From contig CACYSI010000030.1 in the NCBI GenBank assembly GCA_902776975.1, forward strand, positions 1 through 38,521: a stretch of DNA of 38,521 bases, given 5' to 3'. Source of the DNA: an uncultured Ruminococcus sp. (GTDB lineage Bacteria > Bacillota > Clostridia > Oscillospirales > Acutalibacteraceae). A program made the translations under genes and the position numbers. Under the pieces are notes generated by a model, which had not been told where the DNA came from, did no database searches, and saw nothing but the letters and a program-made list of their open reading frames with translations. The first letter of the stretch is position 1, and each line of letters begins with the position of its first letter. Shown here piece after piece: positions 1 to 38,521 of this stretch.

Positions 1-80
1 GTAAGAGAGAGGCTTACGAGAAGCCTTCTGTAAAGCGTAAGAAGAAGTCCGAGGCTGCTCGCAAGCGTAAGTACAGATAA
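1..80 (+). CDS. rpsU: 30S ribosomal protein S21, C-terminal end (partial)
   Basis: Only the last 25 codons and the TAA stop (78-80) lie in the window; the reading frame starts at base 3. The tail reads KREAYEKPSVKRKKKSEAAR and then KRKYR, the very basic C-terminus typical of S21, a small protein of the 30S subunit platform near the 3' end of 16S rRNA. The start and upstream region are outside the window. A strong intrinsic terminator follows 12 bases after the stop, so this is the last gene of its transcription unit. The C-terminal sequence is distinctive enough for a confident call despite the truncation by the window edge. Confidence 0.9.
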   Translation, partial: KREAYEKPSVKRKKKSEAARKRKYR

Positions 81-91
81 TCAACAAACGA

Positions 92-117
92 ACGGACAGT
101 TTATCTGTCCGTTTTTT
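92..117 (+). terminator. Rho-independent terminator after rpsU
   Basis: Perfect 8-bp stem ACGGACAG / CTGTCCGT (92-99 and 105-112) with a TTTAT loop, followed by a T-run at 112-117. Confidence 0.9.
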
Positions 118-143
118 GTATTATCCGTTTAACATCATATAAT
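116..143 (+). promoter_or_regulatory. Putative sigma-A promoter for the lipoprotein gene
   Basis: TTGTAT (116-121), 16-bp spacer, TATAAT (138-143). It overlaps the T-run of the preceding terminator and lies about 40 bases before the chosen ATG. Confidence 0.45.
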
Positions 144-183
144 AACCATGATTTATAAACTCCCCGTTTTAAAGGTGTTGACT

Positions 184-759
184 ATGAAGAAAAGTATCGA
201 TATCCGACTCAGTATCATCTTATCCGCCGTTATCGCTCTGTCAGTCTGCTTATGCGGATGCACAAATAACGAAAAGGGCTTTACCATACCTGTTTCTCCC
301 GATGACAAGAGCGTGTTTGAGATGTGCACCACCATGTACAACGAGGTCAAGCTGAATGAGATATATAACGCTGCGATAGAGGCCGAGACCGCCGAGGCTC
401 TCGATAAAAAGTTCCCCGTGCAGTGCCTGAGAAAGTCCGATGACGGCTATCAGGTGATGTACGCGAGCACTAACGAGATGCTTATCCTCAATTATGATAA
501 GGACGCCAAATTTGTCGAAGGCAGCAAGAAGGCCGACCTCAGACGTCTTGTCACCAGCAAAGCGGTGTTTGACGAGCTTAAGGTAGGGGACAGCGTCCAT
601 CTGGTACAGGCTATCGACCACCACAGCTATATCCCGTTCATGGCGGGCGTCGAGGGCGCCGAGCTGTCATCCGATCACTTCTCCGAGGACGGCTACCATA
701 CTCATATCGAGTATGACAGCGATCATAAGATCACCTCTATCGAGACGACAGTGATGTGA
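184..759 (+). CDS. Putative lipoprotein of unknown function
   Basis: A 191-residue protein I do not recognise. I chose ATG 184 rather than the in-frame ATG at 148 because AAAGGTG (about 171-177) sits at ribosome-binding distance from 184, and because this start gives a clean lipoprotein signal: a short basic N-terminus (KKSIDIR), a hydrophobic stretch at about residues 9-22, and a lipobox-like LCGC with the lipidated cysteine at residue 26, followed by TNN. The rest is soluble, acidic and His-rich near the C-terminus, without repeats or membrane segments. Expected location is the outer face of the cytoplasmic membrane. It precedes the peptidase gene by only 10 bases, so the two are probably co-transcribed. 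The function is unknown; a sporulation or envelope role would be a guess. Confidence 0.7.
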   Translation: MKKSIDIRLSIILSAVIALSVCLCGCTNNEKGFTIPVSPDDKSVFEMCTTMYNEVKLNEIYNAAIEAETAEALDKKFPVQCLRKSDDGYQVMYASTNEMLILNYDKDAKFVEGSKKADLRRLVTSKAVFDELKVGDSVHLVQAIDHHSYIPFMAGVEGAELSSDHFSEDGYHTHIEYDSDHKITSIETTVM

Positions 760-769
760 GGTAAAGGCG

Positions 770-1837
770 TTGAACAGTATTGAGAGCTTACAGGCTTTTC
801 TGCCCGACAGCGGTACTGCCGCGCTTATCACGAGCAGCATAAACAACCGTTATCTCAGCGGCTTTGAGTCTACCGACGGAGCTTATCTCATCACACGCGA
901 CAAGGCTCGGGTACTGCTCGATTTTCGCTATTTTGAGGCGGCGTCAAAGCAGGTTCAGCCTCCTACTCAGGTAGTGCGCTTCAGCCGTCTTATTGATGAT
1001 CTCAACAGTATATTTCTAAAAGAGAATATTAAACATGTTTATATAGAAGACGCCGATATGACCGTAGCGGGCTTTGGAGAGTATAGTAGGGCGCTTAACG
1101 CCGAACTCCTCACCGACGGTCTGTCGGATAAGCTCAGCGAGCTTAGGATGGTCAAGACCGACGCTGAGGTCGAAAAGATCATCAAGGCTCAGCGAATAAC
1201 CGAGAGGGCTTTGAACGAGGTCTTAAACTGCTTAAAGCCCGGAGTCACCGAGCGGGAGATCGCCGTAGAGCTTGAGCATCTTATCAAAGTCTACGGCGGC
1301 GAGAGAGTCGCCTTCGACCTCATCTGTATCACGGGAGCAAACACCTCCCTGCCTCACGGCGTGCCGGGGGACAGGGTCGTCAAGGAGGGCGACTTCTTCA
1401 CCTTCGACGTAGGCTCCGTATATGAGGGCTACCACAGCGATATGACGCGCACCGTAGCGGTAGGCTATGCCACCGATGAGATGCGCGAGATATATGATAT
1501 CGTCCTCGAAGCGCATATCAAGGCTCAACAGGCGATCAAATCCGGAGTACCTGCACGCGATGTAGACGCTGCCGCCCGCGATCATATCGAGAGCAAGGGC
1601 TACGGCGAGTGCTTCGGCCACAGCACGGGTCACGGTGTCGGACTCGAGATACATGAGGTGCCCGCTGTCTCCAAGCGCTCTCATACCGTACTCAAAGACG
1701 GCATGATCATCACCGACGAGCCGGGTATCTACCTGCCGGGTAAGTTCGGAGTGCGTATCGAGGATATGTTCCTCGTAAGGGGAGATGATCCACTCGACCT
1801 TGCCGAAATACCCAAAGATTTAATTATTATCCGATAA
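770..1837 (+). CDS. Xaa-Pro aminopeptidase family (M24B metallopeptidase)
   Basis: A 355-residue M24B peptidase resembling Bacillus YqhT, expected to remove an N-terminal residue preceding proline in the cytoplasm. Residues about 1-125 form the creatinase-type N-terminal domain and 130-355 the pita-bread catalytic domain. The five dinuclear-metal ligands are visible as D213 (TFDVGS), D224 (HSDMTRT), H288 (GHGVGLE), E317 (TDEPGIY) and E331 (RIED); H196 in SLPHG is the usual accessory histidine. The start is TTG 770 with GAGGT (758-762) upstream. It sits directly before efp, as peptidase genes of this family do in many Firmicutes, although efp has its own promoter here. The family call is firm; substrate preference (aminopeptidase versus prolidase) is less so. 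Confidence 0.9.
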   Translation: MNSIESLQAFLPDSGTAALITSSINNRYLSGFESTDGAYLITRDKARVLLDFRYFEAASKQVQPPTQVVRFSRLIDDLNSIFLKENIKHVYIEDADMTVAGFGEYSRALNAELLTDGLSDKLSELRMVKTDAEVEKIIKAQRITERALNEVLNCLKPGVTEREIAVELEHLIKVYGGERVAFDLICITGANTSLPHGVPGDRVVKEGDFFTFDVGSVYEGYHSDMTRTVAVGYATDEMREIYDIVLEAHIKAQQAIKSGVPARDVDAAARDHIESKGYGECFGHSTGHGVGLEIHEVPAVSKRSHTVLKDGMIITDEPGIYLPGKFGVRIEDMFLVRGDDPLDLAEIPKDLIIIR

Positions 1838-1851
1838 AATGCGGTAAAGAC

Positions 1852-1880
1852 TTGATTTTTCTGCGTCTTGCCTGTATAAT
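1852..1880 (+). promoter_or_regulatory. Sigma-A promoter for efp
   Basis: TTGATT (1852-1857), 17-bp spacer, TATAAT (1875-1880). It starts 15 bases after the peptidase stop and gives a leader of about 80 bases before efp. Confidence 0.75.
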
Positions 1881-1906
1881 AGTAGAGATAAAGCGCTCTT
1901 TGAAGC

Positions 1907-1927
1907 CGCAGACACTCGTGTCACGGC
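1907..1927 (+). other. Hairpin in the efp 5' leader
   Basis: GACAC / GTGTC with flanking CCG / CGG forms a small stem-loop between the efp promoter and its ribosome binding site. No T-run follows, so it is not a terminator. The role is unknown. Confidence 0.4.
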
Positions 1928-1967
1928 ATATGAGCTCTTAAGATTAAACAATTAGGAGGAATTGAAT

Positions 1968-2534
1968 ATGATTTCTGCCGGCGATTTCAGAAACGGCGTA
2001 ACCTTTGAGATGGACGGACAGGTTGTTTCCATCATCGAGTTCCAGCATGTTAAGCCCGGTAAAGGCGCTGCTTTTGTAAGAACAAAGATCCGTAACGTCA
2101 TCACAGGCTCTGTTGTTGAGAAAACTTTTAACCCCAACGATAAGTACCCCACCGCTTTCATTGACCGTAAGGACATGGAGTACAGCTACTCCGACGGTGA
2201 TCTGTACTACTTTATGGATACCGAGACATGGGAGCAGATTCCGATCAACGCTTCTATCCTCGGCGACAGCTTCAAGTTTGTTAAAGAGAACATGGTATGT
2301 AAGGTGCTGTCCTATAAGGGCAACGTCTTCGGTGTAGAGCCGCCTAACTTTGTAGAGCTGCAGGTCACCCAGACCGATCCCGGCTTTGCAGGCAACACCG
2401 CTACCAACGCTACCAAGCCCGCTACCCTCGAGACAGGCGCTGAGATCAAGGTACCGCTCTTCATCGAAGAGGGCGAGATGATCCAGATCGACACCCGTAC
2501 AGGCGAGTATCTGGGCAGAGCAGGCAAAGCATAA
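1968..2534 (+). CDS. efp: Translation elongation factor P
   Basis: EF-P (188 residues) binds between the ribosomal P and E sites and relieves stalling at polyproline stretches. The protein begins [10 protein letters not shown] as usual for EF-P; ATG 1968 is preferred to the in-frame TTG at 1962 because AGGAGG (1952-1957) is 10 bases from the ATG and only 4 from the TTG. The domain I tip loop carries the lysine in KPGKGA (about residue 32), the residue modified in Bacillus and Escherichia EF-P; no modification enzyme is seen in the window. The S1/OB-like C-terminal half with [12 protein letters not shown] and the terminal [10 protein letters not shown] motif is intact. It is followed after 10 bases by the CD1247-type gene and has its own promoter. 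Confidence 0.97.
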
Positions 2535-2544
2535 GGAGATCGCT

Positions 2545-3006
2545 ATGAATCTTACTGAGAGAATCGCCTATATCCGCGGTCTCGCGGAGGGCTTGAAGCT
2601 CGACGAGAGCAAAGACGAGGTCAAGGTCATCAACGCTATCATCGACCTGCTCGAGGATATGGCATATGATGTAGTCGATATCGAGGATGTCGTAGATGAC
2701 GTTTGCAACCAGGTGGATGAGATCGACGAGGATCTCGCTGAGGTAGAGGAAGAGGTCTACGGCGCTTACGGCGACTATGACGATGACTTTGATATAGACA
2801 ACGACGACGAGGCTTATTATGAGGTCACCTGCCCCGCGTGCAACGAGACTACTATCGTTGACGAGGACGCGCTGATTGAGGGAGAGCTCACATGTCCTTG
2901 CTGCGGCGCCGAGATCGAGTTCGACTTCTCTGAACTCAACGAGGATGAAGAGCCCGAGGATAAAAAGGTCGATGAAAAAGTCGACGAAAAAAAGACTGAA
3001 GAGTGA
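2545..3006 (+). CDS. CD1247-type acidic zinc-ribbon protein
   Basis: A 153-residue protein matching the family named CD1247 N-terminal domain-containing in clostridial annotations; no biochemical function is established to my knowledge. The N-terminal 50 residues (MNLTERIAYIRGLAEGLKLD and on) are helical. Residues about 50-90 are extremely Asp/Glu-rich. Residues 92-125 contain two CxxC pairs (CPAC and CPCC), a zinc ribbon, followed by an acidic and Lys-rich tail. AAGGAGAT is well spaced before ATG 2545, 10 bases after the efp stop, so the gene is in the efp operon. A strong terminator follows. The acidity and zinc ribbon suggest contact with nucleic-acid-binding or translation proteins, but this is inference from context only. 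Confidence 0.75.
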   Translation: MNLTERIAYIRGLAEGLKLDESKDEVKVINAIIDLLEDMAYDVVDIEDVVDDVCNQVDEIDEDLAEVEEEVYGAYGDYDDDFDIDNDDEAYYEVTCPACNETTIVDEDALIEGELTCPCCGAEIEFDFSELNEDEEPEDKKVDEKVDEKKTEE

Positions 3007-3038
3007 TCTCAGCCTGACTTAACAGTTTGATATGTATG

Positions 3039-3069
3039 AGCTGTCCGATACGTTCGGGCAGCTTTTTTG
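3039..3069 (+). terminator. Rho-independent terminator of the efp operon
   Basis: Stem AGCTGTCCGA / TCGGGCAGCT (3039-3048 and 3054-3063, one G-U pair), TACGT loop, then a T-run to 3069. Confidence 0.9.
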
Positions 3070-3074
3070 TTTTT

Positions 3075-3188
3075 GGCTCCCTTTCCTAAGGTGAGATTCT
3101 GTCCAAATCTAAGATTTGGTATACAGAATCCATACAGAGGAGAGCTGTCAGCGCAGCTGACTGAGGGTTGGACTGCTGAGTCTCAACC
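3075..3188 (+). repeat. MITE-like repeat, copy A (one arm)
   Basis: Bases 3075-3165 are almost identical (one base deleted) to the reverse complement of 5600-5691. The outer end is GGCTCCCTTTCCTAAG and the arm ends in GCTGACTGAG. Internally it holds a palindromic block around CAAATCTAAGATTTGG. After 3166 the copies diverge and copy A carries a hairpin at 3166-3188 (GGTTG-GACT / AGTC-T-CAACC). Copy A lacks the second terminal hairpin seen in copy B, so it is an incomplete or diverged element. No transposase is encoded. The rest of the 3007-3316 gap (3189-3316) shows no supported gene. Confidence 0.85.
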
Positions 3189-3316
3189 GATCAAAAAGGT
3201 TCAATGTTCCTCAGCAAGGCGTGAAAGAGCATTCATGCTGTATAACAGCGTTCACGTATCATCACTCAGCCGTAACCCATACGCGATGCGGGCATATTAT
3301 AGGCTGAGGTGATTTT

Positions 3317-3961
3317 ATGAGGTGTCGTCCGCGATTGAGTCCTGTCCGCCGCAGGATCCGTAAAGTCGTTGCTCTGCTGCTCGCTGTCATCGTGCTGTGT
3401 ACAGTGTACTTTGAGATAGCCGTTAAGTCTCTGCTGGGTGATGTGATAGTGCGGCAGATGCAGACCTTGTCCGTCAAGGCGGTCAACACCGCTGTCAGTA
3501 ATTTTCTTTCAGAGAATTTTGATATAGGCAATAAGCTCGTGAGTCTGTCATACAACAGCGGAGCAGTAGCCGCAGTGACCACCGATCCGGCTTACATAAA
3601 CTACGTCAAGACCGAGATCACCTCACGCGCTCAGGCTGAGATCGACCGTCTGTCACACTCGGGCGCGGTCAGCGCTCATATAGGCAGCTTTACGGGGCTG
3701 ATACTGTTAGCGGAGGTCGGCCCGGTGATAACGCTCGACGTAGACACCGCTCAGACCGTATCGTGCGAGTTTTGCAGCACCTTTGACAGCGCGGGGCTCA
3801 ATCAGACTCTACACCACATAACCCTGTCGGTCAATACCGAGGTGACGGTATACAACCCCTTCCGTATACGTCAGACAGTAGATTCACGCTCGGATTACGA
3901 GATAGCCCAGACCGTGATAGTGGGCGAGGTGCCGAGCTACGGCAGCGTGCTGACATATTGA
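3317..3961 (+). CDS. yunB: Sporulation protein YunB
   Basis: A 214-residue member of the YunB sporulation family, which in Bacillus is made in the mother cell and needed for normal spore formation; its biochemical role is unknown. A basic N-terminus is followed by one membrane segment at about residues 17-35, with the remainder on the outer side. Family signatures are IGSFTGLILLAEVGP (about 122-136) followed by the conserved SAGLNQTLHHI block and the C-terminal AQTVIVGEVPSYG. It is somewhat shorter than Bacillus YunB (about 250 residues). GAGGTG precedes ATG 3317. A weak sigma-E-like -10 (CATACGCG, 3279-3286) is visible upstream, but its -35 match is poor. It stands alone between an inserted repeat and the miaB promoter. 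Confidence 0.88.
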   Translation: MRCRPRLSPVRRRIRKVVALLLAVIVLCTVYFEIAVKSLLGDVIVRQMQTLSVKAVNTAVSNFLSENFDIGNKLVSLSYNSGAVAAVTTDPAYINYVKTEITSRAQAEIDRLSHSGAVSAHIGSFTGLILLAEVGPVITLDVDTAQTVSCEFCSTFDSAGLNQTLHHITLSVNTEVTVYNPFRIRQTVDSRSDYEIAQTVIVGEVPSYGSVLTY

Positions 3962-4040
3962 TTCTTTCCGCTGATAGTGTTTGTTGCGGGATATTTGACT
4001 CCCGACAGATGCCTATCTACAATATTTTGCGTAAAATAGC

Positions 4041-4069
4041 TTGAAAAGCCTGATATATTGTGATATAAT
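4041..4069 (+). promoter_or_regulatory. Sigma-A promoter for miaB
   Basis: TTGAAA (4041-4046), 17-bp spacer, TATAAT (4064-4069), about 40 bases before the miaB start. Confidence 0.8.
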
Positions 4070-4110
4070 CATTTGGATAATAGGATCATATTAAACTGGA
4101 GGCATATGGC

Positions 4111-5511
4111 TTGTCTGAGACTGTAAGGATGGATGACAGACAAATCGAATATCTTGATCTTACCGCAGAGCTGATGAGCATACGCAAGCTCGGCGATGAG
4201 CCGCTCGCCTATGTGCGCACCTACGGCTGTCAGCAGAACGTCGCCGACAGCGAGCGCATCAAGGGTATGCTGGCGCGCGCGGGCTACGGCTTTACCGAGA
4301 ATGTAGAAGAAGCCGACTTCATACTCTTCAACACCTGCGCGGTGCGTGAGCACGCCGAGGACAGGGTGTTCGGTAATGTGGGAGCGCTCAAAAAGCTCAA
4401 GCGCCGTCATCCTCAGATACTCATCGCCCTGTGCGGATGTATGATGGAGCAGGAGCACGTCGCCGAGCGCATACACAGGAGCTTTCCCTTTGTCGGACTG
4501 GTGTTCGGCACGCATTGTATGCATATTTTCCCCGAGCTTTTGTACAAGAGCCTTGTAGACGGCTCGCGCCTTATCGTCAGAGATAACGACGATAAGCTGG
4601 TGCATGAGGGCGTACCGACACTGCGCGACGGCAGCTTCAAGGGCTGGCTGCCCATCATGTATGGCTGCGATAACTTCTGTACATACTGTATAGTGCCGTA
4701 TGTGCGCGGCAGAGAGCGCAGCCGAGAGCCCGATACCATCATCGCCGAAGCCCGTGATATGATAGAGCGGGGTTACAAGGATATAACCCTCTTAGGGCAG
4801 AACGTGAACAGCTACGGCAAGGGGCTCAGCCCGAGACCCACCTTTGCCGGTCTGCTGAGCGAGATAGATAAGATAGAGGGCGACTATTGGCTGAGGTTCA
4901 TGACCTCTCATCCCAAGGACTGTACAAGAGAGCTGATAGATACCATAGCCCAGAGCAAGCACGTCAGCCTGCATCTGCATCTGCCGTTCCAGTCGGGATC
5001 AGACAGGGTCTTAAAGGCTATGAACCGTCACTATACCCGCGAGAAGTACCTTGATATAGTCAAGTACGCCAAGTCGAAGATACCCGACGTATCGCTGACC
5101 TCAGACGTTATCGTCGGCTTCCCGGGCGAGACGAGAGAGGACTTTGAACAGACTCTCTCGCTTATACGCGAGGTGGGCTTTACCTCGCTGTTCACCTTCA
5201 TCTTCTCACCGCGCAAGGGCACTCCCGCCGCGACTATGGACGATCCCGTATCGGATGAAGAGAAGGGCTTGTGGTTCCGTGAGCTGCTCGCCGTGCAGGA
5301 GGAGATAGCTGCTGAGCGCTGTTCTTCGATGGTCGGCAGGATTGAGAAGGTGCTGGTCGAAGAGAAGTCAAAGACCGAGGGCAGACTCTGCGGACGTACC
5401 TCGGGCAACATCATCGTCGAGTTCGACGGTGACGACAGCCTGATAGGCGACTTCCGTAACGTAAAGATCACTCAGGCTCGAAACTGGATACTCACAGGTG
5501 AGCTTGTATAG
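4111..5511 (+). CDS. miaB: tRNA 2-methylthio-N6-isopentenyladenosine-37 methylthiotransferase MiaB
   Basis: MiaB is a radical-SAM enzyme adding a methylthio group to i6A37 of tRNAs reading UNN codons; the i6A substrate is made by MiaA, encoded at 10907. The 466-residue protein has the N-terminal UPF0004 domain with the auxiliary cluster cysteines C40, C76 and C110, the radical-SAM motif C186-x3-C190-x2-C193 in YGCDNFCTYCIVPYVRGRE, and a C-terminal TRAM domain (about 400-466). TTG 4111 is taken as start because TGGAGG (4097-4102) is well placed for it; ATG 4129 is a possible alternative. The neighbours ricA, mutS and mutL match the Bacillus ymcB-ymcA-mutS-mutL order. A MITE-like element starts right at the stop codon and separates it from ricA. 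Confidence 0.96.
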   Translation: MSETVRMDDRQIEYLDLTAELMSIRKLGDEPLAYVRTYGCQQNVADSERIKGMLARAGYGFTENVEEADFILFNTCAVREHAEDRVFGNVGALKKLKRRHPQILIALCGCMMEQEHVAERIHRSFPFVGLVFGTHCMHIFPELLYKSLVDGSRLIVRDNDDKLVHEGVPTLRDGSFKGWLPIMYGCDNFCTYCIVPYVRGRERSREPDTIIAEARDMIERGYKDITLLGQNVNSYGKGLSPRPTFAGLLSEIDKIEGDYWLRFMTSHPKDCTRELIDTIAQSKHVSLHLHLPFQSGSDRVLKAMNRHYTREKYLDIVKYAKSKIPDVSLTSDVIVGFPGETREDFEQTLSLIREVGFTSLFTFIFSPRKGTPAATMDDPVSDEEKGLWFRELLAVQEEIAAERCSSMVGRIEKVLVEEKSKTEGRLCGRTSGNIIVEFDGDDSLIGDFRNVKITQARNWILTGELV

Positions 5512-5691
5512 CCTCCCTTTTCTAAGGGAGGTGGCTCCGCAGGAGCCGGAGGGTTGATTCTTTGATTATAATTTCGTTGTATCTGATTATTTTGAAACTC
5601 TCAGTCAGCTGACGCTGACAGCTCTCCTCTGTATGGATTCTGTATACCAAATCTTAGATTTGGACAGAATCTCACCTTAGGAAAGGGAGCC
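5511..5691 (-). repeat. MITE-like repeat, copy B (apparently full length)
   Basis: A non-coding element of about 181 bp between the miaB stop and ricA. One end has a perfect hairpin CCTCCCTT-TTCT-AAGGGAGG (5512-5531) followed by GGCTCC / GGAGCC; the other end is CTTAGGAAAGGGAGCC. The two ends are imperfect terminal inverted repeats. Bases 5600-5691 are the reverse complement of copy A at 3075-3165. No coding capacity. The hairpin just after the miaB stop could also act as a 3' end or processing signal. Confidence 0.85.
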
Positions 5692-5718
5692 TACAATAAT
5701 TCTAAAGGAGATATAAAC

Positions 5719-6126
5719 ATGACAGACGTAATCGCATTGGCAAGACAGCTCGGACACGCCATACAGGAGCAGGACGAGTATAAGAATATCATGAAAGCTA
5801 AGACAGAGGCTGACGCCGACGAGACTTTACAGGCGCTGATCACCGAGTTCAACATCAAGCGCGTGGCTATCAACGCAGAGGCGTGCAAGTCAGACCGCGA
5901 CGAGGATGCGCTCAAAAAGCTCAATGAAGAGATGCGCACCGCATATTCGGACATCATGTCTAACGAGCATATGAAGGCGTATAACGACGCCAAGCAGGCT
6001 TTTGACCGCGTGGTACAGCGCGTACAGGCTATCGTTCAGCAGAGCGCCGACGGCGAGGATCCCGATACCACCGACTTCTCCGAGGACTGCACTCACGACT
6101 GCTCCACCTGCGGAGGCTGCCACTAA
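5719..6126 (+). CDS. ricA: YlbF/YmcA family protein (RicA-like)
   Basis: A 135-residue all-helical YlbF/YmcA-family protein. In Bacillus, RicA (YmcA) forms a complex with YlbF and YaaT that carries iron-sulfur clusters and influences RNA maturation by RNase Y, sporulation and biofilm formation. The call rests on the family-type sequence (VIALARQLGHAIQEQDEY, NIKR, MKAYNDAKQAFDRVVQRVQA) and on the miaB-ricA-mutS order, as in Bacillus. The end is notable: four cysteines C124-x3-C128-x2-C131-x2-C134 in the last 12 residues, suitable for binding a metal or Fe-S cluster. AAAGGAG is well spaced before ATG 5719. No YlbF or YaaT partner is encoded here. YlbF itself is a possible alternative name; context favours RicA. 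Confidence 0.82.
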   Translation: MTDVIALARQLGHAIQEQDEYKNIMKAKTEADADETLQALITEFNIKRVAINAEACKSDRDEDALKKLNEEMRTAYSDIMSNEHMKAYNDAKQAFDRVVQRVQAIVQQSADGEDPDTTDFSEDCTHDCSTCGGCH

Positions 6127-6127
6127 A

Positions 6128-6142
6128 CGGCACTTTGTGCCG
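6128..6142 (+). other. Short perfect hairpin after ricA
   Basis: CGGCAC-TTT-GTGCCG immediately after the ricA stop, with no T-run. It may be an mRNA 3' structure or part of the repeat that follows. Confidence 0.4.
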
Positions 6143-6144
6143 CG

Positions 6145-6179
6145 GTGAATGGTGAACGGTTAATGGTGAATGGTGAAGG
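6145..6179 (+). repeat. Five tandem heptamers (GTGAATG type)
   Basis: Consecutive units GTGAATG, GTGAACG, GTTAATG, GTGAATG, GTGAAGG fill the gap between ricA and mutS. They are followed by a CTCGC-TTC-GCTCG-like inverted sequence (6183-6195). Confidence 0.8.
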
Positions 6180-6240
6180 TCACTCGCTTCGCTCGAACGA
6201 TTCTGTTTGATATTTGATGATACTTAGGGGAGGTGTATGT

Positions 6241-8841
6241 ATGGCGGAGTTATCTCCGATGATGAAGCAATATTTTCAGATCAAGGAGGAGAACAAGGAC
6301 AGTATCCTGTTCTTCCGCCTCGGCGACTTCTATGAGATGTTCTATGATGACGCCAAACTCGCCTCCAAGGAGCTGGAGCTTACTCTGACAGGCAGAGACT
6401 GCGGTCAGGAGGAGCGCGCGCCTATGTGCGGCGTGCCGTTCCACTCCGCTGAGTCTTACATAGCCCGTCTGGTCTCCAAGGGCTACAAGGTAGCTATCTG
6501 CGAGCAGACCGAGGATCCCGCCAAGGCTAAGGGTCTGGTGCGCCGCGATATCATCCGCGTCATCACCCCCGGTACGGTCATGGAGTCGAGTATGCTCGAC
6601 GAGAGCGAAAACAACTTCATATGCTCCGCTTATTCGGACAAAAACCATATAGGTATCGTTTTTTGCGATATATCCACGGGTCAGCTCTTTGTATCTCAGC
6701 TCAAGGCTGATAGTTCTTTTACAGAATTAAAAGATCAGATCACATCTTATTCGCCTAAGGAGCTGCTCATCTCGGGCAGACTCACTTCTAACAAAGTCCT
6801 TCGTATGTATATCAAGGACAAGCTCCCCTCAGCGGCAGTGTCCGAACCTGATGAGAGCCGCTGCGGTCTTATCGACTGCACATCGGCGCTCAGGGAGCAT
6901 TTCAGCGAAGATAACATGGCTAAGATATCCGATATGCCCGAGGTTATCATAGCTCTCGGCGTGCTGATGTCTTACCTCAAAGATACTCAAAAGACAGGTC
7001 TCGAGCGTATAGATACCATCGAGCTCTACGCCGTAGACCGATATATGAAGCTCGATTACAACACACGGCGCAACTTAGAGCTTACCCGCACCATGATAGC
7101 CAAGGAGAAGAAGCACTCTCTGCTCTGGGTGCTGGATAAGACCAAGACCGCCATGGGCAAGAGACTGATGAAGTTCTGGGTCGAGCATCCGCTTATGAGC
7201 GTCACGGATATCCTCAGACGGCAGAGCGCCGTCGAGGAGCTGGTAAACGACACCGTCAACCGTCTGGAGCTCACGGCGGGACTGACGGGCATCTTCGATA
7301 TCGAGCGACTGATGACTAAGATAGTCTACGGCTCAGCCAACGCTCGCGAGCTTAGATCTCTGTGTCAGGCGCTGTCAAATCTGCCCGCCCTCAAGGGCTT
7401 TTTGCAGCCGTTCAAGTCAAATCTGCTTCGTAAGCTCTGCAAGGATATCGATCCTCTGGATGATATCCGCGAGCTGATAGACTCGGCGATAGTCGATGAT
7501 CCGCCCTTCTCGGTGCGCGAGGGAGGGCTTATCAGAGAGGGCTACTCACAGCCGCTCGATGAGATCAAGCGTGATATGACAGACTCTACCTCGCTGCTCG
7601 CCCGTATCGAAGCCGAGCAGAAGGAGAAGACAGGCATTCCCAAGCTGAAGGTCGGCTACAACCGGGTATTCGGCTATTATATCGAGGTCACAAACTCTTA
7701 TAAGGAGCTTGTGCCGGAGACATACATCCGCAAGCAGACGCTGACTAACTGCGAGCGTTACATAACCCCCGAGCTTAAGGAGCTCGAGAGCCGTATCTTA
7801 GGCGCTAAGGATCGCTCTACGGCTATCGAGTACGAGCTGTTTACAGCCGTGCGCGAGGAGGTCGCGATGAACCTCGACCGTATCGAGCGTACAGCTAAAG
7901 CAATAGCCGAGCTCGATGTTCTGGTATCACTCGCAAACGTCGCTTCCGATAACCGCTATACAAGACCCGAGATAAATCAAGGGTCGATAATCAGGCTCAA
8001 AGAGAGCCGCCATCCTGTTGTTGAGGCTCTGCTCAGAGACTCTCTCTTTGTACCTAACGATGTTATCCTTGATAACTCAGAGAACCGTATAGCGATCATC
8101 ACAGGCCCCAACATGGCGGGCAAATCCACATATATGCGACAGGTCGCGCTGATAGTCATCATGGCGCAGATGGGCAGCTTTGTGCCCGCCTCATACGCTG
8201 AGATCGGCATAGCCGACGCTGTGTTCACCCGTGTGGGCGCGTCTGATGACCTTGCCTCGGGTCAGTCTACCTTTATGGTAGAGATGAACGAGGTCGCCAA
8301 CATCGTATCACACGCTACGTCAAAGAGCCTGCTGATACTCGACGAGATCGGCAGAGGCACATCCACCTATGACGGCATGAGCATCGCCAGAGCCGTGCTC
8401 GAGTATGTCGCCGATAAGCGTAAGCTCGGCGCGAGGACGCTCTTCGCGACCCACTATCATGAGCTTACCGTCATGGAGGAACTGCTCGACGGAGTCAAAA
8501 ACTATAATATCGCCGTAAAGAAGCGCGGCGATGAGATAACCTTCCTCAGGCGTATCGTCCCCGGCGGAGCGGATGAGAGCTACGGCGTAGAGGTAGCTAA
8601 GCTCGCCGGTCTGCCCGACAGCATCATCGAGAGAGCTAAGGATATACTGGCTGAGCTGAACTCCGCCGACTCCGGCGTGAGCAGAGAGACTGCGCCAGCG
8701 CGTGAAGAAAGCATGCAGCTGAGCCTTATGCCGTCGTCCGACGGTATGCTTGAAAAGAAGCTGCGCGCGATAGACGTAAATACCCTTACACCCATAGAGG
8801 CGATGAACATCCTCTATGAGCTGAAAGGCATGGTAGAATAA
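6241..8841 (+). CDS. mutS: DNA mismatch repair protein MutS
   Basis: MutS recognises base mismatches and small loops and, with ATP, recruits MutL. The 866-residue protein has the N-terminal mismatch-reading domain with the FYEMF mismatch-wedge motif (within RLGDFYEMFYDDA, about residues 30-42), the connector, lever and clamp regions, and the C-terminal ABC-type ATPase: Walker A GPNMAGKST (about 622-630), Walker B LLILDEIGRGTS (about 698-709) and the later TLFATHYHEL histidine motif. ATG 6241 is chosen over upstream in-frame TTG/ATG codons at 6214/6217 because GGGGAGGTG (6226-6234) lies between them and gives correct spacing, and because MAELSPMMKQY is the usual start. mutL follows after a 95-base gap containing a small repeat. 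Confidence 0.97.
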   Translation: MAELSPMMKQYFQIKEENKDSILFFRLGDFYEMFYDDAKLASKELELTLTGRDCGQEERAPMCGVPFHSAESYIARLVSKGYKVAICEQTEDPAKAKGLVRRDIIRVITPGTVMESSMLDESENNFICSAYSDKNHIGIVFCDISTGQLFVSQLKADSSFTELKDQITSYSPKELLISGRLTSNKVLRMYIKDKLPSAAVSEPDESRCGLIDCTSALREHFSEDNMAKISDMPEVIIALGVLMSYLKDTQKTGLERIDTIELYAVDRYMKLDYNTRRNLELTRTMIAKEKKHSLLWVLDKTKTAMGKRLMKFWVEHPLMSVTDILRRQSAVEELVNDTVNRLELTAGLTGIFDIERLMTKIVYGSANARELRSLCQALSNLPALKGFLQPFKSNLLRKLCKDIDPLDDIRELIDSAIVDDPPFSVREGGLIREGYSQPLDEIKRDMTDSTSLLARIEAEQKEKTGIPKLKVGYNRVFGYYIEVTNSYKELVPETYIRKQTLTNCERYITPELKELESRILGAKDRSTAIEYELFTAVREEVAMNLDRIERTAKAIAELDVLVSLANVASDNRYTRPEINQGSIIRLKESRHPVVEALLRDSLFVPNDVILDNSENRIAIITGPNMAGKSTYMRQVALIVIMAQMGSFVPASYAEIGIADAVFTRVGASDDLASGQSTFMVEMNEVANIVSHATSKSLLILDEIGRGTSTYDGMSIARAVLEYVADKRKLGARTLFATHYHELTVMEELLDGVKNYNIAVKKRGDEITFLRRIVPGGADESYGVEVAKLAGLPDSIIERAKDILAELNSADSGVSRETAPAREESMQLSLMPSSDGMLEKKLRAIDVNTLTPIEAMNILYELKGMVE

Positions 8842-8867
8842 TAATCCCGCTATAAAGAACAAAATAT

Positions 8868-8909
8868 CGGTTGAGATTGCCACGGCTTTTTGCAAAGCCT
8901 CGCAATGAC
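8868..8909 (+). repeat. REP-like palindromic repeat, copy 1
   Basis: CGGTTGAGATTGCCAC, then a hairpin GGCTTT-TTGC-AAAGCC, then TCGCAATGAC. The reverse complement of 29552-29594 has the same outer sequences but different hairpin bases that still pair. It lies between mutS and mutL. Confidence 0.75.
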
Positions 8910-8936
8910 GATTTACAGAAGAAAGGAGGTACTCCC

Positions 8937-10907
8937 ATGGGCAGGATAAATATACTTGACAAGCACGTCGCAGAGCTTATCGCGGCAGGCGAGGTCGTAG
9001 AGAGACCGTCATCGGTTATAAAAGAACTCGTCGAGAACTCTATCGACGCGGGTGCTACAGCCGTCACCGTCGAGATAAAGAACGGCGGCGTCACCTTCAT
9101 GCGCGTCAGCGACAACGGCAGCGGCATCCTCAGAGATGATATCCGTCCCGCCTTCATCCGCCATGCTACCTCCAAGGTCAGGGTCGAGGACGATCTGTCC
9201 GCGATAGCTACCTTAGGCTTTCGCGGCGAGGCTCTCGCCTCGGTATCGTCTGTATCTCACCTCGAGCTCATCACCAAGGCTCGTGAGGAGGATATCGGCA
9301 CGCGGTATCTGATAGAGGGCGGCGAGGAGATATCTCTCGACGACGCGGGCTGTCCCGACGGCACCACCTTCATCATCCGCGACCTGTTCTATAACGTTCC
9401 CGCCCGCATGAAGTTCCTCAAGACCGATATGGCGGAGGGCAACGCCGTATCTAACGTAGTAGATAAGATAGCGCTCTCGCATCCCGAGATCGCGATCACA
9501 TATATAAGAGATCAAAAGACCGTTCTGCGTACGTCGGGCGACTCTAAGCTGCTCTCGGCTATCTATGCCGTATACGGACGCGACTTTGCCTCGTCCCTGA
9601 TACCTGTCGACTATACCCTCGGCGGTATCCATGTCAGCGGATATGTCAGCCGTCCCGAGAACGCGCGCCCCAACCGCAATATGCAGAACTTCTTTATCAA
9701 CCGCCGCTTCGTTATATGCAAGACCGCTATGGCGGCTCTCAGCGAGGCATGCAAGGGCGCCGTCATGGTCGGCAAGTTCCCGTCATGCGTCCTTGATCTG
9801 GATATGTCCTTTGAGGCGGTGGACGTCAACGTGCATCCCACTAAGCTCGAGGTGCGTTTCGTCAACGAGCGCCCGGTGTTCGACGCCGTATATCACGCTG
9901 TCAAGACGGCTTTGATGAACGGCGATAAGCGTGTAGAGGCTAAGCTGAACAAGCCCTCCGTTAAGGTCAATCCCTTTGAGCTGGCTCAAAAGGTCTTTCG
10001 CGAGAGGGATGAAAAGCCCGCAGCACCCGTTCAAAAGCCCGATCTTACGCGTCTTGATAAACGGACTGAGCAAAAGCGCTCCGATGAGCTGTTCGCTATG
10101 CTCGATGAGCCTGTGGTCACGGTGCCCAAGCGCACTGCCGACAGTATCTCGCTCTCCGACTCCGCGTCACCGGCAGTCGAGAACTATCGCAAGTATATAG
10201 AGTCGGTCAAAGCCGATAAGATCGCCGAGCCTGAGAAAAAAGAGGAAGAAGCCCCCGCTGAACCCGAGCCGACTGTTGAGAAGCTCGCTGTGCAGGAAGC
10301 AGACGAAGAGCCTAAGCCTCTCATAGATATGGACGATAATTATTATAAGTACATCGGCGAGGCATTCGGTACATATATAATTCTCCAGAAGAATGATAAA
10401 GAGCTGCTGCTGATAGATAAGCACGCGGCGCATGAGCGTATCATCTTTGAAAAGCTCAAAAAGGATAAGGGCAGCGGTTACAGCCAGCTCCTTCTCGAGC
10501 CTATCACCGTTACGCTCAACAAGATAGATTACACAGCCGTTACTCAGAGCCTTGATATCTTCTCTGAGGCGGGTTTTGATATAGAAGATTTCGGCAGCGG
10601 TACCGTCATCGTGCGCTCTGCGCCCCAGTATCTGCCTGCCGAGGATATCGAGTCATCCGTCATTGAGATGGCGGGATATCTGAGCGAAAACAAAAAAGAG
10701 ATCCGCTCCGAGAAGATGGAGTGGATATACGCTAACGTATCGTGCAGAGCCGCGATCAAGGGCGGCAACCGCAGTACCGAGCGCGAGCTTATCGAGCTGG
10801 CGCGTCAGGTGGAGGACGAAGATATCCGCCGCTGTCCCCACGGCAGACCTGTATCTCTGGTGCTGACCAAGCGCGAGCTTGAGCGGATGTTCGGCAGGCT
10901 GCAGTGA
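8937..10907 (+). CDS. mutL: DNA mismatch repair endonuclease MutL
   Basis: MutL couples mismatch recognition to strand removal; in species without MutH it nicks DNA itself. The 656-residue protein has the GHKL ATPase at the N-terminus (ELVENSIDAGA, DNGSGI, RHATSKV, TLGFRGEAL), an OB-like transducer domain to about 330, a charged Pro/Glu-rich linker (about 340-470), and a C-terminal dimerisation/endonuclease domain with DKHAAHE (about 494-500, equivalent to DQHA-x2-E) and CPHGRP (about 632-637). These motifs indicate an active endonuclease. ATG 8937 follows GAAAGGAGGT at ideal distance. The stop overlaps the miaA start (TGATG). The Gln-to-Lys change in the metal motif is noted; I believe it is common in Clostridia. 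Confidence 0.96.
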   Translation: MGRINILDKHVAELIAAGEVVERPSSVIKELVENSIDAGATAVTVEIKNGGVTFMRVSDNGSGILRDDIRPAFIRHATSKVRVEDDLSAIATLGFRGEALASVSSVSHLELITKAREEDIGTRYLIEGGEEISLDDAGCPDGTTFIIRDLFYNVPARMKFLKTDMAEGNAVSNVVDKIALSHPEIAITYIRDQKTVLRTSGDSKLLSAIYAVYGRDFASSLIPVDYTLGGIHVSGYVSRPENARPNRNMQNFFINRRFVICKTAMAALSEACKGAVMVGKFPSCVLDLDMSFEAVDVNVHPTKLEVRFVNERPVFDAVYHAVKTALMNGDKRVEAKLNKPSVKVNPFELAQKVFRERDEKPAAPVQKPDLTRLDKRTEQKRSDELFAMLDEPVVTVPKRTADSISLSDSASPAVENYRKYIESVKADKIAEPEKKEEEAPAEPEPTVEKLAVQEADEEPKPLIDMDDNYYKYIGEAFGTYIILQKNDKELLLIDKHAAHERIIFEKLKKDKGSGYSQLLLEPITVTLNKIDYTAVTQSLDIFSEAGFDIEDFGSGTVIVRSAPQYLPAEDIESSVIEMAGYLSENKKEIRSEKMEWIYANVSCRAAIKGGNRSTERELIELARQVEDEDIRRCPHGRPVSLVLTKRELERMFGRLQ

Positions 10908-11845
10908 TGGATAAGATAAAAGTCGTAGCGGTAGTCGGTCCCACAGCTTCGGGCAAGACGGCTCTCGCCGTCGCCATAGCCAAGGCTCTCGGGGGAGAGG
11001 TGATCTCCGCCGATTCAATGCAGATATATAAGCATATGGATATCGCCACGGCTAAGCCGGATACAGCCGAGATGGATGGCGTCAGACATCACCTGATAGA
11101 CTTCATCGAGCCTTGCGAGAGCTTTTCGGTAGCCCGCTTCTGTGAGCTGGGCAGAGCCGCGATAGATGATATAACGAAGAGGGGCAAGCTGCCTGTCATC
11201 GCAGGAGGAACGGGGCTGTATATCGACTCTCTGCTCGGCAACACCCGCTTTGAAGACAGCGATCCCGATCCCGCTCTCAGAGCCGGGATAATATCTATGA
11301 TCGAGCGTGACGGCATAGACGCCGCTCTCGACTGTATACGCGGGTTCGATCCCGAGAGCGCGGACAGACTCTCTTTGGAGCGCAATCCTAAACGGATAGC
11401 GCGTTGTATCGAGGTCTACCGCACCACAGGCATGACGGCGACTGAGCTCAACCGCAGACAGAAGAGCGAGCCGTCACCGTACAACGCCGTCAAGATAGGA
11501 CTCAAAGCCGCCGACCGCGCGTATCTCTATGAACGTATCGACAGGCGTGTGGATATCATGCTCGAGAGAGGTCTCGTGGACGAGGCACGCGCTTTTTTCA
11601 GAGGCGACTTCGGCGATACCGCCGCGGCAGCCATAGGCTATAAGGAGCTTTTGCCGTATCTTAAGGGCGCTCTGCCTCTTGAGACCTGTGCAGAGAGTCT
11701 CAAGCGAGCTACCCGAAGATACGCCAAGCGCCAGCTGACGTGGTTCGGCAGAGATAAGGAGATCCACTGGTTCGATATAGATGAGCTGAGCTTTGACAGG
11801 ATACTCAGCGGGTCTTTGGATATCATTGATAACAGTATTAACTAA
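10907..11845 (+). CDS. miaA: tRNA dimethylallyltransferase MiaA
   Basis: MiaA transfers a dimethylallyl group to A37 of tRNAs reading UNN codons, giving the i6A substrate of MiaB (4111). The 312-residue protein has a P-loop GPTASGKT (residues 11-18), the DSMQIYKHMDI substrate-binding motif, GGTGLYID (about 101-108), and the C-terminal RYAKRQLTWFGRD block. The start ATG 10907 overlaps the mutL TGA as TGATG, indicating translational coupling; an in-frame GTG sits one codon upstream. Placement after mutL recalls many bacteria in which miaA follows mutL, but no hfq follows here. Confidence 0.96.
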   Translation: MDKIKVVAVVGPTASGKTALAVAIAKALGGEVISADSMQIYKHMDIATAKPDTAEMDGVRHHLIDFIEPCESFSVARFCELGRAAIDDITKRGKLPVIAGGTGLYIDSLLGNTRFEDSDPDPALRAGIISMIERDGIDAALDCIRGFDPESADRLSLERNPKRIARCIEVYRTTGMTATELNRRQKSEPSPYNAVKIGLKAADRAYLYERIDRRVDIMLERGLVDEARAFFRGDFGDTAAAAIGYKELLPYLKGALPLETCAESLKRATRRYAKRQLTWFGRDKEIHWFDIDELSFDRILSGSLDIIDNSIN

Positions 11846-11883
11846 GTATCGGCAGTCACCGCCGATCGAGAAGGACATTTGAT

Positions 11884-13200
11884 ATGGACAAGTCAAAATC
11901 AGACAGATCAAAGCTTGTAAAAAGAATATTGGCGGGCGTAGTTATCGCGCTTGTGCTGGTGTATATAGTCTTTCTGTTCATCACCACAAACTTTCTCGGC
12001 AGCAACAATATCGTCACCGAGACCGTTTACCGCTCCAAGGCTTATGACGTCATCGAGTCCAAGGCGCTTGCGGTGAGAGACGAAGAGTATCTCACCGGTT
12101 CTGCCTCAGGCGTACTGATATACAATGTCGGAGACGGCGATATGGTCACGGCTGACGGAGTCATAGCTACATCGTACGCGAGCGAGGATGACGTCAACGC
12201 TATACATCAGGTCGAGCAGCTCGATGTCAAGATCGACTTTCTCGAAAGCCTCAACTCGGCTACCGCGTCGGCAAACGTTGGTATAGACACCGTCAACAGT
12301 CAGATCGACGAGAGACTCATATCTGTTTTAAATATGGTCAACACAGGCGACTTTTCGCATATTTCGGCAGCTGAGGATAACCTGCTCACCTCCATACTCC
12401 GCAAGCAGATACTCACGGGTGAACAGGGCAATATCGACGAGAAGATAGCCGAGCTCAAGACTGAGCGCGATCGCGTAAAGGCGAGCTGCGGCGCGCCTAC
12501 GGGCACGGTCAAGTCAGGCTCAGCGGGATATTTTGTGTCAAAGGTAGACGGATATGAAAAGACCATCGACGTCAGCAAGCTCGATGAGATCTCGGCGGCG
12601 GACGTCGAGAACGCTCAGCCTGCCGAGATAGACGAGTCCGCGTATACCGGCAAGATCATAAAAAACGTCAACTGGTATCTCCTTTGTCCCGTCAGCTCTA
12701 CCGAGGCGGCTTGGCTAAGCCATGCCGAAACGTCGGTCAAGCTCAAGCTGCCGAGCGCTCTTGATGAAGAGATACCCGCCAAGATACTTCATGTAAACAC
12801 CTTGGGCGACAGCGATACAGCCGTAGCGGTGCTGCAGTGCAACTATATGAGCGACGCGCTCTCTAAGCTCAGACGCGAGAACGTAGAGATCATCGTAAAC
12901 GAGTATGAGGGTCTCAAGGTCAGCAAGTCGGCTCTGCATGACGATGACATAACCTATACAGTCACGGATGACAACGACAACGAGACCGAGAAGACCGAGA
13001 GAGTACAGGGCGTTTATGTCGTTTACGGCGCTGAGCTGGTATTCAAGCAGGTGTCTATCGCCTATGCGGGCGATGATTTTGTGATAATCAATGAGCAGCC
13101 CGATAAGGGAGTACTGCTCAACGGTACTACCGTATCTATGTATGATAAGGTGGTCATAGAAGGAGGAGGAGATTTGTTCGATGGCAAGATCGTTCAGTGA
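11884..13200 (+). CDS. HlyD-like membrane-anchored protein
   Basis: A 438-residue protein with a basic N-terminus, a single membrane segment at about residues 15-34 and a long external part. The pattern resembles HlyD/membrane-fusion adaptor proteins: a lipoyl-like beta segment (SASGVLIYNVGDGDMVTADG, about 73-92), a helical region (about 100-200) and later beta-rich sections. No ABC transporter or RND partner is adjacent, so a transport role is doubtful. Its position directly before yggS-sepF-ylmH-divIVA, where Bacillus has ylmD, suggests a cell-envelope or division role; that is inference. GAAGGAC precedes ATG 11884. The last 20 bases overlap the start of yggS, so the two are translationally linked. 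I know similar proteins are annotated as HlyD-family in gut Clostridia, but their function is unestablished. Confidence 0.65.
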   Translation: MDKSKSDRSKLVKRILAGVVIALVLVYIVFLFITTNFLGSNNIVTETVYRSKAYDVIESKALAVRDEEYLTGSASGVLIYNVGDGDMVTADGVIATSYASEDDVNAIHQVEQLDVKIDFLESLNSATASANVGIDTVNSQIDERLISVLNMVNTGDFSHISAAEDNLLTSILRKQILTGEQGNIDEKIAELKTERDRVKASCGAPTGTVKSGSAGYFVSKVDGYEKTIDVSKLDEISAADVENAQPAEIDESAYTGKIIKNVNWYLLCPVSSTEAAWLSHAETSVKLKLPSALDEEIPAKILHVNTLGDSDTAVAVLQCNYMSDALSKLRRENVEIIVNEYEGLKVSKSALHDDDITYTVTDDNDNETEKTERVQGVYVVYGAELVFKQVSIAYAGDDFVIINEQPDKGVLLNGTTVSMYDKVVIEGGGDLFDGKIVQ

Positions 13201-13891
13201 CGTAGAGTACAACTACGCTAAAATATGTGAGGATATAGCAGCCGCGGCTCAGTCAGTCGGCAAGACCGCGGACGATATAACTTTTTTGGCTGCGACCAAG
13301 ACGGTAGACGCGCCCCTGATAAATCACGCGATATCGCTGGGACTGAGATATATAGGTGAGAACCGCGTTCAGGAGCTGCTTTCAAAGTTCGATGACTACG
13401 ATCTCGAGCACGCGTCTTTACAGTTCATCGGTCATTTGCAGACCAACAAGGTGCGTCAGATAGTGGGCAAGGTCGATCTTATCCAGTCGGTCGATTCGGT
13501 CAAGCTCGCGTCCGAGATATCGCGGTGTTCATCTAAGCTCGGTATCACCACCGATATCCTCGTCGAGGTCAACATCGGCAGGGAGGCTAACAAGTCCGGA
13601 GTCATGCCCGAACAGCTCGAAGAACTGCTCGCTCAGCTCAGCGAGATCGAAGCGATAAGGGTCAAAGGACTCATGGCGATACCCCCGATTTGTGATTTTG
13701 CACAAGAAAATCGTAAATTTTTCGATAAAATGCGTAATATCTTCCTTGACATCAGGAGCAAAAATATAGATAATATATCTATGGATATTCTTTCAATGGG
13801 GATGTCCGATGATTATACCGAAGCGATAAAGTGCGGCGCCAATATGGTCAGGATAGGATCGGCTCTTTTCGGCGCGCGCAATTATACCTGA
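13181..13891 (+). CDS. yggS: YggS/PROSC family PLP homeostasis protein
   Basis: A 236-residue PLP-binding protein of the YggS (Bacillus YlmE) family, which buffers pyridoxal phosphate and affects amino-acid metabolism but has no known catalytic activity. It has a single alanine-racemase-like barrel; the PLP lysine is in FLAATKTV (about residue 37), followed by IGENRVQE, FIGHLQTNK and the C-terminal SMGMSDDYTEAIKCGANMVR motif with RIGSALFG. Start ATG 13181 has AAGGAGGAGG upstream, inside the end of the HlyD-like gene (20-base overlap). The next gene is sepF, as in Bacillus ylmE-ylmF. Confidence 0.94.
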   Translation: MARSFSDVEYNYAKICEDIAAAAQSVGKTADDITFLAATKTVDAPLINHAISLGLRYIGENRVQELLSKFDDYDLEHASLQFIGHLQTNKVRQIVGKVDLIQSVDSVKLASEISRCSSKLGITTDILVEVNIGREANKSGVMPEQLEELLAQLSEIEAIRVKGLMAIPPICDFAQENRKFFDKMRNIFLDIRSKNIDNISMDILSMGMSDDYTEAIKCGANMVRIGSALFGARNYT

Positions 13892-13927
13892 TACAGAATC
13901 GAATAAACAGAAAACGGAGGAACCAAA

Positions 13928-14431
13928 ATGGCAGGATTTGTAGATAAGTTCAAGCGCATGTGGGACGCGCCTGACGACGAGTACGAGTATAACGAGTACG
14001 ACGATAACAGAGAGGTCGATGCTCCCGAGGAGGAGCCCGAGACTCGCCGTTCATCTTCATCATCCTCTTCACGCTATGATGATTTTGATGATTTTTCTTC
14101 GACCCGCGAGAGCCGCAGAAGCAACAAGGTAGTCAATATCAGCGCTACAGCCAAGTTATCGGTAGCCCTGTTTAAGCCAGAGCGCTTCGGCGAGGAGACC
14201 CGCAACATAGCCGATGAGCTGATCAAGACCCATACAGTCGTCCTCAATCTCGAGAACACCAACAAGGATATGGCTCGCCGCATCATCGACTTTCTCTCGG
14301 GCGTAGCCTACGCCAACCGCGGCAAGATCAAGAAGGTAGCAACATCCACCTTCATCATCATACCCAACAACGTAGACCTTACAGGCGACGATCTGCTCGA
14401 CGAGCTCGAGCACAGCGGCGTTTACTTCTAA
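13928..14431 (+). CDS. sepF: Cell division protein SepF
   Basis: SepF is a membrane-associated FtsZ-binding protein that bundles FtsZ and helps organise the division septum. The 167-residue protein has a short amphipathic N-terminus (MAGFVDKFKRMWDAP) expected to bind membrane, an acidic and Ser-rich linker with a run of seven serines (about 20-60), and the conserved C-terminal domain (about 74-160) with FKPERFGEETRNIADEL, VVLNLE and RRIIDFLSGVAYA. ACGGAGGA lies before ATG 13928. The Bacillus neighbour ylmG (YGGT membrane protein) is absent: ylmH follows after 3 bases. Confidence 0.95.
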   Translation: MAGFVDKFKRMWDAPDDEYEYNEYDDNREVDAPEEEPETRRSSSSSSSRYDDFDDFSSTRESRRSNKVVNISATAKLSVALFKPERFGEETRNIADELIKTHTVVLNLENTNKDMARRIIDFLSGVAYANRGKIKKVATSTFIIIPNNVDLTGDDLLDELEHSGVYF

Positions 14432-14434
14432 GGC

Positions 14435-15175
14435 TTGGCAGGCACCGTAAGCGCCGAGGATAAGCTGCTGCTAAGCAGAGCCTATGACGCTCTTGAGCTT
14501 GCCGAGAGGACGGGTTCGCCTAAGTTCCTCGGCTTTCTCAATGAGCACGAGAGCCTGTTTCTCAGACAAAATCTGCCTAAGAGAGCCGATATGAGCTACT
14601 ACGGCGGATATCCCGATGCCGTTCGGCTGATGCCCGGGGCTTCGGCTGATGAAGAGAGCTTTCCGATCACGGCGCTGGAGTTTACATATAAATCTGAGTT
14701 TGATCTGAGGCACCGCGACTTTTTGGGGTCGCTGATGGCGCTCGGTATCCGCAGAGATACCGTAGGCGATATCCTTACCTCACCGGGCAGGACGGTCGTG
14801 TTCTTCAGCAATGACATCGCGCCTTACATCATCTCTCAGGTGGATAAGATAGGCAGGGTAGGGGTGAGCGTCTCTTACGCGGATACATCCGATCTGCCCG
14901 TGCCCGACGATGTCGAGGAGATGACGCTCGCGATAAGCTCTTTGAGGCTCGATGTGTTCACCTCCGCAGTCACTAAGCTGTCCCGCGATAAAGCGGCTCG
15001 GCTCATCAGGTCGGATATGGTCATGGTAGATCATATACCGGAGAACAGCGTGTCTCGCTTGATCGGCGAGGGCGCTACGGTCACGATAAGAAAATACGGT
15101 AAATTTGTATTGTCAGCTTTGCTCGGCGATACCCGCAAGGGTAAGCTGAGGGTAGCTGTCAGACACTTTAGATAG
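14435..15175 (+). CDS. ylmH: S4-domain RNA-binding protein YlmH
   Basis: A 246-residue YlmH-family protein with an N-terminal domain of about 170 residues (DKLLLSRAYDALELAE; FLGSLMALGIRRDTVGDIL) and a C-terminal S4 RNA-binding domain (about 178-240; TKLSRDKAARLIRSDMVMVD, GATVTIRKYGKFVLS). The Bacillus homologue associates with ribosomes and has been linked to rescue of stalled nascent chains on 50S subunits. The TTG at 14435 is the only plausible start giving a full-length protein; it lies 3 bases after the sepF stop with only a weak ribosome binding site, so translation probably depends on coupling. Its place between sepF and divIVA is conserved in Firmicutes. Confidence 0.92.
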   Translation: MAGTVSAEDKLLLSRAYDALELAERTGSPKFLGFLNEHESLFLRQNLPKRADMSYYGGYPDAVRLMPGASADEESFPITALEFTYKSEFDLRHRDFLGSLMALGIRRDTVGDILTSPGRTVVFFSNDIAPYIISQVDKIGRVGVSVSYADTSDLPVPDDVEEMTLAISSLRLDVFTSAVTKLSRDKAARLIRSDMVMVDHIPENSVSRLIGEGATVTIRKYGKFVLSALLGDTRKGKLRVAVRHFR

Positions 15176-15193
15176 GATAGGAGAGTATAACTT

Positions 15194-15859
15194 ATGTTAA
15201 CGATTGACGAAATCAGAGAGATCAGCTTCCGCCGCGCGGGAAAGAACGGCTACAATGCCGCCGATGTTGATGAGTTCATCGACGATGTAACGGCTACAGT
15301 CGAACAGCTCATGGCTGAAAAGAACGATTGCCTTCGCAAGATGGAGGTCTTAGCCGGCAGGATCGAGCAGTACCGCGAGGACGAAGAGACCGTCCGCAAC
15401 GCTCTGATCACTTCTCAGAAGCTCAACGACGCCACCCTCAAAGAGGCTCAGAACAAGGCTGATTACATCATCCGCTCAGCCGAGAAGAAGAGACGCACTA
15501 TCCTCACCGAGGCTGAGATGGCTACCGAGCGCGAGAAGGATAAGTTTGAGGCTGTCCACGCAGAGGTCGCCGCTCTCAGACGCGAGATCTTAGAGCTGTA
15601 TAAGAAGCATATCGCGCTTGTACAGGAGCTCCCTACAGATGAAGACGTCAGACAGAAGCGCGATGAGCTGGATCAGAAGTATCCCTTTGAGCCTATCGAA
15701 GAAGAGGTGACCTACGCCGCTGAGCCCGAGCCCGAGGTCGAAGCTCAGCCCGAGCCCGTTCAGGAGGCGCCCGCGGAGCCCGCTCCCCGTCCCGAGCTCA
15801 AGCGCGAGAGACACGATAAGTTCGATAAGCTGCAGTTCGGCGATAATTACGACGTATAA
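15194..15859 (+). CDS. divIVA: Cell-pole/septum protein DivIVA
   Basis: DivIVA is a coiled-coil protein that marks negatively curved membrane at septa and poles and recruits division, chromosome-anchoring or wall-synthesis proteins. The 221-residue protein starts with the conserved lipid-binding domain (ISFRRAGKNGYNAADVDEFI, about 9-28), followed by coiled coil to about residue 165, then a Pro/Glu-rich tail (PEPEVEAQPEPVQEAPAEP) and a short conserved-looking end (KFDKLQFGDNYDV). AGGAGAG is placed before ATG 15194, 18 bases after ylmH. Possible hairpins follow the stop. Confidence 0.93.
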   Translation: MLTIDEIREISFRRAGKNGYNAADVDEFIDDVTATVEQLMAEKNDCLRKMEVLAGRIEQYREDEETVRNALITSQKLNDATLKEAQNKADYIIRSAEKKRRTILTEAEMATEREKDKFEAVHAEVAALRREILELYKKHIALVQELPTDEDVRQKRDELDQKYPFEPIEEEVTYAAEPEPEVEAQPEPVQEAPAEPAPRPELKRERHDKFDKLQFGDNYDV

Positions 15860-15861
15860 GC

Positions 15862-15892
15862 AGCGGTACGGCAAGACTTTTGTCTGTCCGCT
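15862..15892 (+). other. Hairpin after divIVA / start of ileS leader
   Basis: Outer AGCGG / CCGCT and inner AGAC-TTTT-GTCT. Only three T follow, so it is a weak terminator at best. Confidence 0.45.
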
Positions 15893-15920
15893 TTGATCTA
15901 AATCTATATAACAACATCGA

Positions 15921-15953
15921 TACCGTACTTTTGCCTTCGCAAGAGCGCGGTAT
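15921..15953 (+). promoter_or_regulatory. Second stem-loop in the ileS leader
   Basis: Nested arms ATACCG / CGGTAT and CTTTTGC-CTTC-GCAAGAG (one G-U pair) just upstream of the ileS ribosome binding site, with no T-run. The AGGGTGGNACCGCG core of a T-box riboswitch is not present in the 128-base gap. Confidence 0.5.
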
Positions 15954-15987
15954 TTGGTGATTATGTCAATTTGGAGTGTATGTGAAA

Positions 15988-18756
15988 ATGTCTCAGGATT
16001 ACAACGCAACGCTTAATCTGCCTAAAACCGACTTCCCCATGCGCGCCGGTCTGCCTCAGTCCGAGCCTAAGACCCTTGAGCGCTGGGAAGAGGAGAAGGT
16101 TTATGATAAGCTCATAAAGAAGAACGAGGGCAAGCCGCTTTTCGTGCTGCATGACGGCCCTCCCTACGCTAACGGCGATATCCATCTCGGACACGCCCTC
16201 AATAAGATACTCAAGGACTTTATCGTCCGTTACAGAAATATGGACGGTCATCAGTCTCCGTTCGTTCCCGGCTGGGATACCCACGGTCTGCCCACCGAGC
16301 TCAAGGCGAGAGCCAAGGCAGGTATAGGCAATTCCGCTGATATTTCTGTATTAGAATTAAGAAAGCTCTGCGAGGAGTTTGTGCGAGGTTATATCGATGA
16401 CCAGCGCAGCCAGTTCAAGCGCCTCGGCTGTGTCGGCGAGTGGGATAACCCCTATATCACCCTCAACCATGAGTTCGAGGCTGAGCAGATCAGAGTCTTT
16501 GCCGAGATGGCTGACAAGGGCTATATCTATAAGGGACTCAAGCCCGTTTACTGGTGCCCCGAGTGCAAGACAGCTCTCGCCGAGGCTGAGATCGAGTACG
16601 CCGAGGATCCCTGCCATTCTATCTATGTCAAGTTCCCCGTTACCGATGATCTCGGTAAGTTCGCCGCTATGGGCATCGACCCCTCTAAGGTCAGCTTCGT
16701 TATCTGGACTACCACCACTTGGACTCTGCCCGCTAACGTGGCTATCTGCGTAGGACCCCGCTATGAGTATTCTGTCATCAAGTGCGGCGACGAGTACTAT
16801 GTCATGGCTACCGATCTGTATGAGAACGCCATGAGCGAGGCTGAGCTCACCGATTATGAGGTGGTAGGCACCATCAAGGGCGCCGAGCTCGAGTATATGA
16901 AGACCCGTCATCCCTTTATCGACAGAGAGTCTCTGCTGATCGTCGGCGAGCACGTTACTCTCGAGAGCGGCACAGGCTGTGTACATACCGCTCCCGGACA
17001 CGGCGTAGACGACTACAACGTCTGCACCAACTATCCCGAGATTCCCGTTATCTGCCCGGTCAACGCCGACGGCGTACTCACCGAGGAGGCAGGTCAGTTC
17101 GCGGGTCTCACCACCGATGAGGCTAATAAGAAGATAGCTATCTACCTTGACGAGAACGGCTATCTCTTCGCTCTTAAAAAGATCATCCACCAGTATCCTC
17201 ACTGCTGGAGATGTAAGACTCCCATCCTGTTCAGAGCTACCGACCAGTGGTTCTGCTCAGTCGATGATTTCAAGGACAAGGCTGTAGACGCCATCAATAC
17301 CGTAAAATGGATCCCCGCGTGGGGCAAGGATCGCATCACCGCTATGGTTCGCGACCGTAAGGATTGGTGTATCTCCCGTCAGCGCAAGTGGGGCGTTCCG
17401 ATCCCGATATTCTACTGCAAGGACTGCGGCGAGCCTTATGTCAACAAAGACGCTATGCTCGCTGTAGCCGATCTCTTCGGCAAAGAAGGCTCCAACGCCT
17501 GGTTCGAGAAAGAGGCGTCCGAGATCCTGCCCGAGGGCACAGCTTGCCCCGAGTGCGGCTGCAGGGAGTTCACTAAAGAGAAGGACATCATGGACGTATG
17601 GTTCGACAGCGGCTCCTCACACAGAGCAGTCTGCAAGCAGCGTCCCTATCTCGGCACACCCGCCGATCTCTATCTCGAGGGCAACGACCAGTACAGAGGA
17701 TGGTTCCAGAGTTCTCTGCTCACAAGCGTCGCCACCGAGGGTACAGCTCCCTACCGCACCGTGCTCACTCACGGCATGATCCTCGATATGGAGCGCCGCA
17801 AGATGTCCAAGTCCATGGGCAACGGCATCAGCCCTCAGGAGGTAATTCAGCAGTACGGCGCCGATGTGCTCCGTCTGTGGGTAGCTTCGGCTGACTATCA
17901 GTCCGATATCACTATCTCCCGTGAGATCCTCAAGCAGATGAGCGAGGCTTACCGCAAGATCCGCAACACCGCCCGCTACATCCTCGGCAATCTCAATGAC
18001 TTTGACCCGAATAAGGACTTTGTATCTCCCGATGACTTCTTGCCTATAGACAAGTGGGCGATGATCAAGCTCAACGATCTTATCGCAACAGTCATCGACG
18101 CGTACGATAAATATGAGTTCCATCAGGTATATCATTCGATCCACAAGTTCTGTGTCGTGGATATGTCTAACTTCTACCTCGATGTGCTCAAGGACAGACT
18201 CTATACCGAGAAGGCTGATTCTAAAGAGCGCCGCGCGGCTCAGACAGTGATGTATCATATTCTCGAGTCGCTCACGCTCATGCTCGCACCTATCCTCGCG
18301 TATACTTCCGATGAGATCTGGCGCTTCATGCCCCATGCCGACGACGCCGATCCCGAGAACGTACTGTTCAACGATATGCCCGGCAGATTCGAGCTTGAGG
18401 TAGAAGACGGCTTTGAGGCTGCGTGGGATCGCATCCACGATCTGCGCGATACGGTCAAAAAGTCTCTCGAGGTCATCATCAAGGATAAGACAGTCAAGAG
18501 CTCGCTCGAGACCTGTGTCACCCTTAAGGCGAGCGGCGATGAGTATGAGTTCATCAAGAGCATCCTGCCCGAGCTCAAGACCGTGTTCATTGTATCAGAC
18601 GTCAAGCTGGTCGAGAACAGCGGTGAGCTTGAGGTCGAGGTAGCTAAGGCTGAGGGCGATAAGTGCGAGCGCTGCTGGTGCTATTCTCCTACGGTAGGTT
18701 CGAGCGCCGAGCATCCCACGCTCTGCGCGCGCTGTGCCGCTATCCTTTCAAAATAA
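15988..18756 (+). CDS. ileS: Isoleucyl-tRNA synthetase
   Basis: IleRS charges tRNA-Ile and edits Val-tRNA-Ile. The 922-residue protein is full length: HLGH signature (66-69), CP1 editing domain with SGTGCVHTAPGHG, DVWFDSGSSH, KMSKS loop (605-609), and a C-terminal zinc site with CERCW and CARC pairs at the extreme end, as in the bacterial type with a zinc-binding tail. ATG 15988 gives the usual MSQDYNATLNLPKTDFPMRA start and has TTGGAG upstream; the in-frame GTG 15976 overlaps that ribosome binding site and is less likely. It follows divIVA, as in Bacillus. Confidence 0.98.
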   Translation: MSQDYNATLNLPKTDFPMRAGLPQSEPKTLERWEEEKVYDKLIKKNEGKPLFVLHDGPPYANGDIHLGHALNKILKDFIVRYRNMDGHQSPFVPGWDTHGLPTELKARAKAGIGNSADISVLELRKLCEEFVRGYIDDQRSQFKRLGCVGEWDNPYITLNHEFEAEQIRVFAEMADKGYIYKGLKPVYWCPECKTALAEAEIEYAEDPCHSIYVKFPVTDDLGKFAAMGIDPSKVSFVIWTTTTWTLPANVAICVGPRYEYSVIKCGDEYYVMATDLYENAMSEAELTDYEVVGTIKGAELEYMKTRHPFIDRESLLIVGEHVTLESGTGCVHTAPGHGVDDYNVCTNYPEIPVICPVNADGVLTEEAGQFAGLTTDEANKKIAIYLDENGYLFALKKIIHQYPHCWRCKTPILFRATDQWFCSVDDFKDKAVDAINTVKWIPAWGKDRITAMVRDRKDWCISRQRKWGVPIPIFYCKDCGEPYVNKDAMLAVADLFGKEGSNAWFEKEASEILPEGTACPECGCREFTKEKDIMDVWFDSGSSHRAVCKQRPYLGTPADLYLEGNDQYRGWFQSSLLTSVATEGTAPYRTVLTHGMILDMERRKMSKSMGNGISPQEVIQQYGADVLRLWVASADYQSDITISREILKQMSEAYRKIRNTARYILGNLNDFDPNKDFVSPDDFLPIDKWAMIKLNDLIATVIDAYDKYEFHQVYHSIHKFCVVDMSNFYLDVLKDRLYTEKADSKERRAAQTVMYHILESLTLMLAPILAYTSDEIWRFMPHADDADPENVLFNDMPGRFELEVEDGFEAAWDRIHDLRDTVKKSLEVIIKDKTVKSSLETCVTLKASGDEYEFIKSILPELKTVFIVSDVKLVENSGELEVEVAKAEGDKCERCWCYSPTVGSSAEHPTLCARCAAILSK

Positions 18757-18766
18757 AAATCATCCG

Positions 18767-18792
18767 TGCGGTGTATCATCAGGTACACCGCA
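18767..18792 (+). terminator. Possible terminator or attenuator after ileS
   Basis: Perfect 9-bp stem TGCGGTGTA / TACACCGCA (18767-18775, 18784-18792), loop TCATCAGG, followed only by TTGTTAT. It probably ends part of the transcripts before lspA. Confidence 0.6.
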
Positions 18793-18812
18793 TTGTTATA
18801 GGAAGTGAATAT

Positions 18813-19295
18813 ATGATAGCTGTTTATATCGCGATCATAGTTGTTATACCTGTTCTGTCACAGTTCATCAGGGGCTTGATCGAGGCACATGTCAAGCCTG
18901 TCGGCACCGTCACCGTTATCCCGGGACTATTCAATCTGACGTATTCCGAGAATAGGGGAGTAGCGTTCGGACTTTTTCAGGACGGCACGATATTCTTTGC
19001 CGTCGCTACGGCTGTAGTGATAGTTTTGTTCTCTATTCTTCTGATAAAGAATTATAAAAAATCAAAACTGTTCTCGATATCAGCCGCTCTGATAATCGGA
19101 GGAGGTCTGGGCAATCTGTTTGAGAGAGTTTTTCTCGGCTATGTGACCGACTATCTCAGCCTCTCATTCTTCCCGCCTATCTGCAACTTTGCCGATTACT
19201 GCATCACCGCCGGCACTGTCTGCCTGATCGTATACCTGCTGTTCTTCTCCGATTTTTTGAAGAGCGACGGCAAGAAGAAAAAAGCCGATGAATAA
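18813..19295 (+). CDS. lspA: Prolipoprotein signal peptidase (signal peptidase II)
   Basis: LspA is the aspartyl protease in the cytoplasmic membrane that removes signal peptides from lipidated prolipoproteins such as the one at 184. The 160-residue protein has four membrane segments (about 3-19, 58-79, 88-105, 128-148). Family motifs are LTYSENRGVAFG (42-53), GGGLGNLFERVF and the catalytic aspartates D113 (VTDY) and D128 (NFADY). ATG 18813 has AGGAAG upstream; a longer open frame extends back into ileS but lacks a good start. The gene overlaps rluD by 8 bases. This lspA-rluD pair is conserved in Firmicutes. Confidence 0.94.
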   Translation: MIAVYIAIIVVIPVLSQFIRGLIEAHVKPVGTVTVIPGLFNLTYSENRGVAFGLFQDGTIFFAVATAVVIVLFSILLIKNYKKSKLFSISAALIIGGGLGNLFERVFLGYVTDYLSLSFFPPICNFADYCITAGTVCLIVYLLFFSDFLKSDGKKKKADE

Positions 19296-20208
19296 GATAG
19301 AGCTGACAGTCTCGCCCGAGGATGTCGGCGAGCGCCTCGATAAGTATCTCTCCGAGCAGATAGATGGACTGAGCCGCTCTGCAGCGAGCCGACTGATATT
19401 TGAGGGCAAGGTGTCCGTAGGAGAGAACAATGTCAAGAAGAATTATAAAATCGAATACGGAGATATTATAACCGTGCTTACCGATGATCCTCAGCCCGTA
19501 GATGTGCTCCCTGAGGATATCCCTCTCGATATAGTGTATGAGGACGCCGACCTGCTGGTGGTCAACAAGCCTAAGGACATGGTCGTGCATCCCGCTCCGG
19601 GACATTTCAGCGGCACTCTCGTAAACGCGCTGATGTTTCACTGTATGGACGGTCTGAGCGGCATCAACGGCGAGCTTCGTCCCGGTATAGTCCATCGTAT
19701 AGATAAGAACACCAGCGGTCTGCTGGTAGTCGCCAAGTCGGATAAGGCTCACGCGGGACTCAGCGAGCAGATCAAGGATCACAGCTTTACCCGCGAGTAC
19801 CTCGCCGTTGCTTACGGCAACATCAAGGAGGATGAACGCACGGTCGACGCGCCTATAGGCAGGCATAAGACCGACCGTAAGCGTATGTGCGTCACCGAGC
19901 TCAACTCCCGACCCGCAGTCACCCATATCAAGGTGCTTGAGCGGTATAACGGCTTTACCTACATACTCTGCCGCCTCGAGACAGGCAGGACGCATCAGAT
20001 ACGCGTACATCTCGCTTATATCGGGCATCCGATAGCGGGCGACGACGTTTACGGTCCCTCTAAGGTGATAACAGAGCTCAGGGGGCAGTGTCTGCACGCT
20101 TATAAGTTAGGCTTTGTACATCCCGTGACAGGCGGGTATATGGAGTTCACCGCCGATCCGCCCGAGAGCTTTATTCGTTTCCGTGACAAGCTCAGACGCG
20201 GTATATAA
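19288..20208 (+). CDS. rluD: RluA-family 23S rRNA pseudouridine synthase (RluD-like)
   Basis: A 306-residue pseudouridine synthase with an N-terminal S4 domain (about 14-75) and a catalytic RluA domain. The catalytic aspartate is D139 in GIVHRIDKNTSGLLVV; later motifs include FTREYLAVAYG, GRTHQIRVHL and HAYKLGFVHPVTG. RluD-type enzymes modify helix 69 of 23S rRNA; the exact target positions cannot be read from sequence. The homologous Bacillus gene is ylyB, also next to lspA. The start ATG 19288 overlaps the end of lspA. A weak AT-rich hairpin (20231-20252) follows the stop. Confidence 0.93.
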   Translation: MNKIELTVSPEDVGERLDKYLSEQIDGLSRSAASRLIFEGKVSVGENNVKKNYKIEYGDIITVLTDDPQPVDVLPEDIPLDIVYEDADLLVVNKPKDMVVHPAPGHFSGTLVNALMFHCMDGLSGINGELRPGIVHRIDKNTSGLLVVAKSDKAHAGLSEQIKDHSFTREYLAVAYGNIKEDERTVDAPIGRHKTDRKRMCVTELNSRPAVTHIKVLERYNGFTYILCRLETGRTHQIRVHLAYIGHPIAGDDVYGPSKVITELRGQCLHAYKLGFVHPVTGGYMEFTADPPESFIRFRDKLRRGI

Positions 20209-20312
20209 GATTGAACTTTATCTGTCTGTGAAGATAATTATTTATTTATCTTTCTCATTATTTAGTGGATTTGGTAGAACAAAAGGATTTTTTTCATTTT
20301 TTCAAAAAAGTC

Positions 20313-20341
20313 TTGCAATTATATACGTTTTGTGGTATTAT
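20313..20341 (+). promoter_or_regulatory. Sigma-A promoter for rplS
   Basis: TTGCAA (20313-20318), 17-bp spacer, TATTAT (20336-20341). Upstream is an A/T-tract-rich segment (20281-20310) like an UP element, as expected for a ribosomal-protein gene. Confidence 0.75.
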
Positions 20342-20348
20342 ACTTAGG

Positions 20349-20476
20349 CATTTGGATACCGTCATGTATGTGATGGGGTTCAGATCTGGGTGCCATGCCC
20401 AAATTTGAAGCGGATAGTCCTCTGCACGGCGCATATGCTCCGGAGTACGAATATCTGAAAATATTAGGAGGAAAAT
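20349..20476 (+). ncRNA. Probable L19 (rplS) leader, ribosomal-protein autoregulatory RNA
   Basis: A structured leader of about 125 bases between the rplS promoter and its AGGAGG. Visible elements are CCGTCA / TGATGG (about 20357-20375), TGGG-TGCCATG-CCCA (about 20387-20402), and a pairing-rich 3' part. Location and size fit the L19 leader family known upstream of rplS in low-GC Gram-positive bacteria, which is thought to bind L19 and repress translation. The identity is inferred from position; no covariance search was done. Confidence 0.6.
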
Positions 20477-20824
20477 ATGGACGCATTAAAGAAAATCGCA
20501 GAGAGCTCTGTAAAAGAGAACACACCTGTATTCCACATCGGCGATACCGTAAAGGTAAGCGTTAACATCCGCGAGGGTGAGAGAGAGAGAATCCAGATGT
20601 TTGAGGGCACCGTTATCGCGAGACGCGGTTCCGGAGTTGCCGAGACCTTCACCGTTCGCCGTCTTTCTTACGGCGTTGGCGTAGAGAGAGTATTCCCTCT
20701 CCACAGCCCGAACGTAGTAGACGTTAAGGTCGTTCGCCGCGGTAAAGTTCGCCGCAGCAAGCTGTATTATCTGCGTGACCGCGTAGGTAAGGCTGCTAAG
20801 GTCAAAGAGGAGATTCGTAAATAA
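20477..20824 (+). CDS. rplS: 50S ribosomal protein L19
   Basis: L19 lies at the 30S-50S interface near the base of the A site. The 115-residue sequence is complete, with [54 protein letters not shown] and the basic [18 protein letters not shown] tail region. TAGGAGGAAAAT lies before ATG 20477. It is monocistronic: own promoter and leader upstream and a strong terminator after. Confidence 0.98.
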
Positions 20825-20842
20825 TTGGTTAATAATTTACGA

Positions 20843-20866
20843 GGGGGCTTTACAGCCCCCTTTTTT
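20843..20866 (+). terminator. Rho-independent terminator after rplS
   Basis: Stem GGGGGCT-TTAC-AGCCCCC (20843-20849, 20854-20860) and T6. Confidence 0.95.
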
Positions 20867-20884
20867 CGTGCTAAAATACAATAG

Positions 20885-21000
20885 ATAATTTTATACTAAT
20901 TTCAAATAAAACCCTTTAACATCTATTGCGTTAAATTCCGCATAGCTGCGTTGTCGATCTTGACAGGCGCCAGCCTGCCTGCGATCTTTAGTATTACAGT
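20885..21000. repeat. Possible dispersed intergenic element before lepB
   Basis: A non-coding stretch with a TATACTAATTTCAAATAA segment and a GC-rich part containing CAGGC-GCCA-GCCTG (20963-20976) flanked by GATC(T) sequences. It does not look like a promoter. From memory, similar sequences recur in Ruminococcus genomes, but only one copy is in this window, so the repeat nature cannot be shown here. Confidence 0.3.
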
Positions 21001-21017
21001 GCGGAGTTGTACACTTT

Positions 21018-21668
21018 ATGACAGATGAAAAGAAGCCCGAGGAGCTTTCGCAGGATATAGATTTTATCGACGACGGCAAACAGATAATTAAACTTAATAC
21101 GAGCGTAGTCACAACTACGGTTTTTGACTGGCTCAGCAGTCTTATCACCGCTCTGGTGGTAGTTTTGGTTGTCATGACCTTTTGCTTCAGGATCATCGAT
21201 GTAGACGGCAGATCCATGGAGCCTACTCTCATCGACACCGATAAGGTGGTCATCACAGACCTGTTCTATACGCCCCATCAGGGCGATATAGTCATCATAA
21301 GCCACGCTCAGGATTATTCCAAGCCCCTTGTGAAGCGAGTTATCGCGACAGCCGGTCAGGAGCTTAAGCTCGATTATGCCAACAACGCCGTATATGTTGA
21401 CGGACAAAAGCTCGATGAGCCTTATATCCAGGGCAACACTGTCAGCGGTGACGTTCCCGAAGAGGAGCTCAACGGCGTCATCCCCGAGGGCAAGGTCTTT
21501 GTCATGGGCGATAACCGCGGCATATCGCTCGACAGCCGTTACAAGCAGATCGGTCTTATAGATGAGGACGCGATCATAGGTAAGGCTCAGCTTGACGTCA
21601 TACCTCATAAGTATGAGAACGGGATGCTCAAGTTTGATATCGGCGGCATAAGATACGTCTACAAGTAG
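21018..21668 (+). CDS. lepB: Signal peptidase I
   Basis: Type I signal peptidase (216 residues) that cleaves Sec and Tat signal peptides on the outer face of the membrane. It has an acidic cytoplasmic N-terminus, one membrane segment (about 40-60), the catalytic serine S66 in DGRSMEPTL and the general-base lysine K106 in VKRVIATAG, plus the GDNRGISLDSR box. The one-membrane-segment architecture is that of Gram-positive SipS. GCGGAG is 11 bases before ATG 21018. Gene order rplS-lepB-rbgA-rnhB is common in Firmicutes. Confidence 0.95.
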   Translation: MTDEKKPEELSQDIDFIDDGKQIIKLNTSVVTTTVFDWLSSLITALVVVLVVMTFCFRIIDVDGRSMEPTLIDTDKVVITDLFYTPHQGDIVIISHAQDYSKPLVKRVIATAGQELKLDYANNAVYVDGQKLDEPYIQGNTVSGDVPEEELNGVIPEGKVFVMGDNRGISLDSRYKQIGLIDEDAIIGKAQLDVIPHKYENGMLKFDIGGIRYVYK

Positions 21669-21674
21669 TATTAT

Positions 21675-21706
21675 AAAGCCTGCTTCTACAGAAGCGGGCT
21701 TTATTT
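21675..21706 (+). terminator. Rho-independent terminator after lepB
   Basis: Long stem AAAGCCTGCTTCT / AGAAGCGGGCTTT (one T-G pair) followed by TATTTC; moderate T content. Confidence 0.8.
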
Positions 21707-21725
21707 CAATATAACAGGTGGTCAT

Positions 21726-22763
21726 ATGGCAAACTATAAAAACACCAATAAACGCGGCAGATCGGATAGTCGCAAGCCCTCCGGCGGCAGGTCGGGAGCG
21801 CGCATGAACGCTAAGACTAAGAAAGCCGAAAAGCCCTCAAAGCCCTTGCAGTCCAAGGCGCAAAAGACTCAAAGGGCAAAAAAGCCCGATATACCTCAGT
21901 CCTCGGAGCATAACCAGATCATCCAGTGGTATCCGGGTCATATGACTAAGACCAAGCGCCGCATGGAAAAGGACTTGAAGCTCGTCGACGCCGTAGCGGA
22001 GATCATAGACGCGCGCATACCCGTTTCGTCACGCAATCCCGATCTGGCCTCACTGACCTCGGGAAAGCCGCGTATAGTCCTGCTCAACAAGTGCGATATG
22101 GCAGACAGCCGCGCTACCGCCAAGTGGGTCGAGCACCTCAACACCGAGAACGTCCGCGCTATCCCCGTCGACTGCAAGAGCGGCAGGGGAGTGGATAAGT
22201 TCGCGCCCGCTCTGAGCGCCCTTCTGCATGACAGGATAGAGAGCTATAAGGCTAAGGGTATGGTCAATCCGACCATGCGCGTTATGATAGTCGGCATCCC
22301 TAACGTGGGCAAGTCGACCTTCATCAACAGGATATCTAAGAAGAACAAGGCTGTATCGGCAGATCGTCCCGGCGTTACCAGAGGCAACCAGTGGTTCACT
22401 GTAGCCAAGGGCTTTGAGATGCTCGATACTCCCGGCGTGTTGTGGCCTAAGTTTGAGGATCAGACGGTAGGCGAGAGGCTCGCTTTTACCGGAGCCGTCA
22501 AGAGCGACGTCATGGATACGGAACTGCTTGCTGTCAGACTTCTCGACCTGCTCAGAGAGCTCAAGACTCCCGAGTTCAAGGACAGATATAAGCTGACCGA
22601 AGATGATCTCACTCTCCAAAGCTATGAACTGCTCGAGAGGATAGCCCGCAGCCGCGGTATGCTCATCTCGGGCGGAGAGCCCGATACCGAGCGAGCCGCT
22701 TACACCCTGCTCGATGAGTTCAGAGCCGCTAAGTTAGGCAGGATCACCTTAGAGCTGCCGTGA
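21726..22763 (+). CDS. rbgA: Ribosome biogenesis GTPase YlqF/RbgA, with basic N-terminal extension
   Basis: RbgA is a circularly permuted GTPase needed for late 50S subunit assembly in Bacillus. G-motifs appear in permuted order: G4 NKCD (about 120), then G1 GIPNVGKST (about 189-197), then G3 DTPG. The family's usual start (IQWYPGHM) is found only at residue 66, so this protein of 345 residues carries about 65 extra N-terminal residues that are rich in Lys, Arg, Ser, Pro and probably disordered. The GGTGGTC before ATG 21726 supports the long form. It precedes rnhB, as in Bacillus. Confidence 0.93.
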   Translation: MANYKNTNKRGRSDSRKPSGGRSGARMNAKTKKAEKPSKPLQSKAQKTQRAKKPDIPQSSEHNQIIQWYPGHMTKTKRRMEKDLKLVDAVAEIIDARIPVSSRNPDLASLTSGKPRIVLLNKCDMADSRATAKWVEHLNTENVRAIPVDCKSGRGVDKFAPALSALLHDRIESYKAKGMVNPTMRVMIVGIPNVGKSTFINRISKKNKAVSADRPGVTRGNQWFTVAKGFEMLDTPGVLWPKFEDQTVGERLAFTGAVKSDVMDTELLAVRLLDLLRELKTPEFKDRYKLTEDDLTLQSYELLERIARSRGMLISGGEPDTERAAYTLLDEFRAAKLGRITLELP

Positions 22764-22788
22764 CTTTTCGCAACTGAAAGGAGCAACT

Positions 22789-23400
22789 ATGGATTGGTTA
22801 TTATATGAAAAAGAAGCCGCCCGGAACGGCTATACGCATATCTGCGGAGTAGATGAAGCGGGCAGAGGACCTCTCGCGGGGCCTGTATGCGCCGCCGCCG
22901 TTATTCTGCCCGAGGGCTGTATCATAGAGGGCGTCAACGACTCAAAAAAGCTGACCGAAAAGAAGCGTGAGGCGCTGTTTGACGTTATCATCGAGACAGC
23001 GGTATCGTGCTCGATAGCCTTCGGTACGGTAGAGGAGATCGAGCGCGACAACATCCTCGCCGCTACCATGAACACCATGCGACGCGCCGTAGAGGGCTTG
23101 TCGGTCAAGGCTGACTTTGCCATGATAGACGGCAACCGTATACCTCCGCTCGATATCCCGTCGCGCTGTATAGTCGGCGGCGACGCCAAGTCTATGAGCA
23201 TAGCCGCGGCGTCGATCCTCGCTAAGGTATCACGAGACAGACTGATGCTAAAGTACGCCGAGCAGTACCCCGAGTACGCCTTCGAAAAGCACAAAGGCTA
23301 CGGTACCAAGCTCCATGTGGAGCGCATACTGGAGTACGGCGAGTGTCCCATACACAGACCGAGCTTTTTGAAGAAGATTTACGCAAAGAACAATAAATAA
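22789..23400 (+). CDS. rnhB: Ribonuclease HII
   Basis: RNase HII (203 residues) cuts RNA in RNA-DNA hybrids and single ribonucleotides in DNA. The active-site acidic residues are D22 and E23 in GVDEAGRGPLAGP, the Asp in FAMIDGNR (about 115) and a later one near VGGDAKSMSIAAASILAKV. Full length for the family. GAAAGGAG lies before ATG 22789. It is co-transcribed with rbgA upstream and yraN four bases downstream. Confidence 0.96.
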   Translation: MDWLLYEKEAARNGYTHICGVDEAGRGPLAGPVCAAAVILPEGCIIEGVNDSKKLTEKKREALFDVIIETAVSCSIAFGTVEEIERDNILAATMNTMRRAVEGLSVKADFAMIDGNRIPPLDIPSRCIVGGDAKSMSIAAASILAKVSRDRLMLKYAEQYPEYAFEKHKGYGTKLHVERILEYGECPIHRPSFLKKIYAKNNK

Positions 23401-23404
23401 AACC

Positions 23405-23794
23405 ATGAATTATACCAATAAACAGTTCGGCGCTCTCGGTGAGAAGCTCGCTGTGAAATATCTAAAAGAGCATAAATATAAAATTCTTGAAAAGAATTAT
23501 AAAAACAAAGTCGGCGAGATAGATATTATAGCGCTCGATGGCTCTGAGATAGCCTTTATAGAGGTCAAGACCCGCTCGGCTCAGCCCTATCTCAGCGGCA
23601 GGTACTCGGTAGACAAGCGAAAACAGTTTCATATAATGCGAGCCGCCTCGTGGTATATGGAGGTCAATAAAACCTCTCTTCAACCGCGCTTTGATATCAT
23701 CGAAGTTGAGGTCGATCGCTCCTCGGGCGAGCTCGTCAAGATCGAGCATTTCAAAAACGCTTTTTCTCAGACCGAGAGTTATTCCAGATTTTAG
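23405..23794 (+). CDS. yraN: YraN/UPF0102 family nuclease-fold protein
   Basis: A 129-residue UPF0102 protein. It has the Holliday-junction-resolvase-like restriction-endonuclease fold signature: GALGEKLAVKYL near the N-terminus, E38-x-D40 in VGEIDIIA and E53-x-K55 in FIEVKTRS, then VDKRKQFHI. No activity has been firmly established for most members; a DNA-processing role is inferred from the fold. It starts 4 bases after the rnhB stop without a clear ribosome binding site, so it is probably translationally coupled. The same pairing with rnhB occurs in many Firmicutes. A terminator follows at once. Confidence 0.92.
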   Translation: MNYTNKQFGALGEKLAVKYLKEHKYKILEKNYKNKVGEIDIIALDGSEIAFIEVKTRSAQPYLSGRYSVDKRKQFHIMRAASWYMEVNKTSLQPRFDIIEVEVDRSSGELVKIEHFKNAFSQTESYSRF

Positions 23795-23820
23795 CCTTTC
23801 CTAAAAGAAGGGCTTTTTTC
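23793..23820 (+). terminator. Rho-independent terminator after yraN
   Basis: Stem AGCCTTTC / GAAGGGCT (23793-23800, 23807-23814, one T-G pair), loop CTAAAA, then T6. Confidence 0.88.
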
Positions 23821-23885
23821 TTTATCAGAAATGTAAAGGGCGTTTTTGCTATAAATCGCCCCTTGAGTCGGTCTTTTTTGTACCT

Positions 23886-23924
23886 TTGACTATTGCTAAA
23901 AAATCAGTTATATGTTATTATAAT
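23886..23924 (+). promoter_or_regulatory. Putative promoter region of thrC
   Basis: TTGACT (23886-23891) with TATATG (23909-23914) at 17 bp; TATAAT is also present at 23919-23924 but too far from that -35. Which -10 is used is unclear. Confidence 0.35.
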
Positions 23925-23953
23925 ACAATAAAATGGGTAAGGAGGGCTATTTT

Positions 23954-25459
23954 GTGTTTTATTACTCAACTCAGGATAAAAGTAATTCTGTCCTGTCCGC
24001 TCAGGCTATCGCTCAGGGCATAGCTCAGGACGGCGGCTTGTTTGTACCCGAGAGCTTTCCGCAGATCACCTCGGATGAGCTTAGCTCCATGCTCTCTATG
24101 TCCTACAGGGACAGAGCTAAGCTGATCATATCCAAGTATCTGACGGACTTCACGCCGGAGGAGATCGCCGACTGTGTTGACAGCGCTTATACCGCTGCTA
24201 AGTTCGGCTCGGATGATCCCGCTCCCATAGCCTCGGTCAAGTATAACGGCGCTGAGCTCAATCTGCTCGAGCTGTGGCACGGTCCCACCTGCGCCTTCAA
24301 GGATATGGCGCTGCAGATTCTGCCGCATTTTCTCACTAAGTCACTTAAGAAGGTCGGCGGCGGCAAGGACGCCGTCATCCTCGTAGCTACGTCGGGCGAT
24401 ACAGGCAAGGCGGCTCTCGAGGGCTTCAAGGACGTCGATCATACCAGGATCATCGTTTTCTATCCCGTTGACGGCGTGTCCGCTATGCAGAAGCATCAGA
24501 TGAACACCCAGGAGGGCGACAACGTCTATGTCTGCGCTATCCGCGGCAACTTTGACGACGCTCAGACGGCGGTCAAGAAGATATTTACCGATCCCGCGAC
24601 CTCTGAGATACTCGCCGACCATAACATGATGTTCTCGTCCGCAAACTCGATCAACTGGGGCAGACTGCTCCCGCAGATCGTTTACTATGTATCGGCGTAC
24701 TGTGATATGGTCAACCTCGGCAAGGTCAATCTCGGCGATAAGATCAACATCACTGTCCCGACAGGTAACTTCGGCAACATCCTCGCCGCCTACTATGCCC
24801 GCGAGATGGGACTGCCCGTAAAGCGCTTTATCTGCGCTTCCAACTCCAACAAGGTGCTCACGGATTTCATCAACACGGGCGTGTATGATAAAAACCGTGA
24901 TTTCTATACCACCGTTTCTCCCTCTATGGATATCCTCGTATCGTCTAACCTCGAGCGTCTGCTATTTGCTCTGTCGGGCAACAGTGATACACTGACCAAG
25001 AGCTATATGGACGCGCTCAAGACTAAGGGCGTATATGAGGTTACTCCCGAGATCAAAGAGAAGATACAGTCGTCCTTCTACGGCGGCTTTGCGGATGAGG
25101 ACGCTACCGCTCAGACAATCCACGATCTGTTTGAGCAGCAGAACTATCTTTGCGATACTCACACTGCCGTAGCGGTATCCGTATGCGACGCTTATATCAA
25201 GGCGACGGGCGATACCACACCGGTCGTCATAGCCTCGACGGCGAGCCCCTATAAGTTCAGCAAGGCTGTGCTCACCGCTCTCGATAAGGGCGATATGCCC
25301 GAGAGCGAGTTCGACATGGTCGAGAAACTGCATGAGCTTACGGGCGCTCAGGTCCCGGCTCCGCTGGCTTCTCTGCGCGGCAAGACCGCTCGCTTCGGTG
25401 ACGTCACCGACAAAGAGGATATGCAGGGCGTAGTCCTCAGAGCCTTAGGTATCGGCTGA
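23954..25459 (+). CDS. thrC: Threonine synthase
   Basis: Threonine synthase converts O-phosphohomoserine to threonine using PLP. The 501-residue length is that of the long form. It shows YYSTQDK at the start, an N-terminal DGGLFVPESFP motif, the PLP-lysine motif FKDMALQ (after LWHGPTCA), ATSGDTGKAALEGF and the NSINWGRLLPQ block. GTG 23954 is chosen over the in-frame ATG 23933 because AAGGAGG (23939-23945) is placed for the GTG and the homologous proteins start close to YYSTR. No homoserine kinase or dehydrogenase gene is adjacent. The stop overlaps the next gene (TGATG). Confidence 0.95.
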   Translation: MFYYSTQDKSNSVLSAQAIAQGIAQDGGLFVPESFPQITSDELSSMLSMSYRDRAKLIISKYLTDFTPEEIADCVDSAYTAAKFGSDDPAPIASVKYNGAELNLLELWHGPTCAFKDMALQILPHFLTKSLKKVGGGKDAVILVATSGDTGKAALEGFKDVDHTRIIVFYPVDGVSAMQKHQMNTQEGDNVYVCAIRGNFDDAQTAVKKIFTDPATSEILADHNMMFSSANSINWGRLLPQIVYYVSAYCDMVNLGKVNLGDKINITVPTGNFGNILAAYYAREMGLPVKRFICASNSNKVLTDFINTGVYDKNRDFYTTVSPSMDILVSSNLERLLFALSGNSDTLTKSYMDALKTKGVYEVTPEIKEKIQSSFYGGFADEDATAQTIHDLFEQQNYLCDTHTAVAVSVCDAYIKATGDTTPVVIASTASPYKFSKAVLTALDKGDMPESEFDMVEKLHELTGAQVPAPLASLRGKTARFGDVTDKEDMQGVVLRALGIG

Positions 25460-26148
25460 TGAGCCTTTTCGCTATCGCCGACCTGCATCTCTCTCTCGGC
25501 ACCGATAAGCCGATGGATGTATTTCACGGCTGGTCGGACTATGTCGAACGCCTTAAGACCAACTGGGAGCGTCTTGTTACCGATGACGACACCGTGGTCA
25601 TAGCCGGCGATATCTCATGGGCGATGAAGCTCGAAGAGTGCGACGCCGACTTTGGGTTCATCAACTCCCTGCCGGGCGCTAAGATACTTCTCAAGGGCAA
25701 CCACGATTATTGGTGGCAGACTAAGAAGAAGATCGACGATTACCTGCTCGCTAAGGGCTTTGATACCATAAAGGTGCTGTTTAACAACGCCTATGAGGCG
25801 GACGGCAGAGCGATATGCGGTACGCGTGGCTGGTACTACGATAAAGAGGGCGATCACGATATGAAGGTGATCAACCGTGAGATCGGCAGACTCAGGCTCT
25901 CGTATAACGAGGCACTGAAGTTAGGTAAGCCAATAGTCGCTTTCCTGCACTATCCGCCCGTATACGGAGATGTGGAGTGTGAGGAGATCATGGCGGCGCT
26001 GCAGGAGCTCGGCATCACCGATTGCTGGTACGGTCATCTGCACGGCGAGCGTACTCACCGCAACGCTGTCACGGGCATGTACAAGGGCATTGATTTTCAC
26101 CTTATAGCCTGTGATTATACGGGTTTTACCCCGATTTTAGTCAGATAA
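25459..26148 (+). CDS. Metallophosphoesterase (calcineurin-like)
   Basis: A 229-residue calcineurin-like phosphoesterase. Metal-site motifs are D8-x-H10 (ADLHLS), D51 (AGDISW), N81-H82-D83 (GNHDYWW), HYPP and GHLHGE near the C-terminus. The substrate cannot be told from sequence. The ATG at 25459 overlaps the thrC TGA, so it is translated with thrC; the functional link to threonine synthesis is unclear and may be only operonic. Similar single-domain proteins are widely conserved in Clostridia. Confidence 0.9.
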   Translation: MSLFAIADLHLSLGTDKPMDVFHGWSDYVERLKTNWERLVTDDDTVVIAGDISWAMKLEECDADFGFINSLPGAKILLKGNHDYWWQTKKKIDDYLLAKGFDTIKVLFNNAYEADGRAICGTRGWYYDKEGDHDMKVINREIGRLRLSYNEALKLGKPIVAFLHYPPVYGDVECEEIMAALQELGITDCWYGHLHGERTHRNAVTGMYKGIDFHLIACDYTGFTPILVR

Positions 26149-26235
26149 CGGTAAATATTTACATTTTATACATAGTAATTTTTGACCGTATGTGATATAT
26201 TATTCCAGATAAAAAAGTTTTAGGAGGAAAATAAA

Positions 26236-27513
26236 ATGGCATTAAAATCATCCGCTTTGACAGAAGCGAACACTTATGAGGTAGAAGTATCGGTAGACGG
26301 CGAGACCTTTATGAACGCTGTCAATAAGGTATATAAGAAAGAAGTCAAGAAGATCACCGTTCCCGGTTTCCGCAAGGGCAAGGCTCCCAGAGCCGTCATC
26401 GAGAAGATGTACGGTAAGGACGTTTTCTATGAGGACGCTATGCAGGATTGCTATCCCGACGCTCTCGACGCCGCCTGCAAAGAGGCTGACCTCAAGGTAG
26501 TCACCGTTACAGGACTTGAGGCTCTCGACGCGGGCGCCGACGGCTTCACCTTCAAGGCTACGGTCATCGTTGAGCCTGAGATCGACATCAAGGACTACAA
26601 GGGCATCGAGGTTGAGAAGCTCTCTACCGAGGTCACCGAGGAACTCATCGACGAAGAGATCGAGCGTGTACGCGACCGCAACAGCCGTATGGTCACAGTT
26701 GAGGATCGCGCCGCCGAGGACGGCGATACAGCCGTGATCGACTTTGAGGGCTTCTGCGACGGCGAGGCATTTGAGGGCGGCAAGGCTGAAGAGTACAACC
26801 TCGTGCTCGGCTCAGGCAACTTCATCCCCGGCTTTGAGGAGCAGATCGTAGGTCACAACACCGGCGACGAGTTCACCATCGACGTCAAGTTCCCCGAAGA
26901 GTACCAGAGCGAGCAGCTTAAGGGCAAGGACGCTCAGTTCAAGATCAAGCTGCATGAGATCAAGACTAAGGAGCTGCCTGAGGTAGACGACGACTTCGTC
27001 AAGGATGTATCCGAAAAGGATACCGTAGCCGAGTATCGCGACGAGCTCAAGGAGCAGATCCAGAAGCGTCTCGACGGCGAGGCTGAGCGCGACCTCGACG
27101 ACAAGCTCACTAACGTAATCATCGAGAAGATCGAGGGCGAGATCCCCGAGCAGATGTTTGACAACGAAGCTCAGAATATGCTTCGCGAGATGGATATGCG
27201 TCTGCGTCAGCAGGGCATGGACCTCGACACATACATGAAGTACACCGGTATGGATATGGAGGCTGTACGCAAGATGTACAGACCCGAGGCTGAGCGCAGA
27301 GTCAAGATGCGTCTCGCTCTTGAGAAGATAGCTAAGCTCGAGGACATCCATCCCACAGAGGATGATATCAACGCCGAGTACGACAAGATGGCTGAGATCT
27401 ATAACATGGAGGCGGATAAGGTCAAGGAGATCATCCCCGTTGAGGGCGTTACCGAGGATCTCGGCGTACAGCTCGCCATGAAGCTCGTTAAGGATACAGC
27501 AGTTATCAAGTAA
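26236..27513 (+). CDS. tig: Trigger factor (ribosome-associated chaperone)
   Basis: Trigger factor binds the ribosome exit tunnel and shields nascent chains. The 425-residue protein has the ribosome-binding loop GFRKGKAPR (44-52), a central FKBP-type prolyl isomerase domain (about 150-240; DFEGFCDGEAFEGG, FIPGFEEQIVGHNTGDEF) and a helical C-terminal chaperone domain rich in charged residues. TAGGAGGAAAATAAA precedes ATG 26236. Upstream 26149-26235 is AT-rich but I could not assign a -35/-10 pair with confidence. It is followed by clpP and clpX, the classic tig-clpP-clpX order. Confidence 0.97.
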   Translation: MALKSSALTEANTYEVEVSVDGETFMNAVNKVYKKEVKKITVPGFRKGKAPRAVIEKMYGKDVFYEDAMQDCYPDALDAACKEADLKVVTVTGLEALDAGADGFTFKATVIVEPEIDIKDYKGIEVEKLSTEVTEELIDEEIERVRDRNSRMVTVEDRAAEDGDTAVIDFEGFCDGEAFEGGKAEEYNLVLGSGNFIPGFEEQIVGHNTGDEFTIDVKFPEEYQSEQLKGKDAQFKIKLHEIKTKELPEVDDDFVKDVSEKDTVAEYRDELKEQIQKRLDGEAERDLDDKLTNVIIEKIEGEIPEQMFDNEAQNMLREMDMRLRQQGMDLDTYMKYTGMDMEAVRKMYRPEAERRVKMRLALEKIAKLEDIHPTEDDINAEYDKMAEIYNMEADKVKEIIPVEGVTEDLGVQLAMKLVKDTAVIK

Positions 27514-27589
27514 GAAATAAGATATAATTAATCAGAAGTAAACAGGTCGGCACTGCCGAGCTGAAACGAATAATTATCAGTATAATAAT

Positions 27590-27603
27590 AATACTATAGT
27601 ATT
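27590..27603. repeat. 14-bp perfect palindrome before clpP
   Basis: AATACTATAGTATT, a perfect self-complementary sequence ending just before the clpP ribosome binding site. Possible operator or mRNA structure; it does not resemble CIRCE or a CtsR box. Confidence 0.5.
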
Positions 27604-27620
27604 ACGAAAGGGTGATATAT

Positions 27621-28202
27621 TTGGCATTAGTACCATATGTAGTAGAACAGACAAGCAGAGGCGAGCGTTCTTATGATATTTTCTCCCGTCTGCTCAACGA
27701 TAGAATAGTTATGCTCAACGAGGAGGTCAACTCCGCTACAGCGAGTCTCGTGGTGGCTCAGCTGCTCTTCCTTGAGGGTCAGGATCCCAATAAGGATATC
27801 AGTCTGTATATCAACTCTCCCGGCGGCTCTGTTACCGACGGTATGGCTATATACGATACCATGCAGTACATCAAGTGCGACGTCTCCACTATCTGCATGG
27901 GTATGGCGGCGTCTATGGGCGCGTTCCTGCTCGCTGCAGGCGCTAAGGGCAAGCGCTACGCTCTGCCTAACGCCGATATCATGATCCACCAGCCCTCCGG
28001 CGGCGCTCAGGGTCAGGCTACCGATATCGAGATCCACACCAAGCATATCCTGCATACCAAGCAGAAGCTCAACGAGATCTTAGCCGCTAACACGGGCCAG
28101 CCTCTCGACGTCATCAAGGCGGACACAGAGCGCGACAACTTTATGACCGCTCAGCAGGCGCTCGAGTACGGTCTTATCGACAAGGTCATCGAGCACAGAT
28201 AA
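27621..28202 (+). CDS. clpP: ATP-dependent Clp protease proteolytic subunit
   Basis: ClpP forms the double-heptamer serine protease chamber that works with ClpX. The 193-residue protein has the catalytic triad S98 (GMAASMG), H123 (MIHQPSGG) and D172. The preferred start is TTG 27621 ([20 protein letters not shown]), matching other ClpPs, with AAAGGGTG (27607-27614) properly spaced; the in-frame GTG 27612 overlaps that site. No propeptide is evident beyond the usual few residues. It is a single copy in the window; clpX follows 46 bases later. Confidence 0.97.
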
Positions 28203-28235
28203 TATGCATACGGGATAGATCATTTCCCGTGCATA
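28202..28235 (+). other. Hairpin between clpP and clpX
   Basis: TATGCA-(TA)-CGGGA pairs with TCCCG-TGCATA with a 2-base bulge and a loop of about 9 bases. There is no T-run, so it is more likely an mRNA processing or stabilising structure than a terminator. Confidence 0.5.
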
Positions 28236-28248
28236 CAAGGAGTTAATT

Positions 28249-29541
28249 ATGGCAGGTAAAAAACAGGATGATAAGGTCTACTGCTCTTTCTGCGGCAAGC
28301 CGCAGGAGATGGTCGGACGCCTTATAGCGGGCAACGGAGTTTACATCTGCGACCAGTGCGTGGATCTGTGTATGTCGTTTTTGGAGGACGCCGAGGACGA
28401 CAGCCGCGCAAAGCCCGAGGCGGTCACTGATAAGGCCGAAAAGCTGCTCAAACCGGCAGAGATCAAGGCTATCCTTGACGACTATGTTATCGGTCAGGAC
28501 ACGGCTAAAAAGACTCTCGCCGTAGCGGTATATAACCACTATAAGCGAGTGTTCAAAAAGGACGTCGACGTCGACTTCGCTAAGTCGAACGTGCTCATGC
28601 TCGGCCCGACCGGCGTAGGCAAGACTCTGCTCGCTCAGACTCTCGCCAAGGCGCTTGACGTACCCTTCGCTATCGCCGACGCCACCACCCTGACAGAGGC
28701 GGGATATGTCGGCGAGGATGTCGAGAACATACTGCTCAAGCTGATACAGGCGGCTGACTATGATATTGCTCTCGCCGAGAGAGGTATCATCTATATAGAC
28801 GAGATCGACAAGATCGCCCGCAAGTCCGAGAACCCCTCCATAACCCGCGATGTCAGCGGCGAGGGCGTTCAGCAGGCTCTGCTCAAGATCGTTGAGGGCA
28901 CGGTTGCCAACGTGCCTCCTCAGGGCGGCAGAAAGCATCCCCAGCAGGAGTTTTTGCAGATAGATACCAAGAATATCCTGTTCATCTGCGCGGGAGCTTT
29001 TGACGGACTGGATAAGGTGGTCAAAAAGCGCCTCGGATCATCCGTGCTCGGCTTTGAGGCTGATGTTTCGGATACTAACGATAAGCTCGAGAAAGAGTGG
29101 ATGAAGCACGTTACCGCTCACGATCTGATCAAGTTCGGTATCATACCCGAGCTGATAGGCAGACTGCCGGTCATAGCGGCGCTGTCAGACCTCAGTGAAG
29201 AGGATCTCGTGCGTGTGCTTACCGAGCCTAAGAACTCTATCGTAGCCCAGTATAAGCACCTGTTCAAGCTCGATGATGTAGAGCTGCTCTTCGAGAAGGA
29301 GGCGCTCTTCGCCATAGCTAAGATCGCCCGCGAACAGAACACGGGCGCGCGCGGACTGCGAGGAATCATCGAGAATCTGCTTATGGATCTGATGTTTGAG
29401 ACTCCGTCCGACGACAGTATCTCAAAGATCATTATCACTAAGGGAGTTGTAGAGGACGGCGCTCAGCCCGAGATCATCCGCGAGCGTACCGCCTTTGATA
29501 CGGCTCTCGAATTCGGCGAGAATCAGGACAACGCTTCTTGA
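28249..29541 (+). CDS. clpX: ATP-dependent Clp protease ATPase subunit ClpX
   Basis: ClpX is the AAA+ unfoldase feeding substrates to ClpP. The 430-residue protein has the N-terminal zinc-binding domain with C12, C15, C34 and C37 (CSFC and CDQC), a Walker A GPTGVGKT (about 122-129), Walker [12 protein letters not shown] (about 182-192), and sensor 2 ARGLRGI region near 366; the ClpP-contacting IGF-type loop reads VLGF (about 271). CAAGGAG precedes ATG 28249. It follows clpP and precedes lon, a Bacillus-like arrangement. Confidence 0.97.
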
Positions 29542-29551
29542 TTTGATAATA

Positions 29552-29594
29552 GTCATTGCGAAGCCCCTTTAGGGGGCTGTGGCAATCTCAACCG
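29552..29594 (-). repeat. REP-like palindromic repeat, copy 2
   Basis: Reverse complement matches copy 1 (8868-8909) in CGGTTGAGATTGCCAC and CGCAATGAC, with a central hairpin AGCCCC-TTTA-(G)GGGGCT that differs in sequence but still pairs. Confidence 0.75.
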
Positions 29595-29608
29595 ATTTGT
29601 ATTGCGAT

Positions 29609-29646
29609 AAAGGCTGTATGTTTTAGCGTACAGCCTTTGAAATATT
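29609..29646 (+). terminator. Probable terminator after clpX
   Basis: Perfect 10-bp stem AAAGGCTGTA / TACAGCCTTT (29609-29618, 29629-29638). The following GAAATATTTATG is only moderately T-rich. Confidence 0.65.
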
Positions 29647-29667
29647 TATGTAACCACCGATTATAAT
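29637..29667 (+). promoter_or_regulatory. Putative promoter of lon
   Basis: TTGAAA (29637-29642) and TATAAT (29662-29667) with a long 19-bp spacer. The -10 lies inside the left arm of a perfect inverted repeat. Confidence 0.4.
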
Positions 29668-29684
29668 TCTAAAATAGAATTATA
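29662..29684. promoter_or_regulatory. Candidate operator: 10-3-10 inverted repeat at the lon promoter
   Basis: TATAATTCTA-AAA-TAGAATTATA, perfect dyad symmetry. It is not CIRCE or a CtsR site. A regulator binding here would block the -10 region. Confidence 0.55.
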
Positions 29685-29720
29685 GCTATATTCATTTTTA
29701 TTGATGTGAGGAGGAATGAT

Positions 29721-32126
29721 ATGGCAAACACAACGGATAATTGCATTAATTTGCCTGTTCTGCCTCTCAGGGGAGTAGTCATGTTCCCCAAGATGATGCT
29801 GAACTTTGACGTCAACCGCAAGCGTTCCAAAAAAGCTGTCGATATGGCTGTCAGCGGCGATCAGTTGATCTTTCTGACCGCCCAGATGGACGCGGGCATC
29901 AATGAGCCGTCGGTAGACGATATATATAAGGTAGGTGTAGTCTGCCGCGTCAAGCAGGTAGTCAGAGAAGACAACAAGGCTATGCGTGTGGTAGTCGAGG
30001 GCTTATGGCGCGGCGCTATCAAAGAGACCGTACCCTGCGACGGCTGTATGTACGCGGCTATAGAGCCCTACGGCAACTCAAAAAAGCATAATCTGACTAC
30101 ACGCGACATAGCTCTCATGCGATCGCTTAAGGCTACATTTGAGCGATATATGGAGCTTACTCCCAAGCTGCCGGCAGATATACTCTTCAAGATAGGTATG
30201 TCCAACGAGCCGGGTGAGCTTGCCGATTTTGTCGCATCCAACATCATCCTTGATGTTGAGATCAAGCAGATCATTCTCGAGACAGTCAACCTCTCCGACC
30301 GCCTCGAGGTGCTCATCGACGCTATGCAAAACGAGATATTCATCATGAGCGTCGAGCAGGATATCATGGATAAGGCTAAGGCGCGCATCGACCAGAGCCA
30401 GCGAGACTACTTCCTGCGCGAGCAGATGAACGTCATCCGCGAGGAGCTGGGCGACGGCGGCGAGTTCAATGATATAGACGAGCTGCGCAAGAAGATCGCC
30501 GATATGAAGCTCCCCGAAGAGGTCGAGACCGCTTTGATGAAGGAGTGCTCGCGTCTTGAGCGACTGCCAGTAGGCACTAACGAGTCGAGCGTCATCGAGA
30601 CATACATAGACACAGTCCTCGAACTGCCGTGGAATACAACTACAGAGGAGAATATAGACCTCGAGGCTGTCAGAGCCCAGCTCGACAGCGACCACTACGG
30701 ACTCGATAAGGTCAAGAAGCGTATCATAGAGCAGCTCGCCGTGCGTAAGCTAAGCGATAAGGCTAAGGGTCAGATAATCTGTCTTGTAGGTCCTCCCGGC
30801 GTGGGCAAGACCTCCATAGCCATGAGCATAGGCAAGGCCATCGGGCGCAACAGCTACAGGGTAGCTCTCGGCGGCGTGCGTGACGAGGCGGAGATACGCG
30901 GTCATCGCCGCACATATATAGCCTCTATGCCCGGCAGGATCATTAACGCCCTTCGCAAGTGCGGCTCACGCAATCCGCTTCTGATACTGGATGAGGTGGA
31001 TAAGCTCAGCTCAGACTATAAGGGCGATCCGTCCTCGGCTCTGCTCGAGGTACTCGACAGCGAGCAGAACTATGCTTTCACAGATCATTATATCGATCTG
31101 CCGTTCGATCTGAGCGACGTTATGTTCATCACTACGGCTAACGATCCCGACGCCATCCCCGCGCCGTTGAAGGACAGGATGGACGTCATCGAGCTGCCGT
31201 CATATACAAGGGTCGAAAAGTTCAATATAGCCAAGCGTCATCTTCTGCCTAAGCAGATGAAGCTCAGCGGAATACGCCGCAAGAACTTCCGTATGACGGA
31301 CAAGGCTATATACGCGGTCATCGACTTCTATACACGCGAGGCGGGCGTTCGTAACCTTGAGCGTGAGCTGTCGGCTATACTCCGCAAGGCGGCGGTAGCT
31401 ATACTCTCAGACCCCGACGCTGTGGTCAGAGTCAGCGACAAAAACCTCGAAGCGTATCTCGGCGTCAAAAAGTATCTTGACGATATCTCAGCCAAGAAGG
31501 ATGAGGTCGGCACCGTCAACGGTCTTGCGTGGACTTCTGTAGGCGGTACTCTGCTGCCTCTCGAGTGTGTCGTCATGCCCGGCAGCGGTAAGCTGGAGCT
31601 GACAGGCTCTCTCGGCGACGTTATGCAGGAGAGCGGCAAGGCGGCTGTTACAGCCATCCGCACCAGAGCAGAAAAGTATAATATCGACCCCGATTTTTAT
31701 AAGGATCGCGATATTCATATCCATGCCTTGGAGGGCGCCGTGCCTAAGGACGGACCCTCGGCAGGAGTTACCATAGCCACCGCGCTTTGCTCGGCGCTCA
31801 CCGGTATACCCGTCCGCGCCGATGTCGCCATGACCGGTGAGATCAGCATCAGCGGTAAGGTGCTGCCCATAGGCGGACTCAAGGAGAAGAGTATGGCGGC
31901 GTATAAGGCTGGCATACATGATGTTATCATACCTAAGGAGAACGAGCGCGATCTCGCCGAGTTCGATCCCGAGATACGCGAGAACATCTCGTATCATCCC
32001 GTCGAGAGTGTAGACGAGGTGCTCGAGCTTGCGCTCAAAACAGAGAAAAAGGCTGTGAAAAAGGCTTCTTCTCCGCGCAAAAAGACTGTAAAACCCTCGG
32101 CGAAACGTCCTGAAGCCAACGCTTGA
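29721..32126 (+). CDS. lon: ATP-dependent protease Lon
   Basis: Lon is a cytoplasmic AAA+ protease degrading damaged and regulatory proteins. The 801-residue protein has the N-terminal substrate-binding domain ([15 protein letters not shown]), Walker [10 protein letters not shown] (357-365), Walker [11 protein letters not shown], and the C-terminal protease domain with catalytic S680 in PKDGPSAGV and a Lys near 722 in [10 protein letters not shown]. This is the LonA type. ATG 29721 is preceded by GAGGAGG; an in-frame GTG at 29706 includes the ribosome binding site and is rejected. After the protease domain there is a Lys/Arg-rich tail ([16 protein letters not shown] and on). ysxC follows after 11 bases. 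Confidence 0.97.
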
Positions 32127-32137
32127 TCGGAGGCGCT

Positions 32138-32716
32138 ATGCTAAACGTAGAATTTACTTATTCGGCGGGACTCAGCTCTCAGCTCAGACCCGATGATCGT
32201 CCCGACGTGGTCTTTTCGGGTCGTTCAAACGTCGGCAAATCATCGCTGATAAACAAGCTCTGCAACCGAAAGGCGCTGGCGCGTGTCAGCTCTAAGCCCG
32301 GAAAGACAGCGACCGTAAACTTTTTTGACGCGGGTGATTTCAACCTCGTAGACCTGCCCGGCTATGGCTACGCCAAGGTCAGCAAGGTCGAAAAGCTCCG
32401 TTGGGCTGAGCTTGTAGAGGGCTATTTTGCCGCCGGCAGAAACATAGCTCTTGTTGTGCAGATCATAGATATGCGCCACAAGCCCTCAGCCGATGATATG
32501 AATATGATCAACTATCTGTACGACAGCGGTATCCCGTTCATCATCGTGATGACTAAAGCGGACAAGCTCAATAATGGCGAGTACGCCGCTCAACTCGAGC
32601 AGATGTCTAAGCTCTTTGCCGATTATGAGGGAGTAGGTCTGTACCCGTTCTCGGCTCTCAGCGGCGACGGAGCGCAGGCGATAACCGATGCGATACAGGC
32701 GTATCTTTCGGCTTGA
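32138..32716 (+). CDS. ysxC: Ribosome biogenesis GTPase YsxC/EngB
   Basis: YsxC (EngB/YihA) is an essential GTPase in 50S subunit assembly in Bacillus. The 192-residue protein has G1 GRSNVGKSS (about 28-36), G3 DLPGYGYAKV, G4 TKAD and G5 SALSG. ATG 32138 has GGAGG (32129-32133) upstream; an in-frame TTG at 32123 would overlap lon, but gives MIGGAMLN with the ribosome binding site inside the gene, so it is rejected. The lon-ysxC pairing is the same as in Bacillus. No terminator is visible afterwards. Confidence 0.96.
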   Translation: MLNVEFTYSAGLSSQLRPDDRPDVVFSGRSNVGKSSLINKLCNRKALARVSSKPGKTATVNFFDAGDFNLVDLPGYGYAKVSKVEKLRWAELVEGYFAAGRNIALVVQIIDMRHKPSADDMNMINYLYDSGIPFIIVMTKADKLNNGEYAAQLEQMSKLFADYEGVGLYPFSALSGDGAQAITDAIQAYLSA

Positions 32717-32769
32717 TACAGCGTTCAGCGAAAAATGCGATCACTAAGCTGTTCGGAGCAGAGGTGATC

Positions 32770-32807
32770 TCATCTGAGTAAATCTGTTCAGATTATCTGA
32801 GATAGAT
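32770..32807 (+). other. Extended hairpin upstream of the decarboxylase gene
   Basis: Outer ATCTCA / TGAGAT and inner AATCTG-TT-CAGATT in the 109-base gap before the next gene, ending close to its AGGGAGGT ribosome binding site. I could not match it to a lysine riboswitch, which would need about 170 bases. Confidence 0.4.
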
Positions 32808-32825
32808 ACATAGGGAGGTATTAGT

Positions 32826-34106
32826 ATGAAAAAAACACCGTTTCTGACTAAGGCGATGGCAGAGGATATCATCCGCGATATCCCCACGCCCTTTCACATC
32901 TATGATGAAAAGGGTATTCGTGAGAACTGCCGCCGTCTCAACAAGGCTTTCTCTTGGAACAAGGGCTTCAAGGAGTATTTTGCCGTCAAGGCTACCCCTA
33001 ACCCTTATCTGCTGAGCATCTTCAAGGAGGAGGGCTGCGGCGTTGACTGCTCCTCTCTCTCAGAGCTCGTGCTCAGCGAGGCTTGCGGCTTCAAGGGCGA
33101 TGATATCATGTTCTCGTCCAACGTCACCCCCGAGGAGGATATGCGCAAGGCTTATGAGCTCGGAGCGTATATCAACCTTGACGACATCAATTTTGTACCA
33201 TTCATCGAGCGCGTCTGCGGCGTGCCCGAGACGGTCTGCTGCCGCTATAATCCCGGCGGCACCTTTGAACTTGCCGCTTCCAGAACCGGGGTCCAGGTCA
33301 TGGACAACCCCGGCGAGGCAAAGTACGGCATGACAGAGGATCAGATGGCTGAGGCTTTCACTCGACTTAAGGCTGACGGCGCCAAGCACTTCGGCATCCA
33401 CGCCTTTTTAGCTTCAAATACCGTATCCAACGAGTATTACGCCGAGCTTGCGGCGATCCTGTTCAAGCTCGCCGTAAGGCTGAAGGATCGCTGCGGCGTG
33501 CATATCAGCTTCATCAATCTCTCCGGCGGCATCGGTGTAGACTACCGCCCCGAAGAGCCTACCAACGATATATTCATCATCGGCGACCTTGTGCGTCAGA
33601 AGTTCGAGGAGATACTCATCCCCGAGGGTATGGGCGACGTAGCCATATTCTCTGAGCTTGGCAGATATATGACAGCACCCTACGGCGCTCTCATCTCTAC
33701 CTGCCTGCATACCAAGCATATCTACAAGGACTATATAGGTCTCGACGCCTGCGCCGCTAACCTTATGCGACCCGCGATGTACGGCTCATATCACCATATC
33801 ACCGTACTCGGCAAGGAGGACGAGCCCTGTACCTTCAAATATGATGTTACAGGCGGCCTGTGCGAGAACAACGATAAGTTCGCCGTAGACCGTATGCTTC
33901 CCGAGATACTGCCCGATGACCTCATCTATATCCACGACACAGGCGCTCACGGTTTCTCTATGGGCTACAACTACAACGGTAAGCTCCGCTCAGCCGAGGT
34001 ACTGCTCAAAGAGGACGGCTCACATCAGTTGATACGCAGAGCCGAGACCATGGACGATTACTTCGCCACCTTCGACTTCTCGCCCTACAAGTTCAAGACT
34101 AAATAA
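32826..34106 (+). CDS. Diaminopimelate decarboxylase family PLP enzyme
   Basis: A 426-residue fold-type III PLP decarboxylase. The PLP lysine is K55 in FAVKATPNP; other motifs are GCGVDCSSLSEL, the glycine-rich LSGGIGVDYRPEE, FSELGRYM and, near the C-terminus, GGLCENNDKF, corresponding to the CESxD active-site motif of LysA and related decarboxylases. The best-supported role is decarboxylating meso-diaminopimelate to lysine. The family also includes ornithine, arginine and carboxynorspermidine decarboxylases, and the N-N variant of the CESxD motif leaves some doubt, so I leave the gene symbol blank. AGGGAGGT precedes ATG 32826. No other lysine-pathway gene is adjacent. Confidence 0.82.
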   Translation: MKKTPFLTKAMAEDIIRDIPTPFHIYDEKGIRENCRRLNKAFSWNKGFKEYFAVKATPNPYLLSIFKEEGCGVDCSSLSELVLSEACGFKGDDIMFSSNVTPEEDMRKAYELGAYINLDDINFVPFIERVCGVPETVCCRYNPGGTFELAASRTGVQVMDNPGEAKYGMTEDQMAEAFTRLKADGAKHFGIHAFLASNTVSNEYYAELAAILFKLAVRLKDRCGVHISFINLSGGIGVDYRPEEPTNDIFIIGDLVRQKFEEILIPEGMGDVAIFSELGRYMTAPYGALISTCLHTKHIYKDYIGLDACAANLMRPAMYGSYHHITVLGKEDEPCTFKYDVTGGLCENNDKFAVDRMLPEILPDDLIYIHDTGAHGFSMGYNYNGKLRSAEVLLKEDGSHQLIRRAETMDDYFATFDFSPYKFKTK

Positions 34107-34117
34107 ACAACAATAGA

Positions 34118-34146
34118 TCATATCCCCCTTATGCCTCTCATATAAT
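34118..34146 (+). promoter_or_regulatory. Sigma-E-like sporulation promoter
   Basis: TCATATC (34118-34124, 6 of 7 to KMATATT), 14-bp spacer, CATATAAT (34139-34146, 7 of 8 to CATACAHT). No good sigma-A -35 is found at the right distance. Transcription would begin near 34153. Confidence 0.6.
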
Positions 34147-34166
34147 GAGATTAGTATAAGGGGGAT
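34122..34166 (+). promoter_or_regulatory. Hairpin able to hide the SleC pro-region ribosome binding site
   Basis: Perfect 11-bp arms ATCCCCCTTAT (34122-34132) and ATAAGGGGGAT (34156-34166), with an inner TCTCAT-ATA-ATGAGA. The right arm includes the AAGGGGG ribosome binding site of the gene starting at 34171. No T-run follows. Confidence 0.75.
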
Positions 34167-34170
34167 TATT

Positions 34171-34638
34171 ATGTACAGAGATTATTTGAACAGCCCGACT
34201 ACGCCGGCGGATATCTATCCTCAGCCGCGCACGGTGCCCAAGGGCGAGACTCCTTTCAGAGACGAGTACGAGGAGTATATACAGGCTTATCCCGGCAGAG
34301 GTACTCTCAAGGTGCAGATCAGCGTAGCCAGAGGCGCTTTCCCGATGAAAAACGTGCTTGTGGATGTTTCTCAGATCTACAACGGAGTGCGCTACAGCTT
34401 GTATAACGATGTAACCGATATATCGGGCATAGTAGATAACATGGTGCTGCCGGCAAGGTCTATCGAAAGCACGCTCAACTATGATACGGCTCAGATACCC
34501 GAGGCAGAGTATCTTGTCACGGTATTTCATCCCGATTTCAGAGAGCTTACCGATTGCTCGGTGATAATCCACGATAAGACCGAGACCATACTGCCGGTCA
34601 CGCTCGTACCGCTGACAGGGGAGGATAAGGATGGCTGA
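34171..34638 (+). CDS. SleC pro-region-like protein (separately encoded)
   Basis: A 155-residue protein with no signal peptide or membrane segment. Residues about 41-150 (GRGTLKVQISVARGAFPMKN; VDNMVLPAR; AEYLVTVFHPDFRE; ILPVTLVPL) look like a small beta-sandwich of the carboxypeptidase-regulatory type. They resemble, in order and spacing, the N-terminal pre-pro region of clostridial SleC (LTVSIIDATNNRPI; VTGLVLPAP; YTAVVTAPGY). In SleC that region is joined to the lytic domain and removed by Csp proteases during germination; here it is its own gene. AAGGGGG precedes ATG 34171 and the last 8 bases overlap the next gene. The SleC match is from memory, not a search. Confidence 0.65.
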   Translation: MYRDYLNSPTTPADIYPQPRTVPKGETPFRDEYEEYIQAYPGRGTLKVQISVARGAFPMKNVLVDVSQIYNGVRYSLYNDVTDISGIVDNMVLPARSIESTLNYDTAQIPEAEYLVTVFHPDFRELTDCSVIIHDKTETILPVTLVPLTGEDKDG

Positions 34639-35974
34639 TCTGCCCGTTATACCGTCATTTATCACCGTGCATCTCGGAGCGCCTAACTCACAGGCTGAGA
34701 ACGTGACTGTCCGCTTCACGGATTACATCAAGAATGTAGCGTCGTCCGAGATATATCCCACATGGCCTCAGGCGGCTTTGAGAGCTAACATACTCGCCCA
34801 GATATCCTATACTCTTAATAAGGTGTATACCGAGTTCTATCCCAGCCGCGGCTATGACTTTGATATCACTAACGATACGCGCTATGACCATGCCTACACC
34901 AAGGACGGCGAGGTCTTTGATACGGTGAGCTTGATAGTGGACGAGATTTTCAACAACTATATCCGACGCAAGGGAGCTGTAGAGCCGCTTGCCGCCAAGT
35001 TCTGTGACGGAGTCCGCACACAGTGCAACGGACTTTTGCAGTGGGGCAGCGTAGAGCTGGCTGACCAAGGCTATACCACGCTCGATATCCTGCGATACTA
35101 CTACGGCGATGATATCGAGCTGGTCGAGAACGCTCCCTTAGCAGATAAGACTCCGTCATATCCCGGTACTGCGCTGTCGCGCGGTTCCTTCGGCGATGAT
35201 GTCAGGATCATTAAAAACGAGCTTAACCGTATACGCCGCAACTATCCCGCTATACCTGAGATAAACGGCTCTACATCGGTATTTGACGGCGAGACACAAG
35301 AGGCTGTCAAGAGCTTTCAGCGTATATTCAACCTTACTCCCGACGGAGTTGTGGGCAAGGCTACATGGTATAAGATAAAACAGATATTCGCCTCGGTAAA
35401 AAGGCTCTCGGAGCTCACCAGCGAGGGATTGACCATACCCGAGATCGAGCGTGTGTTCAAGACAGAGCTGAGCATCGGCGACTCAGGCGTCGAGGTCGAG
35501 GCTCTGCAGTATTATTTGGCGTTTCTCGGTTACTTTTATCCTCAGCTGCCGCCTATACCTATCACGGGCTTCTTTGACGAACTTACCCGCGACGCAGTGT
35601 TCACCTTTCAAAGCGAGTACGGACTGCCTGTTACCGGTGTTGTAGATATCGGTACATATTATCGGATAGAACGTGAGTACAAGAACGCCGTAGCCGATCT
35701 GCCGGCAAATTATCAGAGCGCTATAGGCGAGCCTTACCCGGGTCGGTTCCTTGTAGAGGGCGACAGGGGAGAGGAGGTGCGGGTCATCCAGACTTATCTC
35801 AGCCGCATCGGGCGCATAGACCCCGATATCCCCGAGATAACCGCCGACGGCATCTTCGGTCCTCTGACCCGATCCGCCGTCATAGCTATCCAAAAACAGC
35901 TCGGAGTAGAGCAGAACGGAGCGATAGGACCCGTAGAGTGGGTAGAGATAATCACCCGTGGAAATAATATTTGA
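34631..35974 (+). CDS. sleC: SleC-like spore cortex-lytic enzyme with three peptidoglycan-binding domains
   Basis: A 447-residue protein. Residues 8-165 closely resemble the SleC lytic transglycosylase domain (SpoIID-like): DYIKNVASSEIYPTW (31-45) with the probable catalytic glutamate E40, LRANILAQISYTLN, RGYDFDIT, LIVDEIFNNYI, and CDG...QWGS and ILRYYYGDDIE. Then three PG_binding_1 domains follow at about 182-250, 279-347 and 373-441, whereas C. difficile SleC has one. SleC breaks down spore cortex at germination. No pro-region is present at the N-terminus; it is encoded by the overlapping upstream gene. GGGGAGG (34618-34624) lies 6 bases before ATG 34631, so this is a real start. No signal peptide is visible. 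The serine protease that activates SleC elsewhere (Csp) is not in the window. Confidence 0.82.
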   Translation: MADLPVIPSFITVHLGAPNSQAENVTVRFTDYIKNVASSEIYPTWPQAALRANILAQISYTLNKVYTEFYPSRGYDFDITNDTRYDHAYTKDGEVFDTVSLIVDEIFNNYIRRKGAVEPLAAKFCDGVRTQCNGLLQWGSVELADQGYTTLDILRYYYGDDIELVENAPLADKTPSYPGTALSRGSFGDDVRIIKNELNRIRRNYPAIPEINGSTSVFDGETQEAVKSFQRIFNLTPDGVVGKATWYKIKQIFASVKRLSELTSEGLTIPEIERVFKTELSIGDSGVEVEALQYYLAFLGYFYPQLPPIPITGFFDELTRDAVFTFQSEYGLPVTGVVDIGTYYRIEREYKNAVADLPANYQSAIGEPYPGRFLVEGDRGEEVRVIQTYLSRIGRIDPDIPEITADGIFGPLTRSAVIAIQKQLGVEQNGAIGPVEWVEIITRGNNI

Positions 35975-36031
35975 GTGAGGAGTCAGGAGTTATGGAAGGA
36001 CTCTGTCCTCCTTGAATTATATGGCAGCATA

Positions 36032-36065
36032 AAACGCTTGCGACTTAAATACGTCACAAGCGTTT
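36032..36065 (-). terminator. Terminator between convergent genes
   Basis: AAACGCTTG / CAAGCGTTT with a further GAC / GTC inside one mismatch. On the minus strand the arm runs into TTTTATGC, and the plus side has only weak T content, so it mainly serves the DUF6935 gene. Confidence 0.6.
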
Positions 36066-36100
36066 AATGCTATGTATAGTATTTTAATACTTATCTGAGA

Positions 36101-36661
36101 TCAAGCCCACGCGTCATCCTGCTTTGCGGGGCGTATACCTACCATTACCATTTGCTCGCTTAGGTACCATTTGCCCTCGCTCGGTTTCAGTCTGAGCTTT
36201 ATCTGTCTGGGCGAGTCAGCACCTCCGGATCTGAGATGCAGAGTAGCCCAACCCTCATTCTGGAACGAATAAGGATTGGAGAAGATCTTTACCGTAAAAG
36301 GCTTGTCGGGAGTATAATTGTTCTCAGGTACCGCTCCCTCAAAGTACGAGAAAGGTATATGTTTGCCGTCTCTGAATCTGTCGTTCAAAAAGCTGATCTC
36401 ATAAGGCGAGAGCGGCTGAGGTCCTTTCAGAAAATTGAGCATATCTCTGCCGATATCCGGCACCGCCGCGTAAGCGCACAGCGCGCACAGAGTCAGAGCC
36501 GCCGTCTTATACGGAGTATCGAGGCTCGCCTCGGGCAGAGACTTCATCTCGTCCGCACTCTCAGGCAGCCTATCAAATACAAAGGTGAATTCACCTTCAA
36601 CAGGTTTAACTGGGTCGCTGCTTACAGCGGTATTATTGTTAAGCTGATCAAAAATACTCAT
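36101..36661 (-). CDS. DUF6935-type protein
   Basis: A 186-residue protein with no membrane segment and no signal peptide. The middle (KTAALTLCALCAYA; DMLNFLKGPQPLSPYEISFL; PFSYFEGAVPENNYTPDKPF; SFQNEGWATLHLRSGGADSP; the end near DDAWA) matches what I recall as the DUF6935 family of gut Firmicutes; no function is known. AGGAGTCATGAT precedes the start on the minus strand (36659-36661). It is divergent from the Sfp-type gene and convergent with sleC. Several of these features suggest a soluble beta-rich protein. The family name is from memory. Confidence 0.7.
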   Translation of the reverse strand: MSIFDQLNNNTAVSSDPVKPVEGEFTFVFDRLPESADEMKSLPEASLDTPYKTAALTLCALCAYAAVPDIGRDMLNFLKGPQPLSPYEISFLNDRFRDGKHIPFSYFEGAVPENNYTPDKPFTVKIFSNPYSFQNEGWATLHLRSGGADSPRQIKLRLKPSEGKWYLSEQMVMVGIRPAKQDDAWA

Positions 36662-36681
36662 ATCATGACTCCTTTTTATTT

Positions 36682-36710
36682 ATGATATCATGTATGCCGA
36701 TTTTTGTAAA
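36682..36710 (-). promoter_or_regulatory. Sigma-A promoter for the DUF6935 gene
   Basis: On the minus strand: TTTACA (36710-36705), 17-bp spacer, TATCAT (36687-36682). Confidence 0.6.
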
Positions 36711-36717
36711 TAAATAT

Positions 36718-36746
36718 TTGCAACATTAAGCCTGATGTAGTATGAT
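36718..36746 (+). promoter_or_regulatory. Sigma-A promoter for the Sfp-type gene
   Basis: TTGCAA (36718-36723), 17-bp spacer, TATGAT (36741-36746), about 30 bases before the ATG. Confidence 0.7.
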
Positions 36747-36757
36747 ACTATCATCAG
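36732..36757. promoter_or_regulatory. Candidate operator over the Sfp-type promoter
   Basis: Inverted repeat CTGATG-TAGTAT-G-ATACTA-(T)-CATCAG, 12-bp arms with one extra base, centred on the -10. Confidence 0.55.
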
Positions 36758-36776
36758 TTAACTTACGGAGTAATGT

Positions 36777-37391
36777 ATGGAAGTCAAGTATGTGGTTTTA
36801 GATGATTCAGTCCGATTTGAGGATCATGAGCATTTGCTCCCTCTGTTGCCACCCGAAAGGCAGGATAAGATATCCCGTTATCGCTTTGATAAGGATAAGC
36901 TGCGTTCTCTGATCGCCGGATTGCTTATATATAACGCGACAGGCGGCGCCGAGCTGCTCTACGGTGATCATGATAAGCCGTATATCAAAGACGGCGGCTT
37001 ATACTTTTCTGTTTCACACAGCGGCGACATTGTAGCCATAGCGACGGATACGGCAGAGGTAGGCTGCGACGTTGAGCTTATCGTAGCCGATAACCGTCTC
37101 AAGATAGCCGACCGTTTCTATCATCCTGCCGAGCGGGGTTATGTTGCCGGTGCTGATGATAAGAAAGCGGCGTTCACTCGTGTCTGGACGCGAAAAGAGG
37201 CGTATCTCAAGATGACAGGGGAGGGCATCAGCTCGGATCTAACGGCTTTCGACACTGTATCATCGCCTTTGAAGGACCATATATGTACCTTTGATATGGA
37301 TGGGTGGATGCTGTCGGTTTGCTCTGAGGCCAAAATAACTAAGGATAACATTAATATTTCTAAAATAGAATTAAAAGATTTGATGAAATAA
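36777..37391 (+). CDS. 4'-phosphopantetheinyl transferase superfamily protein (Sfp type)
   Basis: A 204-residue PPTase that moves the phosphopantetheine arm of CoA onto a carrier protein. Key motifs are SVSHSGD (78-84), GCDVELI with Mg2+ ligands D98 and E100, and WTRKEAYLKMTGEGI (137-151) with E141. The overall length and motifs suit the Sfp type (about 220 residues) rather than the small AcpS. No acyl or peptidyl carrier protein or NRPS/PKS gene is in the window, so the target is unknown. It has its own promoter, about 30 bases before the ATG, and is divergent from the DUF6935 gene. Confidence 0.88.
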   Translation: MEVKYVVLDDSVRFEDHEHLLPLLPPERQDKISRYRFDKDKLRSLIAGLLIYNATGGAELLYGDHDKPYIKDGGLYFSVSHSGDIVAIATDTAEVGCDVELIVADNRLKIADRFYHPAERGYVAGADDKKAAFTRVWTRKEAYLKMTGEGISSDLTAFDTVSSPLKDHICTFDMDGWMLSVCSEAKITKDNINISKIELKDLMK

Positions 37392-37428
37392 AAAAAGACT
37401 TGTGCCTCGCTGCCTTGGTACAAGTCTT
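37389..37428 (-). terminator. Terminator (mainly for the minus-strand gene)
   Basis: Arms AAGACTTGT (37396-37404) and ACAAGTCTT (37420-37428); on the minus strand the second arm is followed by a run of seven T. It lies between the convergent Sfp-type and cytidylate-kinase-like genes. Confidence 0.85.
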
Positions 37429-37442
37429 ATATCATATAAGTG

Positions 37443-38057
37443 TTATCTTGCTTTGATGTAGTCTATTATCAGATCTACGATCTTATCTTCACTCAGCTTT
37501 GAACTGTTGATACAAAGGTCGTAGTTCTCAGCCATGCCCCATTTTTGACCGGAGTAAAAGCTGTAGTAGTTCGCTCTGCTCTTATCGGTTTTGTTGATGA
37601 TATGCTCGGCTCTCGCTTCATCTATACCGTGCTTCTTCACGCTCTGCTCTTTACGGAACGCCATATCAGCGTAAATGAATATGTTTACACAGTCGGGATT
37701 CTCTCTGAGAACATAGTCCGCGCATCTGCCTACTATTACACAGCTCTCTTTCTCCGCGATCTCTTTGATTATTTTGTGCTGCAGCAGATACAGCTTATCG
37801 TTCACGGGCAGATCGCCCATAGCAGAAAAACCGCTGCCGAAACCATACATACCGGTGGACAGAGAGTACAGCAGACTGTTTGCGGCTTTCTCATCAACAT
37901 CTTTAAAGATCTCGGGATCCGTACCGCTTTCTTTAGCGGCGATAGAGATCAGCTCTTTGTCATAGAAGTGAATATCGAGCTTCTCAGCGATCTTCTGACC
38001 GATAGAGCGGCCTCCGCTTCCGAACTGTCTGCCTATAGTGATTATATACTTATCCAT
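37443..38057 (-). CDS. Cytidylate kinase-like family protein
   Basis: A 204-residue P-loop protein resembling the cytidylate-kinase-like family that is common in Clostridia but separate from the essential cmk. A P-loop-like GRQFGSGGRSIGQKIAEKL is near the N-terminus (about residues 8-26). Later come FYDKELISIAAKE, a VIVGRCADYVL motif (about 107-117) and a C-terminal DLCINSSKL. The true substrate is unknown. On the minus strand the ATG at 38057 (MDKYIITIG) has AGAGG upstream; the in-frame ATG at 38081 adds 8 residues and has no good ribosome binding site. The terminator on its 3' side is strong. Confidence 0.85.
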   Translation of the reverse strand: MDKYIITIGRQFGSGGRSIGQKIAEKLDIHFYDKELISIAAKESGTDPEIFKDVDEKAANSLLYSLSTGMYGFGSGFSAMGDLPVNDKLYLLQHKIIKEIAEKESCVIVGRCADYVLRENPDCVNIFIYADMAFRKEQSVKKHGIDEARAEHIINKTDKSRANYYSFYSGQKWGMAENYDLCINSSKLSEDKIVDLIIDYIKAR

Positions 38058-38158
38058 ATAATAACCTCTTTTTTTCAACATATTGTATATCTATATTATA
38101 ATAATACCACAAAAAGAGCGAAATGAAGTTACAAGTTTGTAATATTCACAAATAGCTC

Positions 38159-38187
38159 TTGACCTAAGCTCAAAAATGTGGTATAAA
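38159..38187 (+). promoter_or_regulatory. Upstream promoter (P1) of the probable rRNA operon
   Basis: TTGACC (38159-38164), 17-bp spacer, TATAAA (38182-38187). The 150 bases between P1 and P2 hold no coding region; TCGAGATT occurs twice. Confidence 0.6.
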
Positions 38188-38337
38188 ATAAATCGCGTCG
38201 GTTATACTGTATTCGAGATTCGCTTTCTGATCGAGATTATCGGCATATACTCTTGCTCGATTATGACAGCGATTTTTTACGCAGTTTTTTAAGTGGAAAT
38301 TTGAGCGAAAATTTTTAAAAAAAGTTCAAAAAAACAC

Positions 38338-38366
38338 TTGACATCTGTTACCAAATCGACTATAAT
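38338..38366 (+). promoter_or_regulatory. Strong promoter (P2) of the probable rRNA operon
   Basis: Consensus TTGACA (38338-38343), 17-bp spacer, consensus TATAAT (38361-38366), with an A-rich UP-like tract at 38305-38335. Confidence 0.88.
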
Positions 38367-38521
38367 ATGACTTACGCTGAGCAACGAGAGATTACACGAA
38401 TGTAACCTCTGAGTTGACAGCCAAGGACCTTGAAAATTAAACAACGAAGAAGAAACCCGTAATTACTTTGAGAGCGTCTGAGCGAGAGCTCAGAGAGTAC
38501 TCAAGAAATTACAGATGTGAA
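38367..38521 (+). other. Probable pre-16S rRNA leader (16S gene beyond the window)
   Basis: No ORF. CCTTGAAAATTAAACAAC (about 38426-38443) is a typical rRNA-operon leader sequence of Firmicutes, and 38459-38511 folds into a long stem with CTGAGC-GAGA-GCTCAG at its tip and GTAATT / AATTAC at its base, like an RNase III processing stem. The 16S sequence itself is not inside the window, so this is inference. Confidence 0.65.

Follow-up and report, generated by a model that had tools for sequence, protein, structure and literature searches.

The window, a stretch of 38,521 nucleotides from an uncultured Ruminococcus sp., contains two overlapping genes on the forward strand that are predicted to encode the cortex-lytic enzyme SleC in two pieces. 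The first gene (34171..34638) encodes a protein of 155 residues, assigned as the SleC pre-domain by a profile match to PDB entry 9h68, an AF2 model and Foldseek. The second gene (34631..35974) encodes a protein of 447 residues corresponding to the mature form of SleC, with a catalytic domain followed by three PG_binding_1 repeats (Pfam and alignment to 9h68). Read as open reading frames, the two genes lie in different frames and share the eight bases ATGGCTGA (34631..34638, forward strand), which contain the stop of the small gene and the start of the large one; an overlap of this length is common to the window and its four nearest Ruminococcus-like records. The SpoIID-like lytic transglycosylase domain of SleC spans residues 1-169 of the large protein (34631..35137; Pfam and alignment to 9h68), and the three repeats are encoded at 35192..35374, 35486..35665 and 35765..35932, all on the forward strand. 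Shine-Dalgarno-like sequences with 5-nt matches are present at both starts. The initial annotation had described the two reading frames with their overlap, a start and ribosome binding site for each, and three PG-binding domains, all of which we find in the window.

Upstream of the small gene, a motif match on the forward strand (34118..34146) gives the sequence TCATATC-N14-CATATAAT, which we call promoter-like on the assumption of the sigma-E consensus. In the window, as in its four nearest relatives, the element CATAYAAT is found approximately 28-32 nt 5' of the small-gene start. A scan of 127 of the 133 split loci found sigma-E-like sites in five, against 1.0 expected and a shuffle maximum of 6, which is no significant enrichment; the start codons chosen by the script may have cost some sites, and a close match seen by eye at the same place in locus L140 was not counted. 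The same region contains a strong hairpin (34122-34166; minimum free energy -26.8, z -5.1), the 3' arm of which includes the Shine-Dalgarno sequence AAGGGGG of the small gene. Similar hairpins are present in L139 and L142 and absent from L140 and L141. The gene 5' of the hairpin resembles carboxynorspermidine decarboxylase (named by eye), and the hairpin is perhaps the terminator of this upstream gene, with the promoter-like CATATAAT in its loop.

SleC is by far the best match of the large protein in the PDB: from residue 3 onwards it can be aligned to residues 215-476 of the chain in 9h68, the pre-pro form of C. difficile SleC, with an E-value of 1.2e-74. Pfam detects the SpoIID domain above the cut-off, together with the three PG_binding_1 stretches. 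Glu40, which we take to be the catalytic glutamate of SleC, is invariant in 34 aligned rows. The start of the large protein aligns with VLDNPVVPEF of 9h68 (approximately residue 156), which is presumably no more than a few residues from where mature classical SleC begins. The window's pair shares with the SleC proteins of C. difficile and C. perfringens the SpoIID-like catalytic domain, the conserved glutamate and a following PG-binding domain. It differs in the number of PG-binding repeats, with three in the window and one in the classical fused relative that was scanned; four other split proteins scanned have three or two. By eye, we found no signal peptide or membrane segment in either protein of the pair.

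The small protein has no Pfam family above the cut-off and no NCBIfam match, and no YpeB family is among its Pfam matches up to an E-value of 1. Searched as a single sequence against the PDB, it gives a weak match to 9h68 (E-value of 0.055), and its identity was therefore settled by a profile search: a profile built from 39 split small proteins matches residues 60-173 of the 9h68 chain with an E-value of 8.1e-18. The AF2 model (pLDDT 81.8) has a mostly low-confidence N-terminus (residues 1-26), a helix at residues 30-39, a transthyretin/CnaB-like β-sandwich at approximately residues 42-144, and a short tail. In a Foldseek search with this model, the four chains of 9h68 occupy ranks 1-4 (E-values of 6e-7 to 3e-6; TM scores of 0.56-0.58 by query length), ahead of transthyretin, CnaB and carboxypeptidase-regulatory folds. 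Because of the profile match and the Foldseek ranking, we identify the small protein, at the level of sequence and predicted fold, as the SleC pre-domain; the pre-domain fold is the same as in the SleC proteins of C. difficile and C. perfringens.

In classical SleC, the pre-region, the pro-peptide and the mature enzyme are parts of one polypeptide, whereas the window has separate reading frames. According to the accessible text of PMC6464247, YabG cuts C. difficile pre-pro-SleC after R119 during sporulation, and the C. perfringens enzyme is cut after R114; processing of SleC by YabG is also described in the accessible part of PMC10681294. The pro-peptide is removed at germination in a Csp-dependent step (PMC3567191, available part). 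The initial annotation had taken the small protein for the pro-region removed by Csp, and in this respect it has to be revised. The small-protein profile ends at approximately residue 116 (counting the tag in 9h68 as 57 residues), just before the YabG cut, which identifies the small protein, by alignment, as the pre-region and not the pro-peptide. The stretch between the end of this profile and the start of the large protein corresponds in the 9h68 alignment to the pro-peptide, with the motif HTLYGxxPPKIPE. This pro-peptide linker is absent from the split pair in alignments with SleC, and the motif is absent from the small protein of the window. Scored in a simple form, the motif occurs in 28 of 31 fused SleC proteins of the classical type and in one of 133 split pairs; the 13 long fused relatives all lack it. 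Thus, as judged by these alignments, the Csp-sensitive part of SleC is missing from the split pair, and the window's pair differs from classical SleC in lacking a PPKIPE-type motif.

We then consider how widespread the split is. Among 150 genomes of the window's family, 70 have a match to the catalytic domain. The 79 matching rows comprise 68 full loci, three fragments at contig ends and eight weak matches (E-values of 2.6e-5 to 6e-4), and we analysed the full loci. Of these, 55 are split and 13 fused, and a pre-domain reading frame lies just upstream in all 55 split loci. In a sample of 391 genomes of the class, where three of the genomes with a strong match belong to the window's own family, we analysed 70 of 72 strong loci, leaving out a fragment in G471 and the locus G376:C1:379995. 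The pre-domain is present at all 70; it is a separate upstream reading frame in 39 loci, from 11 family codes, and in frame in 31. Finally, we examined named loci in GTDB species genomes. These were the 80 highest-ranking of 586 confirmed relatives, ordered by likeness to the window's split protein; as the best matches to a split protein, they demonstrate that the split exists but are no measure of its frequency. The script scored 78 of the 80 as split, and reading the frames revealed a separate pre-domain reading frame in the other two. In L173, the pre-domain reading frame ends approximately 400 nt upstream of the large gene. The split is found in isolates, among them Clostridium methylpentosum DSM 5476, Flintibacter muris DSM 110149, Pseudoflavonifractor capillosus An827 and P. 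phocaeensis An901.

These data bear on the trivial explanation that the two genes result from a frameshift or an assembly error in a one-piece SleC gene, or are joined into one product by programmed frameshifting. An 8-base overlap could arise from a frameshift, but a separate pre-domain reading frame is present in all 80 named best matches, isolate genomes included; the junctions of 78 split loci fall into all three phases (33/25/20); a Shine-Dalgarno match of 5 nt or more stands before the large gene in 58 of these 78, where approximately five would be expected; and the pro-peptide region is missing altogether. The probability of this explanation is negligible in our estimate. Conservation of the split across the family, class and named loci rules out a frameshift or assembly error, and the varying junction phase rules out programmed frameshifting. 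The claims of the initial annotation that SleC is naturally split, that a simple frameshift is not responsible, and that the small protein resembles the N-terminal part of SleC have therefore held up, and the split that it suggested looking for in relatives is common in both genome samples.

Purifying selection acts on both genes in the close relatives that we compared. Over the ten pairs formed by the window and four relatives, dN/dS ranges from 0.07 to 0.17 in the small gene and from 0.04 to 0.15 in the large gene; the ratios of pairs that include the window are rough, as dS exceeds 1 in these. In many genera the two halves have remained adjacent. A mirror-tree comparison gave a correlation of r 0.58, which shows co-inheritance only. 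Among the papers listed by literature searches on title and the start of the abstract, in a collection that holds few subscription journals or preprints, none describes a split SleC, and neither do the accessible parts of PMC12880746 and PMC3533761. Going by its gene structure, the two-gene SleC is a variant beyond the known one-piece form.

A quick maximum-likelihood tree was calculated from 136 rows, using the catalytic domain and the first repeat; two genomes that occur in the family as well as the class sample had been removed beforehand. A single branch separates all 92 split rows from the rest (SH-aLRT 96, no bootstrap), and the split requires one change on this tree. Given that the split rows form one clade, one ancient split suffices. 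The fused rows comprise 31 classical SleC proteins (clade A) and 13 long multi-repeat relatives that we call clade B as a label, the tree not establishing their monophyly. Clade B is nearer to the split clade than clade A under midpoint rooting, the root itself not having been inferred. Its members have a homologous pre-domain and catalytic domain with multiple PG-binding repeats and, like the split pairs, lack a PPKIPE-type motif; unlike the window's form, they are encoded by one gene and lie outside the split clade. As the motif is missing from all 13 of them, Csp control may have been lost before the split occurred.

According to the accessible part of PMC12880746, Csp is placed in the Clostridiaceae, Lachnospiraceae and Peptostreptococcaceae. 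We scored Csp by a single marker, the CspB prodomain family PF18425, which has no match in any of 14 control genomes. Two PF18425 proteins adjoining fused sleC genes match the NCBIfam model CspBA with E-values < 1e-138, under the model cut-off. The marker is present in six of 150 family genomes and 21 of 391 class genomes, and was not found in the window's own genome, another point of difference from classical SleC and one that, together with the near-absence of the pro-peptide motif from split pairs, speaks against the Csp-removed peptide of the initial annotation. Sorted by the form of SleC, the marker occurs in 26 of the 29 genomes that encode the classical protein, compared with none of 88 with the split form only and one of six with clade B only; the two genomes with both split and classical SleC have it. 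This association rests on one evolutionary contrast (a test of independent pairs had a single pair), so that the small p-values of Fisher tests, which ignore relatedness for the Csp and the SleB/CwlJ counts alike, mean little. YabG (PF05582) is not found above the cut-off in any of the 150 family genomes, where there are two weak matches below it, nor in the window's own genome. As YabG is missing also from the family genomes that carry Csp, its absence is no marker of the split.

The pair might also be a peptidoglycan hydrolase of vegetative growth or mother-cell lysis and not a germination enzyme, which we consider very unlikely. In favour of such a role are the putative status of sporulation in the window's organism, the lack of a GerB permease match in its genome (at an E-value of 0.001), the absence of the Csp marker there, and the coexistence of clade B with classical SleC in six genomes, which implies that relatives of SleC can serve other purposes. 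In support of the germination reading, the genome encodes one GerA-family protein and has one SASP match, at a contig edge, as well as two matches of the SpoVAC type. Against a vegetative or lytic role stands, besides the PDB match to SleC, the presence of a GerA-family protein, which may be of the GerAA or the SpoVAF subtype, in all 63 SleC-bearing family genomes, though it is found in 137 of 150 overall. In eight family genomes (L126-L131, L134, L137) the gene immediately downstream of the split pair belongs to the GerA family, a further point against this role, and the one GerA-family protein found in the window's genome is of the subfamily of these eight (38-47% identity, compared with 23% to two GerA-family proteins of another kind). 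Among the named loci, none of 72 with enough flanking sequence has a GerA-family gene directly downstream, and three GerA-family matches are located elsewhere.

The distribution of the other type of cortex-lytic enzyme also argues against a non-germination role. The SleB/CwlJ catalytic domain is found in 84 of the 150 family genomes and is rarer in those with SleC (18/63) than in those without (65/85), counts that are uncorrected for relatedness; G096 and G105, which have only SleC fragments, were left out of the latter group. The domain (Hydrolase_2) was not found in the window's own genome or in 36 of 52 family genomes that have only split SleC. The one other genome of the window's genus in the family sample (G074) has a SleB/CwlJ-type domain and no SleC match. 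SleC and SleB/CwlJ-type enzymes may replace each other even within a genus.

How, then, might a split SleC be controlled? Models of spore germination are based on C. difficile and C. perfringens, where Csp cuts SleC, and on Bacillus, which uses SleB and CwlJ; to our knowledge, little is known about germination in many uncultured gut and rumen clostridia. Spores with split SleC probably control the enzyme differently from those with the Csp-activated one-piece form. The pre-domain has long been retained as a separate gene, even though it is cut off in one-piece SleC, which suggests an independent function. Survival of the enzyme and the pre-domain as two genes, with the Csp marker and the Csp-removed peptide both missing, turns the purpose of the pre-domain into a testable question.

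The reading to which we give an even chance is that two-gene SleC consists of a mature enzyme and a dedicated partner acting in trans, a design like that of SleB/YpeB that would not be activated by Csp. We infer that the mother cell would make the already mature enzyme and the pre-domain protein from one mRNA during sporulation, and that the two would be co-translated. The pre-domain protein would be an obligate partner, instead of a piece cut off a zymogen, and may serve in folding or stability, in delivery to the cortex or coat, and probably in masking the enzyme. At germination, the enzyme would be released or licensed without cleavage by Csp, either because the partner is lost or rearranged or because the enzyme gains access to the expanded cortex. 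SleB and YpeB of Bacillus are alike in design, being a mature lytic transglycosylase and a partner encoded in the same operon (PMC13393411, accessible part), but they are not homologous to the split pair by the family scans that we made. The window's overlapping genes and its gene for the mature form would be compatible with such a design, in which the enzyme would need its partner for stability. The available text of PMC13393411 states that each of SleB and YpeB is needed for incorporation of the other, and that YpeB is thought to hold SleB off. When the two proteins of C. methylpentosum were tethered and folded as one chain (pTM 0.54), the model could be aligned with 9h68 over 411 columns in sequence order (E-value of 5.5e-39), but did not reproduce the domain placement of 9h68 (r.m.s. 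deviation of 18.7-19.3 Å; TM scores of approximately 0.35/0.48).

The mutual dependence of SleB and YpeB (PMC13393411, in the part available) is also in line with a partner that does no more than chaperone the enzyme or target it for incorporation into the spore, in which case access to the cortex or the state of the cortex, and not the partner, would restrain the enzyme. This possibility, which seems to us rather unlikely, draws further on the long N-terminal extensions of many split pre-proteins. Among 83 of 131 split pre-proteins that have extensions of at least 15 residues, 34 contain an amphipathic-looking motif similar to IEKYKRELM (shuffle mean, 0.5), which resembles an anchor or a helix for docking. 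However, 48 of the 131 have nearly no extension, a clear motif is absent from the small proteins of the window and its nearest relatives, and the fold search does not tell an inhibitor from a chaperone.

In many split pre-proteins, for instance L042, L072, L148, L182 and L202, the motif is followed by a long low-complexity linker. Such linkers would be compatible with removal or degradation of the small protein by a germination protease other than Csp, so that control would still be proteolytic but exerted on the partner. There is a precedent in YpeB, which is degraded by HtrC and others (accessible part of PMC13393411). The protease search covered the Csp and YabG markers, and we judge this mechanism to be unlikely.

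A broader version of the partner-in-trans reading can be put forward tentatively, with less confidence than the reading itself: SleC as a pair of enzyme and inhibitor, with a release unrelated to Csp, might constitute a lineage-wide germination switch without a protease and zymogen, and might replace Csp/SleC and SleB/CwlJ in many Ruminococcus, Flavonifractor, Pseudoflavonifractor and related gut bacteria. If this were true, a mature cortex hydrolase would be held silent in the dormant spore by its partner. The split could also be used to recognize Csp-independent SleC in genomes, and so to predict which bacteria do without the bile-acid/Csp route.

At two fused loci, a Csp prodomain shares a single open frame with the pre- and catalytic domains of SleC, a natural Csp-SleC fusion: L272 (G316:C1:61500-65700) encodes 1080 residues and L276 (G394:C1:1044200-1048500) encodes 1067 residues.
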